Positions 1 through 64,000 of a stretch of DNA of 64,000 bases are shown here, one piece after another. The notes under the pieces are model-generated. The model saw only the letters and a program-made list of their open reading frames with translations, ran no database searches and had not been told where the DNA came from. The stretch's first letter is position 1. The number at the start of each line of letters is the position of its first letter. The position numbers and the translations under genes were made by a program. This DNA is from Agelas oroides (taxonomy: Eukaryota > Porifera > Demospongiae > Agelasida > Agelasidae), in the NCBI GenBank assembly GCA_949130485.1, contig OX422184.1, positions 5,870,655 to 5,934,654 of the forward strand, read 5' to 3'.

Positions 1-70
1 GCTTAGATTAGTCATGCTACAAAGCTGTCATGTTAATTATTTATTGTAATTGAAATTCCAGGTATCCAAG

Positions 71-267
71 TGTATTCATGTTTCCTCTCGATTGCGACGG
101 ATTCTAGTGCTAAGTCAAACATGCCACAGTACATCTCAAAACTTCATTATCATAGAGCAACTGAGCATGCGCAAATCACAAAAAATGGGGCAATGGCACA
201 TGGTTACACAAATAACAACAAGTGGAACGGTTGCATGAACCGTAGTCTGCAGGACCGAACACCAACA
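71..267 (-). repeat. BEL/Pao 3' LTR
   Basis: This 197-bp LTR starts TGTATTCATG and ends CACCAACA, giving the usual TG..CA borders. It matches 5706-5903 except for four substitutions and one base in an A run. It lies at the downstream end of the minus-strand element. The flanking CCAAG at 66-70 is the target duplication. Confidence 0.93.
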
Positions 268-373
268 TACCGCCGGCCAAAGACAGGGTCTTTCACACAC
301 AAATGACTAACATGATGAGGTGTAATGGGTGATCAAGTGGGTAATATACAAATAACATCGATTGTCCATACAG

Positions 374-583
374 TTACGCAGATGAGGGTTCAGTAGGCAG
401 TAACACAACCTTCGTCACAGGTCTTCGATACGTGCCTGTGGAGGTTTTGATGGAAACAACACGTACCAGTCCATCATTTCCGGTGTGAGCTGTCACCACT
501 CTAGCCAGAGGCCACTTTGCTGGAATCACGTTGTCTTCTCGGAGAATGACAATGTCACCAACACTCAAGTTCCTCGATGCCAC
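374..583 (-). pseudogene. BEL/Pao integrase C-terminal segment (frame-shifted)
   Basis: This reading frame gives NLSVGDIVILREDN followed by KWPLARVV, the C-terminal domain that follows the catalytic core in BEL/Pao integrases (the DUF5641-type region). It continues the 565-2172 frame after a small indel near 575. Its apparent start is a GTG inside the coding region and not a real initiation codon. It ends 107 bp before the 3' LTR. Confidence 0.8.
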
Positions 584-2172
584 TTAGAAGCACGCTTGAA
601 GGTGTCCAAATAGTCAGCTGACCAGCGTTGCCAGAGGTGACGAACGAGTGCTTGACACAAGTGCCAACGGGAGAGGATCGAGATGGACCGATATGCAAGT
701 GCTGGATCTGGCAGTGCTTCCAGCGGTCTTCCTACAAGGAAGTGACCAGGTGTCAGGGCCTCTACTCCATCGTCAGCAAGAGGGAGAGCGACAAGAGGCC
801 GGCTGTTGAGGCAAGCCTCAATTTGTGATAGCACCGTTGTCAGTTCTTCGAACGTCAGCTTTACATTGCCGACAACTCGTCGTAGATGTGACTTGAAGCT
901 TTTCACAGCGGCCTCCCATAACCCACCAAAATGTGGTGCATGCTCTGGGATGAATCGCCATTGTATATTTTGGACAGAACAAAATGAGGAGATTTCTCCT
1001 TGTGCTTTCTGAGATTCAAGAAACTTCACCAGTTCCTTGATCTCACTAGTAGCACCAACAAAGTTTGTGCCATGATCGCTCCAAATAAGGGTAGGCTTTC
1101 CTCGCCGGGAAATGAATCGTCGCAGGCATGCGATAAATGCGTCTGTGCTCAGATCAGATACAAGTTCCAAATGCACTGCTCGAACAGACAATGAAACAAA
1201 CACGCACACATATGACTTGACAATGACTGGCTTATGCGTGGACCCTAGCTTCAGCTGCAGTGGTCCGGCATAGTCCACACCAACTCTGTCAAAGACGAGA
1301 TCTGGCGTGACACGTTCAGTGGGGACTTGTCCCATCATCTGACTTTGTGGCTTGGCAGCATGGCGACGACACGTCACACAGGCACAGGTAACAGACCGGA
1401 TGATCTTGCGCCCACCTATGATGTGGAAGCGACGGTTCAATGAGCATGAGAGGAGAGTAGGACCTGCGTGAAGCAGTCTGAGATGCTCAGAGAAGATAAT
1501 GAGACGAGTGATGGGGTGCCCACCATACAAAATGATGGGGTGTTGAATGGAATACGCTCTGTTGGAATTCTGTTCTCGTCCACCAACACGGATGAGATCC
1601 TCTGCATCTAGGAAGAGGTGAAGAGGGATCAGGGGACTTGATTTGTGGAGTTGACGGCCTTTCTTGATGTATGCTATCTCTTTCATGAAATGTTGTCTTT
1701 GGGCGAGCACCAACCAGTAGATCTCTGCTTTCTGTAACTCCAGAACACTCAAGTGTGACTCAGAGCTTGCCTTTGTACGACAATTCTTGATGAATCGCAT
1801 GATCCAAGCAGTAACTCTCTTCAAGTGAGAAAAAGTGGAGAATCGATCAAATGGAATGAGTGGCTCCACTGATTGTACTAGCGCTACAAGAGAGACTTCC
1901 CTCTCCTCCTCTGGAACTAATACTGCTTCAGGAACTTGAGATTGAGCAAGCCAGTGCGAGGAAGGGAGCTTGAGCCAATCAGGGCCCTCCCACCAGAGGT
2001 TGTGGTCAATGAGCTCAGATGGAAATAAACCCCTGGAAGCACAATCTGCCGGGTTGTCCACACCATTCACATGACGCCAGTGTTCAGGTCCAAGGAGTTC
2101 CACAATGTTGGAGACCCTATTGCCAACGTATGTCTTGAAGCGCTTTGGACTTCCCACAAGCCAACATAGCAC
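565..2172 (-). pseudogene. BEL/Pao pol: end of RNase H plus integrase
   Basis: This 535-residue frame starts inside the RNase H/connection region. It carries an HHCC zinc-binding domain (two His in SEHLRLLHAG, then CACVTC) and a DDE integrase core with Asp in GVDYAGP (about residue 299), Asp in SDHGTNF (about 365) and Glu in FGGLWEAAVKSF (about 420). That is the catalytic triad for strand transfer of retrotransposon DNA. The frame stops early near 575, where the C-terminal domain continues in another frame. The upstream join to RT is also broken: coding similarity continues to about 2350 in a frame different from the RT frame. All catalytic residues I can see are present. Confidence 0.88.
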
Positions 2173-2204
2173 AATAGTGCTGTCAGTCCATGCGTAGGAC
2201 CGGT

Positions 2205-3263
2205 TCAGGGGTATGTCAAGAACGAGTCGTACATGATGTAGAAGCTGAGCAAGAAGCTGAGCTCCACATAGCTCCAGACGCGGGATGGTGAGCCTTTTGA
2301 TAGGCGCGACCTTAGTCTTTGACGAGACATGTGCAAATTGTGTACTGCCATTTTCGCGACATCTGAGATCAGGAAACGTTTCGTGACAATATCAATAGGA
2401 GGGAGTTCTGCGACTTTGAGACGGAAGTGATCCATCACTGTGTTCCACTCTACTCCAAGGGTCTTGGTGTATCCATCATCGTCAGGCAGCGTACAGAGGG
2501 ATTGAGTGCCCTTGAGCTCCTCTGGTATGAGCTCCAATACAGCAGGGCTGCTGCAATTCCACTTTCGCAAAGTGAAGCCACCACGAGCAAATAGTTCCTG
2601 GAGCTGACGCTGTAGGGAGATTGCTCCCTCAATGGAGTCTGTGCCAACCAGACCATCATCCACATAAAAGGACTCATTGACGGCTTTTGCAGCAGCGGGG
2701 AATTCAAGGGAGAAGTCAGCCGCATTCTGTTTGATAGCCATGTTAGCCGCAAACGAGGAGGCAGCAACACCAAATGTGACTCGTGTCATACGATAATCAC
2801 GGAGTGGTTCAGATGCATCTCTTCTCCACACAAATCTGTGAAGATCCTTGTCAGACTCCTCCAAGAGAACCATCCGGTACATGCGACTGACATCCGTGGT
2901 GAGGGCGATGCGGTTCAGACGAAAACGGATCAATACATCCACAAGGGAAGAGTGGACAGTAGGACCAACCAGTAACTTGTCGTTGAGAGAGATGCCAGAT
3001 GAGGAGGGTGCCGATGCATCGAATACTGCACGTACTTTGGTTGTGTTGCTTGATTCCTTGTAAACAGCATGCATGGGTAAATAGAATACTTCCGATGTTG
3101 GCTTCTCGAGCTCGTCTGCAGGTACCAATTCCGCATGGTCCTTCTCGAAGTATTCCTCCATCACCAAGTGGAAGTCATCATATGCTCCTCTGGAACGCAA
3201 AGCTCTTTCCAGAGACTTGTGTCTTCTCACTGCCTGCAAGCGAGATTCACCAAGAGGCTTCAT
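2205..3263 (-). pseudogene. BEL/Pao reverse transcriptase domain (truncated)
   Basis: This 352-residue frame has a typical BEL/Pao RT: LTTDVSRMYRMV in the palm and FYVDDGLVG, the catalytic YVDD box at about 2656-2667 (residue about 200). The first residue is not a true start: the frame is the continuation of gag-protease, separated by a frame break at the G run 3281-3284. After VAKM (near 2350) the normal connection domain is absent and the sequence jumps to the end of the RNase H region in another frame. I infer an internal deletion of a few hundred bases, because BEL elements normally encode well over 100 residues here. Confidence 0.88.
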
Positions 3264-5548
3264 CTGAGGTTTCTTAGGCAGGGGACAATGAAACGACCAT
3301 CGCTAGCACGGGAATGGTGCTTCTGGAATTGTTCTACAACGGACCGTTCCTCAGGGGATAGACTGGAGTATTCAGAGGGTTGTTCCTCAATCTCCCAAAA
3401 CTTGCGCAACAGATCATCACCAACGTTAATGGTAGTGTGGTGTGTGAGGAGTGACAAGTGAGAGAAATGCATGCTAGTCTCACCAGCAAGAACCCAGCCG
3501 AAGTCAGTCTCAAACGCTGATGGTGAGCCAGGCATCCCAGACCGCCGGCCCTGATGCACAACCTCAGAGAATACTTCCACGCCCAGGAGTAGATCAATCT
3601 TGCCTGGTTGACCAAAATCTGGATCTGCAAGTGCGAGATCTGCCAGGTGGCTCCACTCAGTTTTGAACGGAACAGGTTGACTGGGTAGATCACACGTCAC
3701 TCGGGGAACGATGACTGCATTCACATTGATCTCCTTGGTGGATTCCTGCACGGGAGAAACAACAAGGTTAGTGAAAGACTGACTATGAGAGTCATGTGAG
3801 AGACCAGCAACACCATGTATCTTGGCATCTTGATGAAATCGTGGGAGACGTAGAGCCTGAGCCAGACACTCCGAAACAAATGAGATGGAGGATGCAGAGT
3901 CCAGGAGAGCTCGTGACTCAATGGAGGAACCATCGGGCCCTCGCGACACTACACGACAGGTCATGAGTAGAGAACCAGGAGTGGTCTCAGGACTGGCGTT
4001 GGACGTCAAATTCACACTCGGAGCAGGGGAAGGGGGAGTGTCATTACTCTGGTCGACGTGCAGAAGGGTGTGATGTGATTTTTGACACTTGCGACAATGG
4101 TTGCTAGATCGACACTGCTTCACAAAATGTCCAGGACGTAGACAGTTGACACAAAGGTCGTTGGACTTCACGGCAGACATCCTCTTTTCATGTGTGAGAG
4201 TCTTGAACTGTGGACAAGCGAAGAGAGAGTGCTTCTCTGTCTTGCACAGACTACAACTGGGGAATGAGGGATCAGAGGTGTTAGCCGTAAATGAAGTGAT
4301 CTGCCTGTTCACTCCTTTCTTCAAACGGTCATCACAATGAGGCAGGTTCTTCTTCACATCATTGGTGGAAGCCTCAGATGCTTGCGCTCGAAGGTTCAAA
4401 AACTCAAGCAGCTTCCCATAGTGAGGGTAGCCAGGGAGGTCTTGGCTGAACTTTTGCCATTCGAAATTGGTACTGGCATCCAACTTCAACTCTAATATGG
4501 AGGTGATGAAGGGGCCGGAGGGCTCACAATCCATGGCCTTGAGGGCCCGCAAGTGTTGTTGAACTGTGTCATGAAGTCGATGAATTTCACGACCAGTACC
4601 TTCCTTGAGGCTTGGAGTCTCAAGAATCATTCGTACATGTGACTGGTGGATGAGCCGCGGTCGATCGTATCGTGCCTTTAGGGTCTCGATGGCCTCAGCG
4701 TAGAATTCGCCAGATATTGACAGTCCTTCAATGACCCCCTTGGCAGACCCATCCTTGAGAGAGTTGCGCAAGTACGCAAGCTTCTCCACATCAGACAGGG
4801 CACTCCGACTGTGTATGACAACATCGAACTGCTGCCAAAATGATATCCAGTTGGTTAGTTTCCTATCAAAAGTGGGTGTCTCCAGCTTGGGCAATTTGAC
4901 ACCCTTGCTGTCTGAGGCTGTAGGGGGAGTAGCGGACGTTGGGAGATCAGGCACAACCAACCTCTTGATCATCAGGTCACACTCAAAAATCAGTGACTCA
5001 AGTGTACTTTGTACAGTATAGAGGTCATCAGAGTCCTCCAGATTCATGGTCAGAAGGATAGCAGACAGTTCCTTCAGATCAGTTTTGTGGGCTTGAAGCC
5101 ACTCCTCGTAATGGCGAATGATGCAAATGTCTGAAGTGCTGGTCAGATGTATGACAGCTTCACGAATAGCATTCACAGCCTTCTCCAACTGTGACTGTTG
5201 ACGAGAGAGAACCTTGCGTTTGGGTGAATTAGCAGAAGATGAACTGATTGACAGGAGTTGCCGGATACGCATGTTGGCATCGTCAATTATGTCATCATGG
5301 GCGTCCAGTTCATTCTGTGCACTCTCCAGGCCACTCTCATCTGTCTCATCGATGAGGTCAAGGAGCTGGTCATGATGATTCCTGAATGCTTGGTCAAGTT
5401 CACCAAGTCTTTTGGCCATGTCCTGCGCAAGGTCAAAGGTCGAGGGTTCAGCTGCTTTGCCTTCTAAGGCAGCTAGGCGGTTGAGTAGTCTAGTTATGGA
5501 GCTGCGAACGGTGCCCCTTCTCTTTCTGACACCCGAAGCGGTAGACAT
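3260..5548 (-). CDS. BEL/Pao Gag and aspartic protease polyprotein region
   Basis: This is a 762-residue frame from the first ATG after the primer site. Residues about 215-360 contain KLPKLETPTFDRKLTNWISF, the DUF1759-type gag domain of BEL/Pao elements. Cys/His-rich zinc knuckles follow at about 430-492 (CSLC, CVNC, CRKC). The protease motif LLDSASSISFV at about residue 548 has DSA in place of the usual D-S/T-G, common in this clade (DUF1758). Coiled-coil-like acidic sequence fills the first 200 residues. Gag would package element RNA and the protease would process the polyprotein. In intact BEL elements this runs straight into RT; here it stops at 3260 after a shift in a G4 run. A programmed shift is possible but unusual for the group. 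Confidence 0.87.
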   Translation of the reverse strand: MSTASGVRKRRGTVRSSITRLLNRLAALEGKAAEPSTFDLAQDMAKRLGELDQAFRNHHDQLLDLIDETDESGLESAQNELDAHDDIIDDANMRIRQLLSISSSSANSPKRKVLSRQQSQLEKAVNAIREAVIHLTSTSDICIIRHYEEWLQAHKTDLKELSAILLTMNLEDSDDLYTVQSTLESLIFECDLMIKRLVVPDLPTSATPPTASDSKGVKLPKLETPTFDRKLTNWISFWQQFDVVIHSRSALSDVEKLAYLRNSLKDGSAKGVIEGLSISGEFYAEAIETLKARYDRPRLIHQSHVRMILETPSLKEGTGREIHRLHDTVQQHLRALKAMDCEPSGPFITSILELKLDASTNFEWQKFSQDLPGYPHYGKLLEFLNLRAQASEASTNDVKKNLPHCDDRLKKGVNRQITSFTANTSDPSFPSCSLCKTEKHSLFACPQFKTLTHEKRMSAVKSNDLCVNCLRPGHFVKQCRSSNHCRKCQKSHHTLLHVDQSNDTPPSPAPSVNLTSNASPETTPGSLLMTCRVVSRGPDGSSIESRALLDSASSISFVSECLAQALRLPRFHQDAKIHGVAGLSHDSHSQSFTNLVVSPVQESTKEINVNAVIVPRVTCDLPSQPVPFKTEWSHLADLALADPDFGQPGKIDLLLGVEVFSEVVHQGRRSGMPGSPSAFETDFGWVLAGETSMHFSHLSLLTHHTTINVGDDLLRKFWEIEEQPSEYSSLSPEERSVVEQFQKHHSRASDGRFIVPCLRNLR

Positions 5549-5685
5549 GGTGGGAGCGACAACGAGAAACGATGAAGACAGGTCGGGTGAGAATCGTGGA
5601 ACACGTGTTCGGCAAACAACGGATTTGATACGACAAACAACGAAAGAACCAAGAGAAAACTGATATGCAACGTTAGTTCACACTA

Positions 5686-5702
5686 TCCGGCTCGAAGGAC
5701 CA
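5686..5702 (-). promoter_or_regulatory. Primer binding site, apparently for tRNA-Tyr
   Basis: Plus-strand TCCGGCTCGAAGGACCA is identical to the 3' end of animal tRNA-Tyr with CCA as I remember it. It sits 3 bp from the inner edge of the 5' LTR at 5706, the expected position for first-strand priming. The tRNA identity is from memory. Confidence 0.75.
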
Positions 5703-5705
5703 TCA

Positions 5706-5903
5706 TGTATTCATGTTTCCTCTCAATTGCGATGGATTCTAGTGCTAAGTCAAACATGCCACAGTACATCTCAAAACTTCATTATCATAGAGCAACTGAG
5801 CATGCGCAAATCACAAAAAAATGGGGCAGTGGCACATGGTTACACAAATAACAACAAGTGGAACGTTTGCATGAACCGTAGTCTGCAGGACCGAACACCA
5901 ACA
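5706..5903 (-). repeat. BEL/Pao 5' LTR
   Basis: This 198-bp copy of the LTR bears the element's promoter by position, since the element is on the minus strand. It has TG..CA borders and is followed by the CCAAG target duplication at 5904-5908. Confidence 0.93.
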
Positions 5904-6159
5904 CCAAGTTCAGACACCAGTGGGGATAATGACAGCCCATGCAATGCTTTTGATGTTTACAGTCGATTTGCCTGCACGAGCACTCATCCTTAATATGAAA
6001 CAATTTAATGGTGAATATGGTTGCTGTTACTGTGAGTACTCTGGACTAACTCAAGAGGGTAGCCCACTTGTTCGCTACTGGCCCCCTACTAGCCCAACAC
6101 TCCGGACTCATTGGTCATTATTGGAAAATGCTAGAGTTACTACGACAAATGGAACAGTG

Positions 6160-8240
6160 GTATGTCACCAGTTCATAATGCCCTCTTGTCTATCAAAGGA
6201 GCCTGTCCAATATAGAGAAACCACTGAGCTCCTAGTTGAGTTTGTATAACCTTGTTTCCAAGCTATAGTGCAAGGAGGAGAAAAGGGAGCCTTGTATACA
6301 CATTTTCATTATCCATTAATATCTTGTTTACTATTCTGAAATAAATATTGGTCATACTGTAGGAAAAAGACTGTGTCACAGCGTTTAGATGGAACTAGCA
6401 AATAGTGACAAATTCTTGCAAGCAAGGTGCCTTCATCGTTTCCTCATCATTATTATCAGAGAGTCGGTAGACTCTCTATGTAGGGATGGCGCCGACGCAC
6501 AATATATGCAATACTTAAGCAAAAGCCATACAACTTCACCACAAACACGCTAAAAGCTTATTTAAGAGCCCAGGCCTCCTCTTTGAGTGCCTTTGTGATC
6601 AGCAAGACTCATATAAGTAGCCAAAAACCACGCGGAAGACAGCTAAACTCAAAAGTGTGCGATAGCAAAAGTGCCATTTTTCGTATTCTTTCTTTCTTTC
6701 TTTCTTGTTACGACTTTTGTTCAAACAACGATATCTCGCAAACTGTTTAAGTACTCACCGTCATTTTAGCACGAAACTGATGCTTATCACAACGCGGAGC
6801 TCTACGACCACTCAGCGTCTTCATAGCTTCAAATTCACCCTGGTCAATATAAGCCATTCACAACACTCTGAGGCTGCTGTCCGTTGCTTAGGACGCCATT
6901 TTCTAATTTTGTACGCATGCGCACACGAGGTCTCGTTCCCAGACCAAAGACCACGGTCATTGGTCTGGAAGCGAGAGTACACAAGCGAGCGGGCATGACT
7001 GGCACGGTCTTTTCCCCCCGCGGCATTGGGCAAGGCTTATGAACACCACGTAGGTAAGGCGCTGCATTCAGCTGCCTACTTGCAGCTACACTAAAAATAG
7101 CCTACTCACAGCTTTAGTGAACTGTAAAGCTAGGATGGTCAGTTGTCAGTATGATAGTTTTCTGTGCTGCAGCTGGTCAGTCGTCATGTGATTGACAACT
7201 GAATCATGAAATTGGTTTCACAAAGTTTGGTACGGAGAGTGGTTGGCCCTTCATCAGGTTCTAGCTGGCTATATTATTACATGCCTGTAACCACTACTAT
7301 TAAAACTGTCAACGCCGTTTCAAGTTGTGGTGTTGTGGTTACACTTGAAATATTCTTCTTTGCCTTAGGTCTAACTGTAACTGAGATTAACATCAAAAAA
7401 GTACAGAAACAAGACTTAAAAAACATTAAAAATGTAAAAAGATGTAGGGATGGCATGCCAAAAAGTATGCAAACAAGGTAGGGATAATGCAGGAAAGCAA
7501 AGGTCAACATATTGGCAAAGCCCCATCCCTACATCTTTTTCACACTACAGCTGATGCAATGCTGCTAGATCATATTTATAGCCTCGTTCCTGAGCCAGCA
7601 TGTGGGAGAAGGAAAGTGGCCTGGGGACGAGGCTAAAACCATGCCATGTACTTTAACGACACATATCATAAACCTGCAGTCTACTCTAACTCACTGCTTA
7701 AGTTGTTGAAGAGGTTCCGTATTACATAATGCTACCAATAGGGTCATACTAGCCTTGTTCCCAGGCCACGTGGGAGAAGGAAGTGGCCGGAGAACAAGGC
7801 TACAGCCATGAACTGCCAGTAAAGGTTGTGAACATTTTAAGAAGACCCCCATGCACTGTCTAACTGTAGTGTGAAAAAGATGTAGGGATGGGGCTTTGCC
7901 AATATGTTGACCTTTGCTTTCCTGCATTATCCCTACCTTGTTTGCATACTTTTTGGCATGCCATCCCTACATCGTTTTACATTTTTAATGTTTTTTAAAT
8001 CTTGTATATAATGTGGTCAGTGGCATTCAGTGGAGGTTAGTAGATCTAACAAAAGTTTTCATATTCCCAAATATCTTGGGGCATCTGGATACACGCAGTG
8101 TATACCAGGCTCTTTTTCTCTCCTGCACAACAGCCTAAGAATGACAATACCATGCCCTACACCCATGCAAGGAAGTATTGTATGTGGTAACCACTTCTGA
8201 GGCTACATCACTTACAGATATGTTCGTTATTTGACAATAG
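6160..8240 (+). other. Intron of the tnp2-like gene, filled with repeats
   Basis: The donor GTATGT at 6160 and acceptor TTGACAATAG ending at 8240 join in phase 0. Contents are a TTTC microsatellite near 6689-6708, a short inverted repeat at about 6930-6978 (TCTCGTTCCCAGACC facing GGTCTGGAAGCGAGA), and the foldback element 7411-8005. No coding sequence is recognised. Confidence 0.6.
7411..8005. mobile_element. Foldback/MITE-like element with about 140-bp inverted arms
   Basis: Arms 7411-7550 and 7864-8005 are inverted copies with only two or so mismatches over 140 bp. The 313-bp loop holds two short palindromes (7579-7635 and 7750-7802), each starting TAGCCT and ending AGGCTA. A single further arm-like copy lies at about 48206-48280. 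No ORF is supported, so it is non-autonomous. I saw no clear target duplication. Confidence 0.75.
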
Positions 8241-9460
8241 GAAAAAGGTGTGAAAGGAGCATCCATTCTTTGCATTCACCCACCTTTCAACTTGGTTAAA
8301 GGAGTTGTAATTGATTCCCTCCATGCCATCTTTATTGGAGTTGTACATCAGCTTCTGAAATTGTGGCTAAATAAAGCTAATCGTCACAAGGACTACTTCA
8401 TTGGAAATAAGGTATATGTTATCATCACTAAATATAATGTTATAGCAGAACTTGTTTGAAGGTATTGTTAAGTGTTTTGTAGCAAGTTGCTTGCAGTCAT
8501 ACTGTAAGCAATAAAGTGCATGGACACCTAGGAACAAGGATAAGTGGATTGCTGTACAGCCATGGCAACACTTATCATGCAGAAACCATGCATGAATGCT
8601 TTTTATCAAATTACTTGTGTGCTTTAACTTTTATCGGTAGTAGCTCCCCCAGTGGCTAGTTGAGAGCACTGCATAGACTGATCATGACTAACAAGCATGA
8701 AGAGAAGCTAGTGCTATGAACACTGAACAAAGTATAAAAACTTTGACCTTGTCATTTACTAAAACTTTATGTAGTCTCCTCCAGCACATGCCTGCAAAAA
8801 GAATAGAGGGTGTAGCTCTATGCTGGGGTACTGAGAAAATTTATCTCCACGTTATTTTCTGTAATAGAACATTTGTGTTTGTTCTGTTTATTAAATAACA
8901 AGTTTGGCTACCAGTGATTGCAGGACTTAGTGAGATGGGACTTTTCATGACATAGATAACACATGGTGAAATTACTTGCCAGCCATGCACTTTAACTTCT
9001 GCTTGTATTAAACTCTCTGTCTTAGATTGACCTCTGCAATAGGAGAATATCTAGGATCAAAGTGCCTGACATTATATCCCGTGTTCCTAAGAGCCTGAGT
9101 GATCTGGCACACTGGAAAGGTTTGTTTTGTCATGTTCATAGTTATGTGGTGCAGTGCCAGATAGACTAATGAAATCAGTTAATAGATTCCTTTCTAATGG
9201 TTGCTCAAGTGACTATGGCTAAGCCTTGATCTGTATTCTATTTTTCTGTATAGCTTCTGAGCACAGGTCATGGATTTTGTTTTTTGCACTACCTGTTCTG
9301 TATGGTGTTCTTGGAGAACCCTACTATAGCCACTTGACTTTCCTGGTTGCTGCGCTACATGTCCTATGGTCAGATCGAATAACAGAAGCTGACTTGACAA
9401 GAGCAAACTCATACCTTGACCACTTTTACAAAAGGTGTCCTGACTTGTATGGTAAGTTGT

Positions 9461-9547
9461 GTACACACACACACGCACACACACACACACACACACGCAC
9501 ACACACGCACACACACACACACGCACACACACACACACACGTGCACG

Positions 9548-9609
<62 letters not shown>
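9461..9609. repeat. (CA)n microsatellite in an intron
   Basis: About 150 bp of CA repeats interrupted by CG steps, inside the intron that starts with GTAAGT at 9452. It produces long spurious His-Thr and Cys-Val reading frames on both strands. Confidence 0.95.
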
Positions 9610-9613
<4 letters not shown>

Positions 9614-10104
9614 AATATTATTTGATGGGTCAGAATGCAATATCCAGCCAATAGTGCCCTCTCATTCATTGAATATTATGTAGGGCCGCTCTGATTTAAT
9701 AGTACCTAAAAGATTGACAGTTACTGTGCATGTGCAGTACAAAGGTGGTTACTATGAGCATTTTTAATAAGCTACAGGCTACTGCCATGTTTCTAGTCTT
9801 GGAAAGCGGAAGCACACATACCTATTGTACCAGTGGAAGAAAGTACTGTAACTTTTTAAATAATGCCGTTTTCCTCCGCAATGAAAGCTTACTCACTGTT
9901 TCGGCAATGGGTACGAGCGCATACCAATCGGAGCACACAGCGTGGTTGCTCCGCAGCATATGCACTGCAGGCAAACTATTGAATACAAACTATTGAATAT
10001 GGGAAAATATTAGTCATCTGGGTCTATGGGAAATACTATTGGCGCATATACTAGGTATATAAGTCTCATTGCATGTGGTAATTTTATGTGCTATATGCTA
10101 TATG

Positions 10105-10639
10105 AACACTGGACCGAGGGACCTGCAGACCAAGAACCCAAGGGCCAGGACTAGAATCTTGAAGGCTGTGTTTCACACTATCGTCTAACTTCTTTGATCT
10201 TCAGAGTACTCTCATATCAGTTTTACAAAGCCAAACTTAATGTGAGAGTCTGACTTTATGGGACAAGCAGTCTGCACATCAATATGTGCATGACCTTTGA
10301 CTCCATGACTTCTGTGTATAGCTATAGTAGCCTTACATGCAATAAAGGATTGATCATCAACATTGAGGTTTTACAAAGGGAAGTAAAGTGATGAAAAAAC
10401 TAACGAACAGTGTGAAATAGAACAATGTGCTGTGAATAGCATTTTGTGTGTCAATGCGCATTTTATAGTTACAGTGACATAGCTATGAATTTATAATTGG
10501 GCTAGGAACATTGATGCAAGTTGCTTGTAGTTGAATTTCTGTCACAACAACTAAGTGCAACACAGCCATCAAACTCTGGGTCCTTGGATCCCTGGTCATT
10601 GGGTCCCTGGTCCTTGGATCCCCATGCTGGTCCAGTGTT
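10105..10639. mobile_element. Small TIR element in an intron
   Basis: Inverted ends AACACTGGACC (10105-10115) and GGTCCAGTGTT (10629-10639) bound a 535-bp AT-rich stretch. Next to the right end are short repeats of CTTGGATCCCTGGTC type. No ORF and no clear target duplication, so support is moderate. Confidence 0.45.
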
Positions 10640-11701
10640 TATTATATGTGTCCCTGTATGTCCTGACTTTATGTATTTGTTTACTGAACATTTTTTTGTG
10701 TTTTGTCTAATTTAGGTGTAAGTTGCTGTACAATGAACATGCATCTTCTCAGCCACTTGACAACATGTGTGATGGACTGGGGCCCCTTATGGGCATATAG
10801 CTGCTTCCCTTTTGAGAGTATGAACCATGAACTTAACATCTCTTCCATGGTACTTCCAACATGTCTAAACAGGTATGCCATAGTTCTAAGACACTTGACT
10901 ACCCAGATTCCAGCAGCAGCAGAGATTAAACTAAGCTAATACAGCTCGTCATTTTTTCTGCTATGTATAGATGGCTTTCTCTTACGTTGTCAATCAAGCA
11001 CTACACATGGTGGTTGAGCCTTCACTTTCTCCTCGTGTTCAAGCTTTTGCAAACCTCATGAATGGAAAAAAAAGGTAAACATTGTCTATTATACATTTCA
11101 CATGCATAACCTTGAAATAGAAACCTCACCTATAGATGTCAATCTTTCAATGAGTGGAAATTTTCATTCATTTTCAGAATCAAGCAGCAGCAATTACATT
11201 CAAGTGGCACCATTGTAGTGGGAACAGTGAGACTGTCAACCCTCTCTTCCGACACTGTGGAGTCATTGAGCTCTTTGGCTAGATCTTGTGGACACATTAT
11301 TGATGTTAATGAAGCCCAATTTCAAAAATTCTTTCGGCTGCAAATTGGATCAGAACTGTATTTCTCTGAGGAATATCAGCGTGTGAAAAAGAGAAATAGT
11401 TTTACTGTGCTGTATAGTAATGAGGATGGTGGTTTAGAGTGTGGACAAATCCAGTACTTTTTATATGTGTTTAAATTAGTTGCAGTAGTCAAAGTATTAA
11501 AACCTTGTGTTGGGTCATTTGTAGACCCTACCACCTTTGGATTAAAGATTCCCATCATCCCAGTTGAACCTGATACTTTTGCTGTTATTTTTGTAAGTAA
11601 CATCCTGAACAAATGCGTTAATATAGATTTAGGAGGCACTAAATACGTTGCCTTGTTTCCTTAAAAATTGTAGGTGATTAACCATTGTATTTTTCAACAA
11701 C

Positions 11702-11707
11702 AATAAA
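11702..11707 (+). terminator. Polyadenylation signal of the tnp2-like gene
   Basis: AATAAA lies 38 bp past the TAA stop at 11664, a normal distance for an animal 3' end. Confidence 0.5.
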
Positions 11708-12040
11708 TTGTTGAACAGTAAAGGACTGCATGTGAAGCTATCAAAGACGTGTTAGGAAAGTCATTAACCAGTAACCGCCTAGCAAGGTCTTCAGCTTTTA
11801 CGCAGTGGGTTGAGGCGCTGATCCGGTCTATTGCAAGGTACATATTCGTTCAGCAGAGGACGAAAATCCACGTTGTAAGTTCGCACGTTGAATATCTGCT
11901 AGCCAAGACTTGTGACCTAATGCTGAATTTGTGCAGTTCTACCCTGAATTTCGTACTTTTTTGCAGATTTTCTTGACAATACGTACACACGAAGCTTCGG
12001 GATTGTCTACGTTCCGCTAGTTTTTTTTGCGCAATATTAC
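11708..12040. other. Spacer without recognised gene
   Basis: Between the tnp2-like 3' end and the gypsy-like remnant I see only short random reading frames and no repeat shared with the rest of the window. Confidence 0.5.
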
Positions 12041-12086
12041 GTAATTTCGCGAATTGCGTGACCTTGTGCGACGATGAGCAATTTAT

Positions 12087-12177
12087 CACGCACAATTCTA
12101 CACGGGATTACATTGCACTGAGCACCAGTGTCGATCTTGAACCTGGCATTGTGGGAGTTTATTTTGACGGTGACATT
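12087..12177 (-). pseudogene. Start of gypsy-type aspartic protease
   Basis: Following the gag TAG in the same frame, the minus strand encodes the retropepsin active-site motif DTGAQCNVIP at 12103-12132. Similarity fades within about 15 residues, before an in-frame stop further left. RT, RNase H and integrase are absent, so the element is truncated here. Confidence 0.7.
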
Positions 12178-13047
12178 CTAGTCCTTTTTGTTCTTTCCTT
12201 CGACGGCGGCAATTAGCATGTCATCTTCACTTGACTCATCTTGGTTGAGCTCTTGTACTTGTGGGGGCCTGGCTTGTGTTTTCGATCGGCATACTTTGGC
12301 AAAATGATTTCGACGGCCGCATTTGCGACAGTTGACTCCATAGGAGGGACATCCTTGTTGAGAGTGGTGCCGTCCACCGCAGTAGCCACATTGTGTTGAT
12401 TTGGTTGGTTGTGCTTGTGGGTGTGATGTGTTGGCGGTTCGGTGTAGCGTCCTCTTTACGAGCTCCACTTCTTTGTCATCAGTATCGGTTGTTGTGTGTT
12501 GAAATGTTGCTGACATTAGTTTCATCTGTGTGGTCGTGGCCTCGTCAGCATGGCATATATCTAGGGCTCCTGCCAGTGTCAGGTCTGCTTTCTTGAGTAA
12601 ACGAGACCTTGTCTTGTCGTTGATGATACCGCACACGAGGCGGTCTCTTATTAGGCTTTCGATGAGGTCCCCGAACTCACATGTCTTGGCTTTGCTACAT
12701 AGGTCTGTTACATATTCGTCAATGGTTTCACCTGGTTTTTGGTTCCGTGTATTGAATACGTGTCGTTCCCATGTGATGTTCTTTCGTGGAATGCAGTAAG
12801 CTTCAAACTTCTCTAGTAGCTTGTCTAGCTTCTGGGCGTCACCTTTGTCCTCAAAGGTTAGCGTGTTGAATACGTCAAGGGCGTCGGGCCCCGCGAGGTG
12901 AAGGAAAATGGCGGACTTGACCTCATCACTGGCGGCTGTCTTGCCCGTGGCCGTCATGTATATCGTGAAGCGTTGTTTCCATCTCCGCCAGTTCTCGGCA
13001 AGGTTTCCGTGTAGTACAAGTGCCTCTGGTTGTTGAAGTTGTTCCAT
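12178..13047 (-). CDS. Ty3/gypsy-type Gag
   Basis: This 289-residue frame has a Retrotrans_gag-type capsid region (NWRRWKQRFTIYMTATGK near the start, then PGETIDEYVTDL) and two CCHC zinc knuckles at about residues 220-255 (CGYCGGRHHSQQGC and CRKCGRRNHFAKVC). It ends in an acidic tail and a TAG. In the same frame directly after the TAG the protease begins, so the stop is either a nonsense mutation or a readthrough signal. The gene starts immediately inside a short LTR. The remainder of pol is missing. It belongs to an LTR element unrelated to the BEL copy at the left end. Confidence 0.85.
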   Translation of the reverse strand: MEQLQQPEALVLHGNLAENWRRWKQRFTIYMTATGKTAASDEVKSAIFLHLAGPDALDVFNTLTFEDKGDAQKLDKLLEKFEAYCIPRKNITWERHVFNTRNQKPGETIDEYVTDLCSKAKTCEFGDLIESLIRDRLVCGIINDKTRSRLLKKADLTLAGALDICHADEATTTQMKLMSATFQHTTTDTDDKEVELVKRTLHRTANTSHPQAQPTKSTQCGYCGGRHHSQQGCPSYGVNCRKCGRRNHFAKVCRSKTQARPPQVQELNQDESSEDDMLIAAVEGKNKKD

Positions 13048-13063
13048 CCCACCTCTAACACCA

Positions 13064-13214
13064 TGTAATGGTCACCCAGAGAAAACGTGGCTCGTTTCAT
13101 ATATATAAATGTCATAATAATCCTGCACACGTGCACAACCATGAATAATATTATAACAGTTAATTGACAATGAATAATAGTTAGTTAATGGATGTGATAG
13201 TTCCCATCATTACA
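13064..13214 (-). repeat. Short LTR (5') of the gypsy-type element with adjacent primer site
   Basis: This 151-bp segment has TGTAATG..CATTACA borders. Its left edge abuts a TGGTGTTAGAGG-type primer site on the minus strand (about 13050-13063), directly upstream of the gag ATG. That order, LTR-PBS-gag, supports its identity. No partner LTR was found in the window, so the element is a 5' fragment. Confidence 0.6.
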
Positions 13215-13226
13215 TGTATGACATGT

Positions 13227-14150
13227 TCAACAATCAATCAGTGCAATATCACGAGAAAAACGAGCTAGCTGGTTCCTCGGCGTCCTGATATATGTCAAAA
13301 AGGCATCACCGCTCCATCTACCTAGGGCCTGGATTGTAGAATCCTGGATGCCGGCACGAACCGCCGCCGTCGCGGCGCCTATTCAGAAGCTATGCTCCCA
13401 AATAATTCTGGTAAGGGATTCCAACCTCCCAAAGGAACGCTCCTTATCCGGGGCACAAACTGGGCCTTTGTCAGTGGTGTTCCATTTTTAAAGCGGAAGA
13501 AAGACCCAGAGGTGTCGCCTCTCCTTGTCACATATGCAATAACCGCCGTTACTGGACACAAAGTGTCTGCCGTCCTACCCAAGAATACGGCGACACCTCT
13601 GCCAAACTGGTCACATTTCGACTGCTTCAGGTATACCCAGATGGATGAGGGGTGCTGTAAGGAGTCACAGGCCACGTTGCCCCATGCCAGGTGGACAGAC
13701 GGGTCAAAGGCAGCTGCCGAAGGTACGGTAATCTCTCCTGCCCGAAAATAAGCGAAGAAGCAAGTGACAGCTGCCGCCCACAGCATAATAGTGTCAAAAT
13801 TTGATGCTGACAAAGCCCACTGGGATCCAATTTGGTGAAGAATGTTGGGAGTTATCGGCAATCGTGGACGACTAGGGGAAAGGTTACACTCCGCTCTCAC
13901 GCGGCACACCCCCATTTGAAGCAGGCAGAGGTGTGGCAGGGATGAATCATGGCGGGGCTCAGGGAGACAACAATAGAGATTTGGTAACTGGAAACGGTGT
14001 TGACACATTAAATGACTGTCAAAATGACATGAAACGCTTGACTGCAGCTCTGCAACTTTTTTGTGTAGAGTTCGCTAATGCTTTCTCACAGTATCGCAGA
14101 ACAATTGGGTCCAGGCTGGAGATGTCCACTCCTGGCTGGTGTCCAGCAGA
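13227..14150 (-). pseudogene. DIRS-type tyrosine recombinase
   Basis: The frame 13379-14008 has MLWAAAVTCFFAYFRAGEIT, the first catalytic Arg region of DIRS recombinases. Downstream, in another frame, the HxxR box reads HSF-stop: His codon at 13392-13394 and a TGA at 13383-13385 where the catalytic Arg should be, consistent with CGA to TGA decay. The nucleophile Tyr (FLTYIR, codon 13290-13292) is still present and the frame runs to a TGA at 13227. The N-terminal part has a TGA after FMSF (about 14019) and seems to lack a few tens of residues. The enzyme would have circularised and integrated the element; this copy is dead. Confidence 0.8.
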
Positions 14151-14339
14151 AGATCTGGTACGTGGAGGGGCATCGGAGCTGGGTAGTGGATCCGCTGATG
14201 GCACAGAACGGAAAGAGAGAAGCCGATTACGCAACAAATCGTCAGCCAGAGAATTGTGAATGCCAGGAAGATATGCTCCTACAACCTCCAACTGGAAATG
14301 GGCTTCGAGGAAGAACAGGCATCGTAGCAGGTGCATCAT

Positions 14340-15639
14340 GCTTGGGTCCTGGCAAGATCAAGAGGCGGTGGCTTGGACGGCTGCCTGGTTATCGTATCAG
14401 CAACTGACTTGTGACCCATACCAGTCTCCACCCCAAATGGTGCACGCCATAACCACTGCCAGGAGCTCCTTGAAGTCAATGTGGTGGTGTTCGCCAGCTG
14501 TAGGCCACTGAAACTGAAACCAGCTCGACTGAAACCACGCACCGCACCCCCACCAGCCGGAGCCGTCAGACATCACTACAATTGAAATTTGGCTGGTGTT
14601 GTTGGTGGAAACAGCGCCACTCCATTCCAATGAGACGCGAAGGTGAGCCACCACCTGAGGTCAGTGCGAAACTGTCGGTTCAGTCGGAGCCGATGATGTT
14701 GACGCCTGGGAATGTGGAGCAGGTCGATCACTTGCCGCAGGAACGATCGCCCAGGATGAATGACACGACATACATGGTGAAGAAGACCCACCAGAGACTC
14801 GAGTTCATGCCTTGTACATGCCTTCCGTCCGGCCCATGACTGCAGTGCTTGGTGGAGGCGAGCTAGCTTCTCTTCTGGTAAGCGCATCGATCCAGAAGTG
14901 GTGTCGATCTCTATGCCTAGAAATATAAGACGCATAGTCGGGCCCTCCAATTTCTCCATTGCTAGAGGTACGCCCAGCTCCTCGCAGGCCTGGAAAATAA
15001 TGTCCAGGTTACGCCCACACACTTGTAAACCCGAAGGTCCCATGGTAATAAATCGTCCAAATAATGGTCAATCTCTTCTATGCCCCACTGCAGGAAAATC
15101 CACTCTAGGGCATCGGCAATGGCGGTAAAGATTATGGGGGGCAAGCGGAGGCCGAACGGCAGCATGCCATCGATGTAGAGCGCTCCCCGCCATTTAAAAC
15201 CCATTAAACTGCGGTCGTCTGGGTGAACCGGAACCAGTCTGTAGGCTGCTTGAATATCAAGCTTTGCCATTAAGGTTCCGGCCCCCAGGCTTTGAGCTGC
15301 CTTTGCTATTTTATCCACTGACATATACTGGATGGAGCAGAAACGTGAGTCAATGCCGTCGTTGATGCTGGCCCCTTCCGGAAACGAGAGGTCGGTTATC
15401 AGATGCCACTTCCTGGGGGTGTGGCCCTTAGGGACCACGCCCAGCCGGTTAATCTGCCCTATAAGGATTGATCCTGGAGAGAAGGGGCCTAGGATGCGGC
15501 CAGCTGTCAGTTCTGCTTCCAAATACCGGTCAATAACTTCCGGGTGCTGTTCCACTGATGGCATGTTCCGGCGGGCCGGTTGTAGCCATCCAGAGTGGTC
15601 AAATCCAACCTGGAATCCGTGCTGTAAGCCGTCCATCAC
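14340..15639 (-). pseudogene. DIRS-type reverse transcriptase and RNase H
   Basis: RT begins in the frame 14962-15639, with the catalytic box YLDD at 15052-15063, and shifts frame immediately after it. It continues in 14576-15043 (AMEKLEGPT and FLGIEIDT, then RFRTDLRWW-like thumb sequence). RNase H follows in 14397-14654 (VVMSDGSGWWGCGAW, then HIDFKELLAV) and ends with AYLPGIHNSLADDL near 14270. Stops interrupt the region around 14350-14402, again as TGA where Arg or Cys is expected. The protein would copy element RNA into DNA. At least three frames are needed, so no function remains. Confidence 0.82.
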
Positions 15640-15887
15640 AACAGTTGCAAAATCCTTGTCAGGATGGGATGATAAGCTCGCTTGCCAGGCGGAGAGTATG
15701 GATCTGCACTAGAACATGTACTGTACAGGATATAATATAGATGTAAGAACCTGATACTGGCAAAAACATTATCAATGTAATGATAGTATAGGCTGGTCAA
15801 TGACTGTAATTACTGAAAAGCTATGAGAGGATTAGCGCGGTTGGTCACTACAGCCTAGATATAACTAGTGGCCCTAACTATGGTAGT

Positions 15888-16701
15888 TCAAATAAGCAGG
15901 AAGTGTCTCGGTGGTTGGAGGGACCTTGGCCCCTGAGCGGATTGCCTCTGTTCACAGTCAGCTGCTGGGTGGGGGCGACTGCATCTAGCACACAGGTGGG
16001 CATAGCGGCAGTATTTGTATCGGCACTGGCTTCCCCAATCTAGGGATTGCCAGTTTGCCGCCTGCCTCCTAAAGGCCATGCCGTAGGTGGCCCAAGCTGG
16101 GCCTTCAAAATTCCAACTGGCACAGACAATGGTGTGCATATAAGCCATAAACTGTGGCACTTTGTCTGGGTAGCGGACCGAAAGGACTGCTGCTAATGTG
16201 GCAAAGCACTCTATCCAGAGTGAAATGTCTGTAACCAAGCCACGTCTGGGGCGCCGATCATGGCAGCAACTTATTGAGGTCGTATCGAGGCGCCAAGTCT
16301 CAGGGAGCAATTCCCACATGTCAATGTAATCTAATGCCCATTTTTTTTCGGACCAGCTTCACTGGCACAGCCGAGATACCCGAGAACCCAGGAATGCTTG
16401 GTATTGGTGATGGCTGCACTACGGGTGGTGGGATAACAGGCAGGGTGGGAGACACAGCAGAGGGTGCACCCTGATGTGGTGGGTGTGCCTGCGCCATGGC
16501 TGCTGCCGATGGCAGGGTGTCAAGGTAGCTTGCGGCATCTGAGAAGGTGGGCATAAATGCCCGGGCAGGTGACAGTTGACGGCGTGACTGTGGACCCTGC
16601 AAAGGGGTAGGACCAGCAATGCATATATCCAGTCTGCAGAGAAAGGAAAATGGACCACCGCATGGCTGCATGGGCGGGTACTTGCCAGGCATTGGCAGCA
16701 A
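15888..16701 (-). pseudogene. DIRS ORF1 (gag-like) split by a homopolymer shift
   Basis: Two adjoining frames make one protein. 16321-16701 is proline-rich and ends at KLVRKK. 15888-16319 starts MWELLPETWRLD and has FAYM/TYGMAFRRQAAN-like helices, then a Cys-rich end (CRYKYCRYAHLCARC) that could bind zinc. The shift falls in a run of eight T at 16341-16348, so a single base change there would reconnect the frames; a sequencing slip is possible. The second copy at 42.1-42.5 kb shares the YDMAFRRKVA/YGMAFRRQAA core, which supports the assignment. Confidence 0.72.
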
Positions 16702-16861
16702 AAGAGCTGACTGCTATGTGCTATGTAGCCCTAAGTAAGATGACTATCTCCCGTCACTTAACTGGGGAAATGGTTACCAGACAATGGCAGCATCCCTATT
16801 GCCACTGCCAGGATGAGGTTGCCAAGCAATGGCAGCATTTCTAGAGCCCCCCCCCCAAAAG

Positions 16862-17290
16862 GGGGTACGGCGAGCGCGAGGCGCAGAGGCTCAGATTTTT
16901 AACATGTTCCAGACCTGACAGTCAGACCTTAAACCTAAGTCAGTCAGAGAGAAAGGTGAGAAATAAAGAAGAAAAAAGTAAAGAGGGGGAAAAAAGACAG
17001 TGACTCAGGGAGGGACTCGAACCCGTGACCTGGCAAATGGCCTGCCATGCTCTAACCAACTGAGCTACCGAAGTCACTCGGCAACTCAGTGGCCGGATTT
17101 GAATACTTAAGGCTGAGCTGCCAGGGATCCAGCCGAAGCGGATACCAAGCTGGCATGTTCGATGGGGAGGTGCGGCGAGCGTGAAGCGCAAGGCGCAGAG
17201 GCTCAGATTTTTAACATGCTCCAGACCTGACAGTCACACCTTAAACCTAAGTCAAAGTCAGAGAGAAAGGTGAGAAACAAAGAAGAGAAA
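16862..17290. repeat. Direct repeat pair flanking a tRNA-like sequence
   Basis: About 110 bp at 16865-16973 recurs at about 17172-17280: both contain GCGCAGAGGCTCAGATTTTT, then a CCAGACCTGACAGTC block and the segment GAGAGAAAGGTGAGAAA. The roughly 200 bp between them contain the tRNA-like sequence on the minus strand. The arrangement fits a tRNA-derived SINE inserted next to, or recombined with, an older copy. Confidence 0.6.
17000..17076 (-). pseudogene. tRNA-like sequence (tRNA pseudogene or SINE head)
   Basis: On the minus strand both polymerase III boxes look intact: A box TAGCTCAGTTGG and B box GGTTCGAGTCC. A TGGCA/TGCCA stem can form around the anticodon loop, but the loop lacks the invariant U33, the acceptor stem has a mismatch and two T-stem pairs fail. 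It is therefore unlikely to be a working tRNA. Flanking direct repeats favour a SINE-type element. Confidence 0.6.
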
Positions 17291-17927
17291 ATAAAGGGGA
17301 CCACAAAGCACAGCATCACACTAGCAGCTAACCTCATAGAATGTAGTTGAAATCCTTTCTACACTCTCAGCTGTGACTCACTCCTAAATTCGCCGACCTA
17401 GCGCGCTCTCCCAATATGAATGCATGCAGTGCCTAACAGTGTATGCATGCCTCCGATAATGCATGCACGCCGCCTTGCTTCACCTTTGACCTCTCTGCTC
17501 ACATGCAATCCTGTACTCTTGTGGAGCTGGTCACCATGTGTGACCTGAACTCTCTTACAAAGGAATGGTGGAAGATTGGCTCCTGGGTTATCAGCAACAC
17601 CTCAGCAAAAGAAATAATAAGCAATGAAACACTACCTTGCACATATCTAGCCAGGACAGTCACAGTATATTGAAGGGGGGCTGACATGCTCAAAATTGAA
17701 AAAATGTTCTTGGATATATTGCAACTCATAGGTGTGTAGATGATTAAGATGATTTTTAAATTCTTTTTACTACACGTTTTCACTCCTAAAAACACGTTTC
17801 TATTTCGGTCGAATTTTGCCCTACTTAAAATTCAAGAAAATTCTTCCGCTACGGGCGTGGTCATGTATTGACATCAGAGAGGGGAGAGCGTTGTGAAGCG
17901 ATAGTAGAAGCTTACGAGTAAACAGCC

Positions 17928-18110
17928 ATGGAGAGCGTTGAGAGTGACCGTTCTAGCAATAGCGCCAGTGTTTTAAGCCTATGCTACTCTTCATCTTCCT
18001 TCGAAGATGAGATGGTGGCATTGTTGCTGATGTTCCCAGAGGACGAGCAACTTCATGCCATCAACATGCTGTTCAGTTTATGGCAGCTAGGAGTTATCCC
18101 ACTGTGGTGA
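17928..18110 (+). other. Possible first exon, Ser-rich
   Basis: ATG at 17928 opens a 60-codon frame beginning MESVESDRSSNSASVLSL and then SSSFEDEMVALLLMFPEDE. Its acidic Ser-rich composition and position fit a first exon of the decayed gene that follows on this strand. No clear donor was assigned and I do not recognise the protein. Confidence 0.3.
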
Positions 18111-18481
18111 TTCCTGATAACTTTGTTCAGCTCTGTTTGAGGTCCATGGAACGTCTAAAACATGTTGGAAGTGATTCTTGATTTCCTACACTAAGAATGC
18201 CAATGGGTTTGATGGAGTATATGGTCAGCTTCTATAGTGCTCACAGTATCAATCAGGTTATATGCTGCTGTGTAGCAGGTTAGCCTCATTCCCAGGCTCC
18301 AGCCCAGCTTCTCATTGCTCATACTGCAAATGACAAAAAGCTGGGCAGGGATCTGAGAAAGAGGTTGTTACAAGGTTGAAAGTCTAAAGTGATGGCATGT
18401 TTGCTTGTGTTTATGATAGTAGTATTACCATTATTTACGTGTGATATTTAATCAACTGCATCCTGTTTATTAACATTTCAG

Positions 18482-21400
18482 GTTGTGTCATGTCCAACAG
18501 ATTATATGCTATGGTGTGAAACAATGTTTGCACTGTTTGGATCGAAGTGGAGCACGATACATGTGGGACCTATGTGGAGTGTGGCGGAATTGGCGCAAGG
18601 TGGGACAGCATCACAAAATCAAGGAGCACATTCACTCAGTGAATAGTTTCCGTTTCAATAGTCCAGAGTGAATGTTCCTGCTCCTTCACCGATATCACTA
18701 CAATGCAAAATATGCATCAACTTCTATCACTATAGGCGCTGGACTGCAGGTTTGTCCATCTGCATCAGCATATGTAATATGCATTTTGATATCCTATCAT
18801 TATGGTGCATGATCATCATGATTATTTAGTAGCCATCACCATGGTAATGAGGTTTTTGCCCTCATTATTGAGACTCATGGAGGGTCTGGGAGCTCATTAG
18901 TCAGTTAACGAGGACGGACGATGGCTACTAAGTATGTTAGATTTTATTAGCACATACTACTTGCGGCTTTGCTGCTTTATAGTATATGCGGATAAAGGAT
19001 CTAATATATACATAGGGCATTCATGATAGTGATAATTACATACTTACTTAGATGAAAGTGCTAGAGGAAGCTGCAAGAATCCATCCTGAAGCATGGTGGT
19101 GGGTGAAGGCAGATGGCTGTGATATTGTTAGTGATCTAAAGGAGTCAGTGAAACTGGATCTCAACAATGGGAAGATTGCTACACTCCATGGCAAATATAA
19201 GTCACACCTGAAATTTCTTCAGGAGTAGGTATGCATCCACAAAAGGGACACAATGTAATGACTGCTGACCTCTATCATCTTCAGGAAGATTTGAAAGCTG
19301 ATCTGGCCTTATCTTCTGGTAAGTCCCATGGGACACAAGCACCAATATGCTACCATTATTTATACTTCATTTACACATGTAACTCTTGAGAAAATGTCAC
19401 AAGAGTACTCTGCCAAACGTGATGCTAGGACAAGGACTACCAAGACCTTGCATTCACTGGTATGGAACATGGATGAGATAGGAAGACTGGGTAGAAAAGT
19501 ACACGTCCAAATCCAAACCCTCATTGAATATCTTCAGCAGAACAAGGACCTTGTTCGAGTGAATGTTCCACGCCAAAACTGCTGATTGGAAGAACAATTT
19601 AGTTGGAGCCATCAAGGGTGTCTACTGCTATTGGCGTACTGCTGCTACACATGTTATGGTTATTATGATCAGCACAGAGACTTGTAACAAGAAACCTTAT
19701 GCCCTCCCCGTGCAATGGGATCTTAGAATGAAGGTTGCAGGGGAATTTATGCAATAATGGAGAATGGAACACTTCGTGGTGCTGTGGCAACACCCGCCCT
19801 TTATCTATTCTCCAAATCAGACCTGATCAAAGTACACAAAGATGCCAGAATCTACTATGATGGCAATGCTAACACCTTTCAGTAAGTGATGCCATGACAA
19901 CTATCTTAACATTCATGTGTATGTTGTTTACTCTGTTCATTGATCTTGTTTATTTGTATGTCACTGTAAAACGGTATCCTCACTAGCTTTATTCAAGTGC
20001 CTGGGAATGAGGCACTTGCATGTTTTAAAGGAGCACCATTACATGTAGGTATCAGCTTGTACTAGTAACTGGTAACATGATACTTCTTGTTGGAGTAGCA
20101 AATTATAATGACCTGGAGGTGAAATTTTTTCATCAAAATGACCAATAATAATGATTGAGGTATTTTAACAACAGAGAATGGTAATCACTTTTTTTAACCC
20201 CAAGTATTGTAGAACACTGGGGGGGGGGGGGCATAGTAGCAAGTTAGCCTCGTTCCCAGACGCTTTCGAAAAATCTGAGAAAAGGGCCTGGTATCCACTG
20301 TTCACGCATACGCTTAATTAGTGCGTAAAGCTCACATGAAATTGTGCAAGAGTGTGTCAAATGACGGCCAATATCATGTGGTTATGAGCTATGACATTTA
20401 TATATATCAGCTTATCGCCAAAGATGTAAGCGCTGCTCTCCTAGCCCTTTGCCTAGGCTTTCTGACCCCAGCGTTTGTCACTTGAACTGCACTGTCGACG
20501 CAGGACCATCTTCACACTACAAAATGTAAGCTATAACTTTGTAACATAACTTGCCAAAACCCATAAGCAGCCAGCAAAAGTGCTTCATAGATGCTTTCTT
20601 TCGTGTTTTAGCACTGTTGCTTCACCTCGAAGTCGCAGGAAAGATTACAACACGGCAGAATCCAGGCCTTGCACACAAATAGCCATTGTCAGCAGTGTAC
20701 GATTAAATGTACGGCTAAATACACGTACCTGACATCATGGCACACGGAGGTGACACGGTATTATCCGGAATTCCCAGAATATCAGGAAATTAAGCGCATG
20801 TGCAAACAGTAGATACCAGGCCCTTTTCTCAGATTTTTTGAACGGGCCTGGGAACGAGGCTAAGTAGCAAGTATATACATACACATATACCGGTAGGTAT
20901 ATGTAATGGTAAATACAACTGCTTTTGGTTTATTTCAGCAAACAGTGACTGCAAAACTTCCAAACCCAGCAGTGACAGAAGAGACATTTAAGAAAGAGCT
21001 ATCTCGGAAGATGTCAGGTGCATCAGACAATACCATTCTGCAAAATCTTCGGTGAGAAACAGTGCCTCCTGGTTACACTGTACACAAATGGACTCCAGGT
21101 GATAATAATAAAGTAGCCATGCATTGTTGCACATGCATATGATTAGCATATTTGAAACTTTTCTATATTCATGTAGGCAAGATGAGACAAAATCGGCTAT
21201 GTTAAGATCCATTCTCGCTCAAATGGAATATTCATATCGTGTTTGCTACTTTCATGATGAGAAAGGAGTCCCTTTTCTGACCCATTTGTATGTACCTGAA
21301 ACTCAACCTGACGCTGGACAAAGGTTTTGTGAGCGAGAAGATGGTGGAGATGTGTGCAAGGTATATACTGACTTTGTTTTTCAATGCTTACATTCTTTTA

Positions 21401-22060
21401 GATTATTCTATTGATCTGCTACATGCAGAGAATCAGTCAGTCTACAAGGCATGGTGGACCAGCTTCCATTAACCTGGAGCACCTCGTGGAAGCACTTTAT
21501 GATCCAAGTACGAATCTCACTTATCCTGCTCTAACTGGTGCCCGAAAACAGTCCATCCAAGATGTGGAGACACTTTTCAGCAAGGAGATTGAATACTTTA
21601 TGGAGCAGAAGGGCTGTTTGGAAGAGGCTAGATACATTTGTGTCATCAACAATTAGAGACGAGTTTGTGATGAACGGGGTCTCAGTAATGAGGGACGGAA
21701 ACATTTCAACACAGATTTGCTGGAGTACATTCTCAATGATTTAATACCTTGGTATAAGCATACACTGACAATGGCATCCCATGAGAGCATCCTCAAAGTA
21801 GTATATACAACTGACGATGTTGAGTGCTTTTCAGCATTCTTAGATGATTCGCTCTGATTTTACCCTCAAGCAAGTGCAGCAGGCGTGGAGGAAAGTGTGT
21901 GTGGAAATGACAAAGTGTTTTGACCTGCACTCCCATATTTCTATCATATCTCATCTCATGATCACTTTTATGAGGGTGAACAACCCAGCTTTGACAATCC
22001 TGGTAAGTCAACAAGAAACCCAAGAAAACAACATCCCCGCCAATTGAACTACTTTCAGGC
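18482..22060 (+). pseudogene. Decayed multi-exon gene of an uncharacterised lineage-expanded family
   Basis: Exon-like blocks run in order along the plus strand. 18482-18672 has SGARYMWDLCGVWRNW, 19052-19227 has HPEAWWWVKADGCDIVSDL, 19385-19760 has RTAATHVMVIMIS with KKPYALPVQ, and 20940-21053 follows. 21178-21360 has MEYSYRVCYFHDEKGVPFLT and HLYVPETQPDAGQRF. From 21429 the frame gives STRHGGPASINLEHLVEALY. 21360 and 21429 are joined in phase by a 68-nt GT..AG intron. A TAG at 21654-21656 falls where a Trp seems expected, and the C-terminal FTLKQVQQAWRKVC block needs two more frame changes. I remember similar proteins from sponge and coral predictions, without a known function. It may be a transposon-linked gene. 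Confidence 0.55.
20245..20862. mobile_element. 618-bp TIR element with 10-bp target duplication
   Basis: The ends are inverted repeats of about 75 bp beginning TAGCCTCGTTCCCAG, with an inner GGCCTGGTATC block. The 10-bp target duplication AGTAGCAAGT is perfect (20235-20244 and 20863-20872). It lies in an intron of the decayed gene. The same family and size occur at 62848-63472. No transposase is present. Confidence 0.85.
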
Positions 22061-22265
22061 ATGGCTAGTGGTCATGCAACCCTACCTGTTCCTGGTTCAA
22101 GGTCTATAAGGATGTAATTTCATAACTTGCCAGTGGTATTGCCTCCACCTCCAGGTACAGCACCTCACGTTGCTGATCACACATATGCATCTCATTGAAC
22201 TTTGGATTGTTGCACTGTATATTATGGTTTATGTACATGTTGTTGGTTTTTGCACCTGACTTATA

Positions 22266-24933
22266 AGGCAAGGGGCCCTAATTCGGGACACCTTTAGAAT
22301 TTTAGCTTACTAACAAATAGCACTTCGCTACCTAGGGAGTACAATAGATATGTACGTATACCTTGGGCATCGTACTTTTTGCATTCCAAGTTTGAAGTTC
22401 TATTTCCAAAGAATGTGACGACATTGTTCACGTGATTCAGGTATTCCAATTTCAGGGGGTGGTGCCTAATTCGGGACACTTCCATAAACTTGAAAATTCC
22501 GCACCATACAGCGTGTTCTGAAGTCTGAAAGGTTGAAAACAATTTCTAGGACTCATTAACAGTTTGGAGACACACACTTGAGTATAAAAGATGGAAGAAA
22601 GAATGGTACAAAAGTGTATGCTTGCTGGAGTTTTAAGTTTGGAGTTTTTTAGGGGTAAGTATATGAAAGATTATTGGATAGATGCTAGAAAGATGAGAGA
22701 TCCAGTCATGAAAGTATGTAAGAGCCAGTGATAGACGACAATTATGCTCAGGCTGTTGGAAAGGTTATGATAGTGCATGAAAGTTTACTGATCTTCATCT
22801 TCATCTTTGCAGGCTGGACAGATCCACCTCAATTTTGGATCAGGCATATCAAGGTGACCTACACACCAGTAGTGGTACCATCGCCAACAACCCCTTTCAT
22901 CACATCCAATCCACCCTTCCTGTGCCTCTTCGTCATCATCATCGTAGTTACCTCTACATACCTGACATATGTTCTCATCCTCATCTTCTCCACATTTTCT
23001 TCCTGTCTGCCTTCCTCTTGTCTGCCTTCCTCTTGCCTGCCTTCCTCTTCCCTGACCTTTGCCTCTTGCTTTCCTGCGAGTTGAACCTTTCTTGACTGCC
23101 CGCTCCTTTTTCTCCTCCTCTTGCTTTCGGACCCGTTCAATGACCTCCTCTTCGGTCAATGCCTCTCCATAGTGTGATGGCTTTGTCCGACCCTTTGCTC
23201 CTGAAGATACTGTAACAGTACCTTGCGAAATGAACAAGTTCCCAAAGAACTGAGCAATGTGGATTGTGACAGGAGTTGGTGGTTGTTGCTGTAAGTGCAT
23301 TGCAGACTGAGGAGGAGACTGTGATTGCTGGGACTGAGTTGATTGCGTCTGTGAAGGAGTTTGAAATGGAATGGATACCTTGAGTTTTGATGCTGGAATG
23401 GCATCTCGAGAGAGAGGGTGAAGTACAGCACCTCTAAAACCACCTATCAGGTGCTCTGGAAGTAGCACACGGGGCCACATTTTTGCAACAAGTGACGGAA
23501 AAATATGTTTATCAACTTTTGCTGCCATGGTCTCCAGCTTGAACTCCTTCAGAATCTGAGACCACACCAGCTTTAGAGGGCCAAAGACACCAACATCGAG
23601 AGGCTGCAACAGGTGGGTTGTATGTGGAGGGAAAGTGTAGAGGACAATTCCTTGGTCTCGTGCTTCCTCCACCAGACCAAGAGTAGTGTGTGATTGGTGG
23701 CTGTCAAGAAATAGCACAACAGGCCCAGTACGTCGCATGCCCTCCACAGCGGGGAGGAAAACTTTGCGGAACCATTCAAAGAAGTTGGCACCCTCCATCC
23801 ACCCTGAGTCTGACATTGAGTACCGAGTATCCTGGGGGCCACCTTCAGTGTGAGCAGTCATCAAGTTGTTTCCTTTGTACACAATGTATGGGGGTAGCTT
23901 CTCACCAATTGCTGACCCACATGCCAGGATTGTTATATTCTCTCTCCCCCTGTCTCATGCACATTTTTCTCTCCTCTTCTTGTTAAAATCTTCCGGGATG
24001 CAACCGCTGTGCATATCCCAGTCTCATCACAGTTCCATAGGCGTCTCCCTCTTTCACTGTAAGACATTTTGTTCAGCCTCAGCTTCTCAAATAGCTCCTA
24101 TATATGGGAATTAGTCAATGTTTGATTATCTTGCATTTTGTTTTGTTTTGCTCATGCATTGTATGTCTTGTACATTCTGCAATTCACACTATGTATCACA
24201 GTTTGTTGCGTATGTATGTGTTTGCATTGGTTATTGTGTATGTATAATGTACCTGCAGGTTGTGAAAGTAAATGTCCATCACTTGAGGAGTAGATGCCTC
24301 ACCCCTGCTTGTTGGGAAATGCTGTGGTTTCCTTTCGGACAGTGATGGCCACCGGTTGAGGAACCCCCGCCACCACTTCTTCCCAGGGACTCCATCTTTG
24401 AAAGGGCTCTCTCTCCCTTGTGATTTGAGGTAGTCCCTAACTACCCTACCCACTATGATTTGGTCAACCCCAAACCCAGATTGAGCCAGCAATTGGCAAG
24501 AATGCACAATACCTCGTTCTTCCTCTTCACTTAGCACTGTAGGTCTACCTGCTCCTACCTTCATGTCTTCGTTTAAGACATGCCTATGCACGGTGTAGGC
24601 CATATCGCTCTCCTGTCACCCTCAGACACAAATGGTTTGTTTTGACTGCTTCCTGGGCTGCTGCTACCCTCTGTTGTCTGTCTTCTGTAGGCTTAGCTGC
24701 CATTGCACCGAACAGTAATTTGATTTTCGCGCGAAAATCCCTCCAGGTTACATAAGAGGCTTAATGATGACGTAATATCTACAAAATGGGCGTAGCTGGC
24801 ATACCGAAAATTGATGTGAAAGCTGCCGTCAAAGGTGCTCTGTGCGTGTGCTAAAAACTGTATGACTACAGCTAAGCGCGGCCTGGAAAAACAGCGAAAA
24901 GCTGTAAGTGTCCCGAATTAGGACCACTTACTT
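22266..24933 (-). mobile_element. pogo/Tigger-type DNA transposon with TA target sites
   Basis: Terminal inverted repeats of 26 bp (22266-22291 and 24908-24933; 22 of 26 match, core CCTAATTCGGGACAC) are flanked by TA on both sides (22264-22265 and 24934-24935), as in the Tc1/mariner/pogo superfamily. A further copy of the TIR core lies internally at about 22468-22483. The minus strand encodes a DDE transposase in two exons. Length 2668 bp is normal for an autonomous Tigger. Two frame breaks suggest this copy no longer makes full-length enzyme. Confidence 0.9.
22785..24711 (-). pseudogene. pogo/Tigger transposase with CENP-B-type HTH, DDE domain and C-terminal PHD finger
   Basis: Reading leftward, an ATG at 24709-24711 opens a psq-type helix-turn-helix start (about 40 codons). 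A small indel near 24590-24605 shifts into the CENP-B HTH part (VGAGRPTVLSEEEERGIVH). A 155-nt intron (24098-24252, GT..AG) follows. Exon 2 has the catalytic Asp residues in WNCDETG, VVLFLDSHQSH and LLQPLDVGVFGPLK. A frame break lies in the CTCTCT run near 23940-23946. After a Gln/Ser-rich and Arg/Lys-rich linker comes a PHD finger, C4HC3, ICQVC..GCDERGCWRWYHYWC..WICPAC, ending at TAA 22785-22787. PHD fingers bind histone H3 tails, so the fusion could direct insertion to chromatin marks (inference). Confidence 0.85.
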
Positions 24934-24935
24934 TA

Positions 24936-26518
24936 CATGCAGAGCTCATGATTTTTTACATGTCATCTACTTTGTGCGCCAGCAGCACGCACCACAATCC
25001 ACATACTATTATTAGAAGCACGCACAAGAATCCACATACTATTATCAGAACAAACCCAAGGCAGAAAAAGGCAACCAGAGCTAGCTTTCTAAGATAGCCA
25101 CTAGCTCCTTGGTTTCAGCATAGAGTGCAACATATTTCGACGTAGACTTAGTCTTAGACGAAGAACGTGAAGGCACCAATGCCGGAGGGAGGAGCTCGGA
25201 TGGGGATAATCCGCGTGATTTTTCATAATGCGCGCATGCGCAAATCTGTCACGTGCAACATCTCCAGCCAGATGCTGAGATGGTTAGTCGTGAAGTGTCT
25301 TCCTGGTAGCCCTGGTAAGTATCTGCAGCAATCGCACACACCACAACGTCTCGTAGTTCTCATTACGGTGTTTTAATTGCCATTTGTGATCTTTTCGCAG
25401 TTCCTGATTTCATTTTACACGGATCCTTGTTTGGATACTCGAGGTATTCCGTTTTGATTGTTCGTTGAACGAGTTTCGGGAAGCGCTACCAATATCCGAA
25501 GTAAGAAGCCTGTTTGTTATTGTACTTTTCTTTGTCAAATATGGACCTTGTGCTAGGCCTATGCCTGAGGCCGCTATTTGTTGGTTGAATGTTAGTTTCT
25601 CATCAGGGGCTTTCTGTGTGCTGTCGGTACTGCTGAGTTATACGTCGATGATTGAATGTCCACGCCGACATATTACTTCGGCTAAGCCGTGAGAACAAGC
25701 ATGAAGGGCTACTGCTGGGCTAACTGCTGTATGGATAAAGCCATGCAGCTATCTGACCACATTTTCTAGCACTCCCCATCTCCTGGTAACTGCAGAACAG
25801 GCCTGGTGTTGGCCGAAACGCGTCCTGCACAATGGGCTAAACATCTAGGTTTGCCTTTTTAAAGGGAGATGTGGTTCACAGCTTTTCCAAGCCTAGTGCT
25901 CACCAGTCACAATAGCAACATCTGAATGAAGTTTTTTTTGCATTGCATCATTTTAATTTTGAAACATGTCTGGTGGAGCTGGAGTCAGCAGATATTTTGG
26001 CTTTGATGTTGAGTTAACCCTTTACCGACCGTAACGCATGATTGCAATGTTACGTAGAAAGCCGTAATAATTATGAGCGGAATGGTTCAGTGAACAGCCT
26101 GCCCTGTCTGTCGTGGTCTGTAGATTCATAAACCAGAACAAAGTTGCCATGTATGTTTCAACTTGAGTCGTCTTTGCTCTGGGTCTCTTTTGCACTGACG
26201 CTACAATACATTCATTTAACATTTACTGGAAGTAGCTGCAAGTAAACAAGCATATAATACATACATATGCAATGCAGTCATGCTAGAGTGGGGGTCACTC
26301 AGGCTCATCCCTCAATACTTTACTAGTCTTAATGCACAAATCCTATACCCTATTCTTCTCTGACCACAACAGATAAAACAATGACTCCTGAGTCCCAGAA
26401 ATCAACCACGTCAACTCAGAAAAAAACCCTCCCCCCTTCCCCAAGATCATGCTACCACTGCAACACTACCACGCCTTCCTGCTACACAGTTTCTGTGAGT
26501 CTGTATATTATTGTGCAG
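24936..26518. other. No recognised gene
   Basis: A local direct duplication at about 24982-25047 repeats CACGCACAAGAATCCACATACTATTAT-like sequence. A possible CpG-containing first exon ends at a good donor (GTAAGT at 25315) near 25160-25315 but no following exon was found. A TTAACCCTTTACC motif at 26016 resembles ends of the TTAA-flanked elements elsewhere in the window. Confidence 0.4.
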
Positions 26519-27767
26519 TAGCCTCGTTCCTAGGCTCTCCCCGCTAAGGAGGAGGAGAGCCTGGTACATTTTATCACGTGCGTGACGTCGAGGGTAGACA
26601 CAAGGTAGACACGACTTAATTGCGTGTGGGCATGCACGAAAGCTTCCCATGTAGTTTGGAGCTCATGATTGAGGCAACCACACACGTTTATGATGGTACT
26701 AAAAGCACTGGCTACAGCAGTCATAAATTGCAAGGTACACCGGTGTGTGAGTGAATAATGTCCCCTCTACTGAGTAATGTCCCCCCTCGTGCGTGCGTTT
26801 CCAAAGTTGTCTGCGAGCAAGGTGGTCTGGCATTTTCATTTGCTAAGTTCAGAGCATTACAACTGGCAGCCGGGAACATGCTTACAACAGCAGCGTGACC
26901 CACGATCCAAGGTGAAATATAGCTCGCAAGGGTACGCTTTAAATCTCGCGTGGCGAGACCCAACTGCAAGACTAGACACGCTTAGCCTTGTACCCAGGCC
27001 TTCCGGACTTGTGTTTGTCATTCACGGTGCTTACACTTCAGGCTTCTTTGCAAGCGACCAATGCCAGGGTAAGAACATCCAGGGTAAGAGTCTAGGAGAC
27101 ACTCTGTGTAAGTCAATGTAGTCATCCCACTCGACTATCTATGCATAAATCGAGTGTGTTTCAAGAATGCCATATGCATGGCTCCATGCCCGTGTGGCCA
27201 CTCCAAATTACTTGTTTGTTTCAAAATCAACTCACCTTCCCACCTACTAGTGCCTGAATCCCCGCAGATAACCGTTCTCAACCTTGTTCTAAGGGGAGAC
27301 AATATTCACTAGTGAATAATGTCCGGGGGTGCATTACATTATTCACCAGTGAATAATGTCCGGGGAGACATTTTTGGGAGGGGGACACTGTATACTATGA
27401 CACTCGTATAGTTGATTCTCCGTCTGCCAGACACCCCACCCCACCTGACAGATTGAATGGCAAAAGTTTTGTGATTTATAGTGTGTTGTAAGCTAGCGTC
27501 GTTGTTGACCAAGTTGTCGACAGAGTCAAGAAATCAGCTAGTTGTGTGCAGGAAGTTATATATCGCCGACTGTAAAGATGAAGGTACCGTACTGAAGCCA
27601 TATCTATGCCCAAATAGAAGTCTGTGGTAGTCTTGAAAACGGTTGTGCTCGAATGTGTGTGGGTGCTTGACTTGTGTGATCAAGACGTGTCCACCCTTGT
27701 GTCACATACATGTAAAATGTACCAAGCTCTCCCCCTCCTTAGCGGGGAGAGCCTGAGAGCAAAGCTA
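26519..27767. mobile_element. TIR element, about 1.25 kb
   Basis: Ends are inverted: TAGCCTCGTTCCTAGGCTCT then CCCCGCTAAGGAGG and GGTACATTTTA at the left, with the reverse of these at 27670-27767. Identity over about 90 bp is imperfect. The interior repeats TGAATAATGTCC several times (26751-27370) and holds no credible ORF. It is related to the TAGCCTCG-ended elements at 20.2 and 62.8 kb. Confidence 0.6.
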
Positions 27768-28088
27768 AATGTACAATGAAATTACATTATGTTGTCTGCC
27801 TATAATAGGTGCCAATATAGGTTTATGTGCTTGTTTCGCATGTAGTTTTGCAGTGTGTTTCTATTTAGTTTTATGAAATTCTTCATACTTTATGTGACTA
27901 GGGAGGTGCTTGATTGTCATGGGACGAGCCTGAGCAAACAGCACCCCGCTGGCTTCATACTTTGTCATGGCATGCAGTCCATGCATGTAGCATTAGCAAT
28001 AGGGTTTATCAGCCAGGGCAGCTACATAGACAGGGGATAAACTTCACGTTTAGATCATGAGCTGAATGAACTGGAAAGTCTGTCTTAA

Positions 28089-28529
28089 CCCTTTAACCAT
28101 TGATGGCGAGTGTACTCGTTATGCAACTTTGGCCGCGTGTTATCAGTTGGCGCAATCCGTTTTGGGCGGGCATAGTCATAACATGCCATGCACATGGCAG
28201 TTGTCTTGGCTGGCTGTAGAAAAGCCTTGGTCGGCACTGGCTGGACCATTTCTAACACAAATGGTCATAGAAAAGGCTTCTCTGTCTTTGTAGGGGCTCC
28301 ATTTCTGGGACTGTAGACAGCTTTCAGTCAGGAGAAGCATTCACTGGTCGGAGAGCCCTGACCATTGTAAGCTCGCTAATGAATGGGTGTGGCAGAGGTA
28401 ATGAACCCGAAAGGCTTGATGGAAGAACCCTTAGCTCTAGTTTCCAGTTCTAGCTCGAAACAGAAGTGGAAATACGGATCATACAAGGTATCAATAGCCT
28501 CAGAAAGACTTCTAGAAGTGTAGAATGGG
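28089..28529. mobile_element. Probable TTAA-flanked (piggyBac-type) short element
   Basis: CCCTTTAACC at the left and AATGGG at the right, each bordered by TTAA (28085-28088 and 28530-28533), resemble the ends of the better supported element at 50806-51424. No coding sequence is recognised. TTAA is common in AT-rich DNA, so this is tentative. Confidence 0.35.
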
Positions 28530-29689
28530 TTAAAGAGCTACTGCAGTCATGATACCGAAAGCCACTCTTCGTGGTCAACTCTTGTGACCATCTCCTCTGC
28601 GTGTCTGCAGGAGGCACCTCACCACACTGTCGGTGGCAGCTGATAGCACCTACATAAATGTAGCAAGTTGTCCTTGCATAGCTCTACCTGGACTGTCCAA
28701 AATTAGCTGTACGTAGTCATAGCAGGCTGTGTCAGCTTTCCTGTATACAATTTACTGAAGGAAATCATTAAAAACCAGAAAGTTAACTTTTGAAACGTTC
28801 ATGCTATATATAGTACACACTTGTGGTCAAATTTCACAGTACCATGGTAATAAATTATGATAATGCATCCATAGAAGCAAGAAATGTAAAGTAAACCTTT
28901 ATTGGCACCTACTGTAAATACAAACAGTCATGTTCTAATAGAACAGTAGGAAATTAAAATCTGGCTTTAGGAACTGAGTTTCTTCGGCAGTTAGATCTAC
29001 CAAGTTATCCAAGAAACTCCTAGCCACGCTGGAGTCCTACCTTGTACCACTGATGGGTTAACATTTCAAGCCGCTGCCAATCCCAGGACGATATGAACTG
29101 TTCCAGCATTTCCAAGTATTTCCAAGTATTATAAGAGCCCCATGGTCCAGAAGTGCCTCCTTGTGCTTTGTCAAACTTTGTAAGCTTCATGTGAAGTGAC
29201 ACCATCTTCAAGGCCTCCTCACCTCAGTGTTTGTTGCTTGCATTACTTAGTAAATCATCTTAGGCTTTCCCTGGAGTGTGCAGGTGTTGAGAACTTTGAC
29301 AGTCAGATCATCTCTCCATTTGCCAGTGACTTGCCCGTACTAGAGTGCATGTTGATCTGGATGCACTACGAGGTGGTCTGCAGTGCTTTCACAAGCATTG
29401 CTTTGACTCTCAGCCAATGACTTAGCTGTTTTGTTTTGATTTACCTCGACTCATAGCACCTACTATACCGCTGAATTTGATTCACTCATGATTAGTTAGT
29501 GCAGCAGCCTTCACATAACTGAATTAGCAAATAAATTTCCAAGAATTAATTTTCTTCTATTAGTCTAAGTTTGGATCTACTGTTCTTTTAGAATAATGAT
29601 GGTAGTTTTGTTATGTCATGCATATACTTGTCTATTGATCTTGTTTTTGTTTACTCAATCATTTTATACCGTAAAAAAAAAACCATCTA

Positions 29690-30130
29690 ACAAAGTGAGA
29701 ATTTTGGAAATTGTTGCAAGATTCTTAACCTCTAACCTTACAGGAAGATGAGAGATGGACTCATCCTAAAGGATAGACCAATTTCTTGTTTTACCTGTCC
29801 TAAGAAAGTAAGAATCTTGCAAGATTGTTGTGAAATTCTCAGTATTTACCTTGTGGGAAACCAAGTATTGGACTCGTCCATAAGGACAGACCAATTTCTT
29901 GTTTTACGTGGTCGTAGTTCATCTAAGAGAATGAGACCAATTTCATGTTTTACGTGTTCTTAGTTCATCTAAGAAAAAAGAATCTTGTAAGAATCATTGC
30001 AAGATTCTCAATTTCTAACCTAGTAGCTTGTAAAAAATCAAGTATTAGACTTGTCCAAAAGGACAGACGGATTTCTTCTATTTCATGTTCTTATTGCAAT
30101 CTCCCTGACTCAGTATTATGTGCTCTTGCC
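29690..30130. repeat. Degenerate tandem repeat
   Basis: Three to four imperfect units of about 110-150 bp share the blocks AAGGACAGACCAATTTCTTG, TTTTAC(G/C)TG and AAGAATCTTGCAAGATTCT. It is AT-rich and has no coding potential. The neighbouring 28.5-29.7 and 30.2-31.5 kb show no recognised gene. Confidence 0.6.
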
Positions 30131-31534
30131 CTGACTGTATTTGTGTTTGCCTCTGCGAAGATCTTACATTTTATGCAAGATCATCACAGGCCATTCTGCA
30201 GGATCTTGTGAAAATCTTGTAAACTTTTGCAAGTTCCTGTAACCCCCACAATGATAGAAAAAGACCATTAATGTTTTGTAAGGTCTATTCAAGTTCTTTG
30301 TAAAGCATGCCAGAATGGTAGAATACTGCGATTAGATGCCAGACTCCATTTATTTTGTTATTTACTTTTGTGCGGCTACTATTCAAGGGCGGTGTCTAAT
30401 TTGAGGACAGCATCAAGCCTGCGTGTATCAATGAGCGGGCTACGTAGCTACCTGTTGAGTGAAGCACTTGAGAAAGTTGACACCCATACTCACCCATTGC
30501 AGGTGGCTGTGTGCAAAGTGAAAATACTGAATTGCAAAACATTAATTCTACATGCATAGAATGGTTGGGACAACCCTGAGTGAGCCCCACACTAGCAAGA
30601 CTGCATTATGCATGCGTGTGTAGGCTTGCTTGCTTGTTTGTGGCCACTCATTGTAACTTTCAGTGTTTAAATATTTTCTGAAGATAAAACTGTCCACGTG
30701 CACTGCAGTCTAGACTTCAACAGTCACAGTGAGTCGGTGAGAGCAATAGTGAAGGGCTACTGCTAGATTCAGTGAAGGGTTACTGCCAAATTTCAGCATC
30801 AGCGTAATGCTCACAAACAACAGAAATTGCGCACGGTGGTTGAGGTTGCTTCAGGTGTGGGCCATGCATATGGCAGACATCATTTCAGTGTGAAGCTTAG
30901 TCCACGCCTGTGTAGCCACAGTTGTTGCCCTGCCTGGAAACAAAAGCAGCAGCACAAATGTCAACATTGAACGTCTTAGATATTAAAGTTTATGTTAAAA
31001 CCCTTAATACCTAAATTTGTTTCACTTGAGACTACTTTTAGCATACACATGCCTGTAATGCACCATATCTTCATTTCTGTCTGAGCTGTGACTCCAAAAA
31101 CGAGCCCAAGTGCACTTTCAGGCTTAAAAAGCAGACTCGTGACCTTAACCACACCCACTCATTAACAAGCATGCAATAGTCAGCACTCTCGGTTGGCAAA
31201 CACCCGTGAAGTCTTCCCTGCCAGAAATGAACCCCCTAAAAAGTGAGAGTAGCGTTTTCTAAGCCTGCTCATGCAGCCAGGGTGAGAATTGGCCCACCCG
31301 GTGTCAACCATAGTCCTTTTTACAGCCAAACCTAGCGGCTGCCATGTGCACAGCACCCTCAGGTGACCCCCCACCCACCTCCCCCTGTCCCACCCTTTCT
31401 GCTGATACAGAATCTTTTCTGCACAGTGTGCAGTATGACATTATCAAAGTGTACTACAGGGTTTGAAGTAAAGGGTTAATTAAACCTAACAAGAAACCAG
31501 TTGTCAAGAGTAGGGGAAATCAACATCATATTAA

Positions 31535-32160
31535 ACACTTTGCACGCGGAAATAGTATGCACGTCACTGTTTATTAACCCGGAAATTAAAATTATCTGTC
31601 TGAGGTCAAAGTGACAAGCGTTGCTTAGCAAGCCCTAGGCCTTGCCAGCGGCCTGATTTGCATGGTAGCATGCAACGAAGCTGGACTAGTTTATCTAAAT
31701 TGCTGATCACCGCTAGGTAAGCGATTTGTACCTGTTGGAAGCCATTATCTGTAGGTGTATATTGTAGCTTACCAACAATTTGAAACGTCGCCAATTTTCT
31801 CATTTGTTATGTACAGCTCTGACGGACTAACCCCTTTTCTAAGTTATTTGAAGCTAGTACTCCAGCCTTGTGTAAAATCTGGAAGCCACTTATTCCCTAT
31901 GTTGAAGGAAAAGCTTTGCTTTTGCGGCCCTTCTCATAATTCACGAATGATGATGAACTAGCACTGCCCCTTCCGCCTTCCCTGCGGGTGATGTAAGTGG
32001 AAAGGTGTGGTCTACACTTATTACTACTCAACAGGAAGGGATTTACCCCAAAAGCTCGCTTGGCTTTGCTACTTACCACGTAAACTCTCCCGCGCCAATA
32101 TAGCATTGTGCTACGCGTGTACAGCCCATGCGCCAATATATTGACGCTTCACGTCCTAAA
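31535..32160. mobile_element. TTAA-flanked non-autonomous element, family 2
   Basis: Bordered by TTAA at 31531-31534 and 32161-32164. The ends are similar inverted repeats (ACACTTTGCACGCGG at the left, CATTTAGGACGTGAAG read inward from the right). Its sequence recurs, mostly inverted and rearranged, at 47524-48171. It carries no ORF. Confidence 0.6.
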
Positions 32161-32203
32161 TGTTAAAAGAAGGATGGCTGCACGAAGAGACAATCCCTTT
32201 TAA

Positions 32204-32890
32204 CCCTTTCCTGTCCATATGTTAATTTGAAATGTAACCATGTGCCCATAAGGTCAAGAAGATTCCGTGCAGTTTTGAAGTCTTGGAGTACTACGCGTTG
32301 TAGCGCTTTAACAGCACTTCTTTAGTATTGACAAGTCTTCAAAATCAGGAAGAGGGAACACAGAACTACTCCTGGATGGCCATTTTGGGAGTGCTGGCTG
32401 CGGGGAAAAGGCCAACGGATGGACTTTGCGTAAAGGTCACATGGAGGACACGAAAGGTAACTGTAACTAGTCAACATAAGCCAGAAATATGGGAGATAGG
32501 GAGATTATATAGGTCTGAAATGGGAGTTAGAAGATAGAATAAAACTTCTGAGTAACAATAATGTGTTTGAAATGACAGTATAGACTACGAGCGGTAGCTA
32601 CAGCCACTCGATGTGGTAGCGTCGAAGCAGGAGGGGCCTTCCGTGGGTGAATCCCAGTTAGCAATGCAGAGCGCCTTCGCACACCACCTACACCTCACAC
32701 AAGAATCATGTCGCCTTCCCTTGACATTCCAGCAGTACCAGCAACGCCCTGTAGAACCTTTTATCGGGAAGTGTCCTTCTAGGTGTACTTCTACTTCCCG
32801 CACAGCCCGCTTATTAATTGCATGGGAATAGCCCGTGCATTTCCTAAGATATTCCGATTTTTAGGTCTGCGAGGACTGGGGTCAAAGGTT
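32204..32890 (-). pseudogene. piggyBac-type transposase C-terminal remnant
   Basis: Near 32600-32890 the minus strand encodes a Cys-rich tail: LEGHFPIKGSTGRCWYCWN, then CVRCRWCAKALC and PSCF. The spacing of Cys pairs resembles the C-terminal zinc-binding domain that ends piggyBac transposases. The left side begins with CCCTTTCCTGTCC next to a TTAA at 32200-32203, as expected for a piggyBac end. The catalytic DDD part is missing; sequence to the right merges into a different gene. It is the only trace of a transposase that could have mobilised the TTAA-flanked elements here. Confidence 0.5.
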
Positions 32891-32899
32891 ATATTCAAC

Positions 32900-34560
32900 G
32901 CGCGCGTTTGATCGTGTGCCGAAAATAAATTTGTATGGCCACGTATGGACTTCCGGTACGGTGGCGATTCCACTGTGTATGGGTCCGCAAGAGCTTCACT
33001 GAGTTCCTCAAATACGGGGAAAAAGGCTGCACTTAACAGCTCATAGCTTTCATGCCCCCTCACTGCTGTAAAGGTGTGGTTTCCTTAAAAGAGGAGCGGA
33101 ACCATTTGTAGTGAGCACAGCTAGCAGGAGTTAGTAGAGAGTTGTAGCATGAAATGAAAAAAAAACCCGGCTGTTATATGTATGTTTTTCAGTCACATAA
33201 TGTACAACCACATAAGTTAAAACCTAGGGAGGAGCCTGGGCACACGGTTACATGTATGTACGAACACAATCAGGGAATCTTGAGTAAAATACTCACCATA
33301 TCCAGAAAGGACATTCTTGGCTGTCCCCGGGAAGGAGAAACTGAAGAGAATGAAGCCTGAGGTGTGTGAGAACTTGGCCCCATCTCCACCTATCTTCACC
33401 TGAACCCTTTTCTCTTGGTGGATATCAGGGTTTTTCTGAATCTGTGATGTTGTAAGATAAAACACAACCCGCTAGCGGCAACACAAAATCTACTTCTCTT
33501 GTACAGCTGTGTAGCCTAAGCATTAGTGAGTCACAAGTTACATATCAGTGTCTGCTTGCGCCTAGTATAATTCTGATAATACAAGAAATACCTCACATTG
33601 CAGTGCAGCCACCACAGCTGGCTTGAAATGGTGATAAACGCCATGAAATGGAGCAGGTACCCGTTCAAGCTCGATGTCTTTTCCTGTTTCCTGCTGGGCT
33701 TGCTTGACTTGGTAGCTCCGCGCCAGCTCAGGGTATACCTGTACACACAAGTGAAAATAATAATAAATACATAGCTCAGCACCCAAAAACATTTTTAATC
33801 TTACTTGTGTCAGCTCATGGTTGAACTCGTCACTGACTCCAAACTGCTCCAGCAGATACAAAGTTTGCATCACATTGGAGTGGGAGTTCCTGTCGGTTGG
33901 AGCTGTTGACATGGCTGGCACTACGGAGGGATGGTTGCCTTGCTGAGAGCTCAATGGAATCACCAACTCGTTTCCATCATTGCTCGTTCTTGCAGTGATT
34001 GAGTCCACCTCAAGTCCAAAAGTCTCGGCAAACCACAATGCCTTGGTTGCTGATTGATTGAACTTGGAGAGCTTCCTCCACTTTTGGCGATCAGACACTT
34101 TGTTGATTGGCTTGCCGCTGTTTGCCATCACCTCCCGATTCTCTGCCTCTCTTTCCTGCACCAGATGTTCTATGGCCTGTTGTAGGACTGCCACTTCCTG
34201 CTCCTTTGACCTCATCACCTCCTCAATGTCAGTCACCTGCATCTCAAGTGACTTAATGTCACTCATGAGATCACCACAGCTCTCTAACTCCCCTGCACAG
34301 ATTGCAGTTGTATAATGCCCTCTCCTGATTTTGCTCCGATTCTCTCCTGAAGTAGCAGAGTACTTTGACTGGAGAGAACCGCCACGCTTGGCCAAGTTGT
34401 CTTCTACCCTCCTGCTAACCTGAAGAGCTTGTTGGCAAACACTCTTATTCAGGCAAGCAGTGTATGGCACTCCAGCCCTCTCTAACTTAAAACAACTTAC
34501 CTTCGACTTACCTGCTTGTCTCTTCCGCTGAGACAGACGAAACAAGGCCGCTGGGCTCAT
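32900..34560 (-). pseudogene. Multi-exon gene of unrecognised function, 3' end lost
   Basis: Minus-strand exons are 33805-34560 (ATG at 34558-34560), 33592-33738, 33297-33441, and one starting at 33065. Intron borders are GT..AG and phases agree. Exon 1 begins MSPAALFRLSQRKRQAGKSK, has a predicted coiled coil (ESCGDLMSDIKSLEMQVTDI onward) and ends LYLLEQFGVSDEFNHELTQ. Exon 3 has VQVKIGGDGAKFSHTSGFIL. The fourth exon starts AVRGHESYELLSAAFFPVFE, then loses similarity to the pattern I remember and runs into the piggyBac remnant. I recall related uncharacterised proteins from sponge and cnidarian predictions. The 3' half is absent, so I treat it as truncated. Confidence 0.6.
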
Positions 34561-34679
34561 AGCCAGTTGTAGTACAGGCGTGAACACGACACTTCAGGGA
34601 CATCTAAGCAAGACGGCTATGCGTTACGTCATCATGATTCATTGGCCTTATAGTGCACTTTTTGTCAAAGTTTGTGGCT

Positions 34680-36006
34680 TCACTGAAAAATCAGGGAAGG
34701 GTTATCTGCCTTTTTGACGAGTGAAGCCGCTGCTAAGACAAACGGACCGTAGAAAAAATAATAAACAGATACCCAGTGGTTGCTTCTGCTGAGTTTCAAA
34801 ATGATTGCCTCTCGGATCTGGTAGTATTCCAGCAACTTGGCCGTACTGTTGTGGATGTTCTTGAATTCCAGGTGCTCTCTCACATAGTCCTTCCTGAGCA
34901 GAAGAGTTAGAAGGAGGGGTCTGTCATGAAATGCAGAGGTGTCCAGGACTTTAGCCATTGGTGTGTAAGCCTGGGCATATGTGTACCTTGTGACAGCACG
35001 ATCTCCCCTGGGGATGGCTTGGTAGAGGTGTGTGCCTGTCGGGAATATCGATGTAATGTTCAACACTTCATGTAATCATACCTCTAAGGTATGTTGCAGT
35101 GCTGTCAGTGTTCCAGAAAAGTGAGTATCTCTGATCATTGTGGCAGAAGTTGAGTGCAATGTGGATACTTGGACCAAGAAGCAGTGCTGTATTTGCTACC
35201 ACCATGTCCAAGTTCAGTGATTGTAAAGAAATGGGACTATGGATGGTTTTCATTTGTCCGTACTTAAAGTACAGGAAGTAGTATCTGTATGTTATGTGGC
35301 GGTCATGTGCCACAAACTGAGATTCAATGTTGTTGGAAATAGCTGTGATATCTGCTTCGTAAATGCAGAAGTGGAAGGGTATTGGAATGTCTGGCAGTTG
35401 TAACCAAGTTGTTGGATCTAGTCCGGGATAGGAGTGACAAACCTTCGATTGTTGGAATAAGAATGTTTTTGTAGAACTCAGAAGCGAAGAGTGTATCACT
35501 GGACTTGATTTGTTCTGCTTCTTCAGGTGTGGCATTATTGTCGTTTAGCACACCTACGATGTTGAGACTTGCCCCTGGTAACTCCATGAATTTGAATCCA
35601 GGGTTGAAGTTAGCAAGTGGACGTAGTGTTGGGTGGTAAGTGGTGTTAAAGAAGTCACATTTAGAGAGGTATGATCGGTGATTGGTGACTTTGTGAGTGG
35701 TATAAATTCTCTCCTCTCCAAATGTGCATGTCTTGAAAGCACCTAAATTAGTGAAAACTTGATAATATAAGCTTCCTCAAAACACATTAATTACCTGGAT
35801 AGGAGGCAAATTCCATCGACATCTGTTGTTTATGACACATCATCTGTTCCAGTGACGTTAGGGTCATTGAAAATGGAGAATTCCTCTTCCATCAGTAAAG
35901 GGTGGGGGGACGATGCCAGGTCGTGTAGTGATATTTGGTTTGCCATTCTGAGGTGGTATGTTGGAGTAAAATTGATCTTTAAACTTGCAATGAAAAGTCA
36001 AATATC
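34680..36006 (-). pseudogene. Four-exon gene of unknown function with very short introns
   Basis: Minus-strand exons are 35795-36006, 35082-35742 and 34680-35035, with introns of 52 nt (35743-35794) and 46 nt (35036-35081) that keep phase. More exons may lie upstream. Readable stretches include CTFGEERIYTTHKVTNHRSY, RYYFLYFKYGQMKTIHSPIS, SLNLDMVVANTALLLGPSIH, HNDQRYSLFWNTDSTATYLR and DRAVTRYTYAQAYTPMAKVL. Two frame breaks occur, near 35880 and near 35440. The end is hydrophobic (VSVYYFFYGPFVLAAASLV), a possible membrane segment. I recognise no domain. It sits 28 bp from the duplicated 2.3 kb segment. Confidence 0.5.
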
Positions 36007-36034
36007 CTAGAACAAATAGAAATGAAATTCTTTA

Positions 36035-36455
36035 TATATATGGTAACTAAGATTAGCACCCCGTATCTAAGTATTCTGCTTTGATTTATAATTTATAGCG
36101 GGAGTATTCAGAGGTCAATCATTCTTAAAAATGCAAATTCAAAATAAAATCAGATATATTTTCTATATATACTGTAACTAAGGTTTCAACTCCGTATTCA
36201 AGGTTTTTGTTGCAAGTTGTATTTTATAAAGAGAATATTTTAATTCAAATAACCCTAATACGTGTAAAAATAAAATAAAATAGGCAATAATGTTTTATAT
36301 ATAGGGTAACTAAGGTTAGCACCTTGCATTCATGTCTTTTACTTGAAATTATAATTAAATCCTTTTAATTAAAATATGGGAAATGGAAATAAAATCAGAT
36401 ATATTCCCCATATATATTGTAACTAAGGTTCCGACCCCGTATCCAAGATTTTTTA
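36035..36455. repeat. Tandem units of about 100-130 bp, four copies
   Basis: Each unit begins with GTAACTAAGRTT followed by a variant of CCCCGTATCCAAG and an AT-rich stretch ending in TATATA. Copies start near 36042, 36175, 36305 and 36418. The same array is at 52389-52790. Confidence 0.7.
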
Positions 36456-38340
36456 TTTTTAACGAACTTTTACTTCCACAGAGAAGTCAAAATGGCTGCC
36501 ACACAACTGAAAGTGTACATGAGCAATGCTCTTCGATCTCTGTCTCTTCACACAATGTGGCATTGTGTGGGTTGCTTTGTTACAGCAAATTTCTGCACCT
36601 TTGCAACAGTGCACAACTCTACTGAACCGCAATTAAGTAAACTTACTGCGTAGAGTATGGCTTCACTATATTGCATGTTTGAATCAAAGAACACGCGGGT
36701 GTATTCCATGATTGTTTTTGATCTCCGTGGTGGCCTAGTGTTGACCATGAATATGGCATCCACATGGCCACCTGTGGAACCCATGGTGGAAATTTAATGA
36801 AGACACCAGATTGATAGCAACTCTCTAGTTTGTCACTCCAGTTGCTTTTGCTTGCTTTGTGGGGATTACCATTCTAATCTGCAAGGGCGCAGGGCAGAAC
36901 AGAATACTGCTCCTCAGAAGAATCATAAGTCAACTTGGTATGGCTAATCGTCTTCTCAAGCACTGTATTACTTGCCTGGCTTCTTTCTCTTTTTTGTTTA
37001 CTTCTCTTACGACTTGACCTGCCTAACTGGGGCATGTGCGAAGCTGGGTTGTTGTAGTATGTGATATGTCTTTCTGGAGACAATTGTCTGATTACGTTCT
37101 TGTAGCTTTGATGCAGTAGTTGAAAAAAAAGGTGGTTTTCTGAAAGTAAGTTTTTGTAGGAGCACTACAGGCGGCTTCAAGATCTTTATTTATGCACATT
37201 TCATGTGCTTCGTCGAAGGCTACTGAATGCCACCTTTCACCACCCAAACTCACAGTAAACCCACAGTAAACCCACCTGATTCAAAAGAGGTTAAAATTTG
37301 TTAGGGGTATTGCTGAAGGTCAGCAAGATGGTTTGAAGCTATTCTTTCACGTGTATGTCTATCAAAGGCTGCTCTAAACTATAATTTCCAATTACTGCCC
37401 CTGTTTGCTAAGTACAAGCCGATATAGCTGGAGCAATCACTGAATGCAAATTGTACTCACAGGTGTCATCTGCTTGAGCTATTTGCTGAATATATAATTG
37501 GGATGTGTTTCAGCGTCTTCCAACTGTGCTTCAATCCGCTTCATGACTAATGATTTTCACAGATTCCTGAAGATAAGTTACGCTTTCAAGTAAATTTTGG
37601 TCACTGTTGTGCATGAAGTAGGCTTGTAACATTTGTCGATAGAGAGCCTCCCAAACTTGCAATGGAAAGCAGTGGGTTCTCTTGAAGTGGGTGCAAGATT
37701 CAAGAGATTTGAGAGTTGCTCCTTGATACCCACATGATTTAGCTAGCTCACTTAGACCGGCACTGTAGTTTGTTCAAGATTTGTAGCAGCTGACATGACC
37801 CCCCCCCCCCATACCTCTACCTACATCAGCTAGAAGATTGTGCTTGGGAGTTGGCTGCTTTGAGAGTTTTGTCTTCCTGTTTTCTCCCGGTGCCAGTGTC
37901 CTGCATATTCACTGCATCTTTAAATGCATCCAAATACATGAATGACATTGACAACCTATAGTATGTAGTCTCCATGTTCAAGACAGCACTACTTATATTA
38001 AATACAGTTTAGTCACTCGGCCAGGTGGAGAGCTGTCACCACAACAAAGTGGAGCAACATTGCTTTTTTGCACTACTTCAACTCAAGAAGGGTGTATGGT
38101 TTTATGCCATGGCATTCGTGGTACCAGAAAATTTCACTATTTGGTTGAGCATTTACCTTTCCCTTTTTCACCACATGGTCTTCATTCTAATCAAGTGGTT
38201 TGGGAATTTCCCACTGTTGATACAGTACATCATTAACACCTCTCTCTTGATATACTTTATGTAAGAAGCAGTCAACTGCAAAAAATGAGACTACAGTTTG
38301 AGTCACCAAATCTGAATCTTCTGTGGTAAGGTGGCTGTAA
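36035..38340. repeat. 2.3 kb duplicated segment, copy A
   Basis: This segment recurs in the same orientation at 52383-54650 with only scattered substitutions and a few small indels. It starts with four degenerate AT-rich tandem units (36035-36455). On the minus strand it has exon-like pieces: 36647-36771 (VNTRPPRRSKTIMEYTRVFF, followed by a GTAAGT donor), about 37560-37740 (HFKRTHCFPLQVWEALYRQM) and about 37850-37975 (YYRLSMSFMYLDAFKDAV). These suggest a decayed multi-exon gene carried in a mobile or duplicated unit. I do not recognise the protein. Confidence 0.85.
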
Positions 38341-38857
38341 ACTTAATAAGAGTAGCAGGGATGTTATAGTTTCTTAAGTAGCTACAACTACTTTGTTGCT
38401 AAGACAGCAGCTATCAAGTCAACAACTTGCTCATTTATGTATCATCACAAAAGAAACGACAGTGAGCTTTTCTAGCAAGCAGGGCTAAACAGTGACTATA
38501 CAAGCAAAACGAAAAGTGAATGGAGCAGGCAACTAGCTCAACTCTGGAAAGACGGGTTAACACATATGAAAGTGGAAATGATGGAAATGGAGAAGAAAGT
38601 GTACTGTAGGCACTCAATGTGTCCTTTTTAAATGCTGCATCAAAATACAAAATCTCAAACTGACAATTTCCAATATTTTTATGTCACACTGTGGACACAC
38701 GTTTCTATTGTTGTGTCATACATGTGTCATCACCATTGATATACATGCAGATGCATATTTGCGAGACCTCAGTGATGCTCAGAATATAGCAAAACCAACT
38801 AAACGTTTTGCCAGTTGCATGCAGGCTTTGCAGCGAAGCATCCTTTGCCACATTCTC

Positions 38858-39213
38858 CATGTACCGTTCCTTACAATACATCATTGCTACTTCACGTACT
38901 GTTGTTGTTCTTAAGCCATGAACGTCGCAGCTACTGTTAACGTGCAAGGCAAAGGTGTTTGTCACTTTTAACACAGCCCCCCCCTCCCCCCCCAAAAAAA
39001 GAAGGGAAAAATCCCATTCCCTGGCCCTAGCCCTAACCCTAACCCTAACTGTAACATTAAGCCCTAACGGTTCAGCTGTGAGGCACTGCTGATGACTGTG
39101 GTGCACTGCACTGCCTTTAGCGCACCAACCAACATTACAATATAATATCACACGACGTAAAGGACGTAAATTACATGACGTAAAGATGATGTATTGTAAG
39201 GAACGGTACATGA
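38858..39213. repeat. Inverted repeat pair
   Basis: CCATGTACCGTTCCTTACAA followed by TACATCAT at 38858-38885 is inverted at about 39187-39213. A stretch with CCCTAA repeats (about 39030-39048) lies between. No ORF is credible. Outside this, 38341-39790 shows no recognised gene. Confidence 0.55.
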
Positions 39214-39790
39214 AGAATAACCCCATCAGCAGCTCGGTGAAATAATTTTTTACTGTTGTCATGCCTTGGTGATGCAAACTGCTAATAGAAGAAGCTTATC
39301 AACTCACCAGATACAAGTCACAATGCACCTAAAGTGATTGTGCATCCTATTTCTAATCTTGGGCCATAGTTTAGGACAAATATATTTCGATTGTTGTGTC
39401 ATAACACAAAAATAATAATATTATTACTTGAGCGACACATAATTAGAGTGCCTATGGTAACCTCTTTTGATGATGATGGCATCAATAAGATAAGACGAAT
39501 ACACCTAATACGATATAATCAGAAATTCAATACTTGCAAGATTGTTAATTTAGACTGCATTCAATTAGTAGCTATACAAGTGTACATATCCGCTTCACTT
39601 GCAGTCTTATACCAAGACAAGGAGTTTTCCATCTAGGTTTTTCCTAGCCTAATATCCAGGCTTCTCCCCAGCTTTCGGCACGTACAGCATAATGCATGCA
39701 ATTGCCTAATGTAGAAAGTAAGTTGGGCAAAAGTTTAATTTGCCAAAAAAGCAGTCAGAATGAGCTGATTGACAGCAATATAAATAAGTC

Positions 39791-39930
39791 AAACAACAAA
39801 GTTGAACCACTGGTTGGATGCCAACACAGCAATACAAATGTGAGCAACAAAGTTGAACCACTGGTTGGATGCCAACACAGCAATACAAAGAAACAAATGT
39901 GAGCAACAAAGTTGAACTACTGGTTGGATA
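39791..39930. repeat. Three-unit tandem repeat, about 51-59 bp
   Basis: Units share CAACAAAGTTGAACCACTGG then TTGGATGCCAACACAGCAAT. A partial unit (CCAACACAGCAATACATAGA) recurs at about 40299-40318. Confidence 0.8.
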
Positions 39931-40329
39931 AGCTTCTTAGCTTTGTGCGGTAAGCGCGACCTGGCTACTTTGTCTCATAAATACGACAGCTGCACTTAGT
40001 GCATGCCCGTGTGCGTCGCAAATATGCGGATTGGAGGGATGCATAGTGCTTTGCTGATCTGGAAACAACCCTACACTTATTTAGCTGGACATCAATCCCC
40101 CCAACTGCTTGCAGTATAGAAGAGCAAGAAGAAAGAGCCTGGTATTTTAGCTCATGACACAATTAGCAAGTGGAGAACGTTTTCGTAATGTAAAGGATAG
40201 CATTTCATATGTTATTCAACAAACTATAGTCATGTTCAATCCTTGGTGCATGTGTATGACAGTTGCCCCTCACTAGCTAGATGCATGTGGTATGTTGCCT
40301 GCCAACACAGCAATACATAGAGGAAACAA

Positions 40330-41027
40330 CTACGAAGGTGGGAAATAAGAGTAGTCTTTTCCCACTCTTCGTCTGATATCATGCCTTCTGCTTTCCCTTT
40401 GTGCAAATATGCAATCTCCAGCACCACAAAAGTCAATATGAAGTTTGCCATTTGGCTCGAGGTAACACTGACAAGCAGGACAATTGGGCCATTTCTTAGC
40501 CAGGAACTGCATTCTACAGAGGTGGTGTGAATCAGCCCCACAACACAGAAACCTGGTCTCGTTGATTAATATGTATGCATCTCGAGTATCTCCTCCCCAG
40601 CATTCAAGTGGGTGATTGCAGACTATGCAGGGAAGTGGGAGAAGTCTTGTGGAGCACAAACCCTTTTGTCATCCCAGCACCTTGCATGCACTGTTTGTTT
40701 GCAGCACGGCATGTTGTACAATTCAGCTCTTTGTGGTGGTATTTCTCTGAGTGCCTGGGAACAAACACCACATGTGCCAATGTGAACTTCATTTGATAGG
40801 TGTTCAGACAACCTATATGCTGTCCGTAATCGATATCGGACATCCCTGACGCTGTTAGAATTGTCCAACAGTTGAACGAGAATCAAGGTTTCTCGAACAA
40901 CTGCTTCCAAAAAGCTATCGATGCCAAGCATGTCAGCCAGTCTAATGAGACTAAATGTTCTTCTCCACTCACGTAGGAGTCGATAGCGGTCCTTCTTGGC
41001 TTTAAGGAAGAACAGTAATTCCGTCAA
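40330..41027 (-). pseudogene. RING-like zinc-finger protein with a frame break
   Basis: Two overlapping minus-strand frames form one protein. The first (40623-41027) is helical and Arg-rich, then has TCGVC and MPCCKQTVHARCW, a C-x2-C..C-C..H-x2-C pattern of a RING-type finger. The second (40330-40659) continues with LPCIVCNHPLECW, LCCGADSHHLC and WPNCPACQC, a second set of zinc ligands. The shift falls in the AAAAGGG run near 40660-40672. The first frame is open upstream of its TTG start to about 41060, next to an AG, so earlier exons are likely. RING domains usually act in ubiquitin transfer; the role here is unknown. Confidence 0.5.
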
Positions 41028-41274
41028 TAACGTCAGATCGTTGTTCCACTCCTTATAAGGCTTAGTTTATAAGACTTTTGGGACACAGGTGAAGGAAGCC
41101 ACCATGAAGACGTTAGAGCATTCAAGTAAGGTAGGTATCTCTGCTAGTTCACTTCTTGGGATCATCAAGAATCCACTGTTTTTACAACCTTCCAGGCTCA
41201 GTTCCACCTGTGCGTAATTTTCTGTTGAGTCTCTGACTCACATAACAGCAATGGAATGCATGGAACCAGCTTAA

Positions 41275-41654
41275 TAGCCCTTTACCCCCGATAGCGCCCG
41301 TATGTGCCCAGAATTTTGACAACCTTTAAACCCGATAGCACCTGTATGTGCCAGAGTTAGCTTCTGGCTATTTATCGCCACAGCTGCGCGTTTTTGAGTT
41401 AGTACATAGTTATTATAAGCCACAGGAAGTCAATTGAAGCATAATTAACCGGGGTGTCCCATAGAGACTTTCCCCGGAAATTGTGTTCGAAGTTTGGCTG
41501 CCGACCGTGTTGAACCTAGCATTGTCACAGAACAGCTTGTATCCTACGGGCAACTGGTTCTGCAGAATTGTTTCTAACTAATCATCTACTGAGGTAGTTT
41601 ACAAAATATAACGCTATGAATCATCACGATACAAAATCACCATTTTTTCACAGT
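41275..41654 (-). mobile_element. TTAA-family 1 element, partial and inverted
   Basis: Read on the minus strand this matches the element at 46970-47519, including TTGTATC..TGATGATTCATAGCGT, GGTTCTACAGAATTG-like sequence and the CGATAGCGCC end. The roughly 70 bp terminal part with GCGCATGCGC is missing. TTAA is present at 41271-41274. Confidence 0.65.
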
Positions 41655-42109
41655 ATGTAAGAATCAGCTTGTCTGTCGAATTCTCTATCTTCTTGGCGTT
41701 GAATGCTGTATAAGCTGTACAAAACGCCCAAAAAAAATCAAAATATCACTATTACATGCGTGGTAAAGCAGCCTGAATACTTACTAGACAAAAATTGCAG
41801 CAAACAAACATCTAGCCACAAGTCGATGAAATTCTCGTGGTCGTGAAGCACAACGCACTCCACTGCGCATGCTCGAAGATGATGTATGGCTGCACATGTG
41901 CAATATCATATGCTGCAAAATACGAATCCCAAGACCGTCACACTTAACCATATGGCACGCAATCTGTAATAAGGTAGGGCCGGAATAAGGCTTATTTAGG
42001 ACCAGAATAAAAACTTAGATAAAAAAATAATAAAAGCTAAGTGGTTTGTGGTAAGGAAGCTCATTCAAGAGTATGACCCTGTCATCTCACACCATCAGAT
42101 GGCGGATCT

Positions 42110-42480
42110 TCCCCTGAAATGGCAGGCAGACTGGCTTCCGGAGCCTTTACCCACCTCTGCTGGTGCATACGGGCACACCACCGAGATGTGTGTGTCAGAT
42201 AAGCAAAAAGGTATTGTATGATAGTTTGGGCTCTGCCAGTGAAGGCCTCATTGTCGAGTACCGTATCAACAAACCCCTAGTCCAGGGGGCCCCGGTTGGC
42301 CACCTTCCTGCGGAAGGCCATGTCATAAGATACCCAAGCCGAGCTGCAGAAATTGCAGCTTACCTGGGTAATGGTCCTGAGATATCCAAGCAGTTGAGGA
42401 AGGGGCTTTGTCTGGGTGTGTTGCACTGCCAGGATTGCCGCCATCGTGGCATAGCACTTAGTCCAGATGTAAAAATGCCC
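42110..42480 (-). pseudogene. Second DIRS ORF1 (gag-like) fragment
   Basis: The minus strand encodes CYATMAAILAV, then QLLGYLRTITQ and SSAWVSYDMAFRRKVAN. This aligns with CFATLAAVLSV, FMAYMHTIVCA and GPAWATYGMAFRRQAAN of the 15888-16319 frame. A TAG follows PLD where the first copy has Trp. No RT or recombinase is attached, so this is an isolated fragment. Confidence 0.7.
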
Positions 42481-42499
42481 CTCCTTGGATGTTTACTCT

Positions 42500-44950
42500 G
42501 ACCCACCACAGGCTGTCAGCTGAGATATGCAGGCGTATGCACCAACACGACGACAGCTAATGAAAATGCGGGACACTGGCGTGTGCACGCCGGACCATCA
42601 GGCTTTGCTATCACTTTCTGGTAGGTATTAACCCAGACTACACCCCCGCTCAGTGACACCTGGATTTGATGCAGCAGCGAGTAGAGGTAGCGCCTCATTG
42701 TTCCCACAGTGCATAGTTAGTGGCTGGCATCTTTCAGGTGGACTAACTCTCAAAGGTTGGTGCAGCATTTTATGGAAGTTTCTAGAAAACTGAGCATGCA
42801 CAAACTGTGTGTGCCAGGCCCCTTTCTTCCTACTGCCCACTCACACTGCCTGGGAATGATGCTAACAATAACCACACATCTGCTGTGTTTCCACAATGTG
42901 TACAAGTCAGGAATGGTTGGCATAGAGGAACACACCAACAAGCACTTCACCCTCGCTCTTGGCTGACCTATTATTAAGTTGGCCTCACCCCTAGGGCCCC
43001 TCCAGGGGCCTGGGGATGAGGCTATTACAAAGTGCAGGTGGATATTCAATCTTGACGAAATTTAGGTCCAAGCAAGGAAGCATATACTATGCATGCATGC
43101 CAATGGGCTGCTAGTGTAGGGGGAATTGCTCAGGCTCACCACCGAGTCTTGCGCCCAGCTCATGTGAGAGGGTTGGGTGGGTCTGGACACACAACTTCTC
43201 TAGGGTAAGCCCCTTTCTCACAAATGTACCATTATGTTAGCCTCATTCCCAGGCCCCACCTGAAACATCAGGAAAAGGGTGGAAAATTTCTTACACACAC
43301 ACACCGAGTCAGCAGTCTGTTTGGGGTAGACAAATCATGTTCATCCATTACTAAATCCTTGACCATGTGAAAGTAGTTAAGACCATTTGAAAATGGAAAT
43401 GAGTCTACCCAATAGTTCATAACAGTAAGTGTGCAGCTCCCATGTGGTTTCTATACCCCCACCATCTGGATGGGCAATCTGCAGTGATAGCAGGTACTTA
43501 GATTCATCTTTATACCTGCCACAATGGTCAGAATTTAAGACTGATCTGTCAGTGAACCATGAAATCAATTTGATGAGGCCTTACTTCCGTTATGTCTGAC
43601 CACCCTCAACATCCTCCTTTTGTGTTGTGTCGAGTCTTCATTTTCCTCCAACACAGCAAGTAGCAGCCTATTGATAGCGGACCCCACCATCTTCCCCTCA
43701 ACCTACCCTCCCACGTCTCTTCTCTCTAACCATTCCTAAAAAAACAGCAGGAACAAGTCACTAAAAAGGTTTCTAATGAAAACAAGCGCCTGTAGGGATG
43801 GAACCCTCAAACACCAACCAAACTAGATGGGAATGACACTACAATCATCCCTACTACACCTTGTGCCATTTTACGAACTATGCACACCACAAAACCCTCC
43901 CTGTACTTGCCCTCTCCACATGCACCCACTAAATGAACACTGTATAAAAAAAAAAAGAGAAAAACGCAGTTTCAGGTATACTGATCCAGTCAACTCAAAA
44001 AAAAAAAAGAGAAAAGAGAAAAACGCAGTTTCAGGTATACAGGTCAACTTGTAAAAGGGCCAGCTTGTATGTGGACGACTGTTATACCTGGTTCAAGACT
44101 AAGGTGCCACACGAGCAGCCACTTGTTTGGCACTCGGTGTGCCACTCGGACATGGATTGGATCGTCCTCATGAATATTGAGTGTTTTCTCTGTAACATGT
44201 TATGGTACACACCATGGAGGCGACTACCGTCAATCCTTTTAACGAGTGACGAACTGTCTGCACTGCTGCAGGCAACAGCATCTAGCCAGTTCTGGAGGTT
44301 CCTAAGACTTTCTCCTGCGTTGTGACCTGGCATGAGATAAGATGTACAGAGAAAGCAGGTAAGCATCTAGCCTTGTTCCCAGACCTTCCCGTCCAGTTTT
44401 GATTGCTTGTAGGATGCAAAAAAGGAGGGAAAAGACCTGGGTTTCTTACGTGATCCATGGCATAGGCGTCATGTCATCGTGCAAACAGTGTGGCGCATGC
44501 GTGGCTCCCCCAGGTGACGTCACTCACGTGAGAAAATGTACCAGGCCCTCTCCACAGTTTACATTGGAATCACTCATTACAGTAAAGAGTTAATAAAGTA
44601 ACAAATAGGCTTTTAAGCTTACCTTGCTGCAAAACTGGTACGTGGGGGGGCTATATCTATTGGAAGAACGATATTAGCCACGCTTCCTAGAGCTAGTGCT
44701 GCATGAATGGCATCAGGGTCAGCAAATATGATGACGACCCCTGGATCACCCTCATCAGTCTCCGTCTTTGTCTCCTCAGTCTCCTCCACCTGTCATCTCC
44801 TTCAACTGCAATAAACAACATCATGGTAATTTATCAGATGACACAGCGTAATTTCCGGAATAGAAAGTCTCTGGAAGGCATTATGCGGGAATGAACAATG
44901 GAAAATGGGAGAATAATGCCACGTTGCATGGCATTTCTAAATAACGCCCA
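42500..44950. other. No recognised gene; short TAGCCT-type palindromes
   Basis: Palindromic remnants of the TAGCCTCG-ended family occur near 42975-43025 (CCTCACCCCTAGG facing CCTGGGGATGAGG), 43237 and 44371. A duplicated tract with AAAAACGCAGTTTCAGGTAT occurs at about 43961-43980 and 44022-44041. Reading frames on both strands at 44065-44366 have no recognisable motif. Confidence 0.45.
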
Positions 44951-45820
44951 CTACATGTAACAGGATGGCTGGCGGCAGAGTCTAGCAGTGCTGAGACTAG
45001 CACTAGCAGTAATTTTAGTGGTAGCAGTCACAGTACAAATTTCAATGCCTACACAAGTGAGGTAGAATCTGATTCTGAGGTGAACTCGAGTGAAGCTGGC
45101 CTGAACTCACGAGTGGTCTTCTTGTTGGATTGTTTGACAGTATAATACTGATGTGTGTAAGATAATAATACTAGGGGTACATGACATGCAGCAAGCCTCG
45201 CACAAAGCAGAGCCTGGCGACTACAGATATTGACTCTATCCTTTGCTTTGCGTGTATGTAGTGGGGTAGACACTAAGTGACAGACTGCAATACCCGAGAG
45301 TCTTTGAACAGCAGCAGTTGAATGGCCTTCATGGAACACCAGTGCATGACTTTCTTTCGGTAGCGTAAATCCCCACAAATAGAGTCCAGAAACTGCTGAT
45401 CGCTGGAAGTTGAGCTAGATTGCTACGCGGAGCTCACTCAATACCATTAACCGACTGATAGAAGCTTGACTGGATGTCCACTACGAACTGGTTCATTTGC
45501 TATCGCCATCGCATGTGCAATTGAGCAGCTGAGCAACTAGCAGCCCCACCCAGACTTGCAAGTGCGTTGAATAGTCTCATGCCCAGACCCCACCCAGCTC
45601 ACGAGAGAAGAAGGGGTCTGTGATCACAAGTCCAAATCCATGGGGTTAGCTCCAGAAGCGTGGAGCAGCCAATCAAATTCACAGAGTGACGTTTGTTGGA
45701 ATAATGCACACTGAGCAATTTGTAATTCTATAGTACATCCCGAAAGTCCTTGAACAAACGTCTAACGTCTGGACGCGTCTTGAGGTTGCGTCCGCCCACA
45801 CACTGGACGCAGTTTGCCTT

Positions 45821-45874
45821 GCGTTCGTCTGCGTTCGTCTGCGTGCATCTGCGTACGTCCGTGTGCGTCTGCGA
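45821..45874. repeat. GCGTCTGCGT-type minisatellite, left block
   Basis: Repeats of 6/12 bp (GCGTTCGTCT, GCGTGCATCT, GCGTACGTCC). The related block at 46195-46297 lies about 320 bp away, and both are near GGACGCGTCT motifs (about 45770 and 46315), so they may be parts of one element. Confidence 0.7.
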
Positions 45875-46194
45875 GCCTTCCACCGTAAAGTCTAACTTTC
45901 GACAGTATTTATCTTAGGTCAAATGCAAGCTATCGACACTAGATAAAGACCATTGTACAGCCAATACCTCTCAATAAAACATATCCAAGAATCAAGGAAG
46001 GCTTCCCAGGGATACGCTAGTTCTGAGCGCTGTAGTTCGGTGGGCAGGGTTTCGGAAACGATCGATCGAGTGCCAACGGTATTTCTGGATCTTGAAAAGC
46101 TACCAACATGGGACGATGATTGGCAGGGAGAGAGACTCAGGGCCTAAACATATAACAGCTTAGACATGGAATGTAGCTGAAGAATTTTGCATGT

Positions 46195-46297
46195 GTCTGC
46201 GTTCGTCCGCGTGCGTGCGTCTGCATCTACGTGCGTCCACGTACGTCTGCATGCGTCTGCGTGCGTCCGCATGCGTTTGCGTGCGTGCGTCTGCGCA
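46195..46297. repeat. GCGTCTGCGT-type minisatellite, right block
   Basis: About 100 bp of GCGTCCGCGTGCGTGCGTCT-type units. It gives a spurious minus-strand frame rich in Arg, Thr, His and Ala. Confidence 0.8.
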
Positions 46298-46494
46298 CAG
46301 AAAATTAAACATCCGGACGCGTCTAGACGCTAAAGGATCTCTGCGTCCAGACGTGCTATACACTAACAATTACAAAGCTTCAACACTCCAGCAAGCCCAA
46401 GGATTCAGGCTTGTGACACCAGACCGTTTCCGGGTTGGGTCTGGGAATGAGACTATGCGTTTAATTGCATACTTTTGTATCACTTCCGTTATGT

Positions 46495-46836
46495 TAGTCT
46501 CATCCCCAGACACCAAATTATTTGCGTGCGCCCTGCTTGCCTTGTTGAAAAATAGGGTCCGGACACGTTCACTGGTGGCGTAATCATACGAGTGTATTGG
46601 CATGTTGTCGCACCAATCAGATTGCTCAGGTAAAGTAAATTGCGCTATGCGTCATCACAAAGTCAGCTTGCAAATTTTTAACTGCTACTGGTAGCTGATA
46701 ATGTAATTAACACCTACAATTACCCAATTTACTGACCGCCATATGTAAACATGCCCCATTTTTGTAGTGAAAGACCCTATTTTTCGATGAGTCTGCAGGA
46801 TGCACACGGGAAAAATTTGGTCAGGGGACAAGACTA
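46495..46836. mobile_element. 342-bp TIR element, TAGTCTCAT ends
   Basis: Imperfect inverted ends of about 70 bp (TAGTCTCATCCCCAGACACC and GAAAAATAGGGTC at the left, reversed at the right) are flanked by TTATGT on both sides (46489-46494 and 46837-46842). It is non-coding and resembles the TAGCCTCG-ended family in its terminal pattern. Confidence 0.6.
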
Positions 46837-46969
46837 TTATGTCTGACCACCCTTAAGGCAGTTAGAAGGCAGTGAAGCCATGTGTAGTACAAGCTAGGTA
46901 CTGTGGAACCTTGCTTATCCAAATATCCAGCTGCTTGGATTATCCTGCCTCGATGTGCATTCTATTTAA

Positions 46970-47519
46970 CTCTTTACCCCAATGCGCATGCGCAGAAATC
47001 AATCTCGTAGCCACAAGACAAGATATTGAAAAAATGACGATTTTGTATCATGATGATTCATAGCGTTATATCTTGTAAACTAGCTGAGTTCACGGGTTGA
47101 TAGTTAGGCTTAGTTTATTCAAAAACAAACCTGCTTTACTCAGGAAGTAGTCACACGTGTTGATTAGTGAAGTTCGACTAAGCCAGAACGGATGAAGGGC
47201 GGGTACTCGCTATCCATTGAAAATGACGGGAAATCCGTGGCCAAACTTCCAGCAAAGGTACGTTTTCATTGTTATTTAGATGATTAGCTAGAAACAATTC
47301 TGTAGAACCAGTTGTGCGTAGGATACAAGCTGTTCTGTGACAATGCTAGGTTTAACACGGTCGGCAGCCAAACTTCGAATGCCATTTCCAGGGAAAGTCC
47401 CTATGGGACACCCCGGCTAATTATGCTTCGATCGACTTCCTGTGGTTTATAATAACTATGTACTAACTCAAAAGCGCGCAGCTGTGGCGATAAATAGCCG
47501 GAAGCTAACTTGGGCGCAC
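46970..47519. mobile_element. TTAA-family 1 element, 3' truncated
   Basis: Begins CTCTTTACCCCAATGCGCATG after TTAA (46966-46969) and matches the 50806 element through AATAGCCGGAAGC, ending at the next TTAA (47520-47523) before the normal right end. It contains an ATG followed by a GTACGT donor-like site. Confidence 0.65.
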
Positions 47520-47523
47520 TTAA

Positions 47524-48171
47524 CAGGAAGGGATTTACCCCAAAAGCTCGCTTGGCTTCACTACTTACCGCATAAACTCTCCCGCGCCAATATATTGGCG
47601 CATCACGCTACGTGTGTACAGCCCGTGCGCCAATATATTGGCACTTCGCGTTCTAAGTGTTAAAACCCTTTACCCCAGATAGCGAGTGTAGACCACACCT
47701 TTCCACTTACATCACCCCCGCAGGGAAGGCGGAAGGGGCGGTGCTAGTTCGTGATCGTTCGTGAATTTTGAGAAGGCCCATCAAAGCGAAGCTTTTTCTT
47801 CAACATAGGGATCAAGCGGCTTCCAGATTTCACATAAGGCTGGAGTACTAGCTTCAAATAACTTGGAAAAGGGCTTAGTCCGTCGGAGCTGTACGTAACA
47901 AATGAGAAAATCAGCACCGTTTCAAATTGCTGGTAAGCTACAATATACACACTACAGATAATGGCTTCAAACAGGTACAAATTGCTTACCTAGCGGTGAT
48001 CAGCAATTTAGATAAACTAGTCCAGCCTTGTTACACGCTACCTATGTAAATCAGGCCGCTGGCAAGACCTAGGGCTTGCTAAGCAACGCTTGTCACTTTG
48101 ACCTCAGACAGATAATTTTAATTTCCACATTAATAAATGGTGACGTGTATATGATTTCCGCGTGCAAAGTG
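47524..48171. mobile_element. TTAA-family 2 sequence, rearranged copy
   Basis: Two modules are each bordered by TTAA (47520, 47660 and 48172). Compared with 31535-32160, the 136-bp module beginning CAGGAAGGGATTTACCCC keeps its orientation while the remaining roughly 500 bp is inverted. The pair therefore records a rearrangement between TTAA sites. Confidence 0.6.
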
Positions 48172-48205
48172 TTAACACTCACAGTGTGCATGCATTATAT
48201 CTCCC

Positions 48206-48280
48206 TACCTTGTTTGCATACTTTTTGGCATGCCATCCCTACATCTTTTTACATTTTTAATGTTTTTTCTTTTAAGTCTT
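48206..48280. repeat. Solo arm of the foldback element
   Basis: CCCTACCTTGTTTGCATACT through TTTTACATTTTTAATGTTTT matches the right arm of the 7411-8005 foldback element. The rest of that element is absent. Confidence 0.7.
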
Positions 48281-48281
48281 G

Positions 48282-48326
48282 TTGAATTAGAAGCAGTAGC
48301 CGAGGCGGCGGAGGCTTCTAATTCAA
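48282..48326. repeat. Hairpin with CCGAGG..GGCGGA loop
   Basis: Perfect 13-bp arms TTGAATTAGAAGC and GCTTCTAATTCAA enclose AGTAGCCGAGGCGGCGGAG. The loop resembles that of the hairpin at 49207-49268, while the arms do not. Confidence 0.75.
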
Positions 48327-48345
48327 TAACTGCTGAGGGTACTAG

Positions 48346-48397
48346 CCCGTTATTTCACTTATCTGGCTAAAATGGGAAAGATAAGTGAAATAACGGG
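48346..48397. repeat. Perfect 18-bp hairpin
   Basis: CCCGTTATTTCACTTATC and its exact inverse enclose a 16-nt loop (TGGCTAAAATGGGAAA). It lies 19 bp from the preceding hairpin. Confidence 0.8.
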
Positions 48398-48940
48398 ATA
48401 AAAACTGTAACCTCACTAGCTTGTAGTATATCTATAACATATATACAAGAATGATGGGAATGAAGTGGAATTGCTAGCACTGATCTATTCATCAACTGCA
48501 CTTACTTTCAACTTTTTTGATTTGCCTTCCATGGCTTCCATACCTTCCATGCCTTGCCAAGAATGCTTCTGTAAAAACGAGAACATGGGTGGTGGCAACA
48601 CTTCAACCTCTGACATGTGACTTACTGAGCATAAATCCAGCATATATCCCATAAATACTAGATTTGAAGTTGAGGTGATTTAATCTGTATTGGTAGTTTC
48701 TTTGCTAAACTCAAGTGATTGCACCGTTAGGTTAGAGTGTATTGTACTAAACTAAAGAATGCAGAAAAAGTGGCTTCAAACAGGTGAAAGTGACCTATTT
48801 ACACTCCAGCAAGAGTTCATAACAGTCCTAGCTATGCAACTCAATCAAGCCACCTGGGGACTTGAGAGCACACCCATGAATTCAATTGAGTTGATAACCT
48901 GATAAGATAACTTCCAAATACAGTGATCTCAGCTTGAACA

Positions 48941-49060
48941 CTAGCCTCGTTCCCAGGTTCTCGTGCGTGGGTGGAGAAAAAAGAGCCTGGTACACACATT
49001 TTGCGCATGCACCTTTGGGAGAAGTCGACATGACTCGCGGAGGTTAGTGTAATGGAGCAG
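48941..49060. repeat. Single end of a TAGCCTCG-type element
   Basis: TAGCCTCGTTCCCAGG followed by GAGCCTGGTACACACATTTT and GCGCATGC matches the outer end of the 618-bp family. No opposite end was found nearby. Confidence 0.55.
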
Positions 49061-49206
49061 ATTTTATGGAGAGTTTCCAATTTCCCAGAAATCCTGGGGG
49101 AACTGAGCATGCAGTCAATTTGTAGAGAAGACACTACTATTCATAATTCCAGTATGGTATAACACAAAGTAGCGGGGTATAAGTAATACTTATATCATGT
49201 CTACGA

Positions 49207-49268
49207 GGGATGTATCTGGTTTAAATCGCGACACCCGAGGGCGGAGCGATTTAAACCGGATACATCCC
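49207..49268. repeat. Hairpin with CCGAGGGCGGA loop
   Basis: Arms of 23 bp (GGGATGTATCTGGTTTAAAT CGC and its inverse, one mismatch) enclose GACACCCGAGGGCGGA. Confidence 0.8.
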
Positions 49269-49845
49269 CTGGGAAATTGTTTTGTGTCACCGGTTGCTAA
49301 GCAAATGACGTCAAACACGGTTGTTGCCAAGCGTGACGTCATGCAAATGTGTTTAGCTGGCTTCTCAATTCAAATCGAGCGTTGCTGCCATGGCTGAATC
49401 TGTAGCGTTATTTACTCACTGCTAGGCCGTTCAGCTTTCAGCGATGACAAATTCTGCCATCGTAAATCGAAGAACACAAGCAGGAATAAAGAACTAAGTT
49501 TTATGGCCCATACGAGGTAAAATCACTTTTTTTACGCAGCTCACCGCACGTAATCGTGAGTAGCTAGGTCGGGCATAATAATGTGTGCAGTTCTAGCGTA
49601 TTTAATGCGTTGCTGCTCTCTCTGCGAGGCTTAGAAAAGAGTAGTTGAAACGAAAAAGTGTTCGAAAGTCCGCTGTGTAGCGCTACGAACAAATTTGAAT
49701 ATGCCTCGATTGAGCGCTGTTCTAGGAGTACGCAAGCTGCTTTTTTCTTTTGTCTTGCTGCTTCGTGCATGCATTCCGTGTCATATAGCTATGTTTCATA
49801 TATACTGTACTGTCCATGTACGAGCAATGCTGGGTTAATTGTACT

Positions 49846-49930
49846 TTTCACACCCAGTTAAAGCACGCTTCACACCTGGTTAAAGCACCTTCACACCAGG
49901 TTAAAGCACCTTCACACCTGGTTAAAGCAC
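49846..49930. repeat. 22-bp minisatellite, four units
   Basis: Units are variants of CTTCACACCTGGTTAAAGCA. No gene is recognised between 49.3 and 50.8 kb; 50160-50460 resembles a diverged member of TTAA family 2. Confidence 0.8.
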
Positions 49931-50805
49931 GGTTCTCACGGCAAGGCGGGATCTTGCTTCCTTAAAGTGTGTACGGCTTCTTTGATCCACCCACGCAAGG
50001 TGACACAAAAAGGGTTAACCCTCTGAACGCGGTGGCCATATATATACTTCCCGTCGTCACAGCGACCATACATATATATGCTCACAACAAGTTTTTGTGC
50101 TTTCCACACAAAAATAAGAAGCCTAACGAGATTTGAGGGTAGGCCCCTTCATGATAAGTGCTAATGAGACTAGGCCACACCTTTGGGCTGACATCATCAT
50201 CTGGAAAGGCAGGAAGAGGCAGTACTTATTCACGGGTTATCGTCAATGAGCTGAGGACTGCCAAACACGAAGCTTTTTCTCGCCCACACAGATAAAGCGT
50301 TCTCCATATTTTACTTCAGGTAAGAGGACTAAATAGCTGATAAGTGCCTAGTAAGCTATTTCTACTTGTTTGAAGCCATTTTGTGCTGACTATGCACCGT
50401 AGCTTCGAGCGGTTGGAGACGGTGCCGATTTTCTCACCTGATACCCACAGCCCTGACAAAATCAGCCAATTTACAAATTATTTGAAGCTATTACCCGTGT
50501 AAAACTTGTCGCGCAATTATGCGAAAGTGCGCGTGTACTCCGGGAGAGATCACGCACAAAAATTCACAGATTCCTGCAGAAACGTGAGCTTACGCGCGAA
50601 TTATGGCCACGAAGTCCGCGATTGTAACACAAAAAGTGCGCGAGAATTCACAACGGCCTTCGCGAATAGAAACGCACAACTCTCCGCGGTGGTTCTCCGC
50701 AGAGCTGAGAATGTGCACGTCTCTCTGCGGTGGTTCTCTGCGAAGCTACATACAGCGTACATAAACAGCAGATGACAGGAAGGATGAGTAGAACCATGCT
50801 ATTAA

Positions 50806-51424
50806 CCCTTTTAGCCCGACGCGCATGCGCAGAAATCGATCTCGTGGTTACGAGAGAAGCTAATAAAAAATGGCGATTTTGTGTAGTGTTGATTCATTAC
50901 GTTATATCTTTTAAAATAGCTGAGTTCAGGCAATGATAGTTAGGCTTAGCTTAGTTGAAAACAAACCTGCTTTACTCAGAATGTAGTCAGAAGACCTGCT
51001 AGTGAAGTCCGAAGAAGCTACAACGGTGGAAACGTAGGTACCCGCTGTGTACTTGAAAATGACCGATAATACACGGCAAAAGTTGGCAGAGATTTCCAGC
51101 GAAGGTACGTTTCAACTGTCGTTGACACGATTAGATAGTATCTAGACGATAGAACATGTAGCGTGTGGATATAAGCTGTACTGTGGCCAACTACGATCGG
51201 CAGGCAAACTTCGAACGCGATTTTCAGGGGAAGTCCCTATAGGACACAGCAGCTAATTATGCTTCGATTGACTTCCTGTTACACGTAATAACTAACTCTA
51301 AGTCCAAAAAGGCGCAGCGATCACGATAAATAGCGGAAGCGAAGTGCGGGCGCATTTGGCCGCTATCGGGTGTAATGGTCAAGAAATTTCGCGGGCGCAT
51401 TTGGCCGCTATTGGGTGTAATGGG
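50806..51424. mobile_element. TTAA-family 1 element, full length (619 bp)
   Basis: TTAA borders both ends (50802-50805 and 51425-51428), the piggyBac target site. The left end reads CCCTTTTAGCCCGACGCGCA and the right end GGCCGCTATTGGGTGTAATGGG. Inside, an ATG (near 51059) opens a short frame that ends at a GTACGT donor-like site, as if the element had kept a first exon from an autonomous parent. No transposase is present. It supplies the unoccupied form of the copy at 58538-59890. Confidence 0.75.
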
Positions 51425-51518
51425 TTAATAGCCCTCAGGTGCAGTCAAGCTACTGATCTAGTTTAAGGAGAGTGGTTTGGTTGTATTTGTGGAAAGCATC
51501 ACCATAGCTAGAAGTGTT

Positions 51519-51537
51519 GGGGGGGGGGGGGGGGGGG
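51519..51537 (+). repeat. 19-nt G run
   Basis: Uninterrupted G tract. A TG-rich microsatellite follows at about 51868-51890. 51430-52380 otherwise has no recognised gene. Confidence 0.9.
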
Positions 51538-52382
51538 ACAGGGAACCAAAATTCATTCAAGATAGTCAATACCAAGAGTCAAACTGGCAACCAAAGTCAA
51601 AGACTAAGGTATGCCAAAAACACATTGCATTATAATAAGCATCATTCCTGGGGGACTGCTTAAAATGTGTATCACAACAAAGTTCAAAGTACATCCTGTT
51701 GCAAGTGAATGGGATCAGACTACTTGTTCTTTGCTTTTGCTTTCAATGCAGCATCTCTCTGTGTTCTGCATTTGCCGTTCATTTGGCTTTGCAATAGGTT
51801 GGTCCACCTCTTCGCCTCTTCATCTGGAGACGTGGGGTATTTGTATCTAACATGCACTGTGTGCATGTGTATGTGTGTGTGTGTGTGTGTGTGCATGCAC
51901 GCATGTGTGTGTGACAAGGATGAAAGTACACATTCAAGATGATTATGGTCAATATTCAGTCAGTGTGGTGCCGTTTTGCTTGCAGCTGATGATCTTCAGT
52001 CTGCCTTTTCCTATAAGGTCTCCTCTCTCTGCCAGTCAGTTCTTAAAATTTCCATCCAACCTCTCATCTGCTCGCACAATCTCTGCTGCAGCATCACACG
52101 CCTGTTGCTAGAAAAGTAGTGCCGCTTCCCATCATCATTGTTCTTCTCAACACCTGAATGTGAAACAGGTATCACAGGTTCAATGTGGTTATAACTGCAC
52201 ATAATCAATGCCAGTGGCGAAGATTATCATGGGAAACCAACTACATTATTTACAGCATCAACCCACCACTCTGCTGTACTGCTGATACAGTATGGCATAC
52301 AGGAGTCTATAAAATCATACAACTCAATAGAAAAATGTGTGTGCTTAATCATCAACTAACCCTGTCATATATATATACCATA

Positions 52383-54650
52383 TATATATGGTAACTAAGA
52401 TTAGCACCCCGTATCCAAGTATTCTGCTTTGATTTATAATTTATAGCGGGAGTATTCAGAGGTCAATCCTTCTTAAAAATGCAAATTCAAAATAAAATCA
52501 GATATATTTTCTATATATACTGTAACTAAGGTTTCAACTCCGTATCCAAGGTTTTTGTTGCAAGTTGTATTTTATAAAGAGAATATTTTAATTCAAATAA
52601 CCCTAGTACATATACAAATAAAATAAAATAATGTTTTATATATAGGGTAACCTTGCATTCATGTCTTTTACTTGAAATTATAATTAAATCCTTTTAATTA
52701 AAATATGGGAAATGGCAATAAAATCAGATATATTCCCTATATATATTGTAACTAAGGTTCCGACCCCGTATCCAAGATTTTTTAAGTGAGTTTGTTTTTA
52801 ACGAACTTTTACTTCCACAGAGAAGTCAAAATGGCTGCCACACAACTGAAAGTGTACATGAGCAATGCTCTTCGATCTCTGTCTCTTCACACAATGTGGC
52901 ATTGTGTGGGTTGCTTTGTTACAACAAATTTCTGCACCTTTGCAACAGTGCACAACTCTACTGAACCGCAATTAAGTAAACTTACTGCGTAGAGTATGGC
53001 TTCACTATATTGCATGTTTGAATCAAAGAACACGAGGGTGTATTCCATGATTGTTTTTGATCTCCTTGGTGGCCTAGTGTTGACCATGAATATGGCATCC
53101 ACAATGGCCACCTATGGAACCCATGGTGGAAATTTAATGAAGACACCAGATTGATAGCAACTCTCTAGTTTGTCACTCCAGTTGCTTTTGCTTGCTTTGT
53201 GGGGATTACCATTCTAATCTGCAAGGGCGCAGGGCAGAACAGAATACTGCTCCTCAGAAGAATCATGAGTCAACTTGGTATGGCTAATCGTCTTCTCAAG
53301 CACTGTATTACTTGCCTGGCTTCTTTCTCTTTTTTGTTTACTTCTCTTACGACTTGACCTGGCGTGTGCAAAGCTGGGTTGTTGTAGTATGTGATATGTC
53401 TTTCTGGAGACAATTGTCTGATTATGTTCTTGTAGCTTTGATGCAGTAGTTGAAAAAAAAGGTGGTTTTCTGAAAGTAAGTTTTTGTAGGAGCACTACAG
53501 GCGGCTTCAAGATCTTTATTTATGCACATTTCATGTGCTTCGTCGAAGGCTACTGAATGCCACCTTTCACCACCCAAACTCACAGTAAACCCACCTGATT
53601 CAAAAGAGGTTAAAATTTGTTAGAGGTATTGCTGAAGGTCAGCAAGAGAGTTTGAAGCTATTCTTTCATATGTATGTCTATCAAAGGCTGCTCTAAACTA
53701 GATGGACATAATTTCCAATTACTGCCCCTGTTTGCTAAGTACAAGCCGATATAGCTGGAACAATCACTGAATACAAATTGTACTCACAAGTGTCATCTGC
53801 TTGAGCTATTTGCTGAATATATAATTGGGATGTGTTTCAGCGTCTTCCAACTGTGCTTCAATCCGCTTCATGACTAATGATTTTCACAGATTCCTGAAGA
53901 TAAGTTACGCTTTCAAGTAAATTTTGGTCACTGTTGTGCATGAAGTAGGCTTGTAACATTTGTCGATAGAGAGCCTCCCAAACTTGCAATGGAAAGCAGT
54001 GGGTTCTCTTGAAGTGGGTGCAAGATTCAAGAGATTTGAGAGTTGCTCCTTGATACCCACATGATTTAGCTAGCTCCCTTAGACCGGCACTGTAGTTTGT
54101 TCAAGATTTGTAGCAGCTGACATGACCCCCCACGTACCTCTACCTACATCAGCTAGAAGATTGTGCTTGGGAGTTGGCTGCTTTGAGAGTTTTGTCTTCC
54201 TGTTTTCTCCCGGTGCCAGTGTCCTGCATATTCACTGCATCTTTAAATGCATCCAAATACATGAATGACATTGACAACCTATAGTATGTAGTCTCCATGT
54301 TCAAGACAGCACTACTTATATTAAATACAGTTTAGTCACTCGGCCAGGTGGAGAGCTGTCACCACAACAAAGTGGAGCAACATTGCTTTTTTGCACGACT
54401 TCAACTTAAGAAGGGTGTATGGTTTTGTGCCGTGGCATTCGTGGTACCAGAAAATTTCACTATTTGGTTGAGCATTTACCTTTCCCTTTTTCACCACATG
54501 GTCTTCATTCTAATCAAGTGGTTTGGGAATTTCAGTACATCATTAACACCTCTCTCTTGATATACTTTATGTAAGAAGCAGTCAACTGCAAAAAATGAGA
54601 CTACAGTTTGAGTCACCAAATCGGAATCTTCTGTGGTAAGGTGGCTGTAA
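52383..54650. repeat. 2.3 kb duplicated segment, copy B
   Basis: Same content and orientation as 36035-38340, including the tandem units, the exon-like 52986-53111 stretch with its GTAAGT donor, and the QVWEALYRQM region. Small deletions distinguish it, for example near 54534 and at the CACAGTAAACCC repeat near 53580. Flanks differ completely on both sides, so the unit boundaries are sharp. Confidence 0.85.
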
Positions 54651-54659
54651 AAAATGAGA

Positions 54660-55251
54660 GGGAGAGAGTGTGAATTCAGAGGAAGAATGCAGCTCTCAAA
54701 GTCATCAAAAAGTTAGTAATGACTTCGCCCCTGATTTCGGAAGAGGCAAAGAAACGCTGAACAGAGGTAAGTAATTCTCCTGGTGGTAGGGGCAACTATC
54801 ACACTTTAACATAAAAAAGTTGAATTACTGTACTTATATCTTCGTGATCCAGTACCTCCATACTTTAGGGATTGCGGCAACTGCTGTAGTGTCAAACAAC
54901 ATCCTCCCTGAAGACAAGTAATTTCTACTTTTGAGATTGCTAATCTAGAACTTCAATATTCCAGGAAGTTATGGGTGGACCTAACTTTAACTAACACATG
55001 CCAAATTAATATTTTGCTTGCATTTTATTACAATGTGTGATGAGTAGCACGCTACTTCTTTTCTGTTTCAGAAGTACACACTGGAGTTCTGTTTGCGACT
55101 CATTTAAAACACAAAGAGGTATCGAGGAGGACCTTCCCAAGTCCCCCTGCCCCTCGCTCGCAAGTCAAGTGTGAAAGGAGGTGTGAAGAAGACGCCCAAT
55201 AGCTTCCTACAGTTCAGCAAGGCACTGCGTCCGTCCTTGGAAGCCATTCAG
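54660..55251 (+). other. Possible exons, unsupported
   Basis: A stretch ending AGAG/GTAAGT near 54765 and a stretch 55072-55251 preceded by TTTCAG and followed by GTAAAG look exon-like. The second gives GVKKTPNSFLQFSKALRPSL, faintly like the start of an HMG box. Frames do not extend convincingly. 55260-56500 holds no recognised gene. Confidence 0.25.
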
Positions 55252-56506
55252 GTAAAGTAACCAAGGCCAAATACTGTGGAGACGCCTTTCTGGGCATCTG
55301 GTTTTCATGCTATTACATCATAGTGAAGGTCAAGTGCTAAGTACTACTGATCTGTGGGTTGATATGAAAGTAGGAACGCATGGTACAGCAAATCAATCAA
55401 AAGGCCACACGGTAGCAGTAGAAAGCCAGAGGCATTTCTTGACAAAGGGTTTTCACAAGAGAAATGCCTCTGACATGTTTCCAGTAGCTGCAATCTGCTG
55501 GGAAGTTGCTTATTAACCAGAGTTTACATATGATGAAACTTGATAGGTCCCTGTGGAGTTATTGGATGCCTGTTACCTTGGAAACGTAATGTGATGAAAC
55601 TTGATACTTATAGACTGTGTCGTCCTGGCGAATAGTGGGCTGTCGGGTTCGTAGCCTTTTATACTCACCAGACAAGCAGAGCTGGCATAAAGGCGGAGGC
55701 CGGGATAGGAGCTGGTCACGCCAGTCAGCAATCTGATAGGTGCAAAGGTTGCTTGTTGCAAACCTAGGCACACAGCTAGCACATGCACTATCTTTTCTTG
55801 TGCAAACTTTATGAAGTTGGTAACATCACATTGTCCAGGAGTTGGTACTCACCAGTTTACATCTGGTGTACAGACATTATCCAGACAAAACTTAGGACGC
55901 AATCACAGGCAGAAATAGTAATGGCAAGATAAGAAAAACAGTCAACTAGAAACGTGTTCACCTGGCTTGTTAACTATTTTAATTTTCTACGTTGTGCAAA
56001 CATCAACGTAATTATTACACTCCATAGTGTGTCTGAACTCAAGGAAAGATTGGCCAACTCCTGGACACAAAAGGAAATCCAAATGTGAAGGCAATAGTAC
56101 GTTGACTAAGAGCTACTAACAATGTGGTACACATCAAAGGATAATGGCAAAATCCCAGCCTCTCCTTGTTTCCAAACATGATGGAGTTGATCCATAACTG
56201 TGACACCTTTACATGTCTATTACTTGGTAGTACACTTGTGGTACGCTACATACCAAGTTGCTTTCACAATCATAGCACTGGTTTACTGGTATACCAAGTT
56301 CCATCACTTCCTTAGACCCTAACACCTGCAAGAATTTCGAAGTATTAGAAGTAAACAAACGATCTCGTTAAAGGACCACTGATATCAGACATGATATTGC
56401 TAATTGTTCAGAATCGAAAGTGCTGTTCATGATTACCAAGCTGTTAGGTCTCCCTGCATTAGAGAAGGCAAAGCACAAGAACATTCTAAAACAGCAAATC
56501 TTATTA

Positions 56507-57149
56507 CCGTAGTGTCCCGCAAATAGGCCCCCCCTCGCGCATAAGCCCCCCCTGCATTTTTAGCGCAAAGTCTTGCAGAGGTATTTTTATCCCGCGCATA
56601 AGCCCCCCCTCGTCGAAACTCCTACACAGTCAGGTTCAAGGTATCCGTGGTGGAATGGCAGCGCAAGAACAAAGCCAGCATCCACAGAACCGCTCAACTC
56701 CATTGCAAGTTTATTCAAGCCACTCGGCTTTCTACTGTTAAATTGTCTACCGCGAACGTGGATCGCCTGCAGCAACGATGGACACACCAGCTACTTCGCG
56801 GAAGCGCCCTGCTTCCTCGTCCATCAACGCTAAAGCTCGCCATCTTACCGCTAACGTCGGGAGCATCTCTCCGCCTCGCGCGTTCTACGCTCGGCGACGC
56901 CTCGCGCTTCGGGCTCGTCCCCCCCCCCCCCCCCTCGTTGAAACTCCTATACAGTCAGGTTCAAGGTCTCTGTGGTGGAATAGCAGCGCATGAAGAACGA
57001 AGCCAGCATCCACAGAACTGCTCATATTTCTCGATCGAGGGAGGGCGTAATCACGAGAGAAAATGTCGCATCCCGCGTATAAGCCCCCCCTGCGCTTTGT
57101 ACTAAGGCTAAGGTTGCAAAAGGGGGGGCGTATTTGCGGGACACTACAG
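56507..57149. mobile_element. 643-bp TIR element with CCGTAGTGTCCCG ends
   Basis: Ends CCGTAGTGTCCCGCAAATA (left) and CTGTAGTGTCCCGCAAATA (right, inverted) are flanked by TA (56505-56506 and 57150-57151). Subterminal blocks carry runs of seven or more C or G with ATAAGCCCCCC. The interior contains a direct duplication (56614-56696 and about 56938-57024) and no convincing ORF. Its ends match the HIRAN-bearing element at 59112-59883. Confidence 0.8.
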
Positions 57150-57452
57150 TACTATAATAAATGTTGATCTACAGAGGTTCATGTACCTCAGTATAGCAAT
57201 GCACTGAAATTAACTCTGATGTCCCTGTAGACTGCCTCAGGTTTCGTTGCACTATGTTTGCACCAGATCGCACTTCTGATCTGCGATCTGATCATGTGAC
57301 TGTTAGTTTTATTATAGCTTGTTGAAGCTGAAACTGTTCAGCATATTTTTTAGCATCAGCAGAAACGTAGATTTGCTGCTACCAAGAGTTTATTACAGTA
57401 TATATGAGTATGCAACTCCCATATGGTTTCTATACCTGCCATCTGGAGAATA

Positions 57453-57793
57453 CCGTATAGCAGGAAATTTTTGCTGGTGCAAATTTTCGCGGTTTTTGTT
57501 TTCGCGGAACGCTGGATGCTCTGACCACACTGCTACCGGTTGATGCAACATCTTTGGAGCGTCTCTTACAGTATTTTTTGCAGTATGAGGCTGATTCTTC
57601 TTTACAGCAACCATTTAGAGGGCAGACAGACTGTAGAGAACCATCACGCTCACAAGGGCACTCGACATTGCACGTAATGACGTCGTCAATTTCCATCTTA
57701 GTTCATTTTTTTGCAGTTTTTATTTTTGCAGAAACTGGTCTGTCCGTGAAAATTGCGAAAGTTTGCACCCAGCGAAAATTTCCCGCTATACGG
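57453..57793. mobile_element. 341-bp TIR element with CCGTATAGC ends
   Basis: Inverted ends of about 50 bp start CCGTATAGC(A/G)GGAAATTTT and are flanked by TA (57451-57452 and 57794-57795). Non-coding MITE of Tc1/mariner/pogo style. Confidence 0.75.
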
Positions 57794-59111
57794 TATGCTA
57801 GTCTGTCAGCAGTGCTAAGCTTTGAAACAGCAGCAAAGAAGCAGGCTTTTGCTGGAGTGTTCACTCAGCTATAAACATTAATTTTAAGGAATGATTGGGC
57901 ATAGTGCAGGCTCACCTCAGGGACCCGCTGCAACGGTGCTGGGACGCACGTGACTACAGCGTCCCCTTCTAATGCATTTAAGTTGGGGGGTGACTGAGAC
58001 CCCCTTAATTTAGGGTCACAAAGCCAACCAAAAGGGAAGACTGGGTACGTTAGCTTACAATGACCCTCCCAAAACTGTGTATTGAAGTTATGAGATGTGA
58101 ATACATGTAGATGAACTAGAGCACACTTGTATGGCACCAGTACATGCCCAACAACTACACAGAGACGACACTAGGACAGAACACGGTTACTTGTATCATG
58201 ATTGTGGGTGTATCAAAGAAGCCACCACAGAGTACAATATTCATGTACCCTAGTTGTTGCCTTTGAAGCAAGGGTACATCCATGTACCCTAGGGTACAGC
58301 GAGACAAAACTAATTTTCACAAGAAAAACAGTTTCGCAAGGAAAACATTTTCCTGCAAGTAGTATACAAAGAACTGCATGTTGTACCACTGTACAAAAAT
58401 ACATGTATTACATGCACCTAAAACTTCTTAAGATCATCCGGAGTAAGTCCAAAATTAAACAAGTTTGAACGGTGGAACTTTCAGATGTCATAACCGTGCC
58501 AGTGTAGACATTGACGGAACTCCCACTTGAAGTTTAACCTTTAACCCCGACGCGCATGTGCAGAAATCGATCGCGTGGTTACGAGAGAAGCTAATAAACA
58601 ATGGCGATTTTGTGAAGTGTTGATTCATTGCGTTATATCTTGTAAAATAGCTGAGTTCAGGCAATGATAGTTAGGCTTAGCTTTACTCCGAATGTAGTCA
58701 GAAGACCTACTAGTAAAGTCCAAAGAAGCTACAACGGTGGAAACGTAGGTACCCGCTGTGAACCTGAAAATGACCGATAATACACGGCAAAAGTTGGCAG
58801 ACAGTTTCAGCGAAGGTACGTTTCAACTGTCTCTGACACGAATAAACAAGTAGCGTGTGGATATAAGCTGTACTGTGGCTAACTACTATCGGCAGGCAAA
58901 CTTCAAACGCGATTTTGAGGGGAAGTCCCTATAGGACACCACAGCTAATTATGCTTTGATTGACTTCCTGTTACACGTAATAACTAACTCCAAGTCCAAA
59001 AAGGCGCTGCAATCACGCTAAATAGTGGAAGCGAAGTGCGGGCGCATTTGGCTGCTATCGGGTGTAACGGACAAGAAATTTTACGGGCGCATTTGGCCGC
59101 TATCGGGTGTA

Positions 59112-59883
59112 CCGTAGTGTCCCGCTAATACGCCCCCTTCGAAAATACGACCCCCCCCTCTTTTCCGCCAAAGTTCCTGCACAGGGTAGTTTGACTCGTT
59201 ATAACGCCCCCCGGTGAGCGTCTTCTGGAACATCAAAACTACACGTGCTTACTATACGTTGCAAGTGCGTTCAGTAAGACTATAGTAGTCGGTGAATCTT
59301 TTGTAAGTTTTGTGGCTTTTAGAAAAGCCGGTTAGATGTTCCAAGTTTTAAGCTGCTAGTTTAGCAAACAGGTTTGTCAGTCTGTCAAGGTGTTTTTGTT
59401 TCCCTCTGAAGATGTACACGCACGGAACCACGAGTCCTTTCCCATCAACTTCAGAACGTCTTCTGTCACCATTGACGATGCAAGTCATCTCGCTGCCACT
59501 CTTGTGCAAGAAATACCAGCAGACTCTGGAAATTTCCCGTGGTACATGACCGACAGTGTTGCCGTTCTTGAGGACAGCTACAGCGAAGTCGTCGTGAATG
59601 TTATTGACCTCGCGTTGAACTGGCAGCTCTTCTCCGATGTAGGGAGACCACGCAGCTTTGTAAACGTGATGTCCGCGAACAGTACTCTCAATCCTGAAAG
59701 TCATCGCTATAGTTAGTTGGAAGTGTCCTAATTGCGTACATAGCACTTGCGTAAAATCTTTTGGGGGGGGGGGGGGGGGGGGGCTTATAGTTGAGACTAA
59801 TTGCATCCTCGAATATAAGCCCCCCCCACTTTAGGCGGGATGTAGTGTACAAAATGGGGGGGCGTATTAACGGGACACTACGG
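59112..59883. mobile_element. 772-bp TIR element carrying a HIRAN-domain gene
   Basis: Terminal inverted repeats CCGTAGTGTCCCG(C/T)TAATACG continue into C/G-rich tracts and differ at one of the first 25 positions. TA target duplications lie at 59110-59111 and 59884-59885. The interior holds the 59348-59704 ORF on the minus strand and a 21-G run (59763-59783). No transposase is encoded, so movement would depend on a pogo/mariner-like enzyme acting in trans. Confidence 0.85.
59348..59704 (-). CDS. HIRAN-domain protein, about 118 residues
   Basis: The start chosen is the ATG at 59702-59704 (MTFRIESTVRGHHVYKAAW); the longer frame runs back through the poly-G tract and is unlikely. The protein is a single HIRAN-like module: opening strand ESTVRGHHVYK, then EELPVQREVNNIHDDFAVAV, GNTVGHVPREI and PCVYIFRG near the end, stop at 59348-59350. 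HIRAN domains, best known from the N-terminus of HLTF, bind 3' DNA ends. The ORF is unbroken in an otherwise mutated neighbourhood. It fills most of a small transposable element. A role in element mobility or in host DNA repair is inference. Confidence 0.7.
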   Translation of the reverse strand: MTFRIESTVRGHHVYKAAWSPYIGEELPVQREVNNIHDDFAVAVLKNGNTVGHVPREISRVCWYFLHKSGSEMTCIVNGDRRRSEVDGKGLVVPCVYIFRGKQKHLDRLTNLFAKLAA

Positions 59884-60013
59884 TAATGGGTTAATGATAG
59901 AAGAGCAAATGATGGAGCAAACGATAGAGCAAATGCAGAGCGCATGTCTCTAAACCCTACAGAGGAAGGGTGTGTGACTATCAGTTGAGAGTTAGTTGTC
60001 GTACTGTGAGGGA

Positions 60014-60511
60014 CTATTGCTGTTGAAATACTGATGTCAGCTGATACATTGCAGGCATCCCTATCCTCTCTTTCACCTGGCCGCTCATATATTCATAGTG
60101 TTTCGATGCTCTTATGCCCTGTACGATAGTCCTCTGCACAACCCCACTCCTGTATAGCCAAGTAGCTCCTGTCACTTTTAGGCTGTGGTTGCTTTTTCTC
60201 TCTATACCCACTTCTTCACGCATGTCTCGTACAAACCGATCCAATTTGTTCCATCCAATTGGGACATCAGTGAACCAAGGCTTCTTTGGATCAGCAGGAG
60301 TCTTTCTTAAAGGAGTGAAATAAAATGCACCTTTCCCCTTTGCACCCTCTGACATTTTACAAATCAAGCAAATATATGTGACAAGCCCGGCCAGCATCTG
60401 GACAGGGGTACTCTCTGACAGCTTTGTTTTCTCTACATAGATCGCCAACACCCCCTTGAAATGCCTTTGACCCATTCTCAATGTATCTCCAGTGGTTTTT
60501 GTTTCTGACAA
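60014..60511 (-). pseudogene. Crypton-like tyrosine recombinase (DUF3504-type) remnant
   Basis: A 165-residue frame has AFYFTPLRKTPADPKKPWFT, VPIGWNKLDRFVRDM and NHSLKVTGATWLYRSGV. These match the C-terminal recombinase domain of Cryptons and of host proteins derived from them (KIAA1958, ZMYM and QRICH1 type). The HxxR box reads HSLK, so the catalytic Arg is Lys, and the usual GH box before the final Tyr region is lost by a short deletion after IVQG. The first 60 residues are poorly conserved. It is probably a non-functional relic. Confidence 0.6.
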
Positions 60512-60548
60512 ACTATGAAAATTTCAATTCCCCCCATGCTCTTTACCT

Positions 60549-60563
60549 CCCCCCCCCCCCCCC
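60549..60563. repeat. 15-nt C run followed by GGAAACTTTCCCACA repeats
   Basis: The C run precedes a region (60590-60735) in which GGAAACTTTCCCACA-like motifs recur four or five times. No gene is recognised from 60740 to 61400. Confidence 0.6.
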
Positions 60564-61401
60564 AGGCAAAAGTTCTCCATTATAGTTATGTGTTGGAAAC
60601 TTTCCCACACTGTCAGCTGTGAAAGTATCCCACACTTTTCCACACTGTTAGTTCTGTTGGTAGGAAACTTTCCCACAGTGAGGTATGTGTATAGGAAACT
60701 TTTGCATTGTGAGCCATGTAGGAAAGTGTCCAACACTATGAGGTATGCTTTCCTACTATTAACTATAATAGCAAAACATGCATCTTACACGCTATGTGAC
60801 CTTGCAAGACAAATTCTCTATGTAGTATGCACAGTGGAGTTTTATAGTTGCATATTACTCTGTTGATAGTATGTAAAAATCTTATTAATCTAGCTACCAT
60901 GTACACATGTACAGTTTTTTGATTTTGTGTGTAGGTAATTTGATAACACTCTTCAAGTACAGGCAGATGCACATGTAGATCCTTTCAATATTATACCTAA
61001 CTGCACACACTTGTGGATGAAAAGGTCATTCATGCTTATATACCAGTATTCTATAGCTATTGAATCTGTCTTTGTAACTCACACATTCTCAAATATTTGA
61101 CATGCAAGAAAGTTTCCTGCACGCCAGAAGTCAACATTTACATTGACAAGGAGTTTTTTTTTAACTGCACATATACACATATAAGTTTCAGTCAAACAAT
61201 AAAACAGCTAAGGGATCATCAGGCGACGTAGACTTGCTCCATGAAAGAGCCTTGCCCTCAGTAGCCCTTGTCATATACCGCTTTTGAGAGGACTTCGTCT
61301 ACTTGAGAAGGTTTACAAGGTTGTCTGCACAAATACACATACACAGCATGACATTGATATAATTATACAACATATCTACTTACACACCAAGTAGCTCATT
61401 A

Positions 61402-61545
61402 TCATTCTTGAACTCTTTTTGATAAGTCTTCAGTGTCTGATGGGTTGAGTATGTCTAGCAGTGTCTGCACCTCCTCAGGGGACAGTTGTATACAGCTACA
61501 GTCAAGCCCCCTTTCCACTGCCACTTCAACTGCCACTTCACCTGT
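61402..61545 (-). other. Possible exon upstream of the Crypton-like frame
   Basis: On the minus strand an acceptor-like CACTACAG is followed by an open stretch reading CSCIQLSPEEVQTLLDILNP and ending in a stop. Its position and strand would fit a neighbour of the Crypton-like gene, but there is no proof of splicing and I do not recognise it. Confidence 0.25.
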
Positions 61546-61559
61546 AGTGCGAACTTAAC

Positions 61560-62446
61560 ATGCAGCCATAAAGAATCATAATTACCGTATAATTTCTAAT
61601 AATTCGTCTGAAAATAAACAATTTCACTTCAACTGTACAATTTCATTAGAGAACAAAAATTACCGAATTTTCTGAGAAACAGGGGGTGTACAAATGACGA
61701 GTATTTGTACAAAGAATTTATTCACACAATTTGGACTACGCTCACGTGACGTGGGACATATTAGATGCATCCAGAGGCTACCAAACCAACGAAGACAAAG
61801 CTGTTCACCACATTTTGTACGAAAAAAAAATGTAGTGCATTCCCTGGCCCCAGCCCTAACCTTAACCCTAACCCTTTCCCTTAATGCAGGATGGTGTCGC
61901 CATGTTTGACAGCTTCAATGAATCGGTAATGAAAGTGCCAATGTATGGTGTAGTTGTGTATGTGAGAGTGACAGGGTACATTGTATGGTGGGTTGGACTT
62001 CACTTGTGGGAGAAAGTAGGAGACAAGACATATCCTACAACTGGCCCCCTGAGTCCTGACAGTCTCCCTACCGTTCATTATTCGTCAGTAGTGATTTGAA
62101 GGGGGGCACAGGCCCTCCCCCCATGTTGCTAACAAGATTACATAACTTACGGGTATGTCAGAATGGTTTTAACTCAAGCAAGAAGCCAGGAGAACTCTGG
62201 AAAACCAAAGTTTTGTACCACTGGGTTGAACCGTTGCTCTACCTTCAAGGTCCACACAATCACTTTTCAAGGTATGACATACAGTGTGATGTTGGTGAAC
62301 GTTGCTCGCAAGCAAAACCCATGGACTACAGAGAAATCAGACTCGTGTCCAGAGGAGCTTTGATAAGTATAAACTATAAAGTGCAAGCAGACTGCAGCTG
62401 TAGCGATTAAATGATTGATGATTCCAAATAATGCCTTCTGATTCAG
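61560..62446. other. No recognised gene; short CCCTAA-like run
   Basis: Near 61850-61878 AGCCCTAACCTTAACCCTAA follows CATTCCCTGGCCC, as it does near 39020-39050. Plus-strand reading frames at 61884-62410 show no motif I recognise. Confidence 0.4.
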
Positions 62447-62590
62447 GACCCTGGCAAACTCAAGCTCCAAGTGGATAGAATACACTTCAAGTCCTCCAAG
62501 ACTAACAAAGTGATTGACATTGAAGAGGCCGACATTGAAAGTGGGGAGTGGTTGCACGCTGCACGAGGATATGAGATGAAAGTGTTAACC
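62447..62590 (+). pseudogene. Exon resembling the N-terminus of SSRP1 (FACT complex subunit)
   Basis: After an acceptor (CTTCTGATTCAG) 48 codons read DPGKLKLQVDRIHFKSSKTN, then KVIDIEEADIES, then GEWLHAARGYEMKVLT. The pattern of G-x-L, IxFK-SKT-KV, W, A-x-G-x-x-x-K-x-LT follows residues about 19-67 of SSRP1/Pob3, a histone chaperone subunit acting at transcription and replication. The similarity stops exactly at GTTAACC, with no splice donor and a stop soon after. No preceding or following exon was found, so this is either a displaced exon copy or an exon cut by an insertion at TTAA. Confidence 0.5.
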
Positions 62591-62847
62591 ATTTGGCCAA
62601 CAATCAACTTTGGTCGACTAACGCACTGTACAGCCTAATCAACGGTAGTGCGATGGATTACGAACAACTCTTGTTGATATCGAAATTCTGATGTAATTTT
62701 GTTGCAACACGTGACTTCCGTACTCCGACTTGTGTAAACAAATTCTCTACCTATAAGAAAAACACGTGCAAGTTTTCGACAGTAAGCATATCAAGAAGTT
62801 TGACTACAAAACGATCATTTCACACCTTGCTGTCACTCATTCTCACG

Positions 62848-63472
62848 TAGCCTCGTACCCAGCTGACGTGGGAGGAGGGAAAAATGGCCTGGTATCCACT
62901 GTTTGCGCATGCGCGAACGATTCCGGAAATCTTCCGCAAACAAGTCCGATTATGGACAAGTTACAAGTGGTTGTTATGCAGAGAAATAACCAAACTAGAT
63001 ATACGGCTTGCAGTGTGGCAGCTGTGTTTACGTGGCGATGGCTTTCATTATCAGAGACACAAGGGGGTGACACGACAAGGACTACCCCTTAACCACTGCC
63101 GGTTCCACCGTCACTGTGCTTGTAGTTGAAATCAAAAAAATGGCAGAACCTCGTAGCAGATGTATTACCAAATCCCGTGGGTTGCCACAGGAATACGTCT
63201 TTACCATCGTAGATACATTTGATCGCATCCAGCTGCTCTGCTTTCAACGTGAAATCTCCCTTTCCAATACAACGAAGAGTGAACTTGAGCGCTTTATCAA
63301 AGTCCTTGCCATGTTCGCGAGACGGACGTGCTTCGGAGCTATACGGTAAAGATTAACAGTTCGTAAACGATGGTATACAATACCCCATGAAATCATGTTT
63401 TTTTTGTGCATGCGCAAACAGTGGATACCAGGCCACTTTTCTCTCCTCCCACATGGCCTGGGTACAAGGCTA
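62848..63472. mobile_element. 625-bp TIR element, TAGCCTCG family
   Basis: Inverted ends of about 66 bp (TAGCCTCGTACCCAG, then GGCCTGGTATCCACTGTTTG and GCGCATGC) match the 20245-20862 element. A 9-bp near-duplication flanks it: ATTCTCACG (62839-62847) and ATTCTCAAG (63473-63481). Inside, an ATG near 63140 opens MAEPRSRCITKSRGLPQEYV, possibly a first-exon remnant of a parent element. Confidence 0.82.
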
Positions 63473-63656
63473 ATTCTCAAGTTGAAATGTGTTAATAAAA
63501 TTTCCATATACTCCCTGGTACATTGGGTTCTACTTCCTGTTAGCTATTAATAACTGCCTATTGCAGTTCGCTAGCTGTGACAGGTCGTTTGTATGAAGTT
63601 GCTTCAAGAATGAGATTGCACATCAGAAGAAAACTTGGAGAACGTCATGGCAGCAT

Positions 63657-64000
63657 ATGAACTGCGCACGAAGGAGAAGAAAAAATGTCGCGAGTTGGCT
63701 GATGTCCGACTACCTAGACCCATTTTATCCAATTGAAGTTTTGGAGAGGACATCTGACAGGGTAAAGATCTACTGGATTGGTTACGACAGCAAGTATGAT
63801 GAGTGGCATAACGAAGAAGATATAGAAGGCATTGCTGAGTCAAGGCCAGGTGTGGAACAATATCATGTGCTTGGCTTCTACAAAGAACTGGCATATGCTA
63901 TCAAAGCAGCACTTAGAAGTTCACTGCCAAGACGAGATCCAGAAGTAAGATTGGAGGTACCATTTGACTTACTAATTTACAATGGTGGCCTAAAAGCAGC
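63657..64000 (+). CDS. 5' part of a gene with a Tudor-knot/chromo-barrel-like motif, runs off the window
   Basis: From the ATG at 63657-63659 the frame stays open for 114 codons to the window edge. It begins with a basic stretch (NCARRRRKN), then SWLMSDYLDPFYPIEVLER and RVKIYWIGYDSKYDEWHNEE, whose V-x-Y-W-x-G-Y..Y-D-E-W core is that of Tudor-knot/chromo-barrel modules that bind methylated lysine or RNA. It ends VPFDLLIYNGGLKA. An upstream ATG at 63646 is in a different frame and stops quickly. I recall uncharacterised sponge and cnidarian proteins with this N-terminus. Function and 3' structure are unknown. Confidence 0.55.
   Translation, partial: MNCARRRRKNVASWLMSDYLDPFYPIEVLERTSDRVKIYWIGYDSKYDEWHNEEDIEGIAESRPGVEQYHVLGFYKELAYAIKAALRSSLPRRDPEVRLEVPFDLLIYNGGLKA

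Follow-up and report, generated by a model that had tools for sequence, protein, structure and literature searches.

The genome of the sponge Agelas oroides contains a 772-bp element that raises the question of whether a DNA transposon can have a HIRAN domain protein as its only gene. The element was recognized in a stretch of 64,000 nt on contig OX422184.1 (assembly GCA_949130485.1, positions 5,870,655 to 5,934,654), which we refer to as the window. HIRAN domains bind 3' DNA ends, and a first-pass annotation made from the letters of the window had suggested that a mobile HIRAN protein could protect, hold or repair the ends during transposition. From the comparisons described below we conclude that the element is very probably MITE-like and arose by internal deletion from a pogo transposon with two genes; HIRAN is a passenger in the short copies and likely a maintained accessory gene in the full-length elements.

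Anatomy of the window element

The element carries a HIRAN frame between terminal inverted repeats (TIRs) of 26 bp and is bordered by TA on both sides (Table 1). Including TA, the inverted arms (59110–59137 and 59858–59885) comprise 28 nt and are 96% complementary; without TA they show a single mismatch at position 14, and the similarity stops after 26 bp. This agrees well with the first-pass annotation, which had described near-identical ends (one mismatch in 25 positions) and TA duplications; TA was present at both sides in 40 of 40 scored copies. The HIRAN assignment made there withstood comparison with the Pfam profile PF08797 (E 1.3e-7, 31.7 bits, gathering cut-off 24.7). The accompanying description of an intact HIRAN ORF filling the element held for the domain match but not for the rest, as the frame occupies 363 of the 772 bp on the minus strand, the 152-aa ORF as listed begins upstream of the ancestral HIRAN gene and the ancestral ATG is lost: it reads ATA in the window copy, where the first in-frame ATG is codon 3.

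Table 1. Features of the HIRAN element and its sibling (positions within the window)
Feature	Position	Strand	Evidence
Left TA target-site duplication copy	59110..59111	.	Sequence; TA within matched ends of 40/40 scored copies
Left terminal inverted repeat, 26 bp	59112..59137	+	Inverted-repeat comparison
Left-derived part (parent bases 1-610), 98.4% identical to L082	59110..59719	.	Comparison with parent
HIRAN coding remnant, 120 codons + stop	59348..59710	-	Pfam PF08797, other copies compared, translation
Ancestral HIRAN ATG site, now ATA (first in-frame ATG at 59702-59704)	59708..59710	-	Copy comparison, translation
Join of parent bases 610 and 2221 left by the deletion (ambiguous over 3 bases)	59717..59719	.	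Comparison with parent
Right-derived part (parent bases 2221-2379), 90% identical	59717..59885	.	Comparison with parent
G tract, 21 bases, length varies among copies	59763..59783	.	Sequence, copy comparison
Right terminal inverted repeat, 26 bp, one mismatch vs left	59858..59883	-	Inverted-repeat comparison
Right TA target-site duplication copy	59884..59885	.	Sequence
Sibling non-autonomous element, matching ends and TA borders, no HIRAN	56505..57151	.	End and parent comparison

In copies with a shorter G tract the right-derived part is up to 98% identical to the parent, and the lower value of the window copy is probably largely due to the length of this tract. The sibling element lies 2 kb from the HIRAN element and has one mismatch in its right 13-mer end. 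Its interior is unrelated, and ATAAGCCCCC motifs near both ends resemble, by eye, those of the HIRAN element. On the minus strand beside the HIRAN element (60014–60511) we observed weak matches to DUF3504 (E 2e-4) and to a phage-integrase-type tyrosine recombinase (E 0.004), both below the cut-offs; this is perhaps a Crypton-like remnant. Further away, three adjoining long frames (565–5548, minus strand) appear by eye to be gag, reverse transcriptase and integrase of a BEL/Pao-type retrotransposon.

A two-gene pogo transposon as parent

Genome-wide HIRAN matches (150 scored of 402 candidates) revealed two loci at which a HIRAN frame adjoins a long second frame. These are two complete parent copies of 2379 and 2377 bp on contigs C5 and C3, which have the same ends as the window element and differ from each other by 7 substitutions and two small indels. 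Both copies have TA at both ends, and their TIRs (CCGTAGTGTCCCG...) measure 26–28 bp. The two genes are arranged head to head with start codons 201 bp apart: HIRAN (120 aa) runs from base 601 to base 239 toward the left end, the transposase (445 aa) from base 803 toward the right end. The parental HIRAN scores 34.1 bits against PF08797 (cut-off 24.7). For the transposase we found DDE_1 (7.4e-29), HTH_Tnp_Tc5 (1e-12) and BrkDBD (1e-6) domains; CENP-B in the PDB is matched weakly (E 2.7e-4), and 36 residues separate the second and third D of a triad that was assigned by eye from motifs.

Elements of the pogo superfamily are described, in the excerpted text of Gao et al. 2020 (PMC7386202), as having DD29-56D spacing, a length of 1.2–5.2 kb, TIRs mostly of at most 40 bp and one or two ORFs encoding transposases. 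The parent falls within these ranges in spacing, element length and TIR length and combines a DNA-binding region with DDE_1; the TA duplication, judged from the borders alone, was found at both parental copies and in all 40 scored copies of the short element. The window element corresponds to parent bases 1–610 joined to 2221–2379, so that 1.6 kb with the whole transposase is gone and the deletion ends about 9 bp before the HIRAN start. The idea of a transposon with HIRAN as its only gene was thus not borne out, the element being a non-autonomous deletion derivative of a transposase-bearing parent.

Among the matches listed, an intact transposase of the parental family occurs in only two copies. 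A third copy, on contig C2 (83–95% identity), has its transposase deleted and its HIRAN frame intact. More distant relatives of the parental transposase reach up to 69% identity over short stretches, and in the 150 scored of the 402 HIRAN matches none was seen beside HIRAN. Other candidates for an autonomous parent were rejected: in L031 (2753 bp, same ends) no transposase was seen by eye in the listed ORFs of at least 80 aa and only the ends are common with the parent, and L083 and L084 turned out to be merely short copies.

Copies of the short element in the genome

We searched the genome (259 Mb, 141 contigs) for further copies of the short element. All 40 scored of 359 candidates align over the full 776 bases of the query, and the 39 copies other than that of the window are 96–98% identical to it. 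The exact 15-mer end TACCGTAGTGTCCCG was found 351 times in forward and 334 times in reverse orientation, which allows at most about 340 end pairs; a reversed control sequence occurred 0+0 times. The 30 best-matching copies (L001–L030) differ from their own majority sequence by 0.50% substitutions on average, which is a low estimate since these copies were the best matches to the window copy. This small divergence points to a recent burst of the short element and fits the recent origin assumed in the first-pass annotation.

A MITE is a short internal-deletion derivative of an autonomous element, moved in trans by the transposase of its partner. With its 772 bp, high copy number, lack of a transposase and ends in common with an autonomous parent, the window element has the properties of a MITE; unlike MITEs, it keeps a whole, decaying non-transposase gene of the parent. 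As ends and subterminal sequence are common with the parent, the short form was presumably mobilized in trans by the parental transposase.

Besides the join 610|2221 of the window element we observed short forms with deletion joins 623|2210 and 634|2267 (parent numbering), and the three joins end 9, 22 and 33 bp before the HIRAN start. A further short form, present at 8 loci, keeps about 58 bp upstream of HIRAN, and some joins cut into HIRAN itself (L091 at 545, L040 at 543). That several deletion types keep HIRAN was considered as a sign of selection and dismissed, as one join may be a trimmed version of another, HIRAN is itself cut in some forms and the gene drifts neutrally.

Fate of HIRAN in the short copies

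For an analysis of the cargo we assembled 42 end pairs on contig C1 by hand from the first 100 listed exact ends, and all 42 pairs were examined. HIRAN sequence was found in 39 of them, the other three (L031, L038 and L045) holding other sequence. The full frame is preserved in 15 of the 39 HIRAN-bearing copies; 23 show length changes, only two of which are multiples of three (L078, L092), and one carries a stop alone.

Substitutions were analyzed in 67 of 72 aligned copies (L081, L082, L032, L035 and L037 were left out), with each coding change scored alone. Within the HIRAN gene we counted 85 singletons (66 non-synonymous, 19 synonymous) and 25 shared changes (17 non-synonymous, 2 leading to stops, 6 synonymous). 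Synonymous changes thus made up 25 of 110, compared to 29% expected from the mutation spectrum of the element itself. The resulting dN/dS of 1.4 has a 95% confidence interval of 0.9–2.3, by which values of 0.5 or less are rejected, and the number of singletons per site is 0.23 inside the gene versus 0.22 outside. A stop at codon 32 occurs in 4 short copies and a stop at codon 59 in 3 (the codon-59 change is common to 4 copies, the fourth of which, L095, reads through), and a 135-bp deletion in HIRAN is common to L036, L043 and L047. As the stops and the deletion are each found in several copies, broken HIRAN lineages still multiplied. HIRAN in the short copies is a passenger that drifts neutrally, and the window element is a MITE-type derivative of the ordinary kind whose passenger gene is dying. 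Selection for HIRAN as cargo of the short element was accordingly rejected, since the substitutions follow a neutral pattern and broken lineages multiplied. The first-pass annotation had itself named neutral decay of the frame in other copies as the observation that speaks against a working HIRAN component, and for the short copies this is what we observed.

A second pogo clade with HIRAN-Ulp1

A complete element of a second pogo clade (L107 with L111) was found at C3:1092851-1095830. It is 2980 bp long, has perfect TIRs (TACCGTATAGCTAGAAAGTTTCGCGG...) and contains two convergent frames, one for HIRAN-Ulp1 (315 aa) and one for a pogo transposase (493 aa). The transposase of this clade has DDE_1. 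The Ulp1 part of the HIRAN-Ulp1 frame scores 18.4 bits against Peptidase_C48, and that of the related locus L106 19.6 bits, both just under the cut-off of 20.7.

We examined how often the two genes occur together, using all 136 transposase rows and 97 of 134 HIRAN-Ulp1 rows (the 37 rows of the window family were left out); the rows came from 140 scored of 204 candidates for the transposase and 126 of 1323 for HIRAN-Ulp1. Among the matches listed, 17 of 66 clusters containing the HIRAN part lie within 5 kb of a clade transposase where 0.25 are expected, all 17 in convergent orientation, and the remaining 49 have no clade transposase within this distance. When Ulp1-only matches are included, 21 of 84 clusters are near a clade transposase among the matches listed, again all convergent (0.31 expected); in 4 of these 21 pairs the match is confined to the Ulp1 part. 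Some of the pairs may derive from each other by copying, as C2:12.57 and C2:13.30 Mb look like a duplication. In a smaller test of 14 HIRAN loci outside the window and L061 families, 7 were within 6 kb of a clade transposase; none of the four L052/L053-type HIRAN loci was within 6 kb of one.

A copy on contig C23 and the complete element are 100% identical over a transposase stretch of 277 aa, and in the C23 copy only residues 224–315 of the partner (the Ulp1 end) were matched; this copy seems to have lost HIRAN. Short derivatives are found in this clade as well: of 35 exact ends, 27 lie within 3 kb of a HIRAN(-Ulp1) match, distributed over 18 loci, and L108 (817 bp) is a short derivative that keeps a piece of HIRAN. 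With HIRAN being the second gene both of the parental pogo element and of this older clade, the alternative of a one-time capture was not upheld. In the window-family parent HIRAN is divergent from the transposase and has no Ulp1 part, unlike the second clade, which suggests that its HIRAN was acquired separately or was rearranged.

Within the window a pogo-like transposase frame was found at 22785–23984 on the minus strand, of which 23532–23984 is 24% identical to the transposase of the HIRAN-Ulp1 clade. By eye, the tail of the ORF 22785–23882 is cysteine-rich and PHD-like.

HIRAN in other elements, its conservation and its likeness to HLTF

TA-bordered elements with other ends also carry HIRAN frames (L071, L074 and the L061 family), and L071 has a transposase fragment in addition. 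L061 and its kin (11 loci, one partial) are 1510-bp elements in which inverted repeats of 530 bp (TACAGTGGAACCAGC) surround a HIRAN exon that belongs to another type. In longer relatives there is a transposase frame of a different kind, which matches DDE_3 and HTH_33 only weakly; one of them, L105, shows a 619-aa transposase-like frame. At L106 (C1:23127000-23130600) a HIRAN-Ulp1 frame lies beside MULE and ALS2CR8-type frames on the same strand, and the opposite flank of the HIRAN-Ulp1 frame has a pogo transposase match at C1:23126165; the elements may be nested, or a MULE may share the HIRAN gene. At L065/L052 (C22:5504266-5510734) two oppositely oriented HIRAN matches, about 3 kb apart, enclose transposase-like frames; it looks as though HIRAN had been pulled into the terminal repeats. 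HIRAN relatives (37–51% over 34–52 residues) were also found at 5 loci on viral contigs.

In 21 pairwise comparisons of seven HIRAN genes with the G[HY]H.Y motif pS is saturated (0.72–0.86) and pN ranges from 0.18 to 0.46; for L052 versus L053, which belong to another HIRAN type, dN/dS is 0.13. Eight HIRAN sequences, two of them from the window family, share 18 invariant columns, and the transposon HIRANs have an invariant W and the G[HY]H.Y motif. HIRAN proteins of the different families have diverged under strong purifying selection. From saturated pS and low pN it follows that these genes were long kept functional, either in transposons or in a source feeding them; for the second clade the fixed convergent pairing favours maintenance inside transposons.

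By sequence, the HIRAN domains of HLTF in the PDB were matched (2mzn, 4xzf and others; E 2.1e-3 with a single sequence, 1.9e-4 with a profile), and R..NN..D and GH motifs are common to both. The transposon HIRAN differs in being stand-alone, in its invariant W and G[HY]H.Y motif and in two residues of the binding pocket. According to the accessible part of PMC4666394, the dinucleotide pocket of HLTF is bordered by the stacking tyrosines Y72 and Y93. In an alignment to human HLTF, from which the numbering is transferred, these are replaced by A and H, and the invariant W adjoins the residue aligned to the first tyrosine. Since both stacking tyrosines are absent, HLTF-like binding of 3' ends should not be assumed. 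An AlphaFold prediction of the window HIRAN alone (single sequence) reached a pLDDT of 36, too low to be of use.

Discussion

A deletion of 1.6 kb removed the transposase and the upstream region of HIRAN. The short form subsequently multiplied, and the parental transposase presumably recognized its ends in trans. Where the pogo element is full-length, HIRAN most likely is a maintained accessory gene, either by itself or as a fusion with an Ulp1-like protease, as judged from the recurrent fixed arrangement in the second clade and from protein conservation between families; in the parental lineage copies are too few to gauge selection on HIRAN, and the support for an accessory gene comes from the second clade. 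The C23 copy that lacks HIRAN next to an identical transposase slightly lowers our confidence in this explanation. The accessory protein may act at the excision site, its target being either DNA ends or repair proteins. In the excerpt available, PMC11237066 reports that HLTF disrupts Cas9-DNA post-cleavage complexes, a possible analogy.

That the short element is instead a self-standing HIRAN transposon, whose own HIRAN product holds or repairs its ends, is highly improbable: 15 of the 39 sampled C1 copies with HIRAN keep a complete frame and three different joins stop 9, 22 and 33 bp short of the HIRAN start, but dN/dS is about 1.4, stop-bearing and 135-bp-deleted lineages multiplied, the joins of L091 and L040 cut HIRAN, the window copy lost the ancestral ATG and a parent with transposase exists. 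We also regard it as unlikely that HIRAN is a fragment of a host gene, captured by chance in pogo elements and without function for them. The arrangement in the window family is opposite to that in the second clade, the window family is recent (0.5% from consensus in the 30 best-matching copies), and no HIRAN match was obtained for one copy of the second clade whose transposase stretch is identical, all of which would fit such a capture; it is at odds with 17 of 17 convergent pairs in a clade with saturated silent sites and a conserved HIRAN protein, and with the presence of HIRAN frames in TA-bordered elements whose ends differ (L061 family, L071, L074).

A different role for the same genes, in which HIRAN(-Ulp1) is not an end-binding cofactor but counteracts silencing or repair through SUMO or repair complexes, would agree with the Ulp1-like fusion in the second clade (18.4 and 19.6 bits, under the Peptidase_C48 cut-off) and with the replaced HLTF tyrosines; we consider it rather doubtful, because the window-family HIRAN has no protease domain and no target is known. 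Returning to HIRAN as an accessory gene of full-length pogo elements, we tentatively propose that the pogo transposons of this genome include two-gene systems, in which a transposase is accompanied by a long-conserved HIRAN or HIRAN-Ulp1 protein that might bind the DNA ends of the transposon or of the donor site, or edit SUMO marks on the repair machinery there, and thereby favour reintegration.

The window-family parent and the second-clade element resemble known pogo transposons (PMC7386202 and PMC7325037, as far as excerpted) in TA duplication, TIRs, lengths of 2.38 kb and 2.98 kb, DDE_1 and short deletion derivatives, and the window-family parent also in the BrkDBD/HTH_Tnp_Tc5 regions of its transposase; what sets them apart from described pogo elements is that the transposase is accompanied by a further gene for HIRAN or HIRAN-Ulp1. 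No report of HIRAN in pogo transposons, or of a HIRAN gene inside a TA/TIR transposon, was found in the open-access literature, as the first-pass annotation had supposed; an earlier record, for instance in Repbase, is possible. The word HIRAN is absent from Dupeyron et al. 2020 (PMC7325037) on pogo transposons, and by title and beginning of the abstract none of the papers retrieved on HIRAN with transposable elements describes such an element. The domain is mentioned, in the passages available, in a study of viruses of a stratified water basin (PMC7785012) and in a paper on plant TDP1 (PMC10137840). An Ulp1/C48 protease is carried by the eukaryotic DNA transposon Ginger (PMC2836005, in part); our second clade likewise has an Ulp1-like domain in a DNA transposon and differs in that it is fused to HIRAN in a separate gene beside a pogo transposase.

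Ulp1/C48 proteases are carried by other eukaryotic DNA transposons too, and eukaryotic cut-and-paste transposons are usually thought to need little beyond their transposase and host repair. If the proposed two-gene systems exist, this would be, to our knowledge, the first HIRAN protein serving a cut-and-paste transposon, and a conserved HIRAN(-Ulp1) partner would represent an element-encoded handle on the processing of excised ends and donor breaks. A MITE burst can moreover scatter HIRAN-like frames through a genome, and annotation could mistake them for a host gene family.
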